Shown here: piece by piece, positions 1 through 64,000 of the stretch
Numbering within the stretch: the first letter of the stretch is position 1
Layout of the letters: every line of letters starts with the position of its first letter
Assembly: GCA_947495915.1 (NCBI GenBank)
Contig: CANMAW010000003.1
Span: forward strand, 248,001 to 312,000
Reading direction: 5' to 3'
DNA: 64,000 bases
Source of the DNA: Maribacter algarum (ex Lu et al. 2025) (nom. illeg.)
GTDB lineage: Bacteria; Bacteroidota; Bacteroidia; Flavobacteriales; Flavobacteriaceae
Program-made: the position numbers and the translations under genes
The notes under the pieces: model-generated
Told to the model about the DNA's origin: nothing
Seen by the model: the letters and a program-made list of their open reading frames with translations, nothing else
The model's database searches: none

Positions 1-43
1 GTGTAATATGTTTTTTAAATTCCGATAGCACTGCACAAAGGTA

Positions 44-871
44 TCAAAGAATTTGATCATCAAGCCATGTAGAAATCGTTTCAAACATTTTCACTTTATC
101 AATATCGTTATGCAATTCATGATAACCACCTTCAAACAAATGTAGTGATGTCAAATTCGACTGCTCATGAAATTCTTCGGTTCCTTTAAAATCAATAATA
201 GGATCAGCCGTACCATGAATTAAAAGGGAGTTGATTTTTAATTTGTCTGCATTCGTAATGGCCCATTCACCGGCATGCATTATCGGAAAAGAAAACATCG
301 GGCTCACCCTATCGTGTACTAAAGGGTCATTTTTATATTTTTCAATTTCCTCCGGTATTCTAGATATACCATTAGGGTCTAGGCCTGAAGGCATCGTGAT
401 CGATGGTAATCTATTTAACATCCATTTGCCAATAACCATTTTCCATTTGGGCGGTTGAAATGCTAATCGTAGATAAGGACTAGTTGCAATAATAGCTGCG
501 ATATCATTTTCTCTTCTTAAAGCATAATTGAGTACCAAGTTTCCGCCCATACTATGACCATATAACAATACAGGAATTTCAGGATAATAGCCTTTTGCCC
601 TATCGATTATAGCTTGCAATATATCTAACAAGGCATCGAAACTTGGGCAATGCCCTCTCTTTCCACTTGATTTACCGTGCCCTACATTATCATAGGTGAC
701 CACTGCAAAATCATTTTTTATCAGCATTGGCAACACATTTTGAAGATATCTTCCAGAATGTTCTCCAAAACCATGCACCAGCACCACTACCCCTTTAAAA
801 CTAAGAGGGGAAACATGCGCTCCATAAATTTCGCTACCATTGGTATGTATTTTGAACTCTTGAATATCCAT
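44..871 (-). CDS. alpha/beta hydrolase, monoacylglycerol lipase-like
   Basis: This is a 275-residue serine hydrolase of the lysophospholipase/monoacylglycerol lipase type. The oxyanion region HGFGEHSGRY lies at residues 33-42 and the nucleophile elbow GHSMGG at 105-110 (Ser107). The acid (HGTADPIID) and the histidine (GGYHELHND) follow near the C-terminus, so the catalytic triad looks complete. There is no signal peptide, so it is probably cytoplasmic and acts on acylglycerols or other small esters. It lies 13 bases downstream of pabB on the same strand and may be co-transcribed. The family is clear; the substrate is not. Confidence 0.85.
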   Translation of the reverse strand: MDIQEFKIHTNGSEIYGAHVSPLSFKGVVVLVHGFGEHSGRYLQNVLPMLIKNDFAVVTYDNVGHGKSSGKRGHCPSFDALLDILQAIIDRAKGYYPEIPVLLYGHSMGGNLVLNYALRRENDIAAIIATSPYLRLAFQPPKWKMVIGKWMLNRLPSITMPSGLDPNGISRIPEEIEKYKNDPLVHDRVSPMFSFPIMHAGEWAITNADKLKINSLLIHGTADPIIDFKGTEEFHEQSNLTSLHLFEGGYHELHNDIDKVKMFETISTWLDDQIL

Positions 872-884
872 TCTGTTTGATCTA

Positions 885-2183
885 TTAACCTTCTAATACT
901 TGCCGCATTGCCTTAGCCTTGAGTAAACATTCTTCGTATTCTTTCTCAGGAATAGCCTTAGCAGTAATTGCACTTCCAACGGAAAAAGAAACATACTTTT
1001 CAGAGGCGTTATACAGAATACTACGAATCACCACGTTAAAATCAAAATCTCCATCAGGGGTAAAATATCCAACTGCACCGCTGTAAAGCCCACGACGAAA
1101 TGATTCAAGTTCTTCAATTATTTTCATAGCTGAAATTTTTGGCGCACCAGTCATGCTACCCATCGGAAACGTCTCTTTAATAATCTCCACTGGGTTTTTA
1201 TCCTTATCGACTGTAGCAACAACAGTTGATATCATTTGGTGTACCTGATCAAAAGAATAAACTTTACAAAGTTCTTCAACTACTACAGTACCTTTTAAAG
1301 CACTTTTAGATAAATCATTACGTACCAAATCAACAATCATGATATTTTCGGCTCGTTCTTTTTCATCGTTAGCCAAAGTCTTGCGTAAGATATTGTCTTG
1401 TTTCTTATTTTTTGATCTTTTGGCGGTACCCTTAATGGGTTGCGAAATTACTTTGTTGTGTACCTTTTTTAAATAGCGTTCAGGTGTCGCCGAGAGTAAA
1501 TATTGATTACCTAACTTTAAATAGGTAGCAAATGGGGCTTTAGAAATTTCATTTAGTTTTTTATAAGTTTCTAAAGGTTCTAACGAGGTATTTTCAGCAT
1601 AAAACTCTTGGCAAAAATTAGCTTCATAAATATCTCCACGATGAATGTGAGAAAGCATACGATTTACTTTTCTAAAGTACTCATCTTTAAAAATGCGCAT
1701 TTTGATATGAACGGTACTTGTTGTTGGTTTTTGATCTGCATGATTTAGTTCTCCATTTAAAATCAAATTATAATCTTCTTGAATCTCATCTGCAGACATA
1801 TTCAAATAATTAAAAGTGACTTCAGATCCTGCTATACTTATTATTTTTTTTGGTTGAAAGAAGAATAAGTCTGCAAACTTTAAACCATCGCAATTATTTG
1901 ACTCAAGGTCTTCAACATCGTTTTTTAAATCATAAGACAAATAACCAAACAACCAATCATTGGTTTGTTCTTGATATTCTTTTAAGTCCTCAAAGGCATT
2001 AGCGGCATCAGTTTTCTTAACGGTAAGCGCATCAACAGCCAGCAGAGCATCAAACGTACTATATTTGTTTTTATGTGCATTGCTATCAAACCAAGCCACC
2101 TCTTCAAACTGTTGCGCCCATTGTAAGAGAGCATCTTTTAACAAATTAAGATTTTGAAAACTAAATGAAACCTGTTTACGCAA
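885..2183 (-). CDS. pabB: aminodeoxychorismate synthase component I (PabB)
   Basis: This 432-residue chorismate-utilising enzyme probably makes 4-amino-4-deoxychorismate for folate synthesis. The C-terminal chorismate-binding domain carries the family signatures RAENIMIVDLVRNDLS and FPMGSMTGAPK, followed by the RGLYSGAVGYF block. The N-terminal third is the less conserved component I domain. Anthranilate synthase TrpE is the main alternative, but there are no trp genes nearby and the length suits flavobacterial PabB. The start is 4 bases after the stop of the FMN reductase gene, which suggests translational coupling. Confidence 0.85.
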   Translation of the reverse strand: MRKQVSFSFQNLNLLKDALLQWAQQFEEVAWFDSNAHKNKYSTFDALLAVDALTVKKTDAANAFEDLKEYQEQTNDWLFGYLSYDLKNDVEDLESNNCDGLKFADLFFFQPKKIISIAGSEVTFNYLNMSADEIQEDYNLILNGELNHADQKPTTSTVHIKMRIFKDEYFRKVNRMLSHIHRGDIYEANFCQEFYAENTSLEPLETYKKLNEISKAPFATYLKLGNQYLLSATPERYLKKVHNKVISQPIKGTAKRSKNKKQDNILRKTLANDEKERAENIMIVDLVRNDLSKSALKGTVVVEELCKVYSFDQVHQMISTVVATVDKDKNPVEIIKETFPMGSMTGAPKISAMKIIEELESFRRGLYSGAVGYFTPDGDFDFNVVIRSILYNASEKYVSFSVGSAITAKAIPEKEYEECLLKAKAMRQVLEG

Positions 2184-2187
2184 TACC

Positions 2188-2721
2188 TTAAATTTCAGAT
2201 AAAAATAATGTGAGCTCTTTCAAATGTGCTTTTGACATTTCTTCGTCAACAATACCTTTTTTATCATCAAAATTTTGGTAGAAGAAAGGCATCGAAAAAT
2301 TATTGACTACTACTGCGCCAAAACGAGGAAGCAAATTCTTAATTACTTCATGTGCCCCAATTGCACCTCTACCACCGGGTGAAGTAGACATTAAAAATAT
2401 TTTTTTTCCTTCAAGAAAAGTTTTATCTAAACGAGACATCCAATCTAAGAAGTTCTTAAAATAGGCAGAAGGATTACTATTATGCTCATTGACTGAAATA
2501 ATAAGTCCGTCCGCTTTTTGGATATCATTTTTTATTTCAACCAAAGAATTTGAAAATCCGTTTTCTTTTTCATAGTCTTCACTATACATGGGGAAAGGAA
2601 AATTCGCCATATTCATTGTTTGAACACTGTGATCAGCGATCAAAGAGGCTGTATAATTAACTAGTTTTAAATTAATAGAATTCGAAGAATTGCTTCCCGC
2701 AAATGCCAATATTGCTGCCAT
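2188..2721 (-). CDS. NADPH-dependent FMN reductase family protein
   Basis: This is a flavodoxin-fold NAD(P)H:FMN/quinone reductase of about 177 residues. The N-terminus ILAFAGSNSSNSIN is the phosphate-binding loop of the family. The segment around SVNEHNSNPSAYFKNFLDWMSR is the typical NEYNxSxPxxLKNxIDW-like block, and STSPGGRGA binds flavin. I placed the start at the ATG of MAAILAF. The frame remains open to an upstream ATG at 2772, but those 17 residues do not resemble the family. It heads a short minus-strand unit with pabB and the hydrolase. Confidence 0.82.
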   Translation of the reverse strand: MAAILAFAGSNSSNSINLKLVNYTASLIADHSVQTMNMANFPFPMYSEDYEKENGFSNSLVEIKNDIQKADGLIISVNEHNSNPSAYFKNFLDWMSRLDKTFLEGKKIFLMSTSPGGRGAIGAHEVIKNLLPRFGAVVVNNFSMPFFYQNFDDKKGIVDEEMSKAHLKELTLFLSEI

Positions 2722-2858
2722 AATTACGTTTAAAGAGTTTGAACAACGAAAATACCGTAAATACATTTGCAATACGAGTATTTTGGCTAATTTCGCACTT
2801 CGAATGAATTAAACATGCTGTAATACAAGCATATAGCAGTTTATTTTAATTATTTCTC

Positions 2859-4034
2859 TTGGAAAAGAAAACGACACGATTATATTTCATTGATGCCATT
2901 CGCGCTTGGGCTATTCTTATGATGCTACAAGGGCATTTTATTGATGGGTTGCTTGATAATGTTTTTCGTGATAACTCTAATGTCTTTTATAGTTTATGGA
3001 AGTATTTCAGAGGCATGACCGCTCCAGTTTTCTTTACAGTATCAGGATTTATTTTTACCTTTTTATTAGTTAAATCTGCTGATGTCGGATTGGTAAACCC
3101 AAGAGTAAAAAAAGGTATCAAAAGAGGGCTTGAGCTATTGTGCATTGGGTACCTATTGCGTATGAATTTAGGGGGATTACTAGTTGGAGAGATTTATGAC
3201 TCTTTTTACCTGGTTGATGTATTGCATTGTATTGGTTTTTCCATATTAGGAATAATCGGCATTTATCTAATTACCAGTAAATTAAACCGTATGTGGTTGC
3301 CCGCAATACTATTGACTATTACTTTGCTACTTTTTATTGCAGAACCGCTATACAGTAAATGGACTTATACCTTTTTACCCGATGCTATCGCTAATTATTT
3401 TACCAAGACTAACGGGTCAGTTTTTACCTTGTTTCCTTGGTTTGGTTACGCCACTTTCGGGGCTTTTGTTTCCATCAACTTTACCAAGTTCAAAAATGCT
3501 AAGTACTTATACACCATTGCTATTAGCAGTGCTCTAGTAATAGGTTTATCATTGATTTTCTTTTCATCAGACTTCTTTTTGACGTTTTCACGATTTACAG
3601 GAATTCAGCTATTTGCAGATATTTATTTTAATAACTATTTGTTTATTCGATTAGGAGATGTGTTCATCGCCTTTGCCTTTTTTATGTTATTTAGGCAATG
3701 GTTGACAAATAAAACTCTTTTAAAAATAGGGCAAAGCACCCTATCTATTTACGTGATTCACTTTATCATTTTGTACGGAAGTTTCACCGGATTAGGATTG
3801 TACCAGTATTTTCATCACTCACTGTCACCTACAGTCGTGATATTTGGAGCAATAGCTTTCATGATAGTATGTTCTTTTTCAGCACTACTTTATGAAAAAC
3901 ACAAATTAGAATTGAAGGCATTCATTCACAAAACTTTAAAATTTGTTTGGACTCGTTTAGAACCATCATTAAAATATGCTTTAAGTAGAACCCGTCAACT
4001 AATATTGAAATTATTCGGATTTGTTAAGAACTAA
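2859..4034 (+). CDS. multi-pass membrane protein, DUF1624/heparan-glucosaminide acetyltransferase-like
   Basis: This 391-residue membrane protein has about ten hydrophobic segments. The N-terminal pattern RLYFIDAIRAWAILMMLQGHF is typical of DUF1624, a family related to heparan-alpha-glucosaminide N-acetyltransferase, with a conserved Asp and His in the first helix. The start is TTG; no in-frame ATG fits before the conserved helix. The C-terminal tail (about residues 345-391) is basic and probably cytoplasmic. Acyl transfer to an envelope glycan is the family expectation, but the substrate is unknown. It is transcribed away from the FMN reductase. Confidence 0.7.
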   Translation: MEKKTTRLYFIDAIRAWAILMMLQGHFIDGLLDNVFRDNSNVFYSLWKYFRGMTAPVFFTVSGFIFTFLLVKSADVGLVNPRVKKGIKRGLELLCIGYLLRMNLGGLLVGEIYDSFYLVDVLHCIGFSILGIIGIYLITSKLNRMWLPAILLTITLLLFIAEPLYSKWTYTFLPDAIANYFTKTNGSVFTLFPWFGYATFGAFVSINFTKFKNAKYLYTIAISSALVIGLSLIFFSSDFFLTFSRFTGIQLFADIYFNNYLFIRLGDVFIAFAFFMLFRQWLTNKTLLKIGQSTLSIYVIHFIILYGSFTGLGLYQYFHHSLSPTVVIFGAIAFMIVCSFSALLYEKHKLELKAFIHKTLKFVWTRLEPSLKYALSRTRQLILKLFGFVKN

Positions 4035-4068
4035 AAGAAAGGTTAGCACCTTTAAACTCACAAAGAAC

Positions 4069-4102
4069 AAAAAAGGCGCTGTCAGATGACAACGCCTTTT
4101 TT
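4069..4102. terminator. bidirectional intrinsic terminator
   Basis: A-run, then GGCGCTGTC, loop AGAT, then GACAACGCC, then a T-run. The stem is flanked by A and T tracts, so it can end both the membrane acyltransferase gene (+) and lpdA (-), which converge here. Confidence 0.85.
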
Positions 4103-4118
4103 AATTGCATGTACTTTA

Positions 4119-5525
4119 TTATATGTGCAATGCACGATCTTCTGTGGCTGCTAAGGCAGCTTCTTTAACGGCTTCAGCATACGTAGGGTGTGCGTGACTC
4201 ATTCGAGCAATATCTTCAGCAGAAGCTCTAAACTCCATCGCAGTTACTCCCTCCGCAATTAAATCTGCAACACGAGCACCAATCATATGAACACCTAAAA
4301 CTTCATCTGTTTTTTTATCAGCAAGAATTTTTACAAATCCGTCTACATCCATACTAGCTCTTGCGCGACCTAAAGCTCGCATCGGAAACTGTCCCGTCTT
4401 ATATTCAACTCCTGCTTCTTTCAATTGCTCCTCAGTCTTACCTACTGCTGCGACCTCAGGCCATGTATACACTACACCTGGTATTAAATTATAATCAATA
4501 TGAGGTTTTTGACCAGCTAAAATTTCAGCAACCAAACTACCTTCTTCCTCTGCTTTATGTGCCAACATAGCCCCTTTAATAACATCACCAATTGCATATA
4601 TATTAGAAACATTCGTTTGCAGTTGTTCATTCACGGCTACTCTACCTCGTTCTTCTAATTGTACTCCGGCTGCTTCTAAATTAAGACCATCGGTGTAGGC
4701 ATTTCTACCAACGGCAACTAAACAATAATCACCAGTAAAGGTTACTTCTTGCCCCTTTTTATCATCTGCCTTAATTATTACTTCGTCACCATTACGCTCA
4801 ACTGACTTTACCTTATGTGAAAGAGCAAATTTCACTTTTTGTTTTTTCATGGCTTTCATAAGCTCTTTAGAAAGAGAAGCATCCATTGTTGGAATAATAC
4901 GATCTAAATATTCAACCACGGTTACCTCTGCTCCTAGCCTCTTATATACTTGACCTAATTCTAAACCAATAACTCCGCCCCCGATTATAATTAAATGTTT
5001 CGGAATTTCTTTTAATTTCAAAGCTTCCGTTGAAGTGATTACTCGCTCTTTATCTAATTTGATAAATGGTAGGGTTGCTGGTTTTGAACCAGTAGCAATA
5101 ATGGTATTTTTAGCTTCTATAGTTGCAGTAGAACCGTCATTTTTTTTGATATTGATGTTTGTAGAATCTTTAAAACTTCCAACACCTTCAAAAACATCAA
5201 TCTTATTTTTATCCATCAAAAATTGAACTCCCTTAGTGGTCACATCAACAACACCTTGCTTTCGCGCAATCATTTGTTCAAGGTTCACCTTTATTTCTCC
5301 CGGAATATCAATGCCGTGTTCTTCGAAGTGTTTGATAGCATCTTCATAATGATGAGAAGAATCTAGTAAGGCTTTTGAAGGTATACAACCAACATTCAAA
5401 CAAGTACCGCCAAGAGTACTATATTTTTCAATGATTGCTGTTTTCATTCCTAATTGTGCACAGCGAATGGCTGCTACATATCCGCCAGGACCTGATCCTA
5501 TAATTGCTACATCGTATGAGCTCAT
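4119..5525 (-). CDS. lpdA: dihydrolipoyl dehydrogenase (E3)
   Basis: This is a 468-residue FAD and NAD-dependent disulfide oxidoreductase that re-oxidises lipoyl groups of 2-oxoacid dehydrogenase complexes or the glycine cleavage system. The FAD loop GSGPGGYVAA is at residues 10-19. The redox-active disulfide is in GGTCLNVGCIPSK (Cys42 and Cys47). The NAD loop GGGVIGLELG follows mid-protein, and the C-terminal HAHPTYAEAVKEAA holds the active-site His-Glu pair. No E1 or E2 genes are adjacent, so it may serve several complexes. Confidence 0.96.
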   Translation of the reverse strand: MSSYDVAIIGSGPGGYVAAIRCAQLGMKTAIIEKYSTLGGTCLNVGCIPSKALLDSSHHYEDAIKHFEEHGIDIPGEIKVNLEQMIARKQGVVDVTTKGVQFLMDKNKIDVFEGVGSFKDSTNINIKKNDGSTATIEAKNTIIATGSKPATLPFIKLDKERVITSTEALKLKEIPKHLIIIGGGVIGLELGQVYKRLGAEVTVVEYLDRIIPTMDASLSKELMKAMKKQKVKFALSHKVKSVERNGDEVIIKADDKKGQEVTFTGDYCLVAVGRNAYTDGLNLEAAGVQLEERGRVAVNEQLQTNVSNIYAIGDVIKGAMLAHKAEEEGSLVAEILAGQKPHIDYNLIPGVVYTWPEVAAVGKTEEQLKEAGVEYKTGQFPMRALGRARASMDVDGFVKILADKKTDEVLGVHMIGARVADLIAEGVTAMEFRASAEDIARMSHAHPTYAEAVKEAALAATEDRALHI

Positions 5526-5572
5526 ATTATTTTGAATTTTTTAATCTTACAAAATTAGTACTATTTTTTGTT

Positions 5573-6034
5573 TTAAAAACTTATTGCGGTAGTGTGTTTT
5601 ACCTCATTTATAACAAATGAACTTTGGGTGCTACCAATATTGCTAATTGCAGTTAATTTAGCCACCATAAACTCGCGATATGCCTCCATATCACGCACAT
5701 GTATTTTAAGAATGTAATCGTAATCACCACTAATGTGAAAACATTCCACTACTTCATCTAGCTGCTGTACTTCCTTTTCAAATTTTAAAACATATTCTTT
5801 AATATGTTGACTCAATTTGACATGACATAAAACCGTAAACGCTTTGTTGATCTTTTTCTTATCAACCAAAGCCACATAATCTTGAATAACTGCTGACTTT
5901 TCTAAGCGCTTTATACGCTCATATACCGCAGTATTTGACAAATTCAATGCACTAGCGTATGCTGCAGTTGTCTTCTTACAATCTTCTTGTAATAGGGCCA
6001 ATAACTTTATATCGGTTTCATCAAGTTTCAACAT
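5573..6034 (-). CDS. Lrp/AsnC family transcriptional regulator
   Basis: This 153-residue regulator has an N-terminal winged helix (LDETDIKLLALLQEDCKKT, then the recognition helix around SNTAVYERIKRLEKSAVI) and a C-terminal RAM ligand-binding domain (CFHISGDYDYILKIHVRDMEAY). It is divergent from the PLP C-S lyase gene across about 150 bp of very AT-rich DNA, the usual position for a local regulator responding to an amino acid. Control of the lyase and antiporter is inferred from this arrangement. Confidence 0.9.
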   Translation of the reverse strand: MLKLDETDIKLLALLQEDCKKTTAAYASALNLSNTAVYERIKRLEKSAVIQDYVALVDKKKINKAFTVLCHVKLSQHIKEYVLKFEKEVQQLDEVVECFHISGDYDYILKIHVRDMEAYREFMVAKLTAISNIGSTQSSFVINEVKHTTAISF

Positions 6035-6134
6035 GTTGAATTTTCTGTTTTAAAGTACTAAATCGAGCTATTTAGAATATTTATCTAAAATAAATAAAAT
6101 AACTAGTTAAAATATCTAAAAAAATCATATTGTA

Positions 6135-6165
6135 TTGTTTTAATAACTGTCCGAACCTAATTTTA
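6135..6165 (+). promoter_or_regulatory. candidate promoter of the PLP lyase gene
   Basis: TTG at 6135-6137, a spacer of 20, then TAATTTTA at 6158-6165, a 7/8 match to the Bacteroidota -7 element TAnnTTTG. The region upstream (6060-6130) is almost purely A/T and is a likely binding zone for the Lrp regulator. Confidence 0.45.
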
Positions 6166-6187
6166 GTACCTAAAAAAAACTAAAACC

Positions 6188-7423
6188 ATGAAAAAATCCT
6201 CAGCAAATCAGTTACAAGACCTGCAATATTTTGGAGAATTTGGAGGAGTAAACCCCTCTATATCTGATTCTTCTACATATACCTTTCTGTCAGCAAAAAC
6301 AATGTTCGACACTTTTGAAGGTAATACCGAAGGCTGTTATTTATACAGTCGTCACTCTTCACCTTCCAATTTATATCTTGGTGAGGCCTTAGCTGCATTA
6401 GAAGGTACCGAATCTGCAAATGTTTATGCAAGCGGTATGGGGGCTATTTCATCGGTAATTATGCAATTGTGTAATTCTGGAGATCACATTGTGAGCAGTA
6501 GAACGATTTATGGTGGCACTTATGCGTTACTGAAGAATTTCATGAAAAAATTTGTTATTGAAACAGATTTTGTTGACATCACTGCCATAGAACAAGTTGA
6601 AAAAGCTATTTGCACAAATACAAAAATGATTTATTGCGAATCTGTAAGCAACCCGCTACTAGAAGTTGCAGATTTAAAAGCCCTTGCAGCATTGGCAAAT
6701 AAGTACAATATTCCTCTTGTTGTAGATAATACCTTTTCTCCTTTATCTATAAAACCTGTTGATTTAGGAGCAGATATAATCATACATAGTTTAACTAAAT
6801 TTATTAACGGAACTAGTGATTGTGTTGCTGGCGCTGTATGCGGAACTGCTGAATTTTGCCTGAGTCTTAAAGATGTAAATAATGGTGCAGGTATGCTTTT
6901 AGGAAGTACTTTAGATAGTTTAAGAGCAGCATCAATTCTAAAAAATATGCGTACGCTACATATTCGAATGCAAAAACATAGCTACAATGCTCAGTATTTA
7001 GCAGATAAATTTGAAGCAGATGGTTTTCGGGTGGTATACCCCGGACTAAAATCACATTCTGGTCATGAGGTCATGAAAAACCAAATGAATACTTCGTATG
7101 GATTTGGAGGACTATTAACTTTAGATGTTGGGTCTTTAGAAAATGCTAACGCCTTAATGGAATTAATGCAAACCCAAAAATTAGGTTATTTAGCTGTAAG
7201 TTTAGGTTTTTATAAAACGTTATTTAGCGCGCCAGGAACATCTACTTCTTCAGAAATTCCGATGGACGAACAACTAGAAATGGGACTTTCAAACGGACTC
7301 ATTCGTTTCTCAATCGGGCTCGATAACGATATTGAACGCACCTATCAAATGATGACTGATTGTATGAAAAGATTAGAAATAACTGGTAATTCAACAGCAT
7401 TAAATACCACAAGAAATATCTAG
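6188..7423 (+). CDS. Cys/Met metabolism PLP enzyme (cystathionine/methionine gamma-lyase type)
   Basis: This 411-residue fold-type I PLP enzyme belongs to the trans-sulfuration family. The cofactor lysine is Lys204 in SLTKFINGTSD, and DNTFSP (180-185) holds the PLP ring aspartate. YSRHSSPS at 53-60 is the subunit-contact Tyr/Arg region. In classical methionine gamma-lyases the loop near residue 110 reads YGCT; here it is YGGT, as in cystathionine synthases and lyases, so the reaction is uncertain. Its divergent Lrp regulator and the following NhaC antiporter suggest sulfur amino-acid catabolism. Confidence 0.82.
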   Translation: MKKSSANQLQDLQYFGEFGGVNPSISDSSTYTFLSAKTMFDTFEGNTEGCYLYSRHSSPSNLYLGEALAALEGTESANVYASGMGAISSVIMQLCNSGDHIVSSRTIYGGTYALLKNFMKKFVIETDFVDITAIEQVEKAICTNTKMIYCESVSNPLLEVADLKALAALANKYNIPLVVDNTFSPLSIKPVDLGADIIIHSLTKFINGTSDCVAGAVCGTAEFCLSLKDVNNGAGMLLGSTLDSLRAASILKNMRTLHIRMQKHSYNAQYLADKFEADGFRVVYPGLKSHSGHEVMKNQMNTSYGFGGLLTLDVGSLENANALMELMQTQKLGYLAVSLGFYKTLFSAPGTSTSSEIPMDEQLEMGLSNGLIRFSIGLDNDIERTYQMMTDCMKRLEITGNSTALNTTRNI

Positions 7424-7480
7424 TTTGCACAAGCGTTGGCAAAATCGTAATATTACCAAATAACCAACCTGAAGGAATAA

Positions 7481-8968
7481 ATGGAGGCAAAAAAAGCTAA
7501 TAAACATCGTGAAAATGAGAAAATAATTGAAAACACAGAGTTAAGTATATGGGAGGCGCTACTTCCAGTTTTCATTCTTGTTGCCATGCTAGCGTATAAT
7601 GTGTTCGTTTTTGGTGATGATGCCTTAGGAGGCTCAAATCAATTCATCCTACTTTTGGGGGGCGCAGTAGCTGCTATTGTTGGGTTCGTTAATAAAGTTT
7701 CCTATAAGCAAATGATGGCCGAAGTTGCTGAAAATGTAAAATCGACAACTGGTGCTATCTTAATTTTGTTAATGGTTGGTGCGCTTTCAGGTACCTGGTT
7801 AATTAGCGGAATTATACCTTCAATGATTTACTATGGCCTTCAAATATTAAATCCTACAATATTTCTTGCCGCTTGCGTAATTATCTGTGCTGTTATATCA
7901 ATTGCTACTGGTAGTTCTTGGACCACCTCAGCTACCGTTGGTATTGCCCTGATTGGTATTGGAGACGCCTTAGGAATGTCGTTAGGAATGACCGCTGGAG
8001 CAGTTTTGTCTGGCGCATATTTCGGTGACAAATTATCACCGTTAAGTGATACAACCAATTTAGCTCCCGCTATGGCAGGAGGTGAATTGTTTAGCCATAT
8101 TAAATATATGACCATCACAACAGTACCAACAATCTTAATAACCTTATTAGTTTTTATAATATTAGGTTTTACAATAGAAACTAATGGTACCGCAGACACC
8201 GACGCAATTTTAGCTTCTATCGACAAAAGTTTCAATATTACAGGTTGGCTTTTTTTAGTACCTGTTGTTGTGATTTTTCTAATTGTCAAAAAAGCTCCAC
8301 CATTATTAGCGCTTTTAATTGGCACACTTTTGGGTGGTGTTTTTGCAATCATATTTCAGCCTAATATTGTTGCTGAAATTGGTGGTTCTACAAATTTAAC
8401 TTTAGAATCTGCTTACAAAGGAATTTTGAATGCCATTACTGTTAAAACAACTGTGGCTTCTGAGAATGCTACTTTGAGTGAGTTGTTTTCCGCAAAGGGT
8501 ATGACAGGAATGTTAGGTACCATATGGCTCATCATCTGTGCCATGGTATTCGGTGGTGTTATGGACGGAATAGGAGCACTATCTAGAATCACTAAATCAC
8601 TATTAAGTATGGCAAAAACTACCTTTGGATTGTTTTTAACTACTGTAGGTAGTTGTTTAGCGTTGAATTTCACTGCATCAGATCAGTACCTAGCCATTGT
8701 CGTGCCTGGAAAAATGTTCTCTAAAGCATACAAAGACAGAGGGTTGGCTCCTGAAAATTTAAGCCGAACTTTAGAAGATTCAGGTACTGTTACTTCGGTA
8801 TTAATCCCTTGGAACACTTGTGGAGCCTATCATAGCAGTGTACTTGGGGTAAGTGTTTTAGATTACATGTGGTATGCAATTTTCAATTACCTAAGTCCGA
8901 TTATGACTTTAATTTTTGCTGGCTTCGGAATTAAAATAAAACAACTTGCTACGCGCAATGCAAACTAA
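7481..8968 (+). CDS. nhaC: Na+/H+ antiporter NhaC family
   Basis: This 495-residue inner-membrane transporter has about twelve hydrophobic segments. The family blocks are visible: SSWTTSATVGIALIGIG, the acidic SGAYFGDKLSPLSDTTNLAP, and near the C-terminus LEDSGTVTSVLIPWNTCGAY. NhaC-family members exchange Na+ for H+, sometimes together with organic acids. The gene follows the PLP lyase by 57 bases, so they are probably co-transcribed. The antiporter may help manage the acid or ketoacid products of amino-acid breakdown, which is inferred from context only. Confidence 0.88.
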   Translation: MEAKKANKHRENEKIIENTELSIWEALLPVFILVAMLAYNVFVFGDDALGGSNQFILLLGGAVAAIVGFVNKVSYKQMMAEVAENVKSTTGAILILLMVGALSGTWLISGIIPSMIYYGLQILNPTIFLAACVIICAVISIATGSSWTTSATVGIALIGIGDALGMSLGMTAGAVLSGAYFGDKLSPLSDTTNLAPAMAGGELFSHIKYMTITTVPTILITLLVFIILGFTIETNGTADTDAILASIDKSFNITGWLFLVPVVVIFLIVKKAPPLLALLIGTLLGGVFAIIFQPNIVAEIGGSTNLTLESAYKGILNAITVKTTVASENATLSELFSAKGMTGMLGTIWLIICAMVFGGVMDGIGALSRITKSLLSMAKTTFGLFLTTVGSCLALNFTASDQYLAIVVPGKMFSKAYKDRGLAPENLSRTLEDSGTVTSVLIPWNTCGAYHSSVLGVSVLDYMWYAIFNYLSPIMTLIFAGFGIKIKQLATRNAN

Positions 8969-9063
8969 AAGTTAAGCAAACTCTAAAAGTTTAAAATAGC
9001 CTAAGATTAATACAATTTTCTATTCCTATTTTTTTATTTTCACAAAAATTTTAAAAAAATAGT

Positions 9064-9570
9064 ATGGCTTCATTAACATTACATGGAAATAAGATTAGCT
9101 CTTTAGGCAGTTTACCGGCAACCGGAAATACTGCACCTGATTTTAATCTTACTAAAGGGGACTTATCTGCCACCACCCTAGCTGATTACAAAGGAAAAAA
9201 AGTTGTTTTGAATATTTTTCCCAGTGTAGATACTGGTACCTGTGCTCAATCTGTACGACAATTTAATAAAGACGTAGCAGCCTTAGACAACACTGTTGTA
9301 CTTTGCATATCAAAAGACCTTCCATTTGCACAAGCTCGTTTTTGTGGAGCGGAAGGCATCGAAAATGTAGAAATGCTTTCCGATTTCAGAGATGGTAATT
9401 TTGGAAAATCTTATGGTGTTGAATTCACCGAGGGGCCTTTAGTTCCTTTACATTCTAGAGCAGTTGTAGTATTAAATGAATCTGGAAACGTATTGTATAC
9501 CGAACAAGTTGGTGAAATCGCTGACGAGCCAAACTATAAAGCAGCTCTTGAAGCATTACAAAATGGCTAA
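9064..9570 (+). CDS. tpx: thiol peroxidase, atypical 2-Cys peroxiredoxin
   Basis: This 168-residue Tpx reduces hydroperoxides with thioredoxin. The peroxidatic cysteine is Cys60 in PSVDTGTC and the resolving cysteine is Cys94 in ARFCGAEG, positions almost identical to E. coli Tpx (61 and 95). The family opening GNTAPDF and the C-terminal PNYKAAL are also present. The stop overlaps the start of dgkA by 8 bases, so the two genes are translationally coupled. Confidence 0.95.
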   Translation: MASLTLHGNKISSLGSLPATGNTAPDFNLTKGDLSATTLADYKGKKVVLNIFPSVDTGTCAQSVRQFNKDVAALDNTVVLCISKDLPFAQARFCGAEGIENVEMLSDFRDGNFGKSYGVEFTEGPLVPLHSRAVVVLNESGNVLYTEQVGEIADEPNYKAALEALQNG

Positions 9571-9928
9571 AGAATCATTTTTAGTAAATAGAATAAAAAG
9601 TGTAGGCTTCGCATTACGCGGAGCTTTTCTTTTGATTCGTACAGAAGCCAGTATTAAAATTCAAGTTTGCATCACTTTGGTTATGACTGCTGCTGGTTTT
9701 TATTTTGACATATCACATACCGAGTGGATTATTCAAATTCTTACGATTGCAATGATCTTAGGTATAGAAGGAATGAATACCGCTGTTGAAAAAATATCAG
9801 ATTTTGTGCAACCCGAATTCGATAAAAAAATCGGTTTTATAAAAGATATTTCTGCTGGTGCAGTAATGCTCGTATCCATAGCCGCTACTATAGTAGGGTT
9901 GATTATTTATTTACCAAAGATTTTTTGA
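9563..9928 (+). CDS. dgkA: diacylglycerol kinase family protein
   Basis: This is a small (121-residue) integral membrane kinase phosphorylating diacylglycerol or undecaprenol. The segment EGMNTAVEKISDFV is the catalytic DgkA signature (ExxNTAIExxxD). Three hydrophobic helices are visible. I chose the ATG inside the tpx stop region (MAKESFLVNRIKS); the frame is open further upstream, but those residues are a shadow of the tpx coding sequence. It sits between tpx and ftsK, an order common in flavobacteria. Confidence 0.9.
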   Translation: MAKESFLVNRIKSVGFALRGAFLLIRTEASIKIQVCITLVMTAAGFYFDISHTEWIIQILTIAMILGIEGMNTAVEKISDFVQPEFDKKIGFIKDISAGAVMLVSIAATIVGLIIYLPKIF

Positions 9929-9990
9929 TTATACAGTTCGTCGTGCTTCCACCCGAAATTTGTACTTTTACGCCCAGAATCTACTAATGA

Positions 9991-12375
9991 ATGGCAAAGA
10001 AGGTTAAAAAAACCAAAGCAAAACCTGCAAAAAAACCAAGGTCTTTCAAACTATCTAAACAGAATAAGATCATACTGGGCAGCTTATTAATGTTGTTTAG
10101 TATTGCATTGTTCTTCTCCTTCATATCATTCTATTTCAACTGGAAAGATGATCAAAGTCTTCTCTCTGAATTTAGCAATAGAAATGAAGAAGCTAAAAAC
10201 CTATTGAATAAGTTTGGTGCAGCAGTAAGCCACTTTTTTATGTATAAAGGATTTGGATTGGCAACCTTAATTCTACCAATTTTATTATGCCTTAAAGGTT
10301 TATACATGTTTTTAGGCCTTGATCAAAAAGGGATGCTAAAAAAGTGGATTTGGGGTCTTTTATTTCTAATTTGGATTTCTATTGCATTAGGCTTCTTTGC
10401 TATAGAAAAACCGTTACTTGGTGGCCTTGTTGGCTATGAAATGAATGACTTTCTTCAAGACTATATTGGTAAAATTGGCGTCTTACTACTGCTAATTTTT
10501 GGCATAGTATTTATTCTTGTACGATTATTCAAATTTTCACCAGACGGTATAGCAACTTGGCTAGAGAGTAAAAAAAGTTCCTTTAAAAGTGAGTTTAAAG
10601 AAGCCTCCCCTAAAAAAAATACCCAAGAAAATACTGCCACCACTATTTCTTTAGAACCAGAAGAAGAAATTCCCGTTGTTATTGACACCTACACCCATAA
10701 AAAGGATATTCCTACCCTTGAAAAAGAAGTAAAAGAAGAGCCATTAGAAATCACCCCTACTATTGAAGAACCGGTAGTAGCTGATGTAGCAATGGAAGTA
10801 GAAAAAATTGTAGAAGAAACGGAAGAAATAGACAATATTGCAAATAAACTTGTTGACGATTTTGGGGAGTTCGACCCAACTTTAGAATTAGGAAATTATA
10901 AATTTCCGAGCATTGAGTTATTAGATCAGCATGGAGTTTCGGGTGGTATTACCATTAATCAAGAAGAACTTGAAGAAAACAAGACCAAAATTGTAAATAC
11001 CCTTAAAAACTATAAAATTGGTATCGCCCAAATTAAAGCCACTATCGGTCCTACCGTAACACTTTATGAAATTGTACCAGAAGCCGGTATTCGAATTTCA
11101 AAAATAAAAAACCTTGAAGATGATATCGCTTTATCACTTGCAGCCCTAGGTATTCGTATTATAGCACCTATTCCAGGCAAAGGAACTATTGGTATTGAAG
11201 TACCCAACAAAAAAGCTTCAATTGTATCAATGCGCTCTGTAATTGCAAGTAGCAAGTTTCAAAAGGCAGAAATGCAGTTACCCATAGCCTTCGGAAAAAC
11301 AATTAGTAATGAAACTTTTGTTGTTGATTTAGCCAAAATGCCACACCTTTTAATGGCAGGTGCTACCGGCCAAGGTAAATCTGTTGGTTTAAATGCTGTA
11401 CTAACTTCATTGCTTTATAAGAAGCACCCGGCAGAGGTTAAGTTCGTTTTAGTAGATCCGAAGAAAGTCGAATTAACATTGTACAATAAAATTGAGCGTC
11501 ACTTTTTAGCTAAGCTTCCAGATTCTGAAGATGCCATCATCACTGATAACACCAAAGTAATTCACACCTTGAATTCGCTTTGTATTGAAATGGACAATCG
11601 GTATGAGCTGTTAAAAAGCGCCATGGTTCGTAACATTAAAGAGTACAATGAAAAATTTAAGGCTCGAAAACTGAATCCGAATGACGGTCATATGTTTTTG
11701 CCTTATATTGTTTTGGTAATAGATGAGTTTGCTGATTTAATTATGACCGCTGGTAAAGAGGTAGAAACGCCTGTGGCTCGTTTAGCGCAATTAGCACGTG
11801 CCATTGGTATTCATTTAATTATAGCAACACAAAGACCGTCAGTAAACGTAATTACGGGTATTATTAAAGCTAACTTCCCCGCACGTATTGCCTTTAGAGT
11901 AACCTCTAAAATTGATTCAAGAACTATTTTAGATGCTCAAGGAGCAGATCAGTTAATTGGCCGTGGTGATATGTTGTATACCCAAGGAAATGATGTAACA
12001 AGAATTCAATGTGCCTTTGTTGACACCCCTGAAGTTGCTAAAATTACAGATTACATTGGTTCGCAACGCGCGTATCCAGAAGCACATCAATTACCCGAGT
12101 ATGTGGGTGAAGAATCTGGCACAAGTATTGATAACAATATATCGGAAAGAGATGCTAAATTTAGAGAAGCCGCTGAAGTAATTGTAATTGCACAGCAGGG
12201 TTCTGCATCTTTAATCCAAAGAAAATTAAAACTAGGTTACAATAGAGCCGGCCGAATTGTCGATCAATTGGAAGCCGCAGGAATTGTAGGGCCATTTGAA
12301 GGAAGTAAAGCTAGACAAGTACTAGTACCTGATTTAGTGGCCTTAGATCAGTTATTAACTAATGAAAAACTATAA
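9991..12375 (+). CDS. ftsK: DNA translocase FtsK/SpoIIIE
   Basis: This 794-residue protein pumps chromosome-dimer DNA at the division septum. It has four N-terminal membrane helices (within residues 25-180), an acidic linker of about 100 residues, then the motor: Walker A GATGQGKS at 457-464 and Walker B VLVIDEFADLI. The C-terminal winged-helix gamma domain (SASLIQRKLKLGYNRAGRIVDQLE) reads polar KOPS-type sequences. It is the first of a run ftsK-lolA-lptF/G-ribB on the same strand with short gaps. Confidence 0.96.
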   Translation: MAKKVKKTKAKPAKKPRSFKLSKQNKIILGSLLMLFSIALFFSFISFYFNWKDDQSLLSEFSNRNEEAKNLLNKFGAAVSHFFMYKGFGLATLILPILLCLKGLYMFLGLDQKGMLKKWIWGLLFLIWISIALGFFAIEKPLLGGLVGYEMNDFLQDYIGKIGVLLLLIFGIVFILVRLFKFSPDGIATWLESKKSSFKSEFKEASPKKNTQENTATTISLEPEEEIPVVIDTYTHKKDIPTLEKEVKEEPLEITPTIEEPVVADVAMEVEKIVEETEEIDNIANKLVDDFGEFDPTLELGNYKFPSIELLDQHGVSGGITINQEELEENKTKIVNTLKNYKIGIAQIKATIGPTVTLYEIVPEAGIRISKIKNLEDDIALSLAALGIRIIAPIPGKGTIGIEVPNKKASIVSMRSVIASSKFQKAEMQLPIAFGKTISNETFVVDLAKMPHLLMAGATGQGKSVGLNAVLTSLLYKKHPAEVKFVLVDPKKVELTLYNKIERHFLAKLPDSEDAIITDNTKVIHTLNSLCIEMDNRYELLKSAMVRNIKEYNEKFKARKLNPNDGHMFLPYIVLVIDEFADLIMTAGKEVETPVARLAQLARAIGIHLIIATQRPSVNVITGIIKANFPARIAFRVTSKIDSRTILDAQGADQLIGRGDMLYTQGNDVTRIQCAFVDTPEVAKITDYIGSQRAYPEAHQLPEYVGEESGTSIDNNISERDAKFREAAEVIVIAQQGSASLIQRKLKLGYNRAGRIVDQLEAAGIVGPFEGSKARQVLVPDLVALDQLLTNEKL

Positions 12376-12386
12376 CCTTTTATAAA

Positions 12387-13031
12387 ATGAAAAAGTTAGT
12401 TCTATTATTTGTTTTACTTTGTGCAACAAGTTTTGCAACGGCGCAAAATTCAGAAAAAGCAAAGACTCTTTTAGATGAAGTTCATGCCAAAATAAAAGGG
12501 TATGATAATATTTTTGTTGATTTCAGATATGTTCTAAATAACACAGAAGCAGATATTAATCAAGAAACTCGTGGTGACGTCACATTACAAGGCGACAAGT
12601 ATCTTTTTAATATTTTCGGTACGCAACAATTGTATGACGGTAAAAAAGTACACACCATTGTTCCTGAAAATGAAGAAGTTAGTATTGAAGATAAAAGCGA
12701 TGATGAAGATGCACTAACCCCTTCAAAAATGTTGACTTTTTATAAAGAAGGATATACCTATGCTTGGGATATTCTTCAAAATGTTCAAGGTCGAAAAATA
12801 CAGTATGTACGTTTAACCCCTATGGACTCAAATGCTGAAATCAAATCTATTTTAATGGGAGTTGATGCTGAAACAAAACATATATACAAGCTTATTTATA
12901 CAGGAGAAAACGGCACTACTACCACTATTACTGTTAATTCTTTTAAAACTAATCAGCCGTTATCAAAAACCTTATTTACCTTTGATGAAGGAAAACATAA
13001 AGCTGATGGCTATTATATCAATAGAAATTAG
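12387..13031 (+). CDS. lolA: outer-membrane lipoprotein carrier protein LolA
   Basis: This 214-residue periplasmic chaperone moves lipoproteins from the LolCDE complex to the outer membrane. A clear Sec signal peptide ends at ATSFATAQ (about residue 20). The following region matches LolA: the repeated pattern GDVTLQGDKYLFNIFGTQQL, a variable loop rich in Asp/Glu, then KTNQPLSKTLFTFDE. It follows ftsK by 11 bases and precedes a lipopolysaccharide permease, so this run is envelope-related. Confidence 0.88.
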   Translation: MKKLVLLFVLLCATSFATAQNSEKAKTLLDEVHAKIKGYDNIFVDFRYVLNNTEADINQETRGDVTLQGDKYLFNIFGTQQLYDGKKVHTIVPENEEVSIEDKSDDEDALTPSKMLTFYKEGYTYAWDILQNVQGRKIQYVRLTPMDSNAEIKSILMGVDAETKHIYKLIYTGENGTTTTITVNSFKTNQPLSKTLFTFDEGKHKADGYYINRN

Positions 13032-13083
13032 TTTGACCGTTTTATAATTCCGAATAAATAAATCTCACCAAAGGCAGCCAACA

Positions 13084-15096
13084 TTGAGGATTCTTGATAA
13101 ATATATTTTATCTAGGTTTTTATTTAATTTGACCAGTTCGTTTGTGATAATGATGTTCATCTTCATTTTTCAATCGATTTGGCTCTTCATCGACGACCTT
13201 GCCGGAAAAGGTCTTGACATGATGATTATTGGTAAGTTCTTTTTTTACAAAATGCCTGAACTTACTGAAAAAGTGCTGCCACTAACTGTATTATTATCGT
13301 CAATACTTACTTTCGGTAATTTAGCAGAAAACTACGAATTCGCTGCAATAAAAGCGTCTGGCATTTCATTACAACGGGCTATGCTTCCGGTCATCGCATT
13401 TGTAGTGTTATTAGGTGGTGTAACCTTCTACTTCGCAAATAGTGTCATACCAGCATCAGAACAAAAAATTTTCTATTTAAGGCGAAATATCGCTAAACTA
13501 AAACCTGCAATAGCAATTGCAGAAGGCGTTTTTAGTGATTTTGAGACCGCTGACATGAATATCAAAGTAGATCGAAAATATGGTGATAATGATAACTTTT
13601 TAGAAAATGTCATAATCCATCAAAAGAATGACAACAAAGTCAACTTTAGAGTTATCAAAGCAAAACATGGTGAACTAAAAAGTAGCCAAAACTCTAATAT
13701 CATTCAACTAGTACTCAATGATGGTAACCTTTATCAGAACGTTGAAGGCACATCATCTGACAAAAGAAAATACCCATTTGCTCAAAGTGTATTTGAGACT
13801 TATACTATGAATATAGATCTTTCTGAATTTAACAATGTTGATTTAGAAGAAGAAAAAGAATTGCGAACCGAGAAAATGAAAAATATTTCACGCCTTCGTA
13901 AAGATATAGATTCTATCAATCAAGATAATGTTCGTAGAGTGACTTCGTTTTCAAAAGTCACCTCAGAACGTATGGGTGCATTTGTAGCTCTTCCAAAAAC
14001 TGATAGCATTTTAAAAAATAGAAACATACCTGTTGATTCAACTTCAGATAAAGATTTTGACCCTAGAACAGATGCTATAATCAGCCTATTCAAAGACTGG
14101 CAGCAAGTACAGTTGATGAATTCAGCGAAAAATTCAGCTACTAATGTTTTAACCTCGGTAAGAGGAAAAAAAACTGAAATGAATAAACGCTATGAATTCC
14201 ATAGGCGACACATTCTATCTTTACACAAAAAGTTTGCTCTGGCATTTTCTTGTATCATCCTCTTTTTTGTAGGTGCTCCTTTAGGCGCTATTATTAGAAA
14301 GGGTGGACTAGGCCTACCTATGGTAATCGCTATTGTATTGTTTTTAATTTATTATTTCTTAGGAGTATTTGCTGAGAACTATTCTAAAAAAGGGAATATT
14401 CATCCAATGCTCGGCGCTTGGATGTCGACATTGGTCATGCTTCCGCTGGGAGTCATTTTAACAAAAAGAGCTACTGCTGATAAAGGCTTGATGAGTTTTG
14501 GGGTAATTATCGATGTTTTCAAAAAGATCTTTAAAAAGAAAGAGTCACCAAAACATAAGTCGATTCAACCCGAAATTTATGACACCAATTCTGACGATTA
14601 TAAATTACTAAATGCAAATTCTGATGAGAATTTAATAGATATCGCTCAACGTTATAAGCAGTATGAATTAGAAGAAATTTCACGAGAAACCGCTTTGCAT
14701 ATTTTAGAATCTCGAGGAATTTCTACGCTTAACCTCAAACTATCTGGCCAACTCGACAACAGCAAATTTGATAGGGCAGAACAGCATTTAAAGAGTTACT
14801 ATAGAAATTCGAATATTGGTCTTGTTACTTATATCATGAGTATACTGCTGATTGTTGCGACGGCATTTGTAGGCAATGTCACTGCAGATATTTTAAGTTT
14901 GATCGGAATCGTTTTTGGCCTGGTCACCTTAATTTTTGTCATGATTGCAGCAACCAATTATACCAAAGTAAGAAAAGCAATAGGAAAAGATGATAGTAAC
15001 TTATTTTTTATTTTATTCTTAATAGGGTTACCCGCCTACTTCATAATTTACCTGTTTACACGCAGCAAATTAAAAAAAGAATTAAAGAACATTTGA
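13084..15096 (+). CDS. LptF/LptG family permease with C-terminal membrane extension
   Basis: This 670-residue inner-membrane subunit belongs to the LptB2FG lipopolysaccharide exporter type. The N-terminus MRILDKYILSRFL and three early helices are typical. A periplasmic jellyroll-like region follows, then the second helix set (residues about 380-460, with FFVGAPLGAIIRKGGLG). LptF/G proteins are usually 350-480 residues; here a further 190 residues follow, with a charged helical linker and three more hydrophobic segments (about 579-600, 603-622, 640-658). The start is TTG. It overlaps or abuts ribB. Confidence 0.85.
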   Translation: MRILDKYILSRFLFNLTSSFVIMMFIFIFQSIWLFIDDLAGKGLDMMIIGKFFFYKMPELTEKVLPLTVLLSSILTFGNLAENYEFAAIKASGISLQRAMLPVIAFVVLLGGVTFYFANSVIPASEQKIFYLRRNIAKLKPAIAIAEGVFSDFETADMNIKVDRKYGDNDNFLENVIIHQKNDNKVNFRVIKAKHGELKSSQNSNIIQLVLNDGNLYQNVEGTSSDKRKYPFAQSVFETYTMNIDLSEFNNVDLEEEKELRTEKMKNISRLRKDIDSINQDNVRRVTSFSKVTSERMGAFVALPKTDSILKNRNIPVDSTSDKDFDPRTDAIISLFKDWQQVQLMNSAKNSATNVLTSVRGKKTEMNKRYEFHRRHILSLHKKFALAFSCIILFFVGAPLGAIIRKGGLGLPMVIAIVLFLIYYFLGVFAENYSKKGNIHPMLGAWMSTLVMLPLGVILTKRATADKGLMSFGVIIDVFKKIFKKKESPKHKSIQPEIYDTNSDDYKLLNANSDENLIDIAQRYKQYELEEISRETALHILESRGISTLNLKLSGQLDNSKFDRAEQHLKSYYRNSNIGLVTYIMSILLIVATAFVGNVTADILSLIGIVFGLVTLIFVMIAATNYTKVRKAIGKDDSNLFFILFLIGLPAYFIIYLFTRSKLKKELKNI

Positions 15097-15107
15097 ATTC
15101 AAAGATA

Positions 15108-16253
15108 ATGTCAAAAGAGATTACTGATCGAAATATACAACTGAACACCATTGAAGAAGCAATTGCAGATATTCGGGAGGGAAAGGTGATTATCGTTGTA
15201 GATGATGAGAACCGAGAAAATGAAGGCGATTTTTTGGCTGCGGCTGAACTGGCAACCCCTGAAACCATCAATTTCATGGCCACCCATGGCAGGGGTTTAA
15301 TATGCGCACCATTAACTGAAGGTCGATGCAATGCTTTAGGCCTACACATGATGGTCAATCACAATACTGACCCACTAGAAACTGCATTTACAGTTTCAGT
15401 TGATTTAAGAGGCAATGGGGTAACCACAGGTATTTCTGCTGCTGACAGAGCTAAAACAGTTCTGGCATTAACAGAAGATGATACCAAACCACATGATTTA
15501 GCGCGTCCTGGTCATATTTTTCCTTTAGTTGCCAAAGAAGGTGGCGTATTACGACGAACTGGCCATACAGAGGCTGCTATTGATTTTGCGCGCTTAGCAG
15601 GATTAAAACCAGCAGGGTATATTGTTGAAATAATGAATGAAGATGGTACCATGGCTAGGCTACCCGAATTGATGCTTGTAGCTAAAAAGTTTGATCTCAA
15701 AATTGTCTCCATTGAAGCATTAGTCGCCTATCGTATGGAACATGATAGTCTGATTGAAAAGAAAGAAGATTTTGAAATTCAAACACGATTTGGTGATTTT
15801 CGTTTACGCGCTTACAAACAAACTACTAATAACCACATTCACATTGCACTTACCAAAGGCTCATGGAGCAAAGATGAGCAAGTGTTAACCAGAATAAATT
15901 CTACGTTGGTAAATAATGATGTTTTAGGAACGCTTACCAATAACCCTGATAAAAAATTAGAAGATATGTTTCACGCCATCAATACTGAAGGCAAAGGTGC
16001 TATCGTTTTTATCAACCAAGATTCTGAATCAATGAATCTATTGGCACGCTTATCTGAGTTAAAAGAGCTTCAAAAGCAAGGCATACATAAAGCCCCGAAA
16101 ATCGATATGGATAATCGGGACTTTGGTATTGGTGCTCAAATTCTACATGATCTTAATATCACTCAAATGCGTTTACTGACGAACAGTGAGCAATCTAAAC
16201 GAGTAGGTATTGTAGGATACGGACTCGAAATTGTATCGTACGTAAGCTATTAA
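15108..16253 (+). CDS. ribB: 3,4-dihydroxy-2-butanone-4-phosphate synthase with degenerate GTP cyclohydrolase II domain
   Basis: The N-terminal 200 residues form a complete DHBP synthase of riboflavin synthesis: DDENRENEGDF (metal and substrate loop), THGRGLIC, and the RTGHTEA block. The C-terminal 170 residues align with RibA in outline (DNRDFGIGAQIL near the end) but lack the zinc cysteines (SECLTGD, CDCGxQL) and the RxEGRG loop, so GTP cyclohydrolase II activity is unlikely. This resembles RibBX-type proteins. I use the ATG of MSKEITDRN; a TTG at 15093 overlapping the upstream stop is an alternative. Confidence 0.9.
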   Translation: MSKEITDRNIQLNTIEEAIADIREGKVIIVVDDENRENEGDFLAAAELATPETINFMATHGRGLICAPLTEGRCNALGLHMMVNHNTDPLETAFTVSVDLRGNGVTTGISAADRAKTVLALTEDDTKPHDLARPGHIFPLVAKEGGVLRRTGHTEAAIDFARLAGLKPAGYIVEIMNEDGTMARLPELMLVAKKFDLKIVSIEALVAYRMEHDSLIEKKEDFEIQTRFGDFRLRAYKQTTNNHIHIALTKGSWSKDEQVLTRINSTLVNNDVLGTLTNNPDKKLEDMFHAINTEGKGAIVFINQDSESMNLLARLSELKELQKQGIHKAPKIDMDNRDFGIGAQILHDLNITQMRLLTNSEQSKRVGIVGYGLEIVSYVSY

Positions 16254-16257
16254 AAAA

Positions 16258-17055
16258 CTATAGTTTTCTTATCCAGATGTTTCTGAATTGAGTTTTATTT
16301 CCGTGATCTTGCAATGCAATTACATCATCGCTATGAGCTGAAGGATAATGATGTAATCCGATATAATAAGTTATACCATTAATTTCAGTATCGTTTTGAA
16401 CTAACACACCGTTATGCAAAACGGTGATTTTAGCCTTGGCATCAAGTTGACCATTCTCTTTAAATCGTGGAGCCGTATAAATCACATCATAGGAATTCCA
16501 TTCTAAAGGACTTCGCATAGCGTTAACCAACGGTGCATGGTCTTTATAGATACTTCCTGCTTGCCCATTTCTATAGGTTCGATTTTGATAAGAATCTAAT
16601 ATTTGAAGTTCATATCTATTCTGCAAAAACAATCCACTGTTACCCCTACCTTGACTTTCGCTCTCCACTTTATCAGGTGCGCTGAATTCAATATGTAATT
16701 GACAATCACCAAACTTCATTTTTGTTTGTATACCCCCAGACCCTGGCACTACCTCCATGTGGTCATCGTTTACTATTTTCCATGGCGCAGGTTGACTGTT
16801 GTCTTTACCACTTACCCATTGATCTAAATTTGAACCATCAAATAAAATAATGGCATCAGAAGGAGCATCCCCTAAGGTTTTCGCCGGAGTAACCACTTCA
16901 ACCTCTGGTTCCCAAATTTCTGTCATCTCGGGTTTCATAGGCATTGGAGATGTTTCTGGCGGGGTACTCGAATATGTAGTTTGCGCCTGCAAACCGTATG
17001 CTGAAATAAGTACTAATAAAGACAGTAATATCTTCTTTAACTTCATAGTGTTCAT
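16258..17055 (-). CDS. DUF1080 (3-keto-disaccharide hydrolase-like) exported protein
   Basis: This is a 265-residue secreted protein with a Sec signal ending near YGLQAQ. The DUF1080 lectin-like domain spans about residues 65-265: DAIILFDGSNLDQWV, then GNSGLFLQNRYELQILDS, SIYKDHAPLVNAMRSPLEWNSYDV and a C-terminal FRNIWIRKL. DUF1080 members include 3-keto-glycoside hydrolases and lyases. A Pro-rich linker follows the signal. A second ATG at 17046 gives a more compact signal peptide and is equally possible. No carbohydrate genes are adjacent. Confidence 0.85.
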   Translation of the reverse strand: MNTMKLKKILLSLLVLISAYGLQAQTTYSSTPPETSPMPMKPEMTEIWEPEVEVVTPAKTLGDAPSDAIILFDGSNLDQWVSGKDNSQPAPWKIVNDDHMEVVPGSGGIQTKMKFGDCQLHIEFSAPDKVESESQGRGNSGLFLQNRYELQILDSYQNRTYRNGQAGSIYKDHAPLVNAMRSPLEWNSYDVIYTAPRFKENGQLDAKAKITVLHNGVLVQNDTEINGITYYIGLHHYPSAHSDDVIALQDHGNKTQFRNIWIRKL

Positions 17056-17116
17056 ATTTTATAAGTGATTGAATATTTAGTATTTCCTAAATATAATCAT
17101 ATCAAAAGAAACCAAC

Positions 17117-18310
17117 TCAAATGGTGCTTTTAATAATTTCTGCCATTTTTTGAGCACGTTGTTGTACCTCAGCTTCTGACCATCCTAATTTTATTAAACA
17201 TGAAATTGTTTTACTAATCCAGTGATCAGATTGTGAAAAATCTGATTTAGTATAATCAGGTAGTTGATTTTTTAATTCAGCTGGTAATTTTCCTAGGGAT
17301 TTTAAATTGGTTAAATGTTCCCATTTTCGATAGTAATGCCAGTTATTATCAAACCAATAGAAACAAGCATCTACTCCCCCATTTCCTAAAGCCTGGTGTA
17401 CTTTTTTAGCGGTAGCTTCATCCGGAAGGAAAAAGCTCATAAAAGCATAACTCTCAACACCACCATTAGGTACTCTTCTAAAACTCACCTCAGGTATTTC
17501 TTCCAAAGCATTACGAAGTATCGTATAATTGACTTTCTGAATATTAATAAACTCATCTAATCTGTTGATTTGGGCAAGCCCTACGGCTGCATTTAATTCT
17601 GATATACGAAAATTATATCCTAAGAATGGATGCGTTTCTGCTCCCCTATCTTTTCCGACATGATCATGCCCGTGATCAGAGTAATGATCAGCATTAATTT
17701 TGTACTGATCGTTGTTCGAAATAATGGCTCCACCTTCCCCGCAGGTTATCGTTTTCACGTAATCAAACGAAAAACAACCCAAGTCACCGTAACTTCCTAA
17801 AGGCTTGCCCTCAAAAGAACCCCCAATAGCTTGGCATGCATCTTCTAATAATAACAAATTATGCTTCTTACAAATTTCTAGTAATACCTTTAAATCGGCC
17901 ATCGAACCACACATGTGCACGGGCATCACCACTTTGGTACGCTCGTTTATTGCCGCTTCTACTGCCTTCGGGCAAAGGGTTAAAGTATCATCAACATCTA
18001 CCAAAATAGGAACAGCGCCTAAAGCAATGATCGACTCAAAACTTGCAACGAAAGTAAAGGTTGGCATAATCACCTCATCTCCAGCACCAATACCCGCACT
18101 AGCTAAAGCTACTGTTAGCGCTGCAGTACCACTGCTCACCAATTGCGCATGTTTCACTTGCATTCGCTGTTCTAAAGCCTTTTCAAGCTCCATCGCCTTC
18201 CAATGATTGTTACGCCTACCATCAAAGCCATATCGCATCAGTACCCCTGACTGCAATACATCATCTACTTGCGCTCTTTCTTGATCACCAAAAAATTCAA
18301 ATCCGGGCAT
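17117..18310 (-). CDS. DegT/DnrJ/EryC1/StrS family PLP aminotransferase
   Basis: This 397-residue sugar aminotransferase-type enzyme has the PLP lysine at Lys186 in FSFDYVKTITCGEGG and the cofactor aspartate in LLLEDACQAIGG (Asp157). SSGTAALTVAL at 59-69 is the phosphate-binding loop. Such enzymes usually transaminate keto-sugar nucleotides for surface glycans or natural products. No glycan synthesis cluster surrounds it, so the substrate cannot be guessed from neighbours. The nitroreductase gene lies upstream on the same strand after 44 bases. Confidence 0.88.
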   Translation of the reverse strand: MPGFEFFGDQERAQVDDVLQSGVLMRYGFDGRRNNHWKAMELEKALEQRMQVKHAQLVSSGTAALTVALASAGIGAGDEVIMPTFTFVASFESIIALGAVPILVDVDDTLTLCPKAVEAAINERTKVVMPVHMCGSMADLKVLLEICKKHNLLLLEDACQAIGGSFEGKPLGSYGDLGCFSFDYVKTITCGEGGAIISNNDQYKINADHYSDHGHDHVGKDRGAETHPFLGYNFRISELNAAVGLAQINRLDEFINIQKVNYTILRNALEEIPEVSFRRVPNGGVESYAFMSFFLPDEATAKKVHQALGNGGVDACFYWFDNNWHYYRKWEHLTNLKSLGKLPAELKNQLPDYTKSDFSQSDHWISKTISCLIKLGWSEAEVQQRAQKMAEIIKSTI

Positions 18311-18354
18311 AATTCTTCTTGTATTATATTTTAAATTGTTTGTAAACCTTATTC

Positions 18355-18990
18355 TTAGGAAATTTCTATAATACTATCTGCCAAATCTCGACGTACTTTT
18401 TTGAAGGTGGCAAAGATATCATCCGTTGCACGATAGCCTACAGGCAATACTAAGACGGAGGTTAATCCCTTTGCTTTGATGCCTAGTAATTCGTCATAAG
18501 CATCAGGTACAAAACCTTCCATCGGGCATGCATCAATCTTTTCCATTGCGCAAAGCGTTAATAAATTGCCCAATGCCAAATAGGCTTGATTCTTAGACCA
18601 TTCTTTAATCTCAGCGATATCTTTTTTAGAAAAACTTTCTACCAGTGCTTCTTTAAACGGATTAAGAATCTCGTCACTGGTGCCGCGAACACGTTTTACT
18701 TGCTTAAAGTATTCATTAATATAGGTGTCATTAATTTCATTTTGAATGCAAATAACCAATACATGTGAAGCTTGAGCCACTTGTTCTTGACCAAAAGAAT
18801 GCGCTACAAGTTGTTGTTGAATGTGCTTGTTTTCAAGTATCACCAAACTTATGGGCTGCAAACCATACGAAGTAGCGGTTAAATTAAAACCGTGCTTTAA
18901 GATATCTACTAAAGATTGATCGAGCATTTTAGATGCATCGAACTTTTTAACGGCGTAGCGCCATTCGAGTTGCTTTATGGTAGTACTCAC
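18355..18990 (-). CDS. NAD(P)H-dependent nitroreductase family protein
   Basis: This is an FMN-dependent oxidoreductase of about 211 residues, NfsB-like. LEWRYAVKKFD near the N-terminus is the FMN-phosphate binding signature, and the C-terminal VLPVGYRATDDIFATFKKVRRD is the usual ending. There is no ATG at the conserved start. I favour the GTG giving MSTTIKQLEWRY; a TTG three codons upstream (18999) is possible. Probable role: reduction of nitroaromatics, quinones or flavins in the cytoplasm. Confidence 0.85.
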   Translation of the reverse strand: MSTTIKQLEWRYAVKKFDASKMLDQSLVDILKHGFNLTATSYGLQPISLVILENKHIQQQLVAHSFGQEQVAQASHVLVICIQNEINDTYINEYFKQVKRVRGTSDEILNPFKEALVESFSKKDIAEIKEWSKNQAYLALGNLLTLCAMEKIDACPMEGFVPDAYDELLGIKAKGLTSVLVLPVGYRATDDIFATFKKVRRDLADSIIEIS

Positions 18991-19212
18991 TTTAAACAAG
19001 TATTATTTAATATTTACATCGGCTTACTTCTGAAACCGACCTTCTCATTAGGTGCTATCTGCATGGCAGTGGAACACTACTATAGCACCAAACAAAAATA
19101 AAGGATTAAATACTTATAAGTGGTTTACTGGAATGAAATCTGATTCCTTGATTAATTTATCATAAAATTAAAAATAAAAGAGATTTTTTTTTACGTACCG
19201 AAAAAACCTTTA

Positions 19213-19220
19213 TATATTTG
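19213..19220 (+). promoter_or_regulatory. -7 promoter element of tRNA-Ser
   Basis: TATATTTG matches TAnnTTTG and ends 10 bases before the tRNA, so the primary transcript would start just ahead of the mature 5' end. No clean TTG is seen upstream; the -33 area is a T-run. Confidence 0.55.
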
Positions 19221-19230
19221 CACCCGCTAA

Positions 19231-19315
19231 GGAGAAATGGCAGAGTGGTCGAATGCGGCAGTCTTGAAAACTGTTGAGGGTCACACCTCCGGGGGTTCGA
19301 ATCCCTCTTTCTCCG
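19231..19315 (+). tRNA. tRNA-Ser(UGA)
   Basis: This is an 85-base class II tRNA. The acceptor stem GGAGAAA pairs with TTTCTCC at the 3' end, the discriminator is G, and CCA is not encoded. The anticodon loop CTTGAAA between GCAGT-like and ACTGT-like arms gives TGA. A long variable arm (about TGAGGGTCACACCTC) and the TPsiC arm GGGGGTTCGAATCCC are visible. Confidence 0.96.
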
Positions 19316-19320
19316 CAAAA

Positions 19321-19361
19321 AAAACCTTAACTATCTATTACAGATAATGTTAAGGTTTTTT
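19321..19361 (+). terminator. terminator of tRNA-Ser
   Basis: CCTTAACTATCT pairs with AGATAATGTTAAGG with a small bulge, followed by a T-run. It begins immediately after the tRNA. Confidence 0.8.
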
Positions 19362-19404
19362 GTTTTTAAAGGTAAATTTTAGTTATGTAGTTGAAATACA
19401 TAAT

Positions 19405-19791
19405 TTAAACAGCATCAAACTCTATTATTATATTACTTGATGTAACAGGATTTCCAAATCCAATAATAATTTTTATTTTAGTTGATAAGCTTAACCTAAC
19501 TTTTGTTTTATACGTCAATAAATAAAGTAACGCTTCTTATGTTAAAACAATAAATCTTTTAATGTCTGTATTCCAAGTAACATCATTAATGAATGTGTCG
19601 AAATTAGATTTAAATGAGATACTTACTATAATATATCCAATTTTCTTGTAGCCCTCTTTTTGTAATTTAGTTGAATAATAATTTATATATTCTTTATTTG
19701 CTCAGTCATCTATATCAAGCCCATAATCATTACTCTATTCTTTAGCGTCCACTAGAAAAGCTGTATCTTCTTAACGCAACCGAATTATTGG
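19405..19791 (-). pseudogene. remnant of a FokI-like restriction endonuclease cleavage domain
   Basis: Read on the minus strand, one frame stays intact for about 385 bases but contains four stops (complement at 19771, 19735, 19702, 19537). Ignoring the stops, it reads like the C-terminal nuclease domain of FokI: AFLVDAKE for the catalytic DTK strand, NDYGLDID after it, then EGYKKIGYIIVSISFKSNF matching the FLFVSGHFKGNY strand, and RFIVLT.EALLYLL matching GAVLSVEELL. The final stop is at 19405-19407. The N-terminal recognition part is absent. The frame is preserved with point-mutation stops, so decay seems fairly recent. The assignment rests on memory of FokI. Confidence 0.5.
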
Positions 19792-19794
19792 TCA

Positions 19795-20143
19795 ATTGTT
19801 TTTTTGTTTGTTGGTTTGATAGCTAACCTCCACGTTTAAAATTATTAACGTTAAAGGTTAATTAAATTAACCATAATTACGACAAAATATAACTATTTAG
19901 CATTTTATTACCAGTATTTAGAACTTGACACAGTCCCGATAAGGATAATGTAAATAGGTTTTGACAGCTAAAGAGCGTTTATATTTGTTGATGAATACCT
20001 AACGATATATTTATATAAATGTATAATTATATAGTTCCTGAACCTTTTAAACAAACACTTCATGATAACCTCAATAATCTACCACTACAAGAGTATAGAT
20101 TTTTAGCTACATTTGAGAACACACTATTTTAAAAATAACCATT
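19795..20143. other. AT-rich intergenic stretch
   Basis: I see no coding frame of note. It contains a consensus promoter (19961-19987), a second TAnnTTTG match (20108-20115) and a long A/T palindromic stretch around 20000-20030. It separates the nuclease remnant from the WG-repeat gene. Confidence 0.6.
19961..19987 (+). promoter_or_regulatory. strong Bacteroidota-type promoter
   Basis: TTTTGACA with its TTG at 19961-19963, a spacer of 16, then TATATTTG at 19980-19987, a perfect TAnnTTTG. The next gene starts at 20144, so a leader of about 150 bases would result if this drives it. A second element, TACATTTG at 20108-20115, lies closer to the gene. Confidence 0.55.
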
Positions 20144-21331
20144 ATGAAATATCTTATCATCTGTCTGTTTACGGTGACTATCGTTTTTGCTCAAAAAGAA
20201 ATTGATTGTGAAGGGTTTTCTAAAATTATAGATGATAAGTACATCATTACCAATTTATCTGGCGGTACATTTGATGTGGGGCCTCTCGGAGTCTTAGATA
20301 TGAATGGGAATAAACTTATGGACAATGTTATAAAAAATCAGGATATGATGGGTGTATCTCGAATAATATTCGAGGATGTTATCATGGGGCACGATGTAGA
20401 AAAAGATAAGAAAATTGCCTACGATCTAATAACCAAGAAAATGATTACAGAAGATTATTTATTCTTTTCTGGTTTTAGCGAGGGTATTAACTTGATGACC
20501 ATACCCTACAAAGTAAGAAAGGACAACCGCTTTGCCATCGATAAAACAAATAAACGATTGTTTGATTTACCGAGAAAAATCGAATACTTTGGTCAGTTTC
20601 GTGAAGGTTTGGCATTAATAGGGCTAAGTGGTGATAATGTGTATAGCGATAAAAAGTTTGTATTTATTAATACTCAAGGCCAAGAAGTCATCAATATTGA
20701 TGGACATAGTGGCTACGGTAATTTTTACGAAGGACTAGCGGTAGCTGAAAAAACTATAGAATATAAGAAGTATTATGGTTTCATTGATAAAACTGGTAAA
20801 GAGATAATTGATTTGAAGTATAGTAAAAGACCGTCTGCATTTAGTGAGGGAAAATCTATTGTAAGAACAAAGGATGGAAAATTCGGCTTTATGAATAAAG
20901 ATGGTGAGATAGTAATAGAGCCTCAATATATATATGCCACCGGTTTTTATAAAGACAGGGCTTTAGTCTCAAAAGGTATACGAAATTGGATGCTTATAGA
21001 TGAAAATAACCAAATTATAGAAACTTATGACTTTCCGAGACTGTCAGAAAAGATAAAAGATAAAAGTCCACAACAAATCGAACGAATTAAAAAGTTTATA
21101 GATTATGACCTTTTAGTAGTAGGAACAACTGGCTATAATAAGCCAGATAAGTTAATGCGAATGGATGGTTCTTATTTGTTTGAAGATAAAGAAGACTGGA
21201 CTCCGATTGATTTTGGCAAAGACTACATTATTATATCTACTCCAAGTGATAAGATTTTAGGAGCTAAACCTAGTTTTATTGTGAATAGAAAAGGAGAGAA
21301 AGTTTTTGTGCCTAAGAAGAATCAATTTTAG
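20144..21331 (+). CDS. WG repeat-containing exported protein
   Basis: This 395-residue protein has a Sec signal (LIICLFTVTIVFAQ) and a series of WG-type repeats. The clearest are KKYYGFIDKTGKEIIDLKYSK and DGKFGFMNKDGEIVIEPQY, with the interleaved F-x-E-G-x-A motifs (FREGLALI, FYEGLAVAEK, FSEGKSIV). WG repeats build beta-rich scaffolds of unknown partner. It stands alone after the tRNA-Ser and nuclease remnant, a region that looks like a variable insertion point. Confidence 0.78.
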   Translation: MKYLIICLFTVTIVFAQKEIDCEGFSKIIDDKYIITNLSGGTFDVGPLGVLDMNGNKLMDNVIKNQDMMGVSRIIFEDVIMGHDVEKDKKIAYDLITKKMITEDYLFFSGFSEGINLMTIPYKVRKDNRFAIDKTNKRLFDLPRKIEYFGQFREGLALIGLSGDNVYSDKKFVFINTQGQEVINIDGHSGYGNFYEGLAVAEKTIEYKKYYGFIDKTGKEIIDLKYSKRPSAFSEGKSIVRTKDGKFGFMNKDGEIVIEPQYIYATGFYKDRALVSKGIRNWMLIDENNQIIETYDFPRLSEKIKDKSPQQIERIKKFIDYDLLVVGTTGYNKPDKLMRMDGSYLFEDKEDWTPIDFGKDYIIISTPSDKILGAKPSFIVNRKGEKVFVPKKNQF

Positions 21332-21398
21332 AAACCTGAATTTTTTGCTATCATACCAATAGTTGCTATAGTTTCCATTTAATTAATCAAAAATACGC

Positions 21399-22085
21399 AT
21401 GAGTGATGTTGAAAACCCGGTTTGGCAATCTTTAAGTGAAATTCATCAAGACTATGCAATAGTCTACGATGGAATAAAATTCTACAAGCCTGAATATTGT
21501 CCATTTGGGGGTGCCAGTGATATTCACAATGCAACAAAAGGTATATCGAAATATTGTTCATTAACAGACGATTTTTTTGTAGTGGGCAGCAAACCTTTGG
21601 CATCAAGTTTATATCAAATAAACCAAGAATTAGTTTGCAATCAGATGCATCTAAGTAATAGTATTGATATTAATATTCAAGAAGAAATTACTGAATTAGT
21701 TTCTGACTCACAAAAGCAAGAATTATTTGATTTGGTCAACCTCGTTCAACCAGGGTATTATCGAAAAAAAACTGCTAAACTTGGCACCTATTTCGGAATT
21801 TACAAATCTGGAAAACTTGTTGCAGCAACAGGGGAACGAATGAAAACTAAGAATTTTACTGAAATAAGTGCCGTAGTCACCCACCCAGATTATACCGGTA
21901 ACGGATACGCCAAACAATTACTGAAGCAAACTGCTGATCATATTCTTGCCCAAGACAAAATTGCCTATTTACATGTATATGAAGGCAATACAGGAGCTAT
22001 TAAATTGTACGAAAAACTAGGGTTTACTACTAAAAGAAAAATGAGCTTTTGGAATTTAAAAAGTACACCAGAGGTATTATTATAA
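21399..22085 (+). CDS. GNAT family N-acetyltransferase (FR47-like)
   Basis: This is a 228-residue protein. The C-terminal half (from about residue 110) is a GNAT fold: GTYFGIYKSGKLVAATGERM, then ISAVVTHPDYTGNGYAKQLLKQ, which includes the acetyl-CoA pyrophosphate loop (Q/RxxGxG/A variant), and YLHVYEGNTGAIKLYEKLGFT. The N-terminal half is not recognised beyond the FR47-like arrangement. The substrate is unknown. No operon partner is evident. Confidence 0.82.
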   Translation: MSDVENPVWQSLSEIHQDYAIVYDGIKFYKPEYCPFGGASDIHNATKGISKYCSLTDDFFVVGSKPLASSLYQINQELVCNQMHLSNSIDINIQEEITELVSDSQKQELFDLVNLVQPGYYRKKTAKLGTYFGIYKSGKLVAATGERMKTKNFTEISAVVTHPDYTGNGYAKQLLKQTADHILAQDKIAYLHVYEGNTGAIKLYEKLGFTTKRKMSFWNLKSTPEVLL

Positions 22086-22235
22086 AACAAAACTTGCCAT
22101 CTTTTCAGTGCGTAGTATTTTTATAAAAATTAGATCTAAATCGTATTACCAAGCTCATTAAAACTTCTAAAAGTGATCGGCTAAAACACTAGTACTTTCC
22201 AATTAACATTGATTTTAACCACTATATCTTTATAG

Positions 22236-22279
22236 TTGTTTAACTAAAACATAAAAAAGTTAAACATTATGTATATTTG
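22236..22279 (+). promoter_or_regulatory. operator-promoter of the photolyase operon
   Basis: TTGTTTAAC at 22236-22244 and GTTAAAC at 22259-22265 form an inverted pair offset by 21 bp. Six bases after the second half-site lies TATATTTG (22272-22279), a perfect TAnnTTTG. There is no good TTG at the -33 position, so an activator or long-spacer mechanism is possible. The same pair at the same spacing occurs before the TetR-like gene (26661-26690). Confidence 0.65.
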
Positions 22280-22324
22280 TATTATCAACAAGCATTCCTA
22301 ATGCTAATCTTAATCATCAGAAGT

Positions 22325-22492
22325 ATGTTCGGATTATTTAAAAAGAAATCAGAAAAGCAAAAGTTGCAAGATCAATACGAAGCACTGTTAAATGAAGCGC
22401 ATAAACTATCTACAACCAACCGAAAATTGAGTGACCAGAAAGTTTATGAAGCAGAAGAAATCATGAAGCAATTAGAAAAATTGATGAATTAG
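22325..22492 (+). CDS. Lacal_2735 family small protein
   Basis: This is a 55-residue charged helical protein beginning MFGLFKKKSEKQKLQ and ending in a coiled-coil-like stretch rich in Glu, Lys and Leu. It matches what I know as the Lacal_2735 family of flavobacteria, whose function is unknown. I chose the ATG at MFGLFKK; the frame is open upstream, but the added residues overlap the promoter. It is the first gene of the photolyase operon, about 45 bases after the -7 element. Confidence 0.8.
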   Translation: MFGLFKKKSEKQKLQDQYEALLNEAHKLSTTNRKLSDQKVYEAEEIMKQLEKLMN

Positions 22493-22504
22493 ATTGTACT
22501 GTAA

Positions 22505-22906
22505 ATGAAAGAAGTAAAAAAACCTGATAATGTAGTTTTCGATTCAAATACCCAAACGTACGACGCTTCACTTAAGCCTTATGCAACTTCTTTGGGGGCA
22601 CCATCAATAAAATCAACAGATACTATTGCCTGGAAAAACAGAAGCATAAATAAAATTAATCACAAGGTTAAAGCGAAGTATTTAGAGCTTAAAAAGGAAT
22701 ACGAAAACATGAAACAAGAGTTGGCGTATAACCAAATGATATATGATGCGAAATTTAATTTTGAGCCTATTAGCGGTGAAATATATCACTTATACCAAAG
22801 AGCGAATGGCGAAACTTTTCTCTCTATCATTGCCCCTGAGCAATGTAGCTTTAATGCGATAGGCAGTTTTTATTTGAATGTAGATCAAATTTGGGAGAAA
22901 ATATAG
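22505..22906 (+). CDS. DUF2452 domain-containing protein
   Basis: This is a 133-residue cytoplasmic protein. The conserved features of DUF2452 are visible: KPDNVVFD at the N-terminus, LKPYATSLGAPSIKSTDTIAWK, a central helix, and IYHLYQRANGETFLSIIAPEQC near the end. The function is unknown. It is 12 bases after Lacal_2735 and 5 bases before the next gene, so it is part of the operon with two photolyase-like flavoproteins. Confidence 0.85.
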   Translation: MKEVKKPDNVVFDSNTQTYDASLKPYATSLGAPSIKSTDTIAWKNRSINKINHKVKAKYLELKKEYENMKQELAYNQMIYDAKFNFEPISGEIYHLYQRANGETFLSIIAPEQCSFNAIGSFYLNVDQIWEKI

Positions 22907-22911
22907 TATCT

Positions 22912-23199
22912 ATGACCGTTGGTAAACAATTTACAGAAAGAGAACTCGATAGAATTATAGAAATGGCATGGGAAGATCGTACACCTTTTGAAGCCATTTT
23001 ATTTCAGTTTGGTTTACCAGAAAAAGAGGTCATCAAATTAATGCGAACACACTTAAAAGAGTCCAGTTTTAAAAGATGGCGAAAACGAGTGAATAGCGGA
23101 GTTAGTCAAAAACATTTGAAAAAACGAAATGCTAATATTTCTCGCTTCAAGTGTTCTAGGCAAAAAGCGATTTCAGGAAATAAAATAAGTAAACGATAA
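22912..23199 (+). CDS. TIGR03643 family protein
   Basis: This is a 95-residue basic protein. The N-terminal FTERELDRIIEMAWEDRTPF followed by FGLPEKEVIKLMR is an HTH-like pair of helices typical of TIGR03643, and SSFKRWRKRV follows. The C-terminal tail is strongly basic, which suggests nucleic-acid contact. I use the ATG of MTVGKQF; an ATG at 22891 would overlap DUF2452. Its stop overlaps the photolyase start by one base (TAATG). Confidence 0.82.
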   Translation: MTVGKQFTERELDRIIEMAWEDRTPFEAILFQFGLPEKEVIKLMRTHLKESSFKRWRKRVNSGVSQKHLKKRNANISRFKCSRQKAISGNKISKR

Positions 23200-24317
23200 T
23201 GCAATTATTGGATCATCACCATCCCGTTTTTTCAACATCTTATGCTGATGTTCTTAAACGTATTGATGAAATTGATCCTGTACGATACGGTGCTACACGT
23301 AATTTCTTAAATGGCGCTGTCACCTACTTATCGCCCTATATTTCAAGAGGAATCGTTTCTACAAAATTTATACTTGCTGAAGTTTTAAATCGCGGTTTTA
23401 AGCCTCATCAAATTGAAAAATTTATTCAAGAATTAGCATGGAGAGATTATTGGCAACAAATATGGATCGTTAAAGGTAATGCTATAAATGAGAGCTTAAA
23501 GCACGCACAAAAGCCTATTACTAATTATGCTATTTCAAAAGCTATACTTGATGCTAATACCGGTATAAATGCTTTAGACGATGGCGTTAGCAGCTTATAT
23601 GAAACAGGCTATATGCACAATCATTTACGAATGTATGTAGCAGCTCTTGCCTGTAATATCGGTCAAAGTCATTGGAAAGCACCCGCCCAATGGATGTATT
23701 TTCATCTATTAGACGCAGATTGGGCTAGCAACGCGCTTAGTTGGCAATGGGTATCAGGGGCGAACGCTAATAAAAAATATGTAGCCAATCAAGACAACAT
23801 TAATAAATTCTGTTTCACTAAGCAATCAGGCACCTTTTTAGATGTGGCTTATGAGGAATTTGCTGTAATGGATATTCCCGAAGCCCTAAAGCATACAACA
23901 AATCTAGACCTAACTACTCCCCTACCTACAACAACCGCTGTTGAGATTAACGAAGCATTACCTACGTGTATTTATAATTTTTATAATCTTGATCCGCTTT
24001 GGAAAAAAGATATTTTGGCCAATCGAATACTCCTGTTAGAACCTTCGCATTTTAACCAGTACCCCATCTCTCAAAAAACACTTGATTTTATAATATCCTT
24101 CTCCAAAGAAAACATCCCTAACATTCAAATCTATACAGGGGAATTTAACAGCTTGAAATCAGAGCATAGCACGCGTACAGTTTTCTATAAAGAGCACCCC
24201 TTAAATGAACATTATGTAGGTATTGAAGATTCACGAGATTGGATGTTTAATGTGCAAGGCTATTACCCCTCTTTCTTTTCCTTTTGGAAAAAATGCAAAA
24301 AACAACTTCATTATTGA
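23199..24317 (+). CDS. photolyase/cryptochrome-like FAD-binding protein lacking the N-terminal antenna domain
   Basis: This 372-residue flavoprotein has the photolyase FAD domain at residues 1-235. Signatures are RGATRN-like YGATRNFLNGAVTYLSPYISRG (near 30-51), ELAWRDYW (78-85), ETGYMHNHLRMYVA (135-148), and DADWASNALSWQWVSG (172-187). The usual N-terminal Rossmann domain is absent. Instead, residues about 255-365 form a separate alpha/beta-looking region (ANRILLLEPSHF). It may repair DNA or sense light; this cannot be told from sequence. It is in an operon with a second photolyase and a flavin reductase. Confidence 0.82.
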   Translation: MQLLDHHHPVFSTSYADVLKRIDEIDPVRYGATRNFLNGAVTYLSPYISRGIVSTKFILAEVLNRGFKPHQIEKFIQELAWRDYWQQIWIVKGNAINESLKHAQKPITNYAISKAILDANTGINALDDGVSSLYETGYMHNHLRMYVAALACNIGQSHWKAPAQWMYFHLLDADWASNALSWQWVSGANANKKYVANQDNINKFCFTKQSGTFLDVAYEEFAVMDIPEALKHTTNLDLTTPLPTTTAVEINEALPTCIYNFYNLDPLWKKDILANRILLLEPSHFNQYPISQKTLDFIISFSKENIPNIQIYTGEFNSLKSEHSTRTVFYKEHPLNEHYVGIEDSRDWMFNVQGYYPSFFSFWKKCKKQLHY

Positions 24318-24364
24318 AAACCTGCTATGAATCGAACAGCAAACACCAACTTACAAAAGGTAAA

Positions 24365-24991
24365 ATGACATATACGAAAGAAGATATTGAAAAGCTAGAC
24401 CGTATTGCTAGATTGAAAATTATAAATTCAGTTACAGGTATTAAACCTGCAAATCTGATCGGTACCATAAATAGTCAAGGCCAAACAAACCTAGCCATCT
24501 TTAGCTCTGTTGTTCATTTAGGAAGCAACCCTGCCCTATTAGGCATTATTTGTAGGCCACAAACTGCTGAAGTCGGACACACCTACAGAAATATCAAGGA
24601 AACTAAAGTATACACGATTAATCATATTCATCCAGAATTTATTAAAAATGCTCATTATACTTCTGCGAAATTTGATGCAGCAATATCTGAATTTAAACGT
24701 TGCAATTTATCCGAAGAACATATTCCTAATTTTAAAGCGCCATTTGTAAAAGAAAGTACATTTAAAATCGGAATGCGTTTTAAAGAGGCTCTAAATATTG
24801 AGCAAAACGGCACTATCTTAGTTATTGGTGAAATTGAACATCTTGTGCTACCTGATAATTGCTTTGTTGATGATGATATTGATTTAGAGCTTAGCAACAG
24901 TGTCGGTATTTCTGGCTTGAATTCTTACTACGCCTTAAGAAAGATTAAAAAGCACCCCTTTGTAAGGGTGCATGAAGTACCAAAATTTTGA
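24365..24991 (+). CDS. flavin reductase-like domain protein
   Basis: This 208-residue protein belongs to the flavin reductase/FMN-binding split-barrel family. The family pattern is visible in [41 protein letters not shown], with further [10 protein letters not shown] near the C-terminus. It could supply reduced flavin to the photolyases or bind FMN itself. The ATG of MTYTKED fits; an earlier ATG lies inside the upstream gene. The gap to the upstream gene is 47 bases, and DUF2256 follows after 2. Confidence 0.82.
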
Positions 24992-24993
24992 AA

Positions 24994-25122
24994 ATGAAGA
25001 AAACCTTTCTTCCTCAAAAAATATGCGTCACCTGTCAACGCCCTTTTAGATGGCGTAAAAAATGGGAAAAGAATTGGAATGAAGTTAAATATTGTAGCGA
25101 ACGTTGTAGAAGAAATAAATGA
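24994..25122 (+). CDS. DUF2256 small zinc-ribbon protein
   Basis: This is a 42-residue protein, shorter than most gene callers accept. It holds two cysteine pairs, CVTCQRPF and YCSERCR, separated by a Trp/Lys-rich segment ([13 protein letters not shown]), which is the DUF2256 pattern and probably binds zinc. Its stop overlaps the ATG of the next gene (ATGA), so it is translationally coupled to the (6-4) photolyase-like gene. DUF2256 is often found beside photolyases; its role is unknown. Confidence 0.88.
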
Positions 25123-26603
25123 AAGAGATTAGCCTTGTATTTCCGCATCAATTATTTCAAGAATCTCCCATATTTGAATATGATAACCCGGTTTATCTCG
25201 TGGAAGAATACTTGTTTTTTAAACAATACCCTTTCCATAAACAAAAAATAGGATTTCATAGGGCTACCATGAAAAGGTATGCTGATTATATTCAGGAACA
25301 TAAAAAACTCAAGGTTCATTATATTGAAGCTACTGAAGACCTGTCAGATATTCGAAAACTCATTCCTGCGTTAAAACAGCAAGGCATTGAGCACATTTAT
25401 TATATAAACCCTACAGATAATTGGCTTCAATTAAGATTGCAAAAAGGCTTACTTGAAAATAACATTGCATCTACCCAACATGAAACGAAATTATTCATAA
25501 ATCATAGGGATGAAATAGCTAACTTTTTTAGAGCGGATAAAAAAAAGTATCACCAGACCACCTTTTACAAAGAACAACGCAAAAAACGTAATATTCTTTT
25601 AGCTGCTGATGATGAACCAAAAGGAGGAAAATGGACCTTTGATTCTGAAAACAGAAAAAAATATCCTGCTAAGAAGACTCCCCCACCCGTTCAATTTCCT
25701 GATGTTAATCATTACTATACCGAAGCAAAAGAATATGTTGAAACCCACTTTCAGCATCATTTAGGTCATATTACGGAACAATCTTTATATCCCATTAGTT
25801 TTGAAGCTACGCAGTCATGGCTTGACCAATTTTTTGAGCAACGTTTTATGGAGTTTGGCACCTACGAAGACGCCATTGTTTCCGAAAATTCTATTCTAAA
25901 CCATAGTGTTTTAAGCCCCTTGCTTAACGTCGGTTTAATTACCCCTAATGAAGTTATAAAAGCATCATTATTGTTTGCCGAAGAAAACAATGTACCGATT
26001 AACAGCACCGAAGGTTTTATACGTCAAATTATAGGTTGGCGAGAATTTATAAGAGGTATTTATGAAGCTAGAGGCAGTGAAGAACGAACCGAAAATTTTT
26101 GGAAATTCACCAAAAAAATACCAGCATCTTTTTATGATGGCACCACAGGAATACCACCCATAGACCAAACCATAAAAAAGATATTAAGAACAGGGTATTG
26201 CCACCATATTGAACGCCTGATGATTCTGGGCAATTTTATGATGTTATGCGAATTTGACCCTGACGAAGTTTATAAATGGTTTATGGAACTTTTTATTGAT
26301 GCTTACGATTGGGTGATGGTACCAAATATATACGGAATGAGTCAATTCGCCGATGGTGGATTAATGGCAACCAAACCCTATATAAGTGGTAGTAATTATC
26401 TCATGAAAATGAGCAATTTTAAGAAAGGGGAATGGCAACCCACCTGGGATGGACTTTTTTGGCGGTTTATGCATACGCATCGTGATTTTTTTCTTTCGAA
26501 CCCGAGACTCAGCATGCTTGTACGTATGTATGATAAGATGCCTCAAGACAAAAAAGACCTGCATCTTCAATATGGGAATAAGTTTTTGAACACTCTTGGT
26601 TAG
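25119..26603 (+). CDS. (6-4) photolyase/cryptochrome of the FeS-BCP type, without cluster cysteines
   Basis: This 494-residue flavoprotein resembles bacterial (6-4) photolyases (PhrB, deoxyribodipyrimidine photolyase-related). The N-terminal Rossmann domain starts [11 protein letters not shown]. The FAD domain shows [18 protein letters not shown] (298-315), [14 protein letters not shown] (360-373), with the active-site His pair, and [13 protein letters not shown] (402-414). PhrB has four 4Fe-4S cysteines; here the protein has only Cys361 and Cys377 and neither is at a ligand position. It ends the seven-gene operon. Confidence 0.9.
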
Positions 26604-26660
26604 TGTAACCTCTGCAGTTCACCTTATATTACCAATATAAGCCGCTTAATTTGTTAAATT

Positions 26661-26703
26661 TTGTTTAACTATAACTGAAATAAATTAAACAAATATTATC
26701 TTG
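26661..26703 (+). promoter_or_regulatory. second copy of the composite operator, upstream of the TetR-like gene
   Basis: TTGTTTAAC at 26661-26669 and ATTAAAC at 26684-26690, half-sites offset by 21 bp exactly as at 22238/22259. A weak -7 candidate, TATCTTG, begins at 26697, the same distance after the second half-site as in the first copy. The coding start is at 26724. Confidence 0.6.
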
Positions 26704-26723
26704 CAATAAATCAGCAGGGTAAA

Positions 26724-27389
26724 ATGGCAAAGAAAAAAGTAGTAACAAAGCAGCAGCTAATTTCATGGTACATGAACTTTGTTCTTGAAAATAACGAACA
26801 ACCCAAATCGGTTTATTTGTTTTCAAAGTCAAACGGTTTTGAAGAAGTGAAATTCTATGAATTTTTCAATTCATTTGAATCTTTAGAGAAATCCATATTT
26901 TCTGCATTTTTTGAAAATACTTTGAAGGCGCTTCACAAAAGTGATGCGTATGATTCTTTTGATGCCCGTAATAAATTGCTAAGCTTCTACTTTACATTTT
27001 TTGAAAATCTTACTGCCAACAGAAGCTATGTAGTGTATTCTCTAAAAAAACATAAAAACAATTTGAAAAGTTTAGCGCAACTAGCTTCGTTAAAAGCCAA
27101 TTTCACAGGTTACATCGATGAATTAAAGATTGAGACTATAGATATTAGGCAAGAACAAGTAAGTAAAGTTCAACAACGCGCGCTGAAAGAGTCTGCTTGG
27201 TTACAATTACTTTTGACCATGAAATTTTGGTTAGATGACTCTTCTTCTTCATTTGAAAAAACAGATATTTTCATTGAAAAATCTGTAAACACCAGTTTTG
27301 ACATTTTAAATATTGCTCCTTTAAAAAGTGTTATTGATTTTGGGAAGTTTATTTTCAAAGAGACAATACAAATGAAACAAAACATGTAA
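26724..27389 (+). CDS. TetR-like transcriptional regulator
   Basis: This is a 221-residue all-helical protein. The N-terminal 60 residues fit a TetR helix-turn-helix in divergent form (TKQQLISWYMNFVLENNEQPKSVYLF, then the recognition-helix region before FYEFFNSFESLEKSIF). The rest matches the flavobacterial TetR C-terminal domain. It directly abuts the ABC1 kinase gene (no gap). The operator-like element in front of it also lies before the photolyase operon, so auto-regulation plus control of that operon is a reasonable hypothesis. Confidence 0.72.
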   Translation: MAKKKVVTKQQLISWYMNFVLENNEQPKSVYLFSKSNGFEEVKFYEFFNSFESLEKSIFSAFFENTLKALHKSDAYDSFDARNKLLSFYFTFFENLTANRSYVVYSLKKHKNNLKSLAQLASLKANFTGYIDELKIETIDIRQEQVSKVQQRALKESAWLQLLLTMKFWLDDSSSSFEKTDIFIEKSVNTSFDILNIAPLKSVIDFGKFIFKETIQMKQNM

Positions 27390-28712
27390 ATGAAAACAAT
27401 TGATAACATTCCAATTTCAAAATTACAGCGTACTTCAAAACTATTATCTACAGGAGCAAAAGTCGGGGTAAATTATATCAAGTATTACGGAGACAAACTA
27501 ACAAAATCAGAGAATGATGCAAGGTCAAAATTAAACGAAAACAACGCAGAAGATATTTATGATGGACTAAAACAACTCAAAGGTAGTGCACTTAAAGTTG
27601 CACAAATGCTGAGCATGGAAAAAAGTATTATTCCTCAAGCATATGTCGACAAATTTTCTTTAGCTCAATTTTCAGTCCCCCCCTTGTCACCACCTTTAGT
27701 CATCAAAACTTTCCAAAAGTATTTTGGAAAGTCGCCCAACGAGTTATTTGATTTTTTTGACAATACTTCTGTGAATGCAGCAAGTATTGGTCAAGTACAT
27801 TTAGCAGAGAAAAATGGAAAAAAACTTGCTGTAAAAATTCAATATCCAGGAGTTGCTCAAAGCATCTCTTCAGATCTCGCACTTGTAAAGCCTATTGCTA
27901 TGAAAATGTTTAACATTAAAGGGGAAGGATCTGATAAATACTTTAAAGAAGTTGAGGGGAAACTTTTAGAAGAGACGAATTACAATCTAGAAATTGCACA
28001 AAGCGAAGAAATTTCTAATGCTTGCAAACACATACCTAATCTTTTATTTCCGAATTACTACCCTGAATGGTCGTCAGATAGAGTAATAACAATGGATTAC
28101 ATGAAGGGTGAGCATTTATCAGAATTTACAGCACATAATACAGATGAAATAAAATCACAACATTTAGGCCAAGCACTTTGGGATTTTTACATGTTCCAGA
28201 TTCATGAGTTAAGAAAAGTACATGCTGATCCGCATCCTGGTAATTTCTTAGTAACTGAAAATGGAAAACTAGTTGCCCTAGATTTTGGCTGTATGAAATC
28301 AATTCCCAATGATTTCTACATTCCTTATTTCGATTTTTTAAAAACCGAAAACATTGATAATCAAGAAGTTTTTAGGTCCAAACTTTATGAGTTAGAAATT
28401 TTGAGAGTTGATGATTCAAAAGATGAAGTTGAATTCTTTTCCGAAATGTTTCATGAGTTATTAAGCACCTTTACTAAACCTTTTCAAACAGAAACTTTTG
28501 ACTTTTCTAATGGAGATTTTTTTGGCAAACTTTCCGATTTAGGAGAACGATATTCTAACAGCAAAGAGTTACGCAAGATGAATGGTAACAGAGGATCAAA
28601 GCACTTTATTTATATGAACAGAACTTTTTTTGGTTTATATAATTTAATGTTTGATTTGAAAGCAAAGAATATTAAGATTAATAATTTCACTGAACTCCCA
28701 AAAACTCAATAG
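27390..28712 (+). CDS. ABC1/AarF (UbiB-like) atypical kinase
   Basis: This 440-residue protein-kinase-like ATPase belongs to the family linked to isoprenoid quinone metabolism. KGSALKVAQMLSM (64-76) is the KxGQ-type motif, ASIGQVHLAEKNGKKLAVKIQYPG holds the A-rich loop and VAIK-type lysine, and HADPHPGNFL plus LDFGCMK are the catalytic and metal-binding motifs. The start codon follows the TetR stop without a gap, so the pair is co-transcribed. No ubi or men genes are near; coupling to a light-responsive regulator is unusual. Confidence 0.87.
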   Translation: MKTIDNIPISKLQRTSKLLSTGAKVGVNYIKYYGDKLTKSENDARSKLNENNAEDIYDGLKQLKGSALKVAQMLSMEKSIIPQAYVDKFSLAQFSVPPLSPPLVIKTFQKYFGKSPNELFDFFDNTSVNAASIGQVHLAEKNGKKLAVKIQYPGVAQSISSDLALVKPIAMKMFNIKGEGSDKYFKEVEGKLLEETNYNLEIAQSEEISNACKHIPNLLFPNYYPEWSSDRVITMDYMKGEHLSEFTAHNTDEIKSQHLGQALWDFYMFQIHELRKVHADPHPGNFLVTENGKLVALDFGCMKSIPNDFYIPYFDFLKTENIDNQEVFRSKLYELEILRVDDSKDEVEFFSEMFHELLSTFTKPFQTETFDFSNGDFFGKLSDLGERYSNSKELRKMNGNRGSKHFIYMNRTFFGLYNLMFDLKAKNIKINNFTELPKTQ

Positions 28713-28894
28713 AAAGTCTTAAAAAGTGTTCGCGTATAAACGGGAGCCATCCCTAAAACAAAGGGACTACTGAATATATTTTCTAAATTCTACTTGTATT
28801 TAATTGGCAATTAACTCACAACTATCGTTACTTTACGGTTCAATTATAACTAATACATTTCATTATTGATTTATAGTTCGTCGAATTAATCAGC

Positions 28895-29893
28895 ATGCAG
28901 AAACCATTAGTCAGCATACTAATTCCTGTAAAAAACACTGAAAATTACCTTTCGGAATGTTTACAGTCCATCTGTGATCAAACCTATACTTCATGGCAAG
29001 TTCTTGCAGTAAATGATCACTCTACTGACGCGACTGCCGATATATTAAAAAGGTTTAGTGAAAAAGATCAACGAATAACAATTCTCGAGAATAAAGGCAG
29101 CGGTATTATTGAAGCATTAAGAACGGCTTACAAAAAGAGTTCGGGTACTTTTATAACCCGTATGGATGCTGATGACATCATGACTTCCGATAAATTACAG
29201 GTAATGACCGATGCCTTGTTAACGCATGGAGAGCAGCATATTGCTCTCGGACAAGTGTGTTATTTTTCAAAAGATGGTATCAGCAATGGCTACCAACGTT
29301 ATGAAGAATGGCTTAACCAATTAACTGCTTCTGGAAGCAATTATTCTGAAATTTATAAAGAATGTGTAATTCCTTCACCATGTTGGATGATCCATCGTAG
29401 AGATCTAGATGATTGTGGCGCCTTTGAACCAAATAGATATCCAGAAGATTATGATTTAGCTTTTCGATTTTACCAAAACCAGATTCAATGTATTCCTTGC
29501 GATACTATTTTACACCATTGGCGTGATTATCAAACACGTACATCACGTACTAGTGAACATTATGCCGCAAATTACTTTTTAGACATTAAGTTGCTCTATT
29601 TTTTAAAATTAGAACATCGCCACGATACTGCTTTAGTGGTTTGGGGCGCGGGGTCTAAAGGAAAAAAATTAGCACAATTATTACATGACCAAAAGGTTGA
29701 TTTTGTATGGGTCTGCGATAATACCAACAAAATTGGTAAAAATATTTACGGTACAATATTGTCACATTTTAATAGGGTCATTGATTTAGCCAACCCAAAT
29801 ATTATTATTACTGTAGCCAACCAAAAAGAACAAATTAAAATTCGTAACTACCTTCAATTGAATACATTAAACAACTATTTTTTCTTTTGTTAG
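28895..29893 (+). CDS. family 2 glycosyltransferase with C-terminal Rossmann-like domain
   Basis: This is a 332-residue protein. Residues 1-215 are a GT-A fold: VSILIPVKNTENYLSECLQS, DDxS region VNDHSTDATADIL, and the metal-binding RMDADD. Residues about 245-332 form a second domain with a nucleotide-binding-like glycine loop, VVWGAGSKGKKLAQLL, then VWVCDNTNKIGK. That layout is seen in proteins that couple glycosyl transfer to a sugar-nucleotide or methyltransferase-like fold. The protein lacks membrane helices. It is not obviously part of an operon. Confidence 0.85.
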   Translation: MQKPLVSILIPVKNTENYLSECLQSICDQTYTSWQVLAVNDHSTDATADILKRFSEKDQRITILENKGSGIIEALRTAYKKSSGTFITRMDADDIMTSDKLQVMTDALLTHGEQHIALGQVCYFSKDGISNGYQRYEEWLNQLTASGSNYSEIYKECVIPSPCWMIHRRDLDDCGAFEPNRYPEDYDLAFRFYQNQIQCIPCDTILHHWRDYQTRTSRTSEHYAANYFLDIKLLYFLKLEHRHDTALVVWGAGSKGKKLAQLLHDQKVDFVWVCDNTNKIGKNIYGTILSHFNRVIDLANPNIIITVANQKEQIKIRNYLQLNTLNNYFFFC

Positions 29894-29979
29894 TAAATTC
29901 TGAAAATACGCTAAAATGACGAATACGACGTCTTAATTTCTTTTGTGTAAAAGCATAAGTTTCTTTTGCCATTTTAAAT

Positions 29980-29987
29980 TATATTTG
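29980..29987 (+). promoter_or_regulatory. -7 element for the batA operon
   Basis: TATATTTG, perfect to TAnnTTTG, 17 bases before the ATG of the BatA-domain gene. No well-spaced TTG is seen. Confidence 0.5.
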
Positions 29988-30004
29988 TCAAATCAAAAAA
30001 AGGA

Positions 30005-31924
30005 ATGCAGTTTAAATATCCAGAACTTCTTTGGGGCCTTCTATTACTACTGATTCCTATATTTATTCATCTCTTTCAACTTCGCAGATTTAAGAAAACT
30101 CCTTTTACTAACGTTAAGTTTTTGAAAAAAGTTATTTCTGAATCACGACGAAGTAGCACTCTTAAAAAATGGCTTTTACTCTTTAGCCGCCTTATTATAA
30201 TCGCAGGTCTGGTCATTGCTTTTGCTCAGCCTTTTTTTGCTAAAAACACGGCCTTGCAAACCAAAGAGACCGTTATTTATTTGGATAATTCGTTTAGCAT
30301 GCATGCAAAGAGTGAAAATTCTACCGTTTTTCAAGATGCAGCTCAACAACTACTTCAAGCAATTCCTGATGATCAACTATTCTCGTTATTTACGAATGAT
30401 CAAGTTTTTAAAAATACAAGTGTAAAAAACATTCAAAATGATTTACTGACGCTACCAGCAGCTGCCGAGCAATTAAGTTTAACAGAAATACAATTAAAAG
30501 CCAACACTCTTTTTTCTACATCCGATGATATTCAAAAAAATCTGATTGTAATTTCTGATTTTCAATTGCGAATGGGTGAAAATCCTTCTGATTTACTTAG
30601 CTCAACAACCACACATTTCGTTCATCAGGCCGCCCAAAATTTAAAAAATGTAGCTATTGATTCTGTTTATAGCACTCCGTCAAACACAGAAAATATAGAA
30701 TTAACAGCTCTTTTATCAACCAACTATGATGTCGAAAGTGTACCTGTTTCATTAATGAATAATGATATTTTAATTGCTAAAACTTCGGCCATATTTGATG
30801 AAAATAGAAAAGCAAAAATTCAATTTACACTTCCAAAAACTGAAAAGATAATCGGTACCATTGAAGTATTAGATGCCGGGCTACCTTATGATAATAGATT
30901 GTATTTTAATATTGATGAAAAAGAAAAAATCAACGTTTTAGTTATAGGTGATGCCCACAGTGAATTTCTAAATCGTATTTATACACCTGATGAATTCAAT
31001 CTTAAAATCACATCAAGTAAAAATCTCAATTACAGCATTTTAACTAATCAGAACTTAATTATTCTAAATGAATTAGAAACCATTTCGAATGCATTAATAA
31101 CAAGTTTAAAGTCATTCGCAGAAACCACCGGAAATGTGGTGGTAATTCCTGGTCAAGAAATTAACCTTCAATCTTATAACAAATTTGTTTCCAGTTTTTA
31201 TGGCACCAGTTTTATGGGATTATCAAAATTAGAATTGGCCATTAGTATAATCAATTTTGAACATCCTATTTATCACAATGTTTTTAAGCAAAATATAACC
31301 AATTTTCAATACCCTAAGGTTTCAAATTATTATACTTTAAGTTCTAGAGCCTCTAGCGTACTATCATTTCAGAATAAAGAACCGTTTTTAATTGGGTCTG
31401 ATAACATTTATGTTTTTTCAGCACCTATATCTCTTGAAAATTCAACTTTTAAAAATTCGCCCTTAATTGTACCTACCTTCTATAATTTGGCCATTCAGAG
31501 CTTAAAATTGCCAAAATTATATCAAAACATAGGTCAAAACATAGCAATAGATATTCCTATAAAACTCCCAAAAGATCATATTTTAAAAGTAGTTAAAGAC
31601 AAACAAGAGTTTATTCCACAACAAAAGTCATTTGCGAATAAGGTTTCACTATCTTTTTTAGAATCTCCAAAATATGATGGCATATTTCAAATTAAAAACA
31701 ACCAAGAAATCCTTCAAAATATTAGCTTTAATTTCTCGAGAGAAGAAAGTGATTTGCGTTTTTTAGATGTAAATAATATTTCATCTAACTCCGTAAATAA
31801 GTCTATTACATCACTTTTTCAAGATCTTCAAAATAACAATGCAATCAATGACCTTTGCAAATGGTTTGTTATTTTAGCAGGAGTATTCATGCTTATTGAA
31901 GTGCTGATACAAAAATATTTATAA
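30005..31924 (+). CDS. BatA domain-containing membrane protein
   Basis: This is a 639-residue protein. The N-terminus (FKYPELLWGLLLLLIPIFIHLFQLRR) is the BatA/aerotolerance-type membrane anchor, followed by a second helix near residue 60. A von Willebrand A-like region begins at TVIYLDNSFSMHA with the metal-site DxSxS pattern slightly changed (DNSFS). The C-terminus has another helix. Such proteins are linked to the Bat system of Bacteroidota, but the rest of the cluster is not here. The stop overlaps the dihydroorotase-like start by one base. Confidence 0.85.
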   Translation: MQFKYPELLWGLLLLLIPIFIHLFQLRRFKKTPFTNVKFLKKVISESRRSSTLKKWLLLFSRLIIIAGLVIAFAQPFFAKNTALQTKETVIYLDNSFSMHAKSENSTVFQDAAQQLLQAIPDDQLFSLFTNDQVFKNTSVKNIQNDLLTLPAAAEQLSLTEIQLKANTLFSTSDDIQKNLIVISDFQLRMGENPSDLLSSTTTHFVHQAAQNLKNVAIDSVYSTPSNTENIELTALLSTNYDVESVPVSLMNNDILIAKTSAIFDENRKAKIQFTLPKTEKIIGTIEVLDAGLPYDNRLYFNIDEKEKINVLVIGDAHSEFLNRIYTPDEFNLKITSSKNLNYSILTNQNLIILNELETISNALITSLKSFAETTGNVVVIPGQEINLQSYNKFVSSFYGTSFMGLSKLELAISIINFEHPIYHNVFKQNITNFQYPKVSNYYTLSSRASSVLSFQNKEPFLIGSDNIYVFSAPISLENSTFKNSPLIVPTFYNLAIQSLKLPKLYQNIGQNIAIDIPIKLPKDHILKVVKDKQEFIPQQKSFANKVSLSFLESPKYDGIFQIKNNQEILQNISFNFSREESDLRFLDVNNISSNSVNKSITSLFQDLQNNNAINDLCKWFVILAGVFMLIEVLIQKYL

Positions 31925-33186
31925 TGACCGTACTTTTAAAAAACGTTACGATAGTCGATTCAGGCAATAAACAATTGCATCTTAAAAAAAGAGATATTCT
32001 TATTAAGAATGGAATAATTGCTTCTATTTCGTCAAAAATTGCCCCCCCTCCTTCAGCAAAAACTATTGCTATAGATGATTTATATGTTTCTAAAGGTTGG
32101 TTAGATACCAGTGTTAGCTTTGGTGAACCAGGTTTCGAAGAAAGGGAAACTATTTCTCACGGACTTCAATCAGCTGCCCTAAGTGGATTTACCGATATCG
32201 TATTAAATGCGAACACAAACCCTATAGTTGATAGCAGTTCAGATATTGTTTTCTTAAAAAATGCTGCTAAAGAAGAAGTTACACACTTACACCCATTAGG
32301 AACCCTTACTACAAAAGGTGAAGGAACAGATTTGGCAGAACTTTTTGACATGCACAATACTGGTGCTGTTGGTTTTTATGATTTCAAACATGCTGTTGCG
32401 AACCCAAACCTGCTAAAAATAGCCCTACAATACGCTCAAAGTTTTGGTGGTTTGGTTCATTCATTTCCGTTAGATTCTAAAATTGCTGGTAAAGGTGTTG
32501 TGAATGAAGGTGCGGTTTCTACTAAATTAGGTTTAAAAGGTATTCCCGTACTAGCCGAAGAATTACAAATTGCTAGAGATTTGTTTATTTTAGAATATAC
32601 GGGCGGTAAATTACATATACCTACCATCTCATCTGCCGGATCTGTAGAACTAATTTCAACAGCCAAGAAAAAAGGATTAGATATTACTTGCAGTGTGGCT
32701 GTTCATAATTTATTCATTGATGATACCGCTTTAGAAGAATACGATTCTAATCATAAAGTCATGCCACCTCTACGTACTAAGAAAGATATAAAAGCCCTTC
32801 AAAAGGCTGTAAAAACTGGGGTAATCGACTTCGTAACCTCAGACCATACTCCAATGAATATTGAAGAAAAACGAGTTGAATTTGATAATGCGAGCTACGG
32901 AACTACAGGCCTTGAGAGTGCTTTTGGAATTCTAAACGGTATTTATGGAATTGAAACAACAGTTGAAATATTGACTCGAGGCAGAGAACGATACCAATTA
33001 ACAACCACCAATATTAAAGAAGGAGACTTAGCTTGTTTGACCTTATTTCAGCCTTCAGTAAAGTATAAGCTAGCAGAAAAAAATGTACTAGCAACCTCAA
33101 AGAATAGTATGTTTATTGGTTTAGAAATGAAAGGAAAAGCTGTAGGGATCATTCAAGGTAAAAAACTAAAAATCAGCAAAATATAA
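31924..33186 (+). CDS. dihydroorotase-like amidohydrolase, catalytically degenerate
   Basis: This 420-residue protein aligns with class I dihydroorotases throughout. The metal motif DxHxHxREPG is DTSVSFGEPG (61-70), so both metal histidines are serine and the substrate arginine is glycine. The next metal histidine (HVS) is Thr in LHIPTIS, and PHHL is VHNL. The SDHTP motif near the C-terminus and the loop KVMPPLR are kept. It is probably inactive, like the non-catalytic PyrC' subunits that stabilise aspartate transcarbamoylase. The active DHOase would be elsewhere. Confidence 0.85.
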   Translation: MTVLLKNVTIVDSGNKQLHLKKRDILIKNGIIASISSKIAPPPSAKTIAIDDLYVSKGWLDTSVSFGEPGFEERETISHGLQSAALSGFTDIVLNANTNPIVDSSSDIVFLKNAAKEEVTHLHPLGTLTTKGEGTDLAELFDMHNTGAVGFYDFKHAVANPNLLKIALQYAQSFGGLVHSFPLDSKIAGKGVVNEGAVSTKLGLKGIPVLAEELQIARDLFILEYTGGKLHIPTISSAGSVELISTAKKKGLDITCSVAVHNLFIDDTALEEYDSNHKVMPPLRTKKDIKALQKAVKTGVIDFVTSDHTPMNIEEKRVEFDNASYGTTGLESAFGILNGIYGIETTVEILTRGRERYQLTTTNIKEGDLACLTLFQPSVKYKLAEKNVLATSKNSMFIGLEMKGKAVGIIQGKKLKISKI

Positions 33187-33210
33187 CCAATACTTTAAAA
33201 CCAATTTACT

Positions 33211-33624
33211 ATGATTTACGGAATAGCACTTATCATTTTAGGAATACTAGCGGTTCCTTCTTTACTTTTATCTCGAAAACCGGAAGCAAAAGAGTATTTA
33301 GATAAAATCACTCCTTATCAAGGGTGGATTGGTTTAATATTTTGCTTTTGGGGGCTATGGGGTATTTTTAGAGCAGTTCTAAGCATGGGATTGTTAGGGA
33401 AAGCACCTATAATTTGGATTACTTGGGTGGCAACAAGTGCGGTTACAGCAGTATTGGGTTTTCTTTTAGGGTATGGAATGATACAAGAATTACTGCTATC
33501 TAAAAATGAAGAAGCCACAAAGAAAGGTGCCGAACTTAAAGCAAAACTTGCCCCTATGCAAGGTAAATTCGGACTCGCAGCAATCATCATTGGTGTAATT
33601 TCAATATTGGTCAGAATATTTTAA
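33211..33624 (+). CDS. small membrane protein of unknown function
   Basis: This is a 137-residue protein with four hydrophobic helices (about residues 2-20, 37-60, 67-92, 117-136). There is a charged loop between helices 1 and 2 and a Lys/Glu-rich loop before helix 4. I do not recognise the family. It follows the dihydroorotase-like gene after 24 bases and probably belongs to the batA operon. Confidence 0.7.
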
Positions 33625-33694
33625 ATGATGAGTGAAAAAACGCCATTTATCAGGCCAATGTAATTTATAATATAACTCAAAACATCTATATTAC

Positions 33695-34021
33695 ATGAAT
33701 GATTCCGTTAAAGCAGGAAAGACAACTGCGATTGTAGCCTATTTAACACCACTTGGAGGGCTAATTGCAATTTTTATGAATCTAGAGCCTAAAAACGAAT
33801 TTGCTCGTTTTCACATTCGGCAAGCTTTTGGTATTCATTTATTGTTTATCTCTTTTGGAATTCTTTCAAGCACTTACGGTTCTTTATATTCTGCTTCAGG
33901 GCTGTTTCTTTGTTATTCCGTATTATGGGTATTTAGTTTTATTGGTGCCGTTTCAGAAAAAAAACAGTTGATTCCATTTTTAGGTAATTACTTTCAAAAA
34001 TGGTTTACATTTATACAGTAA
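33695..34021 (+). CDS. DUF4870-like/Tic20-type small membrane protein
   Basis: This is a 108-residue protein with three or four hydrophobic segments. The pattern AIVAYLTPLGGLIAIFMN, then ARFHIRQAFGIHLLF, resembles DUF4870/Tic20-like proteins, which typically start with a conserved helix and carry a FHxxQA motif. The function is unknown. It lies 8 bases before the esterase gene. Confidence 0.72.
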   Translation: MNDSVKAGKTTAIVAYLTPLGGLIAIFMNLEPKNEFARFHIRQAFGIHLLFISFGILSSTYGSLYSASGLFLCYSVLWVFSFIGAVSEKKQLIPFLGNYFQKWFTFIQ

Positions 34022-34029
34022 AATAAGAT

Positions 34030-34689
34030 ATGACTACAGCCCTACTTTCTTTAGAACACCTCATTCGACCTTCAAATCTAAAAGCGGGTAAACCCCCTGT
34101 TTTATTTATGTTTCATGGTTATGGTAGTAATGAAGAAGATTTATTCTCATTCGCGCCTGAATTGCAACCAGAATTTTGTGTAATTTCTGTACGTGCGCCC
34201 TACCCTATGGAACCTTTCGGTAATGCTTGGTATGCTATTAATTTCGATGCTGATAATGGCAAATGGAGTGATGATGAACAAGCTAAAAATTCGCGCGATC
34301 GTATTATCTCTTTTATTGATGAGGCTTGTACTACCTATGGTCTAGATGAAGAAAACATTACCCTATTAGGGTTCAGCCAAGGAACAATTTTGAGTTATGC
34401 TGTTGCTTTATCGTATCCGAACAAAATAAAGAATGTGGTTGCTTTAAGTGGTTATATCAATGAGCATATTTTGAAGGAAGGGTATGCTGATAAAGCTCAT
34501 CAACATCTAAATATTTATGCCTCTCATGGTCAAGTAGATCAAGTCATACCACCAGAATGGGCACAACGAGCACCTGCTATTCTTGAAAACTTAGGAATTA
34601 ACCATGTTTATGAAGAGTTTCCTGTTGGTCACGGTGTTGCCCCTCAAAATTTTTATTCCTTTAAAAAATGGCTAGATAATAAATTTTAG
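34030..34689 (+). CDS. phospholipase/carboxylesterase family alpha/beta hydrolase
   Basis: This is a 219-residue serine esterase of the YpfH/carboxylesterase 2 type. PVLFMFHGYGSNEEDLF (about 23-39) carries the oxyanion loop, LLGFSQGTILSYA the nucleophile elbow GFSQG, ASHGQVDQVIP the catalytic Asp and PVGHGVAPQN the His. There is no signal peptide. It is the last gene of the plus-strand batA run, and its end overlaps the convergent gene by 4 bases. Confidence 0.88.
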   Translation: MTTALLSLEHLIRPSNLKAGKPPVLFMFHGYGSNEEDLFSFAPELQPEFCVISVRAPYPMEPFGNAWYAINFDADNGKWSDDEQAKNSRDRIISFIDEACTTYGLDEENITLLGFSQGTILSYAVALSYPNKIKNVVALSGYINEHILKEGYADKAHQHLNIYASHGQVDQVIPPEWAQRAPAILENLGINHVYEEFPVGHGVAPQNFYSFKKWLDNKF

Positions 34690-35180
34690 TTACTTCTTGT
34701 ATACAGTAGGTGATCCATCATTGTAAAGTCAACTCCCATATCATCTTTTAGCTCATATTTGATAAATAATTCTCCCCAATATTTTCCATCAGAAAAATCT
34801 ACAACGATCCACTTATGATTTAAAATCTTGATTTTATTTAATTTAAAATCATTTTCCATACCTTCATAAGGCACTAGAGGATTATTTCCTTTTTGTTCGT
34901 TGGTCTCCAATAGCTTATCTGCTATATATCTCGCTGGGTTTTCCATATTTAAATGATCGTAATAGGCCAAGGCATCGTCATTATACTCTAGCGAAAAGTA
35001 TTGCATATCTAAAACATTGAGCTGCAACTTTTGTACAGAATCTAGTAATGTAGCTTTATCTTTTCTTAAATTTTCAATGGTGGTATTATTTTGCGTAGCC
35101 ATGTTACCACTACTGACAAATAACCATAATGCGATTAAGGCTGCAAATACGAATAGGTATAAGAAAATTTTATTTTTCAT
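34686..35180 (-). CDS. membrane-anchored protein of unknown function
   Basis: This is a 164-residue protein with one N-terminal membrane segment (residues 4-24, uncleaved anchor or signal), a short coiled-coil region (about 30-58), then a soluble domain with conserved-looking HKWIVVDFSDGKYWGELFIKYEL. I do not recognise a catalytic motif. It is co-oriented with the MBL hydrolase gene, which lies 33 bases upstream. Confidence 0.7.
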   Translation of the reverse strand: MKNKIFLYLFVFAALIALWLFVSSGNMATQNNTTIENLRKDKATLLDSVQKLQLNVLDMQYFSLEYNDDALAYYDHLNMENPARYIADKLLETNEQKGNNPLVPYEGMENDFKLNKIKILNHKWIVVDFSDGKYWGELFIKYELKDDMGVDFTMMDHLLYTRSN

Positions 35181-35213
35181 TGAAATCAGGTTTGCTATTA
35201 AGTATAATAAAAT

Positions 35214-35990
35214 TTAAACGGTAATTACGAGATTGTCATATGCCAAATACACATTTTTAGGCAATTTTTTTTCAACCTCATTATGAAAACCTAAAAGATG
35301 ACTGATATGAGTCAAATAGGCTCTTTCAGGGCTCACTTTTTCAATAAAATCTAAAGCTTCTTCAAGGTTAAAATGTGAGTGATGCGACTCTTGTCGTAGC
35401 GCATTAACTACCAATACCTTAGTCCCCTTTATTTTTTCGATTTCTTGGGGTTTCATTTTCTTTACATCTGTCAAATACGTAAAGTCTTTAATGCGGAAAC
35501 CAAAAACCTGAAGCCGATTATGATCTGCTTCTATAGTCACTACTTCTGTATCACCAATAGTAAAACCTTCATCATTATATATGGTATTAATCGCTACAGC
35601 TGGTGCGCCAGGATATCTATTTTCATCGGCAAAAATATAGTCAAACCGTCTTTTTAATGATCGAATTACTCGCTCATGCGCGTAAATAGGTATATCGCCT
35701 TGTCGAAAGAAAAACGGCCGAATATCATCTAAACCAGCAGTGTGATCTGCATGTTCATGAGTGAATAATACACCATCTAAGGTGCCAACATTATTAGCTA
35801 GCATTTGTTGACGAAAATCAGGTCCGCAATCAATAACATAATTAAAGCCACTCCATGACAATAAAACGGATACACGTAATCTTTTGTCTTTTGGATTGCT
35901 GCTCAAACAAACAGGATGTTTGCTACCTATCACCGGTACTCCTTGCGAGGTACCAGTACCTAAAAAGGTAACCTTTAATTGCGCACTCAT
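35214..35990 (-). CDS. MBL fold metallo-hydrolase (PhnP/RNase Z-like)
   Basis: This is a metallo-beta-lactamase fold protein of about 258 residues. The opening LKVTFLGTGTSQGVPVIGSKHPVC and the following CLSSNPKD match the PhnP-like group. The metal motif is FTHEHADHTAGLDDIRPF, and further ligands lie in EADHN and LTHISH. It is probably a phosphodiesterase; PhnP acts on cyclic phosphates, and there are no phn genes here. I favour the second ATG (MSAQLKV); the first at 35999 adds three residues. Confidence 0.85.
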   Translation of the reverse strand: MSAQLKVTFLGTGTSQGVPVIGSKHPVCLSSNPKDKRLRVSVLLSWSGFNYVIDCGPDFRQQMLANNVGTLDGVLFTHEHADHTAGLDDIRPFFFRQGDIPIYAHERVIRSLKRRFDYIFADENRYPGAPAVAINTIYNDEGFTIGDTEVVTIEADHNRLQVFGFRIKDFTYLTDVKKMKPQEIEKIKGTKVLVVNALRQESHHSHFNLEEALDFIEKVSPERAYLTHISHLLGFHNEVEKKLPKNVYLAYDNLVITV

Positions 35991-36180
35991 GTAATTCATC
36001 TAAACCAAAATTATCACTTATTTCTTTAAAACCCGCCCTATCCCTAAAACGAAATTAACGTTTAACAAATTTTGAGGTATTAAATAATAGGATACTTGAA
36101 ACGGAATAGCGAATTAATTCAAGAAGTAAAATAATTTATAAAAACTTGAACCGTTACTAAGCTAGGTAGTATGAACTTCT

Positions 36181-36188
36181 TATTTTTG
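36181..36188 (+). promoter_or_regulatory. -7 element
   Basis: TATTTTTG fits TAnnTTTG and lies 20 bases ahead of the ATG at 36209. No TTG is seen at the expected spacing. Confidence 0.4.
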
Positions 36189-36208
36189 TTAAAACTAAAA
36201 CACATTCC

Positions 36209-37663
36209 ATGGCTTCTGTTTTAAAACGGGATACTGCATTTGAAAATATACCTTCAATAAAGGCTAAAACCTTACGAATAAATCTTAATCCTGACATCTA
36301 CGGTACTTTTGCCGAAATAGGCGCAGGACAAGAGACTGCGCGACATTTTTTTAGGTCTGGTGGTGCGTCGGGTACCATTGCGAAAGCTATGAGTGCTTAT
36401 GACAAACAATTTAGTGATGCAATTTATGGCATTGAAAAAGATGGACGCTACGTGACGCAACCTCGTTTAAAAACGATGCTCGAACATGAAATGCGTTTGA
36501 TGGAAGAGCGCATTGATAGAGAAAATCATCCAGACCGTTTATTTTTCTCTTATGCAAATACCGTAGCTACTATCGATTTTTCAAAACGATACAAAGGACA
36601 CGGTTGGATCGGAATTCGCTTTCAATTAGACCCGCATCAAAAAGAACTTGACGAAATTATTCTTCATGTACGATTCAAACAAAATGAAGCTCGATTACAA
36701 CAAGAAACTCTAGGTATTTTAGGTGTAAACCTCATTTATGGTGCTTTTTACAAGTACCATAAACCGAAGAAAATGTTGAAATACCTTTATGATCATATCG
36801 ATAAAGATACCATTGAGATTGATATGATTAATTTCTCTGGTCCGAATTTCAAAGATGTCGATAATCGTTTGATGAGTTTACAGCTTATTAAAAATGATAT
36901 GACAGATGCGGTTATGTTTGGCCCTGATGGTACTAATTTATTGCCAGCAGCTGTTCTTTACAAAAAGAACATTCTGGCATTAAGAGGTAGTTTTAGGCCT
37001 GTAACAAAGGTAAACCTAGATATGTTTCAGAAATCTTATGACATTTTTGTTCGCGATTCTTCGGTAGATGTTGATAAGACAATTGTGATTTTCGAAATAA
37101 CGCTTTCAAACCTAAAAGCCTCTGGTGAAATTGACGAGCAAGATTTTATGGATCGCGCTCGCCTACTCTGCTCTTTAGGTCATTATGTAATGATTTCTAA
37201 ATTTCAAGAGTATTACAAACTGGTTGAATATTTTAATAACTACACCAAACAGCGTATTGGTTTAACTATGGGTGTTAACAACCTGGTTGATGTATTTGAC
37301 GAAAAGTATTACCGTCATCTTAGTGGTGGAATTCTTGAAGCCTTTGGTAAGCTATTCTTTAAAGACTTACAAGTATATCTATACCCGATGAAAGATGCGG
37401 AAACTGGTCGTATTATGACCAGTAATAATGTAAAAGTTCACCCACGTATGAAAGAACTTTACAAGTTCTTTAAATATAACGGCAAGGTGATGGATATAAT
37501 TGACTATGATCCTGAAATTATGCATATCTTTTCAAGAGATGTACTCAAGAAAATCATGAATAATGAAGAAGGATGGGAAGAACAATTACCACAAGGTATT
37601 GCTGAAATGATAAAAGAGAAGAACTTATTTACTAGAAAACTTGCTTCAGAGGAAAAGAAGTAA
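36209..37663 (+). CDS. conserved cytoplasmic protein of unknown function, about 484 residues
   Basis: This is a large soluble protein with no signal peptide or membrane helix. I can see a charged N-terminal region, a glycine-rich stretch around residue 38-55 (GAGQETARHFFRSGGASGT), and a mostly alpha/beta middle section. No motif I know is present. I do not assign a function. An outer-membrane receptor role can be rejected on the lack of signal and beta-barrel features. Codon use looks like its neighbours, and it is a single-gene unit between a -7 element and a terminator. Confidence 0.75.
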   Translation: MASVLKRDTAFENIPSIKAKTLRINLNPDIYGTFAEIGAGQETARHFFRSGGASGTIAKAMSAYDKQFSDAIYGIEKDGRYVTQPRLKTMLEHEMRLMEERIDRENHPDRLFFSYANTVATIDFSKRYKGHGWIGIRFQLDPHQKELDEIILHVRFKQNEARLQQETLGILGVNLIYGAFYKYHKPKKMLKYLYDHIDKDTIEIDMINFSGPNFKDVDNRLMSLQLIKNDMTDAVMFGPDGTNLLPAAVLYKKNILALRGSFRPVTKVNLDMFQKSYDIFVRDSSVDVDKTIVIFEITLSNLKASGEIDEQDFMDRARLLCSLGHYVMISKFQEYYKLVEYFNNYTKQRIGLTMGVNNLVDVFDEKYYRHLSGGILEAFGKLFFKDLQVYLYPMKDAETGRIMTSNNVKVHPRMKELYKFFKYNGKVMDIIDYDPEIMHIFSRDVLKKIMNNEEGWEEQLPQGIAEMIKEKNLFTRKLASEEKK

Positions 37664-37691
37664 AATACTGAATATAAGTTATTTACAATAT

Positions 37692-37725
37692 AAAAAAGAC
37701 CTGTTTATTCAACAGGTCTTTTTTT
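37692..37725. terminator. bidirectional terminator
   Basis: A-run plus GACCTGTT, loop TATTC, AACAGGTC plus T-run. It lies between the convergent unknown gene (+) and bcp (-). Confidence 0.9.
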
Positions 37726-37741
37726 ATTGTGATTTTTATTT

Positions 37742-38194
37742 TTAATCTAAAATCTGAGCGGCATGGTCTTTAGTTTTCACCTTATCAATAACTTTTATAA
37801 CAGTACCTGTTTCATCAATTATAAAAGTTTTACGGTGAATACCATCATATTCTTTACCCATAAATTTTTTAAGTCCCCATACACCAAAAACATTTATAAC
37901 CGTGTGATCTTCATCTGCTAATAAAGGAAACGGAAATTCATATTTATTTTTAAAATTCGCTTGTTTTTTTTCTGAATCAGCACTAACACCTAACAATTCA
38001 TAACCTGCTGCTTGTAACTCTTTATAATTATCTCTTAAGTTACATGCTTCGGCAGTACAACCCGGGGTACTTGCTCTTGGATAGAAAAAAACAATTAATT
38101 TTTTTCCGCTATAATCTGATAATTGTATAGTATTGCCATCTTGATCTTTAGCAGAAAATGCTGGGACTTTATCCCCTACTTTTAATGTATTCAT
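37742..38194 (-). CDS. bcp: thioredoxin-dependent peroxiredoxin, BCP family
   Basis: This 150-residue peroxiredoxin has Cys46 as the peroxidatic residue in FYPRASTPGCTAEACNLRD and Cys51 as the resolving residue in the same helix, the classic BCP arrangement. The opening VGDKVPAF and the FPLLADEDH segment fit the family. It reduces peroxides in the cytoplasm with thioredoxin. It is divergent from nth with about 47 bases between the starts. Confidence 0.94.
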   Translation of the reverse strand: MNTLKVGDKVPAFSAKDQDGNTIQLSDYSGKKLIVFFYPRASTPGCTAEACNLRDNYKELQAAGYELLGVSADSEKKQANFKNKYEFPFPLLADEDHTVINVFGVWGLKKFMGKEYDGIHRKTFIIDETGTVIKVIDKVKTKDHAAQILD

Positions 38195-38241
38195 TTGTAG
38201 GTAATTATGTTTTATTATTATTCTTTAAAATTAAACAATAA

Positions 38242-38904
38242 ATGACGAAATCAGAAAAGGTAGACTTCGTAATTGCAACTTTAGCAGAACTTTACCCGAC
38301 TATTCCGGTACCATTAGACCATAAAGACCCCTATACCCTATTGATTGCGGTATTAATGTCTGCGCAAAGTACTGATGTACGGGTGAATCAAATAACCCCT
38401 TTGCTATTTGCCCGAGCAGACAATCCGTATGATATGATAAAACTGAGTATCGAAGAGATTAGAGAAATTATAAGGCCGGTAGGCTTATCGCCAATGAAAG
38501 CCAAAGGCATTCACGGATTGTCAAAAATGCTTGTTGAAAAGTATAACGGAATTGTACCACAAGAAATAGAATTGCTAGAAGAATTTCCAGCGGTTGGCCA
38601 TAAAACAGCCAGTGTTGTTGTTTCTCAAGCTTTCGGAATTCCTGCATTTCCTATTGATACACATATTCACAGATTAATGTATCGCTGGGGGTTTACAAAT
38701 GGTAAAAACGTTGTACAAACCGAAAAAGATGCCAAAAGATTATTTCCGAAAGAACTATGGAATGATTTGCATTTACAGATTATATGGTATGGCCGTGAAT
38801 ATTCTCCTGCTAGAGGTTGGGATTTAGATCAAGATATCATTACAAAAACTATTGGAAGAAAAACAGTGCTTGACAGCTATTATAAAACCAAAAAGACCCG
38901 CTAA
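38242..38904 (+). CDS. nth: endonuclease III without the iron-sulfur cluster
   Basis: This is a 220-residue HhH-GPD DNA glycosylase/AP lyase for oxidised pyrimidines. The helix-hairpin-helix FPAVGHKTASV carries the catalytic Lys121 and IDTHIHRL the Asp139, matching E. coli Lys120 and Asp138. The C-terminal Cys-X6-Cys-X2-Cys-X5-Cys cluster loop is absent, and the whole protein contains no cysteine. The stop codon lies in the loop of the downstream terminator. Confidence 0.92.
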   Translation: MTKSEKVDFVIATLAELYPTIPVPLDHKDPYTLLIAVLMSAQSTDVRVNQITPLLFARADNPYDMIKLSIEEIREIIRPVGLSPMKAKGIHGLSKMLVEKYNGIVPQEIELLEEFPAVGHKTASVVVSQAFGIPAFPIDTHIHRLMYRWGFTNGKNVVQTEKDAKRLFPKELWNDLHLQIIWYGREYSPARGWDLDQDIITKTIGRKTVLDSYYKTKKTR

Positions 38905-38918
38905 ACGCGGGTCTTTTT
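38890..38918. terminator. bidirectional terminator shared by nth and the sigma/47-aa module
   Basis: AAAAAGACCCGC, loop TAAAC, GCGGGTCTTTTT. The nth stop codon is in the loop and the minus-strand 47-aa gene ends at the right arm, so both units use it. Confidence 0.88.
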
Positions 38919-39060
38919 AATTTAAAATGCTTTCAAACTTGAAGTCTCGGTACTCCATCACATGAAGTGACTTTGAAAAATTCAGTAAAAACCGAACGGT
39001 TTCGCGACTAGACCGAACAAGTTCACATTCTTCTTGGTGTTCTGAGTAAATTCTTTCCAT
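38917..39060 (-). CDS. 47-residue protein of the sigma-associated small protein family, copy 1
   Basis: This is a 47-aa protein beginning MERIYSEHQEECELV with a central TVRFLLNFSKSL and ending FESILN. It is the same length as copy 2 (40130-40273), with 24 of 47 identical residues (about 51 percent). Fixed positions include MExIYS, Cys12, LV at 14-15, FLLN at 24-27, SKSL at 29-32 and FES at 42-44. It follows a sigma-factor gene by 74 bases on the same strand. I do not know a function; a role tied to the sigma factor is inferred from the paired duplication. Confidence 0.75.
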   Translation of the reverse strand: MERIYSEHQEECELVRSSRETVRFLLNFSKSLHVMEYRDFKFESILN

Positions 39061-39134
39061 ATTGGTATAGTCTTGTTATGATAGAATAACGCAACTAAAA
39101 TGGAAATATTGTTTTTACTTTTCTGAACAGAATG

Positions 39135-39776
39135 TTAATTCGTAAGAACGATGTTATGTTTTTCAATTATTTTTCTCAGATTAATTAGAGCATATCGCAT
39201 TCTACCTAAGGCAGTATTGATGCTAACTCCCGTATTTTCAGAGATTTCTTTAAAGCTCATATCTTTGTAAATACGCATTAAAAGAACCTCTTTTTGATCA
39301 TCTGGTAATTCTTCAATTAAATCTTTTAAATCTGAATCTATTTGATTTTTTATAATCTGTTTTTCAGCATTTAATTTATCATCACCAATTACAGAGAAAA
39401 TATTAAAGTCATCATTTCCTTCGAACTTAGGCATTCTCTTATTTTTACGGAAATGATCAATTATTAAGTTGTGAGCAATTCTCATAACCCATGGCAAAAA
39501 TTTACCTTCTTCACTATAAGTACCTTTTTTCAACGTTTTAATTACTTTAATAAAGGTATCTTGAAAAATGTCTTCTGTAATATCTCTATCTAGTACTTTA
39601 GAATAAATAAAGCTTGTAATACGTTGGTTGTGACGGTTGATTAAAATTTCTAAAGACTTTTCATCTCCACTAATGTAATCTCTTACTAGTACTGAATCTT
39701 CAATCTGTTGCTCCATGTTAGTAGGTTTTTTAGTTAAGGCTTGGGACTTTCTGTTAGAAAGGTTTTGCTGGGTCAT
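39135..39776 (-). CDS. sigma-70 family (ECF-like) RNA polymerase sigma factor, copy 1
   Basis: This 213-residue factor has region 2 (EDIFQDTFIKVIKTLKKGTY, then LPWVMRIAHNLIIDHFRKNKR) and region 4 (ELPDDQKEVLLMRIYKDMSFKEISENTGVSINTALGRMRYALINLRK). No anti-sigma gene is visible. It is very similar to copy 2 (40348-40995): nearly every region-4 residue is identical. An N-terminal tail of about 20 residues is preserved in both (MTxxx...LTKK), which supports the upstream start over the second Met (MEQQ). Confidence 0.9.
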   Translation of the reverse strand: MTQQNLSNRKSQALTKKPTNMEQQIEDSVLVRDYISGDEKSLEILINRHNQRITSFIYSKVLDRDITEDIFQDTFIKVIKTLKKGTYSEEGKFLPWVMRIAHNLIIDHFRKNKRMPKFEGNDDFNIFSVIGDDKLNAEKQIIKNQIDSDLKDLIEELPDDQKEVLLMRIYKDMSFKEISENTGVSINTALGRMRYALINLRKIIEKHNIVLTN

Positions 39777-40075
39777 TAGTTATTTTTTTGAGTTAAAATC
39801 TAAACCTGGGCTTTTTGCTTCGATTTTCAATTATGACCTAAAACTATATATATCGGGGCTATCGAAAAAAAACTTGTTGTCAAACCACTAGTTTTTGATG
39901 TGAAAACCTACTTTTCTATTTTTCAGCAAAATAAATTGTTGCTTGGTGCGTTGTTCGGCTGCGATTTAAGAATTGTCATTCGTCGGTGATTTCATACACT
40001 TCATCGACCATGCACTTTTTGAGACAAATACACTTAGTAAGAGAATACTGATTTATGTAAGAATTATAAATAGAA
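39777..40075. other. intergenic region ahead of sigma factor copy 1
   Basis: This is about 300 bases between the terminator of copy 2 and sigma copy 1. I see no complete gene. There is a short minus-strand open frame without a start codon at 39976-40072. No perfect TAnnTTTG was found for the minus strand. Confidence 0.5.
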
Positions 40076-40105
40076 AAGCCCCAACAATTTAAATTGTTGG
40101 GGCTT
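40076..40105 (-). terminator. terminator after sigma/47-aa module copy 2
   Basis: A perfect 15-base inverted repeat, AAGCCCCAACAATTT followed at once by AAATTGTTGGGGCTT. On the minus strand it is followed by a T-rich stretch, so it ends the copy 2 module. Confidence 0.82.
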
Positions 40106-40129
40106 CTATATATTATACTGAAAATAGTC

Positions 40130-40273
40130 TTAGTTCAAATTTGATTCAAATGTCATACCCTTTGTCTTAGTAATATTTAAAGACTTTGAGTAGTTTAATA
40201 GAAAGTCAACCGTTGCAGGTTTAGCTTGTACTAGTTTACATTTGTTCTGTTTCTTAGAGTAAATTTTTTCCAT
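40130..40273 (-). CDS. 47-residue protein of the sigma-associated small protein family, copy 2
   Basis: This is 47 residues, starting at the ATG of MEKIYSKKQNKCKLV and ending FESNLN. The frame is open 18 codons further up, but the paralog at 38917-39060 begins at this methionine, so the shorter start is preferred. The protein is basic. It follows sigma copy 2 on the same strand after 74 bases, the same gap as in copy 1. The sigma-small protein pair has clearly been duplicated as a unit. Confidence 0.75.
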   Translation of the reverse strand: MEKIYSKKQNKCKLVQAKPATVDFLLNYSKSLNITKTKGMTFESNLN

Positions 40274-40347
40274 ATCAAGTTTGGTATTGTTTGATTTTAT
40301 AACGCTACCGTCTTTCAATATAGTCAAATCACTCGACCTACTGTCTA

Positions 40348-40995
40348 TTAATTCGTTAAAACAATATTATTCTCATTTATTATCTTCCGAAGGTTAATTA
40401 ATGCATAACGCATTCTTCCTAATGCTGTATTAATACTTACACCTGTATTTTCAGAAATTTCTTTAAAACTCATGTCCTTATATATACGCATTACCAATAC
40501 CTCTCTTTGATCTACGGGTAATTCTTCTATTAAAGCCGTAAGATCACAATCAATTTGATCTTTTATCAGTTGCCCTTCAATGTTTGGTTTTTCATCACCC
40601 ATAACAGAAAAGATATTAAAACTATCTCCTCCTTTATACATTGGCATTCTTCTGTTCTTTCTGAAATGGTCAATGATAAGGTTATGTGCAATTCGCATTA
40701 CCCAAGGCAAAAACTTACCTTCTTCATTATAAGTACCTCTTTTTAAAGTTCTTATTACCTTAATAAAGGTATCTTGAAATATATCTTCGGTAATACCGCG
40801 ATCATTTACTTTTGAATATATAAAACTACTTATACGCTGGTTATGCCTATTAATTAGGGTTGCCAATGCTCTTTCGTTTCCTTGAATGTATTGTTGAATT
40901 AAAGTAGGGTCGTCAATTTTTACTTCTTCCATAACTATTACTTTTTTGGTTAAACTTAGGGACCAATTTCTGGGCGAAAAGGTCTTGTGGGTCAT
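40348..40995 (-). CDS. sigma-70 family (ECF-like) RNA polymerase sigma factor, copy 2
   Basis: This 215-residue paralog of the factor at 39135-39776 has the same region 2 (EDIFQDTFIKVIRTLKRGTY) and region 4 (ELPVDQREVLVMRIYKDMSFKEIS, then GRMRYALINLRKI). The linker between regions 2 and 4 is more divergent (MYKGGDSFNIFSVMGDEKP against KFEGNDDFNIFSVIGDDKL), while the DNA-binding helices are nearly identical, so both may read the same promoter class. No anti-sigma factor is encoded nearby. Confidence 0.9.
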   Translation of the reverse strand: MTHKTFSPRNWSLSLTKKVIVMEEVKIDDPTLIQQYIQGNERALATLINRHNQRISSFIYSKVNDRGITEDIFQDTFIKVIRTLKRGTYNEEGKFLPWVMRIAHNLIIDHFRKNRRMPMYKGGDSFNIFSVMGDEKPNIEGQLIKDQIDCDLTALIEELPVDQREVLVMRIYKDMSFKEISENTGVSINTALGRMRYALINLRKIINENNIVLTN

Positions 40996-41152
40996 TCTTC
41001 CAGTACTTAAAAAGTAATATTGCGTTATAGGCTATTGACGTTAAAGTGAGTTCAAATATAGATAAAATAATGTAACTCGAAAAAAAATATGCTGAAAGTC
41101 ACCTTTTTATATCGTGCTTTTACCAATTCTAGCAAATCGAAAACACATATTG

Positions 41153-41160
41153 TATCTTTG
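41153..41160 (+). promoter_or_regulatory. -7 element of uvrA
   Basis: TATCTTTG, a perfect TAnnTTTG, ends only 8 bases before the first ATG (41169). Transcription should begin about 41165-41168, so the mRNA would be leaderless or start at the next ATG, 41178 (MPEIVDVN). Confidence 0.6.
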
Positions 41161-41168
41161 CATAATAT

Positions 41169-43955
41169 ATGAAAAACATGCCCGAAATAGTAGACGTAAA
41201 CCCCAAAGAGAACATTATTATCAAAGGGGCAAAACTTCACAATTTAAAAAATATTGATGTTGTAATTCCAAGAAATAAGCTTATTGTTATTACCGGTTTA
41301 TCGGGTTCAGGTAAGTCAAGTTTGGCTTTTGATACCCTATATGCAGAGGGACAGCGACGGTATGTTGAAAGTCTATCGTCCTATGCTCGTCAATTTTTAG
41401 GTAAACTTGACAAACCAAAAGTTGATTATATAAAAGGAATAGCCCCTGCCATTGCTATTGAACAGAAAGTGAATTCTACGAACCCACGGTCTACGGTAGG
41501 AACAACTACAGAAATATATGATTACTTAAAACTTCTTTATGCCCGTGTAGGAAGAACCTACTCTCCTATTTCAGGTAATGAAGTAAAAAAGAATACGGTT
41601 AGTGATGTCGTAAATTTTGTAAAAAGTTATGATGATGGTGAAAAATTACTTTTGTTGGCACCTATTAAAATTAAAGAAGATAGAGATGCACTAAAATCAC
41701 TTCAACTTTTTTCTAAACAAGGGTATGCTCGAATAAAATATAAGGGTGAAGTATTACGAATTGATGCCGCACCGGAGAATATCGAAAAAGAATTTGATCT
41801 TGTCATCGATCGTATCATCACAAAAAATGACGAAGATTTTTATAACCGTTTAGCTAATGCAATAGATACAGCATATTTTGAAGGCAAAGGAGAGTGCATT
41901 ATTGAAGAGCTAGCAACCAAAAAACAGACTTTATTTAATAATAAGTTTGAATTAGATGGCATGTCTTTTTTAGAACCTAATGTGCATTTATTCAGTTTTA
42001 ATAATCCGTATGGTGCCTGTCCAAAATGTGAAGGTTATGGCGATGTAATAGGCATTGATGAAGATTTAGTGATTCCGAATACGGCTTTATCTATTTATGA
42101 AAATGCTGTTTTTGCTTGGCGAGGAGAAAGTATGGGTTGGTACCGAGATCAACTTGTAAATAGCGCCTATAAGTTTGATTTTCCAATTCACAAGCCCTGG
42201 TTTGAGTTATCTAATGAGCAAAGACAATTGGTTTGGGAAGGGAATGACCACTTTATTGGCCTTCATAAATTTTTCGAACAGTTAGAAGAGAAAAGTTACA
42301 AGATTCAAAATCGAGTGATGCTTTCTAGATATCGCGGAAAAACGAAATGTAACCAGTGTAACGGAAAAAGGTTGCGTAAGGAAACTAACTATGTAAAAGT
42401 AGCTGATAAATCGATTTCTGATTTAGTAGAGTTACCAATTAAAAAGCTAATTCCTTTCTTTCAATCTATAAAACTCAATGATCATGATCAAACGATAGCA
42501 TCACGCCTATTAAAAGAAATTACTACACGTTTAGAGTTTTTAAATAAAGTTGGGCTAAGCTACCTTACTTTAAATAGAAAGTCTAATACGCTTTCAGGGG
42601 GAGAAAGTCAGCGTATTAATTTAGCAACCTCATTAGGTAGTAGTTTGGTAGGCTCTATGTACATTTTAGATGAACCGAGTATTGGTTTACACCCGAAAGA
42701 CACCGAAAACCTTATTGATGTTTTAAAATCATTACGAGATTTAGGAAACACTGTTATCGTTGTTGAGCACGATGAAGATATCATGAAAGCGGCTGACGAA
42801 GTTATTGATATCGGACCTGAAGCTGGAACCCATGGCGGACATGTTGTTGCCGCTGGTACAATGAATGAGATTCTAAAATCTACATCGCTTACTGCTAGTT
42901 ATTTAAATGGTACTGAAAAAATCGACCTACCAGAAGAACGTAGAGAATCTAAGAATTATATTACAATAAAAGGTGCTAGAGAAAACAACCTGCAAAATAT
43001 AGATGTTACTTTTCCATTAAACATGCTTACCGTTATTACGGGTGTGTCTGGTAGCGGAAAAAGTACGCTAGTTAAAAAGTTACTGTACCCAATTGTTTTA
43101 AAAGAAGTTGGAGGCTACGGACAAAAAGCAGGACAGTTCACTTCTATTGAAGGAAAATTTAAAGAAATCAAACATGTTGAATTTGTTGATCAAAATCCCA
43201 TCGGAAGGTCATCACGTTCAAATCCGGTTACCTATATTAAGGCCTATGATGAAATTCGTAGTCTATTTGCTTCTCAAAAATTAAGTAAAATTAGAGCCTA
43301 TCAAGCAAAGCATTTTTCCTTTAATGTTGACGGTGGCCGCTGCGAGAAATGTAAAGGTGAAGGAGAAATCACTGTAGAAATGCAATTCATGGCTGATGTT
43401 CATTTAGAATGTGATACCTGCGGTGGAAAACGCTTTAAGAAAGAAGTTCTTGAAGTGAAATTTGAAGAGGCTAGTATTGATGATGTACTTAACATGACTA
43501 TTGATGATGCTATTTCATTTTTTGAATCACATCAACAAACACGTTTGGTTAATAAACTAAAACCACTTCAAGATGTTGGTCTGGGCTACGTTACTTTAGG
43601 GCAATCATCTTCTACCCTATCTGGCGGTGAGGCCCAACGTATAAAACTAGCATCCTTTTTGGTCAAAGGAAATTCTAAAGACAAAGCACTTTTTATATTT
43701 GACGAACCAACTACAGGCTTACATTTTCACGATATTAAAAAACTACTAAAATCTTTTAATGCGCTAATAGGTCGTGGACACTCAATTGTGGTTATTGAAC
43801 ATAATATTGAGCTCATCAAATGTGCTGATTATATTATTGACTTAGGGCCTGAAGGTGGTGAAAACGGTGGGCGACTTCTTGCCTCTGGCACTCCCGAAGA
43901 AATAATAAAAAGTAAAGATTCTATTACAGCTAAATATTTAAAAGAGAAACTGTAA
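41169..43955 (+). CDS. uvrA: excinuclease ABC subunit A
   Basis: This 928-residue damage-sensing ATPase of nucleotide excision repair has two ABC cassettes: Walker A GLSGSGKSSLAF at residue 43 and GVSGSGKSTLVK at 625, with signatures LSGGESQRINLA and LSGGEAQRIKLA. The insertion near 230-400 has GACPKC and TKCNQCNGKRL, but the first CxxC pair of the N-terminal zinc finger is missing. The second zinc module (CEKCKGEGEI and CDTCGGKRF) is intact. Either of two ATGs nine bases apart may be used. Confidence 0.96.
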   Translation: MKNMPEIVDVNPKENIIIKGAKLHNLKNIDVVIPRNKLIVITGLSGSGKSSLAFDTLYAEGQRRYVESLSSYARQFLGKLDKPKVDYIKGIAPAIAIEQKVNSTNPRSTVGTTTEIYDYLKLLYARVGRTYSPISGNEVKKNTVSDVVNFVKSYDDGEKLLLLAPIKIKEDRDALKSLQLFSKQGYARIKYKGEVLRIDAAPENIEKEFDLVIDRIITKNDEDFYNRLANAIDTAYFEGKGECIIEELATKKQTLFNNKFELDGMSFLEPNVHLFSFNNPYGACPKCEGYGDVIGIDEDLVIPNTALSIYENAVFAWRGESMGWYRDQLVNSAYKFDFPIHKPWFELSNEQRQLVWEGNDHFIGLHKFFEQLEEKSYKIQNRVMLSRYRGKTKCNQCNGKRLRKETNYVKVADKSISDLVELPIKKLIPFFQSIKLNDHDQTIASRLLKEITTRLEFLNKVGLSYLTLNRKSNTLSGGESQRINLATSLGSSLVGSMYILDEPSIGLHPKDTENLIDVLKSLRDLGNTVIVVEHDEDIMKAADEVIDIGPEAGTHGGHVVAAGTMNEILKSTSLTASYLNGTEKIDLPEERRESKNYITIKGARENNLQNIDVTFPLNMLTVITGVSGSGKSTLVKKLLYPIVLKEVGGYGQKAGQFTSIEGKFKEIKHVEFVDQNPIGRSSRSNPVTYIKAYDEIRSLFASQKLSKIRAYQAKHFSFNVDGGRCEKCKGEGEITVEMQFMADVHLECDTCGGKRFKKEVLEVKFEEASIDDVLNMTIDDAISFFESHQQTRLVNKLKPLQDVGLGYVTLGQSSSTLSGGEAQRIKLASFLVKGNSKDKALFIFDEPTTGLHFHDIKKLLKSFNALIGRGHSIVVIEHNIELIKCADYIIDLGPEGGENGGRLLASGTPEEIIKSKDSITAKYLKEKL

Positions 43956-44048
43956 TTTAAATCAAAAATTTAATTCTAGCACGTTCACACTAAAATCAAC
44001 AATGCATAAAACACTAATAATCAATAACATATAAGTTATTTGAATTTC

Positions 44049-44076
44049 TTGGCACGCTGTTTGGTATATACATTTC
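44049..44076 (+). promoter_or_regulatory. promoter of the Arg/Ser-rich exported protein gene
   Basis: TTG at 44049-44051, a spacer of 17, then TACATTTC (44069-44076), 7/8 to TAnnTTTG. A near-perfect palindrome follows at once. Confidence 0.6.
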
Positions 44077-44096
44077 GAATGAGAATATTTTCATTC
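44077..44096. promoter_or_regulatory. 20-bp palindromic operator candidate
   Basis: GAATGAGAATATTTTCATTC is a palindrome with one mismatched pair. It lies directly after the -7 element, covering the expected transcription start, the position of a repressor operator. Confidence 0.5.
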
Positions 44097-44116
44097 AGAA
44101 TTTAAAACCTTATATC

Positions 44117-45316
44117 ATGAGAAAATTATTATTCTTTTTTACAGCGCTCGTTTTAGGTACTACAAGTATCTTAGCTAGTACATCTGATGATAAGGTTGCA
44201 GAACGCAATGCTTATCGATATAACAAATCTTTCATATTTGTAGAACAAGGCATTACGTTTTCAGTTTATCCTGACGGGGAATTTGATTTTTATGTTGACA
44301 GCCGATTAGGAAACAGAAGAAGAAATGTAACTTTCAATTCTGGTTTCGATTATAGTCCTTATGCACAATACGATGATTATGGAGCCGTAGTTCAAGTAGA
44401 GAATATTCCTATCTTTTATGACTATTATGGTCGTGTTTCACAAGTGGGTGATATCAATATCAACTACAGAAACCGTAGGGTGTATAGCGTAGGTAACATG
44501 TTTGTATTCTACAATAACCGCGGATTTTACGATTACCATACCGGATATATTAATAGTTTCAATAGGTTTTATGTTTACCGACCATTTCATAGGTTTTTTG
44601 CAAGGCCGGCTATAGGATTTAGTTTAGTATTCAACAGACCTTATAGAAGATATTATAGTCCTATTCGATATACTTTCTATAATCCATATAGATATAATAA
44701 AAGAAGAGCTTATGCTAAAGTAGGTCGTGAACATCGATACAACAAAGTTCGTAGAGAACGATCTACGATTTATAGAAATGACAAAAGGGTTGCGGTACGT
44801 GACAATGCCCGTAGAAGCAATAGATCTGTAGCACGTAATAACAATGTAGGGCGTACAAATAAAAATGCGCAGCGAGGAAATAATGCTAATAGAACGGTTA
44901 CTCGAACAAATCGTACAGTAAGAAAAGCTGATGGTAGAAATACCACGGTAAGAAGTAGTTCTTACAGAAAAGGAAATGCTACTTCTAATAGAACTGTGGT
45001 AAAACGAACACCGCGAAGTACAACTGTAAAAAGAAGTACTACGGTTAGAAAACCGCAAACAAGTAGCAATAATAGAACGGTACGAAGCACCACCTATAGA
45101 ACTCAGCGTTCGGCAGCCAAACCTGCACAACGTAGTTCAAGAAGTATTGCAAGTAGAAGTACGAGCTCTAGATCTGTAAGGCAAGCTCCTGCAGCGAGAA
45201 ATTCTAGAAGTACTGTTAGTAGAAGTACCTCTTCAAGATCGGTTCGAAAAGCGCCGGCAAGAAGCGCAAGAAGTAAATCAAGTGCTAATACCTCAAGAAG
45301 TAGAGGAAGGCAATAA
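44117..45316 (+). CDS. exported protein with long Arg/Ser/Thr/Asn-rich low-complexity tail
   Basis: This is a 399-residue protein with a Sec signal ending near ILASTSDD. The first half (about residues 30-195) is Tyr/Arg/Phe-rich and looks structured. From about residue 200 to the end there is a very basic, low-complexity region with repeated units such as RSTSSRSVR (twice, each followed by an Ala/Pro-containing segment) and NRTVR. The function is unknown. The high charge suggests contact with polyanions in the envelope. It is behind a promoter with an operator candidate. Confidence 0.75.
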   Translation: MRKLLFFFTALVLGTTSILASTSDDKVAERNAYRYNKSFIFVEQGITFSVYPDGEFDFYVDSRLGNRRRNVTFNSGFDYSPYAQYDDYGAVVQVENIPIFYDYYGRVSQVGDININYRNRRVYSVGNMFVFYNNRGFYDYHTGYINSFNRFYVYRPFHRFFARPAIGFSLVFNRPYRRYYSPIRYTFYNPYRYNKRRAYAKVGREHRYNKVRRERSTIYRNDKRVAVRDNARRSNRSVARNNNVGRTNKNAQRGNNANRTVTRTNRTVRKADGRNTTVRSSSYRKGNATSNRTVVKRTPRSTTVKRSTTVRKPQTSSNNRTVRSTTYRTQRSAAKPAQRSSRSIASRSTSSRSVRQAPAARNSRSTVSRSTSSRSVRKAPARSARSKSSANTSRSRGRQ

Positions 45317-45343
45317 AAATAGTTTTTAGGTTGGTTAGTTGTT

Positions 45344-45380
45344 ACCTCCGTAGTAGATTTATCTGCTGTGGAGGTTTTTT
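45344..45380 (+). terminator. terminator of the Arg/Ser-rich protein gene
   Basis: A 15-bp stem with three G-T wobbles (left arm 45344-45358, right arm 45361-45375) closes on a two-base loop and is followed by six T. Confidence 0.85.
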
Positions 45381-45446
45381 ATTTCGCTAGAATAAAGAGA
45401 ATATTAATGCCATATTTAGCAATGAGATAAATAAATATAATTGACT

Positions 45447-46928
45447 TTAATTACCAAGTGAACCACCTTGCCAATGTTTACCTATGAATTTATTTATTAC
45501 GGCATTAACATCTTCGGAAATATTTAAACGATATAAAAGAAACATATAAATCAGCACCATCGGAACACTCTTCAAAATAATGTTTACTATAGGATGAAAT
45601 GAAAAATTAATAAAATAGAAACACATGGCAGTTCCTATTAAAAGGAGTAAAACTTTCAATGAATTAGTAGTAAACGGAAGCATTCCAAATTTCTTTCTCA
45701 CATATAATAGCTTTATCGAATTGTATATAAAAAAGGCAATAAAACTAGCGAATGCTGCACCATCTATACCGTATTTAGGAATAAAATATAGGTTCAAAAG
45801 AATGGTTATTATAGCTAACATTACTCCCATCACCAATACCGCCTTATAATAATCTGAATTGTATAAAATGGAATTATTATTTCCTAGTACAGAATCATAC
45901 ACCTTAACCAACCCAATAATAACTACTACAGTATATCCGCCACCATATGCCTCCGGAAGTAAAACATATAACTCGTTTAAGTTTAAAATTATCAATAAGA
46001 ATATAATACCAGAAGCGATAAATAGTGTTAAAGAACTTTTTTGATAAAGCGTTTTTAAACCAGGCATATCATTCTTATTAATCAAAGCAGCAGTCATCGG
46101 ATAAGTTATTTGATGCATGCTACGAGAGGGTACAATGATAACGATAGCTATATAAGTTGCAATACCGTAATAGGCTACGTTTTCAATAGAAATAAATTGG
46201 TTTAACATCACCTTATCAATTTCTAATAAAACAACAGCAGCCGAACCTCCTAAAACTATTAAAGCACTATATATCAAAATAGATTTTGTTTTTTCTGGCC
46301 AATGAAAATCGAATTTTGGCCTACGTAAATGAAACGCATATAATTTCATGATGATTACTCTCAAAATTTGTAGCGCTACCATTGCCTTTAAAAAAACAGC
46401 CACGGTAATAACATCATAGGCGACTAATATTAGCAAGAACATGGTTCCAGCACGTGTAAATATCTCTTTCATGAAGTTGCCAAAAACTGATTTCAGATGC
46501 ACGCGGGCCCAAGCGTAGAATATTTCAAAGTAGGCTAGTGAAAGCCCCATCAGAAAGATATACCAAACATATTTATCGACAATGGCGTTAGTTTCAGATA
46601 AAAACCCAGCTATGGCATCATGAGCAAAATAAGTCACCCCTAAAAAAGGTAAAACCACCGCTAATGGTAGAAGTAACATTAGGGTTAAAAAACTATCAAT
46701 ATGCTGTGGCTTGGTAAAACTACTGTAATATTTCACCAATGTATTTTGAACACCAAAAGTCACAAGTGGCATTAAAATTAAAGAGGCTGAAAGTAGAAAT
46801 GTCACTAAGCCGAAATATTCAGCTTTTAAAAAATTAGTATATAAAAAAAGTTGATTAATCGCTCCAAGTCCAAAACCAAAATAGGTTATTAAAGTATTGT
46901 TCAAAGATTGTTTGAGTACAATGCCCAT
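45447..46928 (-). CDS. Wzx-type polysaccharide/lipid flippase
   Basis: This 493-residue integral membrane protein has about 14 helices, in the MATE/MOP superfamily. The opening LKQSLNNTLITYFGFGLGAINQLFLY is the typical first helix of oligosaccharide flippases, and the polar loops are short. It likely moves lipid-linked glycans across the inner membrane. It is the last gene of a minus-strand unit with GT4 and YfhO, and its start touches the GT4 stop (one-base overlap). Confidence 0.88.
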   Translation of the reverse strand: MGIVLKQSLNNTLITYFGFGLGAINQLFLYTNFLKAEYFGLVTFLLSASLILMPLVTFGVQNTLVKYYSSFTKPQHIDSFLTLMLLLPLAVVLPFLGVTYFAHDAIAGFLSETNAIVDKYVWYIFLMGLSLAYFEIFYAWARVHLKSVFGNFMKEIFTRAGTMFLLILVAYDVITVAVFLKAMVALQILRVIIMKLYAFHLRRPKFDFHWPEKTKSILIYSALIVLGGSAAVVLLEIDKVMLNQFISIENVAYYGIATYIAIVIIVPSRSMHQITYPMTAALINKNDMPGLKTLYQKSSLTLFIASGIIFLLIILNLNELYVLLPEAYGGGYTVVVIIGLVKVYDSVLGNNNSILYNSDYYKAVLVMGVMLAIITILLNLYFIPKYGIDGAAFASFIAFFIYNSIKLLYVRKKFGMLPFTTNSLKVLLLLIGTAMCFYFINFSFHPIVNIILKSVPMVLIYMFLLYRLNISEDVNAVINKFIGKHWQGGSLGN

Positions 46929-48199
46929 TAAATTATGGTTGCTAGTTTTCTGGTCAATTCTCTACGACTGAATTGGTTGATATTTTCAGAAGCAACTTTT
47001 AAAGTCGCAGTTTCATATTGTTGAAACCAGTTAAGAAGCACATTCTTTAATTGAAAATGGGCGTTATAATCAAAAATTGCACCTGTCTTGGTCGACGCAA
47101 CAATATCAGCTACTTCCCATTTCTGAGGGCCTATTCCTATTATTGGTCTTTCTGCTGCCATATATTCAAACAACTTACCCGGAATTATACCCCGCGTTTC
47201 TTCAGAATCAATTTCTGATAATAATAATACTTGAGATTTTCTTTGGTATTCTAAAGCCTCATCATGTGAAACATAGCCCAACAAATTGGTGTACTTCTCT
47301 AATCCAGATGCTTTTATAGCTTCTAAAGTATCTTCACTTAAAACTCCTATAAACTGAAGTTTTAATTTATTTTTAAAGCTTTCATGTTCTTTTACTAACT
47401 CCCCAAGTACTTTCCATAAATTCTTCGGATTTCTACCAGTTAACATTGAACCGATGTGTGAAATTGTAAAATATTCATCAAGAGTAATTTTTGAAGTCAC
47501 TATATGATCAAAACCATTAGTAATTACCGTTATATTTTTTTGAGTAATACTCTTGAATTCGTTCTTAGTGATATTGCTTGTTACTAAAATCTCATCAGCC
47601 GTGGTCAAGACCAATTGTTCAAGTTCTTTGTGCCTGTTTTGAGCGGTTTTCGTCAATTTTAATTTTTTATGATACCCAATTGACGTCCACGGATCTCTAA
47701 AATCTGCAATCCATTTGACCTTTTTAAACAGTTTTAAATGATAACCGATCAAATGAACACTATGTGGGGGACCCGTGGTAATAATGGTTTGTATATCTTC
47801 TTTTTCTAAAACATCATATAAGTATTTTACAGACGGCCGTACCCAATATTTTCTTGCATCAGGAATAAAAAGATTACCCCGTATCCAAAGCATGCACTTT
47901 TCTACAAATGATTGATTTTTAGTTGCAATAATGCCCGAGCTAATTTGTTTGGTCTTTTTTCTAGAAAAGATACTTGCCAAGCGATAAGGTTCAAAAATTG
48001 GGTGTTTATAGATTTTAATATCGCCAGCAACTTCATCTAAAAAACTTTTATCTATCATAGGATAGGTCGGGTTCTCAGGAATATAAACTACAGGTTCAAT
48101 ATTAAAATCGCTTAGGTATTTTACGAATTTCAGCCATCGCTGTACACCAGGACCTCCCGCTGGAGGCCAGTAGTAAGTAATGACGAGCACCTTTCGCAT
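46928..48199 (-). CDS. family 4 glycosyltransferase
   Basis: This is a 423-residue GT-B enzyme. The N-terminus VLVITYYWPPAGGPGVQRWLKFVKYL is a classic donor/acceptor loop of this group, and SEIDSEETRGIIPGKLFEYMAAERPIIGIG is the nucleotide-sugar binding E-x7-E-type region. WIADFRDPW is also typical. The sugar is unknown. It sits between the YfhO gene and the flippase with one-base overlaps, so all three are probably made together for an envelope glycan. Confidence 0.9.
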   Translation of the reverse strand: MRKVLVITYYWPPAGGPGVQRWLKFVKYLSDFNIEPVVYIPENPTYPMIDKSFLDEVAGDIKIYKHPIFEPYRLASIFSRKKTKQISSGIIATKNQSFVEKCMLWIRGNLFIPDARKYWVRPSVKYLYDVLEKEDIQTIITTGPPHSVHLIGYHLKLFKKVKWIADFRDPWTSIGYHKKLKLTKTAQNRHKELEQLVLTTADEILVTSNITKNEFKSITQKNITVITNGFDHIVTSKITLDEYFTISHIGSMLTGRNPKNLWKVLGELVKEHESFKNKLKLQFIGVLSEDTLEAIKASGLEKYTNLLGYVSHDEALEYQRKSQVLLLSEIDSEETRGIIPGKLFEYMAAERPIIGIGPQKWEVADIVASTKTGAIFDYNAHFQLKNVLLNWFQQYETATLKVASENINQFSRRELTRKLATII

Positions 48200-50643
48200 T
48201 AGCCTTGTGGTTTTTCTTCTTTCTTAGATTTCCAGAATGAAAATCCTATTCCTCCTAAAACAACAAGTCCTAAAAGAATTGAACTTGCTAAAGTTATTTG
48301 GCTTCCAATTCGTACCACTTCTGGTTCGAATTTAAATTCTATTTTATGTTTTCCTTCCGGAATTTGCAATGCACGAAGTACATAATTGACTCTAAAATGC
48401 TTTGCTAAGTTTCCATCGATATAAGCATTCCAGCCATTAGCATAATACATTTCTGAAAAAACAGCGACTCCAGCGAATTCATTGTTTGATTCATAAATCA
48501 AATCATTAGGTTGATAATTTACTAATTCTATAGAAGCTGTAGAATCTCTACGAAATGCAAAACGATTAATATTGTTAAAGTCATCAACATTTACAACAGC
48601 TTGGTTTTTGGTATCTAAGCCTTCTAACGAAGCAATTTCTTCATCTGCATTATTCACTTTTTTCAATTCTGAAATAAACCAAGCATTTCCGTTAGCCTCA
48701 GGGTTCATGGCAGGATATCTTCTACCCTCTTGATCTTGTTGTACAACATACTTTACGTTCAACATATTTAAAATAGCCATATTCCCTTTTGCTAAATGAT
48801 AGGTGAACAGGTCTTCCATACCTGCGGGTTTCGCGGCATGATACCCACTGATTGACTGATGAAAATATGCCGTTCGTGCGCTGCTTAAACCTTCAGCTTG
48901 ATCAAAAACACGATATACACTTTTGTCATTTTTGATTTGTTTGTCTAAGGCAGTTTCTTGAAATGGCTCATTCATATTACGCTTCGAAACAAAATTATCA
49001 TTGTTAACATACCGTAAATTAACGCCTACTAAATCAATTACAATCAAAAGACCAATAGCAATAATTGCAATGTTTTGTTTCAGTTTACCTTTTAAATAAA
49101 ACCAAATCACAGCGGCAGATAACAGAACAAAAATTATAGAACGAAACAAATCATTAGTGTAAACCATTTTTCGATCTGCTTTTACAACATCAGGTAATTC
49201 TTCCATACCAGTAACACGAAGCTGTTGATCTGAAGGTGCTGAAAAATCGAACATACCTTTAAACACAAACAAAAGAACACCCAAACCTAAAACGGTGAAA
49301 AAAGATATTTTAAGTGACTGCCACTTTTCTTTAGATGCAATAGCTGGGTTAAAAATTGCGGCCAAGGCCAGAATAGCCAAAACTGGCGCACAGAGTTCTA
49401 GGATAACTTGCACTGAAGATACGGCCCGAAATTTATCGTACAACGGAAAATAGTCGATCATAAAATCGGTAAGTAAGCTAAAATTCTTACCCCAAGAAAG
49501 AAATAACGACATGAGTACTCCCCCTAAAAGCCACCATTTTGACTTGCGTTTTACCAGAATTAATCCTAAGATAAATAGAAAGAAGATAATGGCTCCGATA
49601 TATGCTGGCCCTGAAACCCCAGGTTGATCTGCCCAATACAATGGTAAACCAGAGGTGAATTCTAAAGCCCTACTTCGAGGTAAACCTTTTTCTACTAGGT
49701 AGTCGTAGGTTTTCGAATCTGTTCCTAAATTTTCTTGAGATGCGCCACCAAAAAGACGGGGTACGAAAAGGTTTAATGATTCGCTAATTCCGTAACTCCA
49801 ATGGGTTATATATTCTTTATCTAACCCTTTAGATGGCTCTTTTCTACTACCATCTACATTGATAGTTAATTTAGAAGGGCCACGAGTACTCCAATCAGCA
49901 TATTCTTTGGTAGCCATTAATCCTGTTGCATTGGCTGCAATACCTAAGGTTACAGCAACAAGAAGAATTCCTACAGAAATAAAGAAGTGTTTTAAGTATT
50001 TTTTACGAATGGCATCAATTAAATAAACTATACCTAAAATGAGAACCAACAACATAAAGTAATACGTCATTTGATAGTGATTGGCTCTAATTTCTAAGGC
50101 CATAGCTACGGCAGTTAGCACAAAGCCCCAAAGGTACTTTTTGCGAAATACCAGAATAATTCCACCTAATAAAATTGGTAAATACCCTAAAGCATGAGCT
50201 TTCGCGTTATGGCCTGCTCCAAAAATAATGATCAAGTATGTTGAAAAACCAAAAGCTAAAGCACCAACTATTGCGAGGCGATAATCAACCTTCATACAAC
50301 ATAAAAGAATGTAAAATCCTACAAAATAAAGGAATAAGTAATCTGCGGGGCGAGGTAAAAATCGAATTAAACTATCTAACTTTTTAACGTAATCATGCGG
50401 ATAATAGGCTCCTAATTGATAGGTAGGCATACCTCCAAAAGCACTATTCGTCCAGTATGGTTCTTGATTGTCATTTCGCTTACGAAAGTCATTTTGTTCT
50501 TTGGCCATACCAACAAACTGCTTGATATCATATTGCTCTATTACCTTACCCTGCATTACAGGACTGAAATAGGCTACGGCCGCAACGATGAAAAATACTG
50601 CTACAAAAAAATGGATGAAGAATGCTTTTAATCCTTTACGCAT
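48199..50643 (-). CDS. YfhO family membrane protein
   Basis: This is an 814-residue protein with about 12-14 hydrophobic segments in the first 560 residues and a soluble C-terminal domain. It is of the YfhO type, related to glycosyl transfer onto lipoteichoic acids or surface glycans. Motifs include the N-terminal SPVMQGKVIEQYDIKQF and the later YANGWNAYIDG region, typical of the family. The C-terminal helix anchors the end. Its role in glycosylating a lipid carrier is family knowledge plus context. Confidence 0.85.
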   Translation of the reverse strand: MRKGLKAFFIHFFVAVFFIVAAVAYFSPVMQGKVIEQYDIKQFVGMAKEQNDFRKRNDNQEPYWTNSAFGGMPTYQLGAYYPHDYVKKLDSLIRFLPRPADYLFLYFVGFYILLCCMKVDYRLAIVGALAFGFSTYLIIIFGAGHNAKAHALGYLPILLGGIILVFRKKYLWGFVLTAVAMALEIRANHYQMTYYFMLLVLILGIVYLIDAIRKKYLKHFFISVGILLVAVTLGIAANATGLMATKEYADWSTRGPSKLTINVDGSRKEPSKGLDKEYITHWSYGISESLNLFVPRLFGGASQENLGTDSKTYDYLVEKGLPRSRALEFTSGLPLYWADQPGVSGPAYIGAIIFFLFILGLILVKRKSKWWLLGGVLMSLFLSWGKNFSLLTDFMIDYFPLYDKFRAVSSVQVILELCAPVLAILALAAIFNPAIASKEKWQSLKISFFTVLGLGVLLFVFKGMFDFSAPSDQQLRVTGMEELPDVVKADRKMVYTNDLFRSIIFVLLSAAVIWFYLKGKLKQNIAIIAIGLLIVIDLVGVNLRYVNNDNFVSKRNMNEPFQETALDKQIKNDKSVYRVFDQAEGLSSARTAYFHQSISGYHAAKPAGMEDLFTYHLAKGNMAILNMLNVKYVVQQDQEGRRYPAMNPEANGNAWFISELKKVNNADEEIASLEGLDTKNQAVVNVDDFNNINRFAFRRDSTASIELVNYQPNDLIYESNNEFAGVAVFSEMYYANGWNAYIDGNLAKHFRVNYVLRALQIPEGKHKIEFKFEPEVVRIGSQITLASSILLGLVVLGGIGFSFWKSKKEEKPQG

Positions 50644-50813
50644 GGGTAAATTTAGTGGTTGATTCTGCTAAAATACAGAATGAAGTAGTTTGAAGTTTTT
50701 GTTTTACCAATAAATTTTGAATTTAGAGGTCAGAAATTGTAGTATTTCAAGAATCTAATTAGCAAATAAGCATATTTTAAGCAATTTTCACAGTTAAGTG
50801 AGATCACCATGGT

Positions 50814-51080
50814 TTATTCAATCTCCTCAAAATCAATATAATCACCTACCGTATTTGAAGAACTTTTTTTTCTTGAAGGTTTCTTATCAATTATAACATC
50901 ACCAACCCTTTCCTCATGAGTTGAATGTTGTTGCTGAGAAAAATCGCCAAACCTTTCTTTAAAATGGGCCTCGGTTTTTTTGGCTGCGTAATTTATTATT
51001 TTAGGTGCAAAGAGCTTCCCTAAAAATCTAAAAAGATAATAGAAGAGACCTATAATTAAAATCGTTTTTAATAAAGCCAT
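50814..51080 (-). CDS. DUF4834 family small membrane protein
   Basis: This is an 88-residue protein with one N-terminal membrane helix (LLKTILIIGLFYYLFRFLGKLF) and a basic/Gln-rich tail ending in an acidic patch. The layout matches DUF4834, found in Bacteroidota next to YfhO genes. The function is unknown. It lies upstream of YfhO by 170 bases on the same strand. Confidence 0.8.
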   Translation of the reverse strand: MALLKTILIIGLFYYLFRFLGKLFAPKIINYAAKKTEAHFKERFGDFSQQQHSTHEERVGDVIIDKKPSRKKSSSNTVGDYIDFEEIE

Positions 51081-51273
51081 AATATTTATAATGGATTATA
51101 TCAAAAATACAATTCTCACGTTGTTATAGATGGATAAAAGTCTTAAAATAATAATAAAACCTACGTAACACAGCTACAAAATACTTGCTACGAGGTTAAA
51201 ATTCTGGGTTTAATCAGTTTTTAGTAGCTATTAAACCACAGAATTATATTCATAAATTGAAACGAACTAGGTA

Positions 51274-52356
51274 ATGAAATACGTGTCACTACTTTTTTTA
51301 CTTATACTACCATATATAGGGTTTTGTCAATATACTGATGTAATCAATTCTAATCGACCAGGCCTATCGGTAAGTGCTTATGCTGTGGGTAAGAACGTTA
51401 TTCAAATTGAAGCTGGTTTACGATATGAACAAAGTGATCACAGCTTTTTGAATACACAATCTAATTTATGGGGTACTGATGTTTCCCTTCGTTACGGACT
51501 ACTTTTCGAACAATTAGAAATTAACTATGAAGGCACCTTTCAGAATAGAAAGTCAACTTTTAACAACTTAGGAATTGAAGAATCTTTCTGGAATTTTTCA
51601 AGAAACCGATTAGGGTTGAAATTTCTGGTTTATGATCGATATAAGTCACCTGAGCGCAACAAACCTAACTTATATAGTTGGCGAGCAAATAATGTTTTTC
51701 AACTAAAAAACTTAATCCCTTCAGTTTCAATCTATGGTGGAGCCACTTTCAATTTGGGTGAAAATCCTTTTTATTTAGGCGACCCCACGGTTTCATACCG
51801 GGCAATGGTTGCCACACAAAGTAGATTAACACCTCGTTTTGTTTTCATAACCAACTTTGCCTATGATCGTATTTCAACCGATTTTCCTGAATTAAGTTAT
51901 TTGGTTTCTTTATCATATGCCTTTAGAAACCCGAAGTGGAGTACCTTTGTTGAACACCAAGGTATTAATAGTGATCGCTATGCTGATCTTTTAATTCGAG
52001 GTGGTGTAGCTCATTTATTAAAAGAAAACCTTCAAGTTGATATGAACTTAGGTGCAAGTTTTAAAAATACCCCATCTAGAATTTTTATAACCGCCGGAAT
52101 GTCTTATCGATTTGATTTTCATAAAGATAAAGAGATTCCTATTGAAGACCAAGATGCTGACCAAAATGGCGGAGCAATTAAAAAGAACGCCATGAAAAAG
52201 AAAAAGGACGATTCTAAAGATAAAAAAGATAAAGGCACCGGCGCCGAAGATATAGATTTAGGTCCTTCAAAAAAACAACTCCGAAAGCTTAAAAAAGCAG
52301 AAAAGAAAAAGAAAAAAGAGAAGAAGAAAAAAGATGAAGGAGTAATAGAGTTTTAG
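51274..52356 (+). CDS. outer-membrane transporter-like protein with Lys-rich C-terminal tail
   Basis: This 360-residue protein has a Sec signal (LLFLLILPYIGFCQ) and an alternating beta-strand body that fits a flavobacterial outer-membrane channel-like protein (phenol-degradation pathway type). From about residue 290 there is a highly charged tail with runs of Lys, Asp and Glu (KKQLRKLKKAEKKKKKEKKK). A tail of this kind is unusual for a barrel protein and would face the periplasm or cytoplasmic-side linker. The substrate is unknown. Confidence 0.72.
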   Translation: MKYVSLLFLLILPYIGFCQYTDVINSNRPGLSVSAYAVGKNVIQIEAGLRYEQSDHSFLNTQSNLWGTDVSLRYGLLFEQLEINYEGTFQNRKSTFNNLGIEESFWNFSRNRLGLKFLVYDRYKSPERNKPNLYSWRANNVFQLKNLIPSVSIYGGATFNLGENPFYLGDPTVSYRAMVATQSRLTPRFVFITNFAYDRISTDFPELSYLVSLSYAFRNPKWSTFVEHQGINSDRYADLLIRGGVAHLLKENLQVDMNLGASFKNTPSRIFITAGMSYRFDFHKDKEIPIEDQDADQNGGAIKKNAMKKKKDDSKDKKDKGTGAEDIDLGPSKKQLRKLKKAEKKKKKEKKKKDEGVIEF

Positions 52357-52501
52357 GCTTTAATAACACCAACATTTCTAGTTCATTTTCAGTTTACTTT
52401 CTTTGATTTTATTCGTACACCGAATTTCATGTAATCATTTGCTGAATAGTAATTTTATGCTACGTTAAATATCGCTAAATTGCGATTTCCAAAAAAGCAC
52501 T

Positions 52502-53620
52502 ATGGTCACCCTCAAAGAGGCGGTTTCAAAATCAGAATTAAAACTATTTGTAAAGTTTCCTTTTAAACTGTATAAAGACTCGGAGTATTGGGTTCCGCCT
52601 ATTATTACTGATGAGCTGGAAACCTTCGATAAAACCAAAAATCCGGCATTTAAAAATGCGGAAGCCAGCTTTTTTTTAGCCTACAAGAATAATACTGTGG
52701 TAGGCCGTGTGGCTGCTATCATCAATAATTTAGAGATTAACCAACAACAACTTAAAAAAATGCGCTTTGGTTGGTTTGATTTCATTGACGATACAGAGGT
52801 TTCTGAAGCACTGCTTAATAAAGTAGCTGAAATAGGCCAAGAACATCAACTTGAATACATGGAAGGGCCAGTTGGTTTTTCAAACTTGGATAAAGTCGGA
52901 GTTTTAACCGAAGGTTTTGATCATATTGGTAGTATGGTTACTTGGTATAATCATTCGTATTATCAAAAGCATTATGAACGTTTAGGGTTTGTAAAAGAAA
53001 AGGAGTACATGGAAAATAAATTTCCAGCTGGTAACGCAGATCCTGCCCTATTTACTAAACTCAATGATCTTATCAAAAGACGATATGGTTTACGCGAAGT
53101 CAACTTTGTAAAAAGTAAAGACATCATGCCTATGGTAGATCAAATGTTTGATTTGTTCAACGAAACCTATTCTAAACTATCTTCATTTGTACCCATAACA
53201 GATGTTCAAAAGTCGTATTTCAAGAAAAAGTATATCAGCTTTATTAATCCCGAATACATTAAATTCATTGTTGATAAAGAAGATAAATTGATTGCTTTCG
53301 CCATTGTAATGCCATCGTTTTCTAAAGCCTTACAAAAGGCCAAAGGAAAGCTTTTTCCGTTTGGCATTTACCATTTACTTCAGGCCAAGAAAAAAAGTAA
53401 AGATGTTTATTTTTACCTCATCGGAATTCACCCTGAATTTCAAAACAAAGGAGTTACAGCAATCATTTTCAATGAGTACTATAAAACGTTTAAAGCCAAG
53501 AAGATTGACATGTGTTATCGCACACCTGAACTAGAAGAGAATATTGCGATAAAACAAATGTGGAAACATTTCGACCCAGTGGTATATAAGCGCAGAAGAA
53601 CCTACAGAAAAAATTTATAA
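52502..53620 (+). CDS. GNAT-like acyltransferase family protein
   Basis: This is a 372-residue protein. The first 150 residues include FPFKLYKDSEYWVPP and GNAT-like strands (AYKNNTVVGRVAAIIN), and the second half has YLIGIHPEFQNKGVTAIIFNEYY, an acetyl-CoA loop pattern. It thus looks like a tandem GNAT arrangement of the kind annotated as GTP-binding or hypothetical YghO. No nearby gene hints at a substrate. A function in lipid or peptide acyl transfer is only a guess. Confidence 0.75.
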   Translation: MVTLKEAVSKSELKLFVKFPFKLYKDSEYWVPPIITDELETFDKTKNPAFKNAEASFFLAYKNNTVVGRVAAIINNLEINQQQLKKMRFGWFDFIDDTEVSEALLNKVAEIGQEHQLEYMEGPVGFSNLDKVGVLTEGFDHIGSMVTWYNHSYYQKHYERLGFVKEKEYMENKFPAGNADPALFTKLNDLIKRRYGLREVNFVKSKDIMPMVDQMFDLFNETYSKLSSFVPITDVQKSYFKKKYISFINPEYIKFIVDKEDKLIAFAIVMPSFSKALQKAKGKLFPFGIYHLLQAKKKSKDVYFYLIGIHPEFQNKGVTAIIFNEYYKTFKAKKIDMCYRTPELEENIAIKQMWKHFDPVVYKRRRTYRKNL

Positions 53621-53700
53621 AAAGGGTTCAAATAAAAATTCCAAATACAAGATAACTGCCTATCTTAAATTTGGAATTATTAATTCTATCAACAATTGAT

Positions 53701-54960
53701 TTATTCACCCATTGCAGCAGCAACTGCAGCTGATAATCTTTTATAGGTTCCGTTAACCAAACGCTCTCTAATACCTGAAAAAGCATCAAGTGTAACCGCT
53801 ATATCTTCAAGAGTATGAGTTGCTGTTGGTATTAAACGAAGTAAAATTAATCCCTTTGGAATTACCGGATACACCACTATTGAACAGAAAATACCATAAT
53901 TTTCACGTAAATCTTTAACTAAAGCCATTGCCTCAGGAATACTTCCATTAAGATATACAGGGGTCACACAACTGGTTGTTGTACCAATGTCAAATCCTCT
54001 TTCTTTTAAACCATTTTGCAAAGCATTTACGTTCTCCCATAGTTTTTCTTTAAGCTCTGGCATAGTACGCAACATATCTAATCGTTTCAAAGCTCCTTTC
54101 ACGTACACCATAGGTAGTGATTTTGCAAACATTTGAGAACGTAGATTATATTTTAAATAATCTATGATTTCTTGATCAGCGGCAACAAATGCACCAATAC
54201 TTGCCATAGACTTCGCAAAAGTGGCTAAATAAACATCGATTCCATCTTGAACACCTTGTTCTTGACCAGCACCACCTCCAGTTTTGCCTAAGGTACCAAA
54301 ACCATGTGCATCATCAACCAATAGTCTGAACTTGAATTTTTCTTTTAAAGCAACGATTTCTTTCAAAATACCTTGCTCTCCTCGCATGCCAAAAACTCCT
54401 TCAGAGATCACTAAGATTCCACCACCGGTTTGCTCAGCAAGTTTGGTAGCTCTTTCTAAATTCTTCTCTAAACTTTCGGCATTATTGTGAACAAACGTAA
54501 AACGTTTACCCATATGTAAACGCACTCCATCAATAATACAAGCATGACAATCTACATCGTAAACAATTATATCATCTTTGGTGACAAGAGCATCGATAAC
54601 AGACATAAACCCTTGATAGCCAAAATTGAGTAAGTAAGAAGCTTCCTTTTGCACAAATGCAGCACATTCTTGTTCTAACTGTTCATGAAATTCAGTATGA
54701 CCACTCATCATTCTTGCCCCCATAGGATAAGCAGCACCATGTTCTAAAGCTGCTTCGCCATCTACCTTTTTTATTTCAGGAAGATTGGCTAAACCTAAGT
54801 AATCATTGATACTCCAAGTAATAACATCTTTCCCCTGAAATTTCATTCGGTTTGAAATAGGACCTTCTAACTTTGGAAAAACAAAATATCCTTCGGCCTG
54901 AGAAGCCCATTTTCCCAATGGACCTTTGTTTTCTATAATTCTATCAAATATGTCTCTCAT
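53701..54960 (-). CDS. alpha-oxoamine synthase family; candidate cysteate C-fatty acyltransferase
   Basis: This 419-residue PLP enzyme belongs to the serine palmitoyltransferase/KBL/BioF family. The PLP lysine lies in LATFAKSMASIGAF, the cofactor Asp and His in LLVDDAHGFGTLG, and SINDYLGLANLPE is near the N-terminus. These enzymes condense an amino acid with an acyl-CoA or acyl-ACP. In gliding Bacteroidota a close relative condenses cysteate with a fatty acyl group to start capnine. Here a cysteine-synthase-family gene lies immediately upstream. A serine palmitoyltransferase is the alternative. Confidence 0.78.
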   Translation of the reverse strand: MRDIFDRIIENKGPLGKWASQAEGYFVFPKLEGPISNRMKFQGKDVITWSINDYLGLANLPEIKKVDGEAALEHGAAYPMGARMMSGHTEFHEQLEQECAAFVQKEASYLLNFGYQGFMSVIDALVTKDDIIVYDVDCHACIIDGVRLHMGKRFTFVHNNAESLEKNLERATKLAEQTGGGILVISEGVFGMRGEQGILKEIVALKEKFKFRLLVDDAHGFGTLGKTGGGAGQEQGVQDGIDVYLATFAKSMASIGAFVAADQEIIDYLKYNLRSQMFAKSLPMVYVKGALKRLDMLRTMPELKEKLWENVNALQNGLKERGFDIGTTTSCVTPVYLNGSIPEAMALVKDLRENYGIFCSIVVYPVIPKGLILLRLIPTATHTLEDIAVTLDAFSGIRERLVNGTYKRLSAAVAAAMGE

Positions 54961-55028
54961 TAAGCGTGATTGAGTTTTTGAAAATACCTTTACAGTTCTG
55001 CAAAAATATAGATTTTACTCTAAAAAAT

Positions 55029-55057
55029 AGGGCAATAACCATATAAGTCATTGCCCT
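55029..55057. terminator. hairpin between the two PLP enzyme genes
   Basis: AGGGCAAT (55029-55036) and ATTGCCCT (55050-55057), flanked by A and T runs. It should end transcription of the cysteine-synthase-family gene, so the two PLP genes may be separate units. Confidence 0.7.
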
Positions 55058-55081
55058 TTTTATTAATATAACAAAATATTG

Positions 55082-56122
55082 TTATCGAACTACCTGTATT
55101 TGCGGTGTTTCTTCTACTTCTGTATTATTAAGAAAACCTTGATTTTCCATCCATTCATCACTATAAATTTTACTCATATATCGCGACCCGTGATCTGGAA
55201 AAATAAGAATTACATTACTGTCTTTGCCAAAAACACCCTTTTCACTTAATTGTTTAGTGGCTTGCATCACTGCTCCACAGGTATAGCCTGCGAAAATACC
55301 CTCTGTTCTAGAAATTTCACGTGCAGTATGGGCACTTTCTTCATCAGTTACTTTTATAAATCTGTCTATCGCGCTAAAATCAGTAGCTCCTGGAATTAAA
55401 TTTTTACCCAATCCTTCAATACGATACGGATAAATTTCATCAGTATCAAGCTCGCCAGTTTCATGATATTTTTTCAAAACTGACCCAAATGCATCTACCC
55501 CGATAATCTCAATATCAGGATTTTGCTCCTTTAAAAAACGAGCCGTACCAGATATTGTTCCTCCGGTTCCACTACAAGCTACCAAATGAGTAATCTTTCC
55601 ATTCGTTTGATTCCATATTTCAGGACCCGTAGACTTATAATGTGCTTCAATATTTAACTCATTAAAGTACTGATTTATGTAAATAGAACCTTTCGTTTCT
55701 TGATGCAAACGCTTGGCGACTTCGTAATATGATCTTGGATCGTCTGCACTCACATGAGCAGGGCAAACATAAACCGTAGCTCCCATTGAACGAAGCATAT
55801 CTATTTTATCGGGTGATGATTTAGAACTAACCGCTAGTATGCAGTCATAACCCTTAATCATACTAACCATTGCAATACTAAACCCTGTATTACCAGAAGT
55901 GGTTTCAACAATGGTACTGCCTTCTTTCAATATGCCTTTTCGCTCTGCTTCTTCAATAATATGAAGAGCAATGCGATCTTTAGCAGAATGCCCCGGATTG
56001 AAAGCCTCTACTTTTGCATAAAAATTTCCTGTTAAGTTTTTTGATATTTTATTCAGCTTGACTAGAGGGGTGTTTCCTACTAACTCTAAAATGTTTTCGC
56101 AAGCATTTATTTTATCTTCCAT
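55082..56122 (-). CDS. cysteine synthase family PLP enzyme; candidate cysteate synthase
   Basis: This 346-residue fold-type II PLP enzyme has the lysine in [15 protein letters not shown], the substrate loop TTSGNTGFS, and the phosphate-binding loop [13 protein letters not shown]. It is close to cysteine synthase and cystathionine beta-synthase. Beside an alpha-oxoamine synthase, a natural reading is an enzyme that makes cysteate from an activated serine and sulfite, the first step of sulfonolipid synthesis. Ordinary cysteine synthesis cannot be excluded from sequence alone. Confidence 0.8.
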
Positions 56123-56193
56123 AAAAGGTAATTATAAGTGCATTGTTCGTTAATGTGTTCGATACAATACCATGCAAAATTAGTTATTTTTTT

Positions 56194-58254
56194 CTAGTCT
56201 TCTAATTTTCCTTCTAAATCAAGGATAAAAGCATACTCTTTTGCGACTTCTTTTAAAGCCTCAAAACGACCAGAAGCACCACCATGACCAGCTTCCATAT
56301 TGATATCAAACAACAACTGATTATCATCAGATTTAAATTCTCTCAATTTTGCTACCCATTTTGCTGGTTCAAAATATTGTACTTGCGAATCATGCAAGCC
56401 AGTAGTAACTAACATATTCGGATACGGTTTTGATTGTACATTATCGTACGGTGAATATGATTTCATATACTCATAGTACTCTTTTTCGTTAGGGTTACCC
56501 CATTCATCATATTCTCCGGTAGTTAGCGGAATAGAGTCATCTAACATGGTGGTAATAACATCTACAAATGGTACCGCTGCAACAATACCATTATATAGTT
56601 CTGATGCCATATTAATAACGGCTCCCATTAGCAATCCACCAGCAGACCCTCCCATAGCATACATGTGTTTTGAACTAGTATAGCCTTTTGCAATTAAAAA
56701 CTTGGTACAATCAATAAAATCTGTAAAAGTGTTCGTCTTATTTAAAAGCTTTCCATCTTCATACCATGGTCTACCCAAATATTGACCTCCTCGAATATGG
56801 GCTATAACATAAACAAATCCTCTATCCAGCAGACTTAAACGAACCGTAGAAAAATAAGGGTCAATGGTCGCGCCATACGACCCGTAGGCATATTGCAAAA
56901 TAGGCGTATTACTATTTAAGGCTGTATCTTTATGATAAACTACTGACATAGGTATTTTAACCCCATCTTCTGCAGTGGCCCAAAGACGTTTTTCTAAATA
57001 ATTTTCTTTTCTAAACGTACCCCCTAATACCTCTTGCTCTTTCAAAACAACCTGCTCTTTCGTCTTCATGTTGAAATCAATGACCGAACTAGGTGTTGTC
57101 ATTGAGTTGTATGAATAACGTAAAATATGAGTTTCAAAATCAGGATTTCTACTTACGTTAGCTGTATACGTTTCATTTTCAAAAGGAAGCTTGTAACTAT
57201 CTGTGCCATCCCAGCGAACAATCTTAATCTCGTTTAGTCCGTTTCGGCGTTCAGAAAGAACGTAATACTCTTTGAATATGCTCATACCCTCTAAAAGTAC
57301 ATCTGCTCTGTGTTGAATAAATTCTTGCCAATATTCGAACGAGGTCTGCTCCTCACCTACTCGCATTAATTTAAAGTTGGTTGCACCGTCTTTATTCGTA
57401 AGCACATAAAAGTAATTTTCATAATGAGAAATATCATATTCAAGCCCTCTTTGTCGTGGTGAGAATATTTTAAACTCGCCATGCGGATTATCAGCCTCTA
57501 ATGTTCTATACTCAGAAGTTAACGTGCTATATGAACCAATAATGATATACTTTCTTGATTTTGATTTATATACATAAGTACCAAAAGTTTCGTCTTCTTC
57601 GTGATAAACCAAACTATCTTTTTGGGTAACAGTTCCCAAAACATGCTTAAAAATTTTATCAGATCGTAAGGTTACATCATCTTGCTTACTATAAAAAATA
57701 GTTTTGTTATCGTCTGCCCATACCGAGTTACCTGCGGTATTTTCAATTTTATCATTAAAGATTTCACCCGTACTTAAATTCTTTATCTGCAAGGTGTATT
57801 TTCTTCTAGAAACAGTATCTACTGAAAACGCAGCTAAAGCGTTATCAGGACTAATGGAAAAACTTGATAAATTAAAATAATCATGTCCCTTCGCTAGTTC
57901 ATTACAATCGAAAAGAATTTCTTCTTCATTATCAAGACTATCTTTTTTTCTTGAATAAATAGGGTATTCTTTTCCGGTCTCATATCTAGAAATATACCAA
58001 TAACCATTTTGTTTGTAAGGCACTGAAGAATCATCTTCTTTAATTCTCGCTTTCATTTCTTGAAACAATGAAGTTTGAAAATTTTTAGTGTGAGCAGTTT
58101 GCGCCTCGTAATAGGCGTTTTCTTTTTCTAAATGTGAAACAACCTCTGCGTCTTCCCTATCATTCATCCAATAATAATCATCAACCCTTACATCGTCATG
58201 TTTAATTAACTTTTTAGGAACTTTTTTTGCAATCGGTGCTTGCATATTCTTCAT
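56194..58254 (-). CDS. ptrB: S9 family peptidase, oligopeptidase B type
   Basis: This is a 686-residue serine peptidase with a seven-bladed propeller (about residues 60-400) and a C-terminal alpha/beta hydrolase. The nucleophile lies in GGSAGGLLMG, the Asp in TGLHDSQVQYFEPAKW and the His in AGHGGASGR. The N-terminal propeller has repeats such as SSFSISPDNALAAFS. It cleaves basic residues in peptides. No signal is seen, so it is cytoplasmic. It is upstream of the cysteine-synthase-family gene on the same strand. Confidence 0.92.
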   Translation of the reverse strand: MKNMQAPIAKKVPKKLIKHDDVRVDDYYWMNDREDAEVVSHLEKENAYYEAQTAHTKNFQTSLFQEMKARIKEDDSSVPYKQNGYWYISRYETGKEYPIYSRKKDSLDNEEEILFDCNELAKGHDYFNLSSFSISPDNALAAFSVDTVSRRKYTLQIKNLSTGEIFNDKIENTAGNSVWADDNKTIFYSKQDDVTLRSDKIFKHVLGTVTQKDSLVYHEEDETFGTYVYKSKSRKYIIIGSYSTLTSEYRTLEADNPHGEFKIFSPRQRGLEYDISHYENYFYVLTNKDGATNFKLMRVGEEQTSFEYWQEFIQHRADVLLEGMSIFKEYYVLSERRNGLNEIKIVRWDGTDSYKLPFENETYTANVSRNPDFETHILRYSYNSMTTPSSVIDFNMKTKEQVVLKEQEVLGGTFRKENYLEKRLWATAEDGVKIPMSVVYHKDTALNSNTPILQYAYGSYGATIDPYFSTVRLSLLDRGFVYVIAHIRGGQYLGRPWYEDGKLLNKTNTFTDFIDCTKFLIAKGYTSSKHMYAMGGSAGGLLMGAVINMASELYNGIVAAVPFVDVITTMLDDSIPLTTGEYDEWGNPNEKEYYEYMKSYSPYDNVQSKPYPNMLVTTGLHDSQVQYFEPAKWVAKLREFKSDDNQLLFDINMEAGHGGASGRFEALKEVAKEYAFILDLEGKLED

Positions 58255-58356
58255 ATCTTTTTGATGAATTTAAGAGCTTGCAAAAGTAACACATCCTTAA
58301 AGAATACCACCTAATCATGTTCTATTCAGTTATACTACCAATTTCATTCAATTTGT

Positions 58357-58364
58357 TAGCTTTG
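58357..58364 (+). promoter_or_regulatory. -7 element of the ybaB gene
   Basis: TAGCTTTG, perfect to TAnnTTTG, 31 bases before the ATG of the YbaB-family gene. No well-spaced TTG was found. Confidence 0.45.
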
Positions 58365-58395
58365 TATTTATACTAACTTTTTAATACATAATACT

Positions 58396-58722
58396 ATGTT
58401 TGGAGATATGATGGGCATGATGGGGAAACTTAAAGAAACTCAAGAGAAAATTGAAGCAACAAAAAAACGATTAGACCATGTTACGCTTCAAGAAGAATCT
58501 CCTGAAGGTCTTGTTAAAGTAAATCTAACAGCCAATCGTGAGGTAAAAGCGATTACAATTGACGATAGTTTATTAACCGATAAAGAAAAGCTGGAAGACT
58601 ATCTGGTGCTTGCCATTAATAAAGCTGTTGATGCGGCAACTAAGGTTAATGAAGCTGAACTTGCTGCAGTTGCAAAAGAAGGCATGCCCAATATACCCGG
58701 CATGGGCAGTATGTTTAAATAG
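58396..58722 (+). CDS. YbaB/EbfC family DNA-binding protein
   Basis: This is a 108-residue nucleoid-associated protein. It has the N-terminal Met-rich helix [21 protein letters not shown], a beta-hairpin core ([24 protein letters not shown]), then a helix and a C-terminal Met/Gly-rich tail. The layout is that of YbaB. It is a single gene behind its own -7 element. Confidence 0.93.
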
Positions 58723-58817
58723 TATCAGAATAAGTTGCTAACATACTAAATAGTCTTTAAATCTCGTTACTATTTATAGTTTAGCAAAATTTTTGTCTCT
58801 TTAATATAAAAACCAAA

Positions 58818-59270
58818 ATGAAACACCTAATTCTACTTTTGTTCTTACCAATAGTAATGGCGGCTCAAGCTGATAAAAACGTCATAAGTTCTAGTGAATG
58901 GTTGACCGATTATGAAACTGCATTGACAACTGCTAAAAACACCAATAAAAATGTGATGGTTTATTTTACAGGTAGTGATTGGTGCCCGCCTTGTAAGATG
59001 CTTAAAACAGATCTTTTTGATTCTGCTGAGTTTTCGGCACTTTCAAATAATTATGTTTTATTGTACATTGATATACCAATGAATAGAGATCTGATATCTG
59101 CAGAACAATTGCAGCACAATAAAGCTGTTTCAGATAAATTAAATAAAAAGAACTCTGTACCTCTTATTAAAATTCTTGATGAAAAAGGACAAGAATTAGA
59201 CAAATATTCAGGTTATAGCATGAATGGCGATATAAGCTATCATTTAGAGCTATTACAAAAACATAAATAA
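58818..59270 (+). CDS. periplasmic thioredoxin-like protein
   Basis: This is a 150-residue protein with a Sec signal (LILLLFLPIVMAAQ). The active site WCPPCK (Cys56, Cys59) lies in VMVYFTGSDWCPPCKML, and SVPLIKILDEKGQELDKYSGY includes the cis-Pro region. It is likely a disulfide reductase or isomerase in the periplasm, of the thioredoxin-7 type. It lies 95 bases after ybaB and ends at a good terminator. Confidence 0.9.
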   Translation: MKHLILLLFLPIVMAAQADKNVISSSEWLTDYETALTTAKNTNKNVMVYFTGSDWCPPCKMLKTDLFDSAEFSALSNNYVLLYIDIPMNRDLISAEQLQHNKAVSDKLNKKNSVPLIKILDEKGQELDKYSGYSMNGDISYHLELLQKHK

Positions 59271-59296
59271 AAAATAAAAATAGAATTTTAACCAAA

Positions 59297-59330
59297 AAAA
59301 AGGGTTTTCCAATTAAGGAAAACCCTTTTT
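59297..59330. terminator. bidirectional terminator
   Basis: AAAAAGGGTTTTCC, loop AATTAA, GGAAAACCCTTTTT. It lies between the convergent thioredoxin (+) and OmpA (-) genes. Confidence 0.92.
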
Positions 59331-59349
59331 AATTTATTGGGGAACTTAA

Positions 59350-60450
59350 TTAGTTGTTGATCAATCTAAATTCTGTTCTTCTGTTCACAGCATGTTCGCG
59401 CTCTGTACATGAAACTCCTTCTTTACAACGGTTTTTAGTCTTAGTTTCACCATAACCGTTAGCAACTAATAAACTAGAGTTAACTCCTTTACTAATTAAA
59501 TAATCAGCAACTGCTTTTGCTCGTCTTTCAGAAAGATCTTTATTATTTGCTGCAGAACCTCTTACATCAGTATGTGATGCTAATTCGACTTTAACACCTG
59601 GGTTTTGGCTTAATACAGGCATTAACCTAGTATCAATAATATTCTTAGCTGCAGCTGTTAAGGTAGCACTACCTAAATTCCAACTTATAGGAAGGGCTTG
59701 GTACTCAACTAAAGAACATTCTACTTCTTTCCAAGTAGTCAATCCACCTTTTTCTTTTAAAACTTCTTTAGAAACAGTTTTTGTAACTGCAGGAATAGTC
59801 TCCTCAACCGTATAAGCATCTTTATCTAAAACAGTTTTAGTAATCTCTTTATACTCTGCAGGAATTATTTCTTCAACAACACGTGCAGGCTCTAACAATA
59901 CTCTTTTTGTATAAGTAGCATTTTTTGATCCTATCGGAGTTTTACTAGAAGAAGCATCACTTGCCAAAGTAGTTGTTTCAATTGTTGTATATTCGGCAGG
60001 ATACCCTTTATAACACCAGTATCTACAATCATCAGGGTTACCTGAAGCACAATCAGGTGCAGATGCACCAAGCTCCCACTGAGCGTACGCAGGTTTAATT
60101 TCAATTGTTTCAGAACCTGTACCAAATGAAGCTGGAGTTACCCTTAAGGTATTACCGCCAGATTTAGATACATAGCTAACAGTTTCTGTACCCCATTTTT
60201 CTGGAATAACCGTCAATTTTTTACCTGCTGCTTTCACCTCTACTCTCTCTGTAACTGTTTTAAAGGTAGCAGGTACCGTTTTTAAAACCTTATAGGCTGG
60301 CTTAACAGTTAATGTAACTGTTTCATTAACGTATACATCAGGGGTTGTACAACGCACATAACATTTTCCTGGCTCCGGATTTGCAGGCAAATCTTGTGCC
60401 ATTGCAGTACCGGCAAAAGCAAATGCTAAAATTAATAGTGTTTTTTTCAT
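59350..60450 (-). CDS. OmpA family outer-membrane protein
   Basis: This is a 366-residue protein with a Sec signal ending at AGTAMAQD. The C-terminal OmpA peptidoglycan-binding domain (about 250-366) shows VELASHTDVRGSAANNKDLSERRAKAVADYLISKGV and NRRTEFRL. The middle of the protein (about 35-240) is an unusual repeated region, with recurring PAxY/PAxF segments followed by Thr/Val/Glu-rich strands. It lacks an obvious barrel, so it is probably a lipid-independent, peptidoglycan-tethered surface or periplasmic scaffold. Confidence 0.87.
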   Translation of the reverse strand: MKKTLLILAFAFAGTAMAQDLPANPEPGKCYVRCTTPDVYVNETVTLTVKPAYKVLKTVPATFKTVTERVEVKAAGKKLTVIPEKWGTETVSYVSKSGGNTLRVTPASFGTGSETIEIKPAYAQWELGASAPDCASGNPDDCRYWCYKGYPAEYTTIETTTLASDASSSKTPIGSKNATYTKRVLLEPARVVEEIIPAEYKEITKTVLDKDAYTVEETIPAVTKTVSKEVLKEKGGLTTWKEVECSLVEYQALPISWNLGSATLTAAAKNIIDTRLMPVLSQNPGVKVELASHTDVRGSAANNKDLSERRAKAVADYLISKGVNSSLLVANGYGETKTKNRCKEGVSCTEREHAVNRRTEFRLINN

Positions 60451-60572
60451 AATTAGTTAATAGTTTAATTGTTAATATCTAACTACTAAGAAACAGAAAA
60501 ATGGAAATAGTCACTTTTTCCTTAAAGAAATTTTACAAAATCATAATTTGTATCTTTAAATAAAACAAAATC

Positions 60573-60872
60573 ATGATTGAAATTCAACGTACCAATGGTG
60601 ACAAAGTTAATTTTCTAGTAAAATCAAAAGCTGGTAAAACACTATTAACTAGTGTTGATTATTCAAACAAACAGGAAATGGAAAAGACCATTAAACAATT
60701 AGCTAGCCCAAAAAACCTTGTTCAAAAGATTGAACGAAAGACTAATTTTGAAGGGCAATTTCTATTTCATTTAAAAGCCGAAACAGGAAGCCTAATTGGA
60801 AGCAGTGGGCTATATTCTTCTGAAGCCGGAATGGAAAACGGCATAAAAAACCTTAAAAAGAATCTATTTTAA
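60573..60872 (+). CDS. YegP family protein (DUF1508)
   Basis: This is a 99-residue protein with two DUF1508 repeats. The second is clearest: FLFHLKAETGSLIGSSGLYSSEAGMENGIKNL. The first (VNFLVKSKAGKTLLTSVDYSNKQEMEKTIKQL) is a partner repeat with a weaker pattern. The role is unknown. Its stop overlaps the end of the convergent threonine aldolase gene by 9 bases. Confidence 0.88.
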   Translation: MIEIQRTNGDKVNFLVKSKAGKTLLTSVDYSNKQEMEKTIKQLASPKNLVQKIERKTNFEGQFLFHLKAETGSLIGSSGLYSSEAGMENGIKNLKKNLF

Positions 60873-61889
60873 GTCGTGTAAAATTTCTAAGAAATATTCA
60901 TGCATACGATCAGAGTAATCTAAATGTGTAACCACTCGTAACTTACCTTGACCAATACCAATAATATGTACATTTTTATTTTCAAGATTTGCCACAAATT
61001 TTTCACTTGACTCTTTTTTTTCATCAATTTCAAAAATAACAATGTTGGTCTCTATTGGTTCTACCTTTTTAATTATATCTAAATTTTTAAGTACATTACC
61101 AATTTCTTTTGCCTTTCGATGATCTTCTTTCAATCTATCAATTTGATGATCTAAAGCATAGATACCAGCTGCAGCCAAATACCCTGCCTGCCTCATGCCT
61201 CCGCCAAAAACCTTTCGAATACGAATTGCTTTTTGAATAGCAGCAGTTGAACCAACTAAAACAGAACCTACCGGACATCCTAAACCTTTACTCAAACAAA
61301 TACTGATGGTATCAAAAAGATCACCGTATTGAGCAGTTGTTTCATTCTTTGCAACCAAAGCATTCCATAATCGGGCTCCATCTAGATGATATGCTAATTG
61401 ATTTTGATCACAAACTTCTTTAATCCTTTTTAATTCCTCAATATCCCAACAGGCTCCTCCTCCTTTGTTAGCAGTGTTTTCGATACTTACTAAAGTAGTT
61501 AAGGGACTATGATAAAAATCTGGTGGATTGATAGACGATTCTACTTGAGTAGCAGTCATCATTCCTCTATGCCCATCAATTAATTTACAAGAAACTCCAC
61601 TGTTAAAACTAACGCCACCCCCTTCATAATTAAAAATATGAGAATACTTATCACATATTAATTGCTCGCCTGGGTTAGTATGCAATTTTATAGCCGTTTG
61701 ATTTGCCATGGTGCCTGAAGGAAAAAATAAAGCAGCTTCTTTATGAAACATTGCAGCTAGCTTTTCTTCTAAGGCATTTACCGTAGGATCTGATTTAAAA
61801 ACATCGTCACCAACTTGGGCAGACATCATAGCATTTAACATTCCTGCAGTTGGTTTAGTTACTGTATCACTAATTAGATTTATTTCCAA
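60864..61889 (-). CDS. ltaA: threonine aldolase family PLP enzyme
   Basis: This 341-residue fold-type I PLP enzyme cleaves L-threonine/allo-threonine to glycine and acetaldehyde. The opening INLISDTVTKPTAGMLNAM and DDVFKSDPTVNALEE are typical, and the lysine lies in SICLSKGLGCPVGS. The Asp is in LDGARLWNA. It is downstream of the metalloprotease gene with 43 bases between them, on the same strand. Confidence 0.92.
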   Translation of the reverse strand: MEINLISDTVTKPTAGMLNAMMSAQVGDDVFKSDPTVNALEEKLAAMFHKEAALFFPSGTMANQTAIKLHTNPGEQLICDKYSHIFNYEGGGVSFNSGVSCKLIDGHRGMMTATQVESSINPPDFYHSPLTTLVSIENTANKGGGACWDIEELKRIKEVCDQNQLAYHLDGARLWNALVAKNETTAQYGDLFDTISICLSKGLGCPVGSVLVGSTAAIQKAIRIRKVFGGGMRQAGYLAAAGIYALDHQIDRLKEDHRKAKEIGNVLKNLDIIKKVEPIETNIVIFEIDEKKESSEKFVANLENKNVHIIGIGQGKLRVVTHLDYSDRMHEYFLEILHDLK

Positions 61890-61932
61890 GAAAAATAATT
61901 TAGATTAATTATAGTAGTTCATTGTATTGCTG

Positions 61933-64000
61933 TTAATGAAAACAATCCATTCCGATCGGTGACCCGTCTGGAAGTTTAGGTGTCTCAATTAATTCAAATG
62001 CTGATATATTTTTACTAAAAGCATTAATTCTTCGCACCATTTCAGCGCCCATAGTATTATTGCTTTTCAATGACATACTAGCCTTTAGTTTCGAAAGTGC
62101 ATTATTTGCCAGTGCATTCACTTGTGGATGTACTTTCTCTGTTGCCGCTAAATGCATTAAATGATACAAGACCCTAAAATTAATATTTGTTTGCGCCTCA
62201 TTTAGATAGGTATCTTTATGACTTTTCATTACCGTGTTCAAGACTAAAGCATCAAAAACCTCTGAAAGACCTATATTTTTTGGGTCAATAGATTTCTGTT
62301 GAATTAGCCGTGACACCCGCTCAGGATGCAACAACAAGCCTAAAGTCATATCAGCTGCCGTTTCAGTCGCAGATAATGCATCAAATGAAACCCCAGTCTT
62401 TCCTTTTATCGACTCTCTTGTTCTAGCATAACCAAAAGCACGTGGAGGAAATAGATGTAATTTGTTTTTAGGAATTGCGATTACACTGGCGTCTAAAGTT
62501 TGTAGTAAACTTTTTAATGCCTTTTCTTGGGTTTCTTTATCTATAACATAAACCGTTTTTTGATTATCTCCTTTCACCGCATAATTATATTCTAAACCTC
62601 CTACAAGTTTTGCTACCGCCTCTGTTTGATATCTATGAAAAAAATACAAAGGCACAAAAACATCTTCCAATACAGAATAAGGCTGATTCGATGGAATATT
62701 ATCAGCTGAAAAGTTTGCAATCGCCACTTCTCTAATCTTTAGCATATCGTTAAGTTCATCACTAACACTTTTACCATTATCCCATAAATGAGCTAAAACA
62801 TGTGCACTACCTCGAGGTCTCGCATCTTGATCTGTGATGAAACGTAAACCGTTCGTGGCTGCCTGCTCAAGTATCTTATTTAATTCTAAAGTTTCGTTTT
62901 CATCTTCTGCAAAAGACTCATAAGCATAAGCTACCGATACTTTGTCCCATGCCCCTATCCTATCATCATAGGCATTAGAAAAATCAATGGTGCCGTTTTT
63001 CAACGAAAATTGAGGATGTGGATAATCCATTACTGAAGCCTTACCATTCGTACTCGCTGCGTAGTTATGAGCAAAACCAAGCGTATGACCAATTTCATGC
63101 GCCGATAATTGACGAATTCTTGCAATTGCCATTTCTAACATGGGTTCATGGTTATCATCGCGTTCAGCATATGGCTTGTTCATTAAAGCCTGCGCGATTA
63201 AAAAATCTTGTCGAATTCTTAAACTTCCCAAACTAACATGGCCTTTAATGATTTCGCCTGTTCTAGGGTCTGTAACGCTCGCACCGTAACTCCAACCGCG
63301 AGTTGAACGATGTACCCATTGAATAACATTAAAGCGCACATCAAGCGGATCTGCGTCATCTGGTAATATCTTTACTTGAAAAGCATCCTTATAACCAATA
63401 GCTTCAAATGCTTGATTCCACCACTTACCACCTTCTAGCAAGGCAGATCGAACAGGTTCGGGCGTACCATTATCTAAATAGTAAATGATCGGCTCTATGG
63501 CTTCACTTACTGCCGCAGTTTTGTCTTTCTTTTCTAATCTATGTCTGCGAATAAATCGTTTTAATATAGGAGATTCAACTGGGGTTGCATAATCATAGTA
63601 CATAAAAGGAGAAGCACCAGAGCGAGGATCAAATGCTCTTTTTTTATAACCGTCATCGGGTAATTCTACAAATGAATGGTGTTGAGCAACGGTAACCAAA
63701 CCAGGATTTGGAGTTACTGATCTAATATTTCTACCAGTAGCATCTCCTTTAAAGGTAAGGGTAACATCAAACTCTATATTTTTTGGAAAGGCCTTGGTTC
63801 GTTCTAAGGCCAATGCGCTTTTAGATTTATCGAGTTGATACACGCCTTCTTTAGAACGTTTTAATCGAGCAACAACACCATGAGTGTCTTGCATTAGAAA
63901 ATCTGTAATATCAATTATGTACTTCCCATTAGTTTCATCTTCGATAGGGAAACCTCCTAATACAGACTTTGCAAATGCTTGTTCAACAGATTTTCGTTCT
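61933..64000 (-). CDS. zinc-dependent metalloprotease (DUF5117/DUF5118 type), 5' part beyond the window
   Basis: The C-terminal 688 codons are present; the frame stays open to the window edge (the methionine at 63894 is internal), so the true start is outside. The zincin motif HEIGHTLGFAHNY is near the middle, with the Met-turn region (SVMDYPHPQ) following. The DUF5117-type N-terminal domain and a long helical C-terminal part fit the bacterial metzincin family of Bacteroidota. A signal peptide cannot be seen. It is probably exported. Confidence 0.9.
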   Translation of the reverse strand, partial: ERKSVEQAFAKSVLGGFPIEDETNGKYIIDITDFLMQDTHGVVARLKRSKEGVYQLDKSKSALALERTKAFPKNIEFDVTLTFKGDATGRNIRSVTPNPGLVTVAQHHSFVELPDDGYKKRAFDPRSGASPFMYYDYATPVESPILKRFIRRHRLEKKDKTAAVSEAIEPIIYYLDNGTPEPVRSALLEGGKWWNQAFEAIGYKDAFQVKILPDDADPLDVRFNVIQWVHRSTRGWSYGASVTDPRTGEIIKGHVSLGSLRIRQDFLIAQALMNKPYAERDDNHEPMLEMAIARIRQLSAHEIGHTLGFAHNYAASTNGKASVMDYPHPQFSLKNGTIDFSNAYDDRIGAWDKVSVAYAYESFAEDENETLELNKILEQAATNGLRFITDQDARPRGSAHVLAHLWDNGKSVSDELNDMLKIREVAIANFSADNIPSNQPYSVLEDVFVPLYFFHRYQTEAVAKLVGGLEYNYAVKGDNQKTVYVIDKETQEKALKSLLQTLDASVIAIPKNKLHLFPPRAFGYARTRESIKGKTGVSFDALSATETAADMTLGLLLHPERVSRLIQQKSIDPKNIGLSEVFDALVLNTVMKSHKDTYLNEAQTNINFRVLYHLMHLAATEKVHPQVNALANNALSKLKASMSLKSNNTMGAEMVRRINAFSKNISAFELIETPKLPDGSPIGMDCFH

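Follow-up and report, generated by a model that had tools for sequence, protein, structure and literature searches.

Two leaders in the 64-kb stretch of DNA analysed here (the window) carry the same composite element, one ahead of a photolyase operon and the other ahead of a gene pair for a TetR-fold protein and an ABC1/UbiB-family atypical kinase. The features are listed below in order; the predicted binding sites, which we call operators, rest on sequence, motif counts and a site model, the -7-like elements on sequence, and the operon and kinase gene labels on Pfam/NCBIfam matches.

22236-22265, plus strand: operator 1, TTGTTTAACTAAAACATAAAAAAGTTAAAC, with the inverted repeat TTGTTTAAC...GTTAAACA
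22272-22279, plus strand: -7-like promoter element TATATTTG, starting 7 bp past operator 1 and fitting TAnnTTTG
22325-22492, plus strand: Lacal_2735 / DUF6435 small protein, first gene of the operon
22505-22906, plus strand: DUF2452 protein
22912-23199, plus strand: TIGR03643 / DUF2805 protein
23199-24317, plus strand: photolyase-like protein, FAD domain only
24365-24991, plus strand: flavin reductase-like protein
24994-25122, plus strand: DUF2256 protein
25119-26603, plus strand: cryptochrome/(6-4)-photolyase-like protein, DPRP and FAD domains
26661-26690, plus strand: operator 2, TTGTTTAACTATAACTGAAATAAATTAAAC, with the geometry of operator 1
26697-26704, plus strand: -7-like element TATCTTGC, starting 7 bp past operator 2, an imperfect fit
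26724-27389, plus strand: TetR-fold protein, matched in its C-terminal domain only (TetR_C_23; PF17931)
27390-28712, plus strand: ABC1/UbiB-family atypical kinase

The first-pass annotation had read a seven-gene operon here, with identities that agree with the domain matches and with overlaps of 1 base (at 23199) and 4 bases (25119-25122) that are both real; an N-terminal antenna domain was looked for in the photolyase-like protein at 23199-24317 and none was found. It had also placed an element at 22236 and another at 26661, where we find them, each leader containing TTGTTTAACT-N13-RTTAAAC. The half-site geometry is the same in both, as it had proposed, although the half-sites TTGTTTAAC and GTTAAACA are inverted copies and not one word used twice; in operator 1 the boxes are of the TAAACA type, with 18 bp separating TTGTTTA from TAAACA. 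The -7-like element 7 bp after the second half-site is likewise present in both leaders, the second copy being imperfect, where TAnnTTTG is what we take to be the -7 promoter consensus.

That such a pair would be unlikely by chance is borne out: GTTTAACN14RTTAAAC gives three strand-wise matches in the window, which amount to two places (the arms of operator 1 being palindromic), against a mean of 0.00 in 100 dinucleotide shuffles. Across the 4.17-Mb genome, five strand-wise matches fall at four places, and the reversed control yields none. The exact element recurs in 79 relatives (34 matches vs 0 for the reversed pattern) and in 88 of the 393 genomes of the order Flavobacteriales (128 strand-wise matches vs 6), whilst all 80 of the closest named TetR leaders contain it within 3 mismatches and the orthologous photolyase operons at loci L317, L318, L319 and L323 have a similar leader element. 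Judging from sequence, the composite element in both leaders is a real, conserved operator, that is, a predicted binding site.

Pooling the searches of the 79 relatives and the 393 genomes gave 143 unique sites, of which 127 adjoin at least one member of a recurring gene set and 16 adjoin none. The neighbours are genes for TetR (34), crtI (17), fasciclin (17), ECF sigma factors (17), TIGR01777-type SDR (13), a 142-aa protein of unknown function (11), START-like proteins (10), SDR (7), DUF2452 (6, the window's own included), TIGR03643 (4), htpG (3), and photolyase, flavin reductase and Lacal (1 each). The site at L027 faces a gene that is presumably folE-like, and the START/SRPBCC-like, TspO and CrtZ family labels are also our own assignments; the START-like proteins match nothing in Pfam or NCBIfam. 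The prediction that related genomes would have the element ahead of crt, phytoene or photolyase genes is borne out computationally.

A carotenoid operon of the same genome, outside the window, encodes a second candidate regulator:

G000:C2:705,092-705,988: CarH/LitR-type MerR, first gene of a carH-crtI-crtB-crtZ operon

A site model (R1) trained on 72 sites, both window operators among them, was run on this genome. Operator 1, itself a training site, scored E 4.8e-5, and beyond the window the model found sites at htpG, at a START-like-SDR-photolyase locus, at a mevalonate-locus GHMP kinase and at fasciclin, with E from 7e-5 to 5e-3. Matches at E > 0.25 are indistinguishable from chance by score, and these include the genome's own carH-crt leader (E 0.33, vs 0.26 and 0.28 at two unrelated places), where the left half-site alone is good. 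Element and operon also part company in places: nine of the 16 photolyase-operon loci compared show no element, the sequence compared not including the leader in four of these, and one of the remaining five lies in a genome without CarH.

Which protein reads the element? The first-pass annotation had allowed for a single regulator, either the TetR-like protein or a MerR/CarH-type protein encoded elsewhere. The former does have the appropriate fold, its AlphaFold model (pLDDT 86.6) having TetR regulators as top Foldseek matches (best E 1.1e-4). A COQ9-like identity was considered and dropped, the TetR fold alone being supported: no COQ9 chain stands among the 50 Foldseek matches listed of 646, nor among three profile matches. 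The ABC1 gene begins in frame directly after the stop codon of TetR, and a TetR-ABC1 fusion protein (open frames of 658-666 aa) was also rejected, as a single in-frame stop parts the two genes in 5/5 stretches inspected.

The TetR-like protein at 26724 could in principle bind the operator and repress itself, ABC1 and the photolyase operon; operator 2 stands immediately ahead of its gene, and the conserved leaders described above (80/80 within 3 mismatches) are the closest named TetR ones. Against this, the region of its recognition helix is acidic, with E41 in 81/81 sequences, and the co-occurrence of genes and element points elsewhere. With CarH called at E<=1e-20 and TetR at E<=1e-10, the exact element is found in 88 of 187 genomes with CarH (and is absent from the other 99) but in none of 206 without (Fisher p 2.9e-35), and in 14 of 59 genomes with CarH and no TetR but in none of 48 with TetR and no CarH, counts that are confounded by kinship, 46 of those 48 genomes belonging to one family (f5). 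The same split is seen in 501-bp stretches round the TetR start: the shuffled maximum of 7.1 was exceeded by 14 of 20 chosen from CarH-bearing genomes without an exact copy, and by 0 of 20 chosen from genomes without CarH. Neither genomes nor stretches thus show the element accompanying a TetR gene independently of CarH. The TetR reading fails on the 0/48 and 14/59 genomes and on the stretches, and we consider it very improbable; of the two regulators first proposed, it is CarH that computation favours, through both co-occurrence and gene set. Indeed, in Arenibacter CarH precedes TetR-ABC1 on the same strand at 10 loci, and the TetR-fold protein is probably the operator's target and not its reader.

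The recognition helix of CarH offers a further line of evidence. In four other families the half-site TATACA replaces TAAACA with spacing unchanged, mostly before the same gene set: TTGTATA-N18-TATACAA occurs at 40 sites in 15 of 17 CarH-bearing genomes of families f6, f8, f11 and f15 (including G054 and G067, in which the variant was first noticed), as against 2 sites in the 28 other genomes searched; the control gave 2. Thirty of the 40 adjoin a gene of the set and two more are one gene away, leaving eight that adjoin no set gene. The helix reads KAHTIR[IV] in 11/11 TAAACA-type CarH and [TN]K[FIL][VL][LI]RT at 11/11 TATACA-type loci, which suggests two orthogonal CarH/operator pairs. Each of the two box types matches TnnACA, the CarH box published in PMC9304148 (consulted part).

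This covariation also bears on whether the element is instead recognised by an alternative sigma factor as part of a promoter. In the window leaders and in most TetR leaders a -7-like element follows at a fixed distance, which would fit such a role, as would the ECF genes adjoining 17 of the 143 sites. However, TAnnTTTG lies inside the element at 15/17 crtI leaders, so that the element's position relative to the start point is not fixed; the element is also a near-palindrome met in both directions, and it co-varies with the CarH helix. We therefore reject a sigma-factor site, to which we give hardly any credence.

The CarH-type protein itself combines an N-terminal MerR DNA-binding domain (PF13411, E 1.8e-13) with a four-helix bundle domain (PF02607), and the CarH profile finds Thermus CarH as best PDB match (E 4.5e-19). 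NCBIfam's CarH model NF052513 is its best match at 69.5 bits, far under the cut-off of 400, and we therefore call it CarH-type and not an equivalent of characterised CarH. The Pfam B12-binding domain PF02310 has no match in this protein and a weak one, under the cut-off, in a distant CarH; of the B12 motif ExHx2G-x41-SxT/V-x22-27-GG, the SxT/V and GG parts are kept only partly. An AlphaFold model of Arenibacter CarH has a pLDDT of 45.

An alternative is a CarH that binds the element while being blind to light on its own, like class II LitR of Pseudomonas, and that relays another photoreceptor or B12 status. The incomplete motif would fit this, as would the residue beside the Trp, which is Gln in 11/11 aligned CarH and the upper-ligand His in Thermus CarH; according to the portion of PMC9758184 consulted, a LOV protein is the partner of class II LitR. 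Such a light-blind CarH nevertheless seems unlikely to us: Wx9EH is kept in 11/11 aligned CarH and, within the aligned stretch, at 10/11 TATACA-type loci (not seen in L351), and ExHxxG/A in 11/11 (ExHxxG in 10, ExHxxA in L032) and 9/11, respectively. A Gln at the corresponding place is moreover reported for another cobalamin-dependent protein, in the excerpt of PMC11796333 used here.

We consider it likely that the operators in the two window leaders serve a single light regulon and are read by the CarH-type MerR of the crt operon, acting as a light-released dark repressor. In darkness, the coenzyme B12-bound form of CarH would bind the inverted TAAACA boxes overlapping the promoter and block transcription; in the light, the Co-C bond would break and CarH would let go. 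Carotenoid genes, photolyase/cryptochrome operons and flavin reductase would then come on together, along with SDR and START-like proteins, fasciclin, HtpG and the TetR-fold/ABC1 pair. The shared element, its conservation, gene set and co-occurrence with CarH, and the covariation of half-site and helix are computed results, whilst B12 binding, light dependence and repression are proposed by analogy with known CarH proteins. A repressor seems preferable to an activator, because the -7-like element lies 7 bp past the window operators and inside the operator at 15/17 crtI leaders, an arrangement suggesting promoter overlap.

Comparison with the CarH of Thermus thermophilus, Bacillus (CarH-Bm) and Myxococcales (class I LitR) shows shared features: the MerR domain, the four-helix bundle with Wx9EH, ExHxxG, a gene in the crt operon, and a promoter-overlapping operator of TnnACA boxes. 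The differences are that here two inverted boxes lie about two turns apart (18 bp between them) in place of tandem 11-bp direct repeats, Gln replaces the upper-ligand His, the SxT/GG part of the B12 motif is partly lost, and the gene set is wider. Photolyase, SDR, cryptochrome-like and folE genes are light-inducible under LitR/CarH-family proteins in Pseudomonas putida and P. mendocina, as the consulted sections of PMC9758184 describe, and the set found here resembles these class II LitR regulons in its photolyase, SDR and cryptochrome-like genes and in the gene facing L027. By the same sections, class II LitR differs in keeping the four-helix bundle only, in its LOV partner in P. mendocina, and in its binding consensus, T(G/A)TACA / TGTACA. 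Closer to home, the flavobacterium Chryseobacterium lacus has light-induced crt transcription, as we propose here, in a paper whose consulted part reports no car or lit genes and calls the details of flavobacterial light-sensing for gene control poorly known (PMC7064467). Family f5, which may hold Chryseobacterium, showed neither a CarH match nor the element in the order-wide search.

A broader and more tentative possibility is that several Flavobacteriales families share a photoregulon under CarH whose operator, an inverted pair of TnnACA boxes, is of new design, and whose B12 photochemistry is unable to yield the bis-His product of Thermus CarH. On the inverted boxes a pair of DNA-binding domains would meet face to face, about two helical turns apart; from family to family the recognition helix would have changed along with the sequence of its box, at constant spacing.

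Most likely, the CarH encoded with the carotenoid genes controls this widespread set of operators, and pigment and sunlight-repair genes are therefore probably turned on together in many flavobacteria; the best reading is of a regulon of carotenoids, photolyases and their partners in much of Flavobacteriales. If true, one coenzyme-B12 photoreceptor would tie carotenoids, photolyases and unknown families - DUF2452, TIGR03643, DUF2256, the 142-aa protein and the TetR-fold/ABC1 pair - into one response, and the function of these families in the light would become directly testable.

The inverted repeat shared by the photolyase operon and the TetR-ABC1 pair (left arm TTGTTTAAC, right arm GTTAAACA) follows the distribution of CarH, the CarH/LitR-type MerR protein of this genome's crt operon, and we take the neighbouring TetR-fold protein to be a target of this operator, not its reader. 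Both copies lie in their leaders as the first-pass annotation described, its gene names for the operon and the pair were confirmed, and chance copies are indeed unlikely (pattern mean 0.00 in 100 window shuffles). Across the whole genome, the element occurs at four places (five strand-wise matches; reversed control, 0).

22236-22265, element before the photolyase operon
23199-24317, photolyase-like protein with an FAD domain
25119-26603, second photolyase-like protein
26661-26690, element before the TetR-ABC1 pair
26724-27389, TetR-fold protein

A stricter pattern, TTGTTTAACT-N13-RTTAAAC, gave 34 matches in 21 of 79 related genomes (reversed control, 0) and 128 strand-wise matches in 88 of 393 genomes across the order (reversed control, 6). 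In a phylum sample of 198, the 12 genomes with a match all belong to the 20 drawn from the window's family; the other 178 had none (control, 1), and just two of the sampled genomes came from other families of the same order. The expected conservation at orthologous leaders held for the TetR gene, where a scan at fixed spacing found a copy 29-36 bp upstream of the start codon with three mismatches or fewer in 80/80 leaders (best 80 of 308 relatives; 51 with at most one), but only in part for the photolyase operon. Here, 16 loci encoding an orthologue of the 23199 protein were scanned, and seven scored higher than any of 48 shuffles: the window's own locus (part of the training set), L317, L318, L319, L323, and, in variant form, L325 and L326. 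Five had no element at that threshold (L320, in the CarH-less genome G069, and L327-L330), and in four of the same genus (L321, L322, L324, L331) the operon reaches the locus edge, leaving the leader outside the scanned stretch.

Which protein reads the element? The window's genome encodes two MerR_1 proteins, one of which has a B12-binding_2 domain, is encoded at the head of the crt operon and carries Wx9EH and ExHxxG; the best PDB match for a profile of 11 orthologues is Thermus CarH. The same operon holds CrtI (NCBIfam, above cut-off), phytoene synthase (Pfam) and a fatty-acid hydroxylase family protein, presumably CrtZ. The first-pass annotation had left the choice between the TetR and a MerR/CarH-type protein encoded elsewhere, and the 393 order genomes favour the latter: the element occurs in 74/128 genomes with both proteins and 14/59 with CarH alone, versus 0/48 with TetR alone and 0/158 with neither. 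Likewise, when 501-bp stretches at TetR starts were scanned at any place and on either strand (shuffled maximum, 7.1), 14 of 20 chosen CarH-positive genomes without an exact copy exceeded this maximum versus 0 of 20 chosen CarH-negative genomes, 19 of them from family f5 (Mann-Whitney p 4e-5). In a few CarH-positive stretches (e.g. L292, L294, L298) the match lies >200 bp upstream of the TetR start, and at ten Arenibacter loci CarH lies 239-434 bp ahead of TetR in the same orientation.

A second form of the element points the same way. Two photolyase leaders of family f8 carry TTGTATA...TATACAA in the same register as the TAAACA form, and a search with this spacing in 45 chosen genomes returned 42 sites (reversed control, 2), 40 of them in 15 of the 17 chosen CarH-positive genomes of f6, f8, f11 and f15. 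One site fell among 11 element-bearing f1 genomes, one among 10 CarH-negative genomes, and none in four f1 genomes with a lower-scoring CarH or three of f13 and f14. Thirty of the 40 adjoin CarH, crtI, fasciclin, START-like, photolyase, SDR or DUF2452 genes, two (L367, L382) are one gene away, and eight have no such gene nearby (L348, L349, L350, L365, L368, L369, L370, L371). In the CarH recognition helix, the TAAACA group has KAHTIR[IV]WE (11/11) and the TATACA group [TN]K[FIL][VL][LI]RTWE (11/11 loci); the groups may also be separate branches, in which case shared ancestry could explain part of this match between box and helix. Both forms fit the TnnACA of published CarH boxes, described as tandem 11-bp direct repeats (PMC9304148). 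TATACA elements are also found repeatedly in front of a small protein that contains cysteines and looks secreted (ACKNCGCRA or CRTCGCSA; L350, L356, L369, L370), possibly a further target.

The consensus is TGTTaAaTTTTGTTTAAc-N13-gTTAAACATTTTGTATcTTta at TetR leaders (best 80 of 308 relatives) and TTGTTTAACTTTT...TAtaTTTGTTAAACAA at crtI leaders (n=17), 15 of which have TAnnTTTG within the operator. Such an overlap of operator and promoter, with offsets that differ between leaders, fits a repressor role. Known CarH proteins are described as dark repressors that act as B12-bound oligomers and come off DNA in light (PMC8156234), and by analogy this CarH would do the same. All 11 aligned CarH have Gln beside the Trp of Wx9EH, whereas Thermus CarH has there the His that becomes the upper ligand, a position reported as variable (PMC11796333). 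That CarH reads the element but senses no light by itself, as a class II LitR, seems to us improbable. Among the matches listed in the open-access literature, with subscription papers mostly outside its scope, we found no report of a CarH operator or regulon in Bacteroidota. For Chryseobacterium lacus, light induction of crt genes is reported, and no car or lit genes (PMC7064467); this agrees with our f5 genomes lacking CarH, if f5 holds Chryseobacterium.

What, then, of the presumed CarH target beside ABC1? AlphaFold prediction and Foldseek give it a TetR fold with a predicted C-terminal helix; its recognition-helix region is acidic (E41 in 81/81 sequences), and it may not bind DNA. COQ9 has a TetR fold and works near COQ8; by this likeness, the protein is perhaps a partner of the ABC1 kinase. 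As for the photolyases, the 23199 protein has an FAD domain only, no N-terminal antenna domain being found, and some 170 C-terminal residues without an assigned domain. The 25119 protein aligns to the FeS-type (6-4) photolyase chain 7ykn and, as it lacks the CxxC stretch of that chain, possibly has no iron-sulfur cluster.

When 143 unique sites pooled from the 79-relative and order searches were classed by flanking genes on either side (divergent pairs counting for both), recurring families adjoined 127. The other 16 include one folE-like and one TspO-like gene, as we take them to be, and one 73-aa gene. A 142-aa protein without a Pfam or NCBIfam match adjoins the element at 11 sites (L034:1562-1987 and ten others), and an ECF sigma factor gene lies behind it at 17:

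L030, L213, L216, L220-L222, L224-L233, element with ECF sigma factor gene, family f7 and genome G050

At the places compared, this element directly follows CarH, and a CarH-sigma relay is possible in these genomes. At L027 the element faces the presumed folE-like gene, whose product could provide photolyases with their pterin antenna. A model built from 72 sites, including both window sites (whose scores are thus circular), picked out in the window's genome the htpG leader (E 7e-5), a START-like-SDR-photolyase operon (E 1.5e-3), a GHMP kinase at the mevalonate locus (E 4e-3) and a fasciclin gene (E 4.6e-3). The carH-crt leader contains TTTGTTTAACTA but scored only E 0.33, ranking behind two unrelated places (E 0.26 and 0.28). 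The GHMP kinase element (G000:C1:1030122) neighbours a diphosphomevalonate decarboxylase-like gene; through it, isoprenoid supply may possibly come under light control as well.
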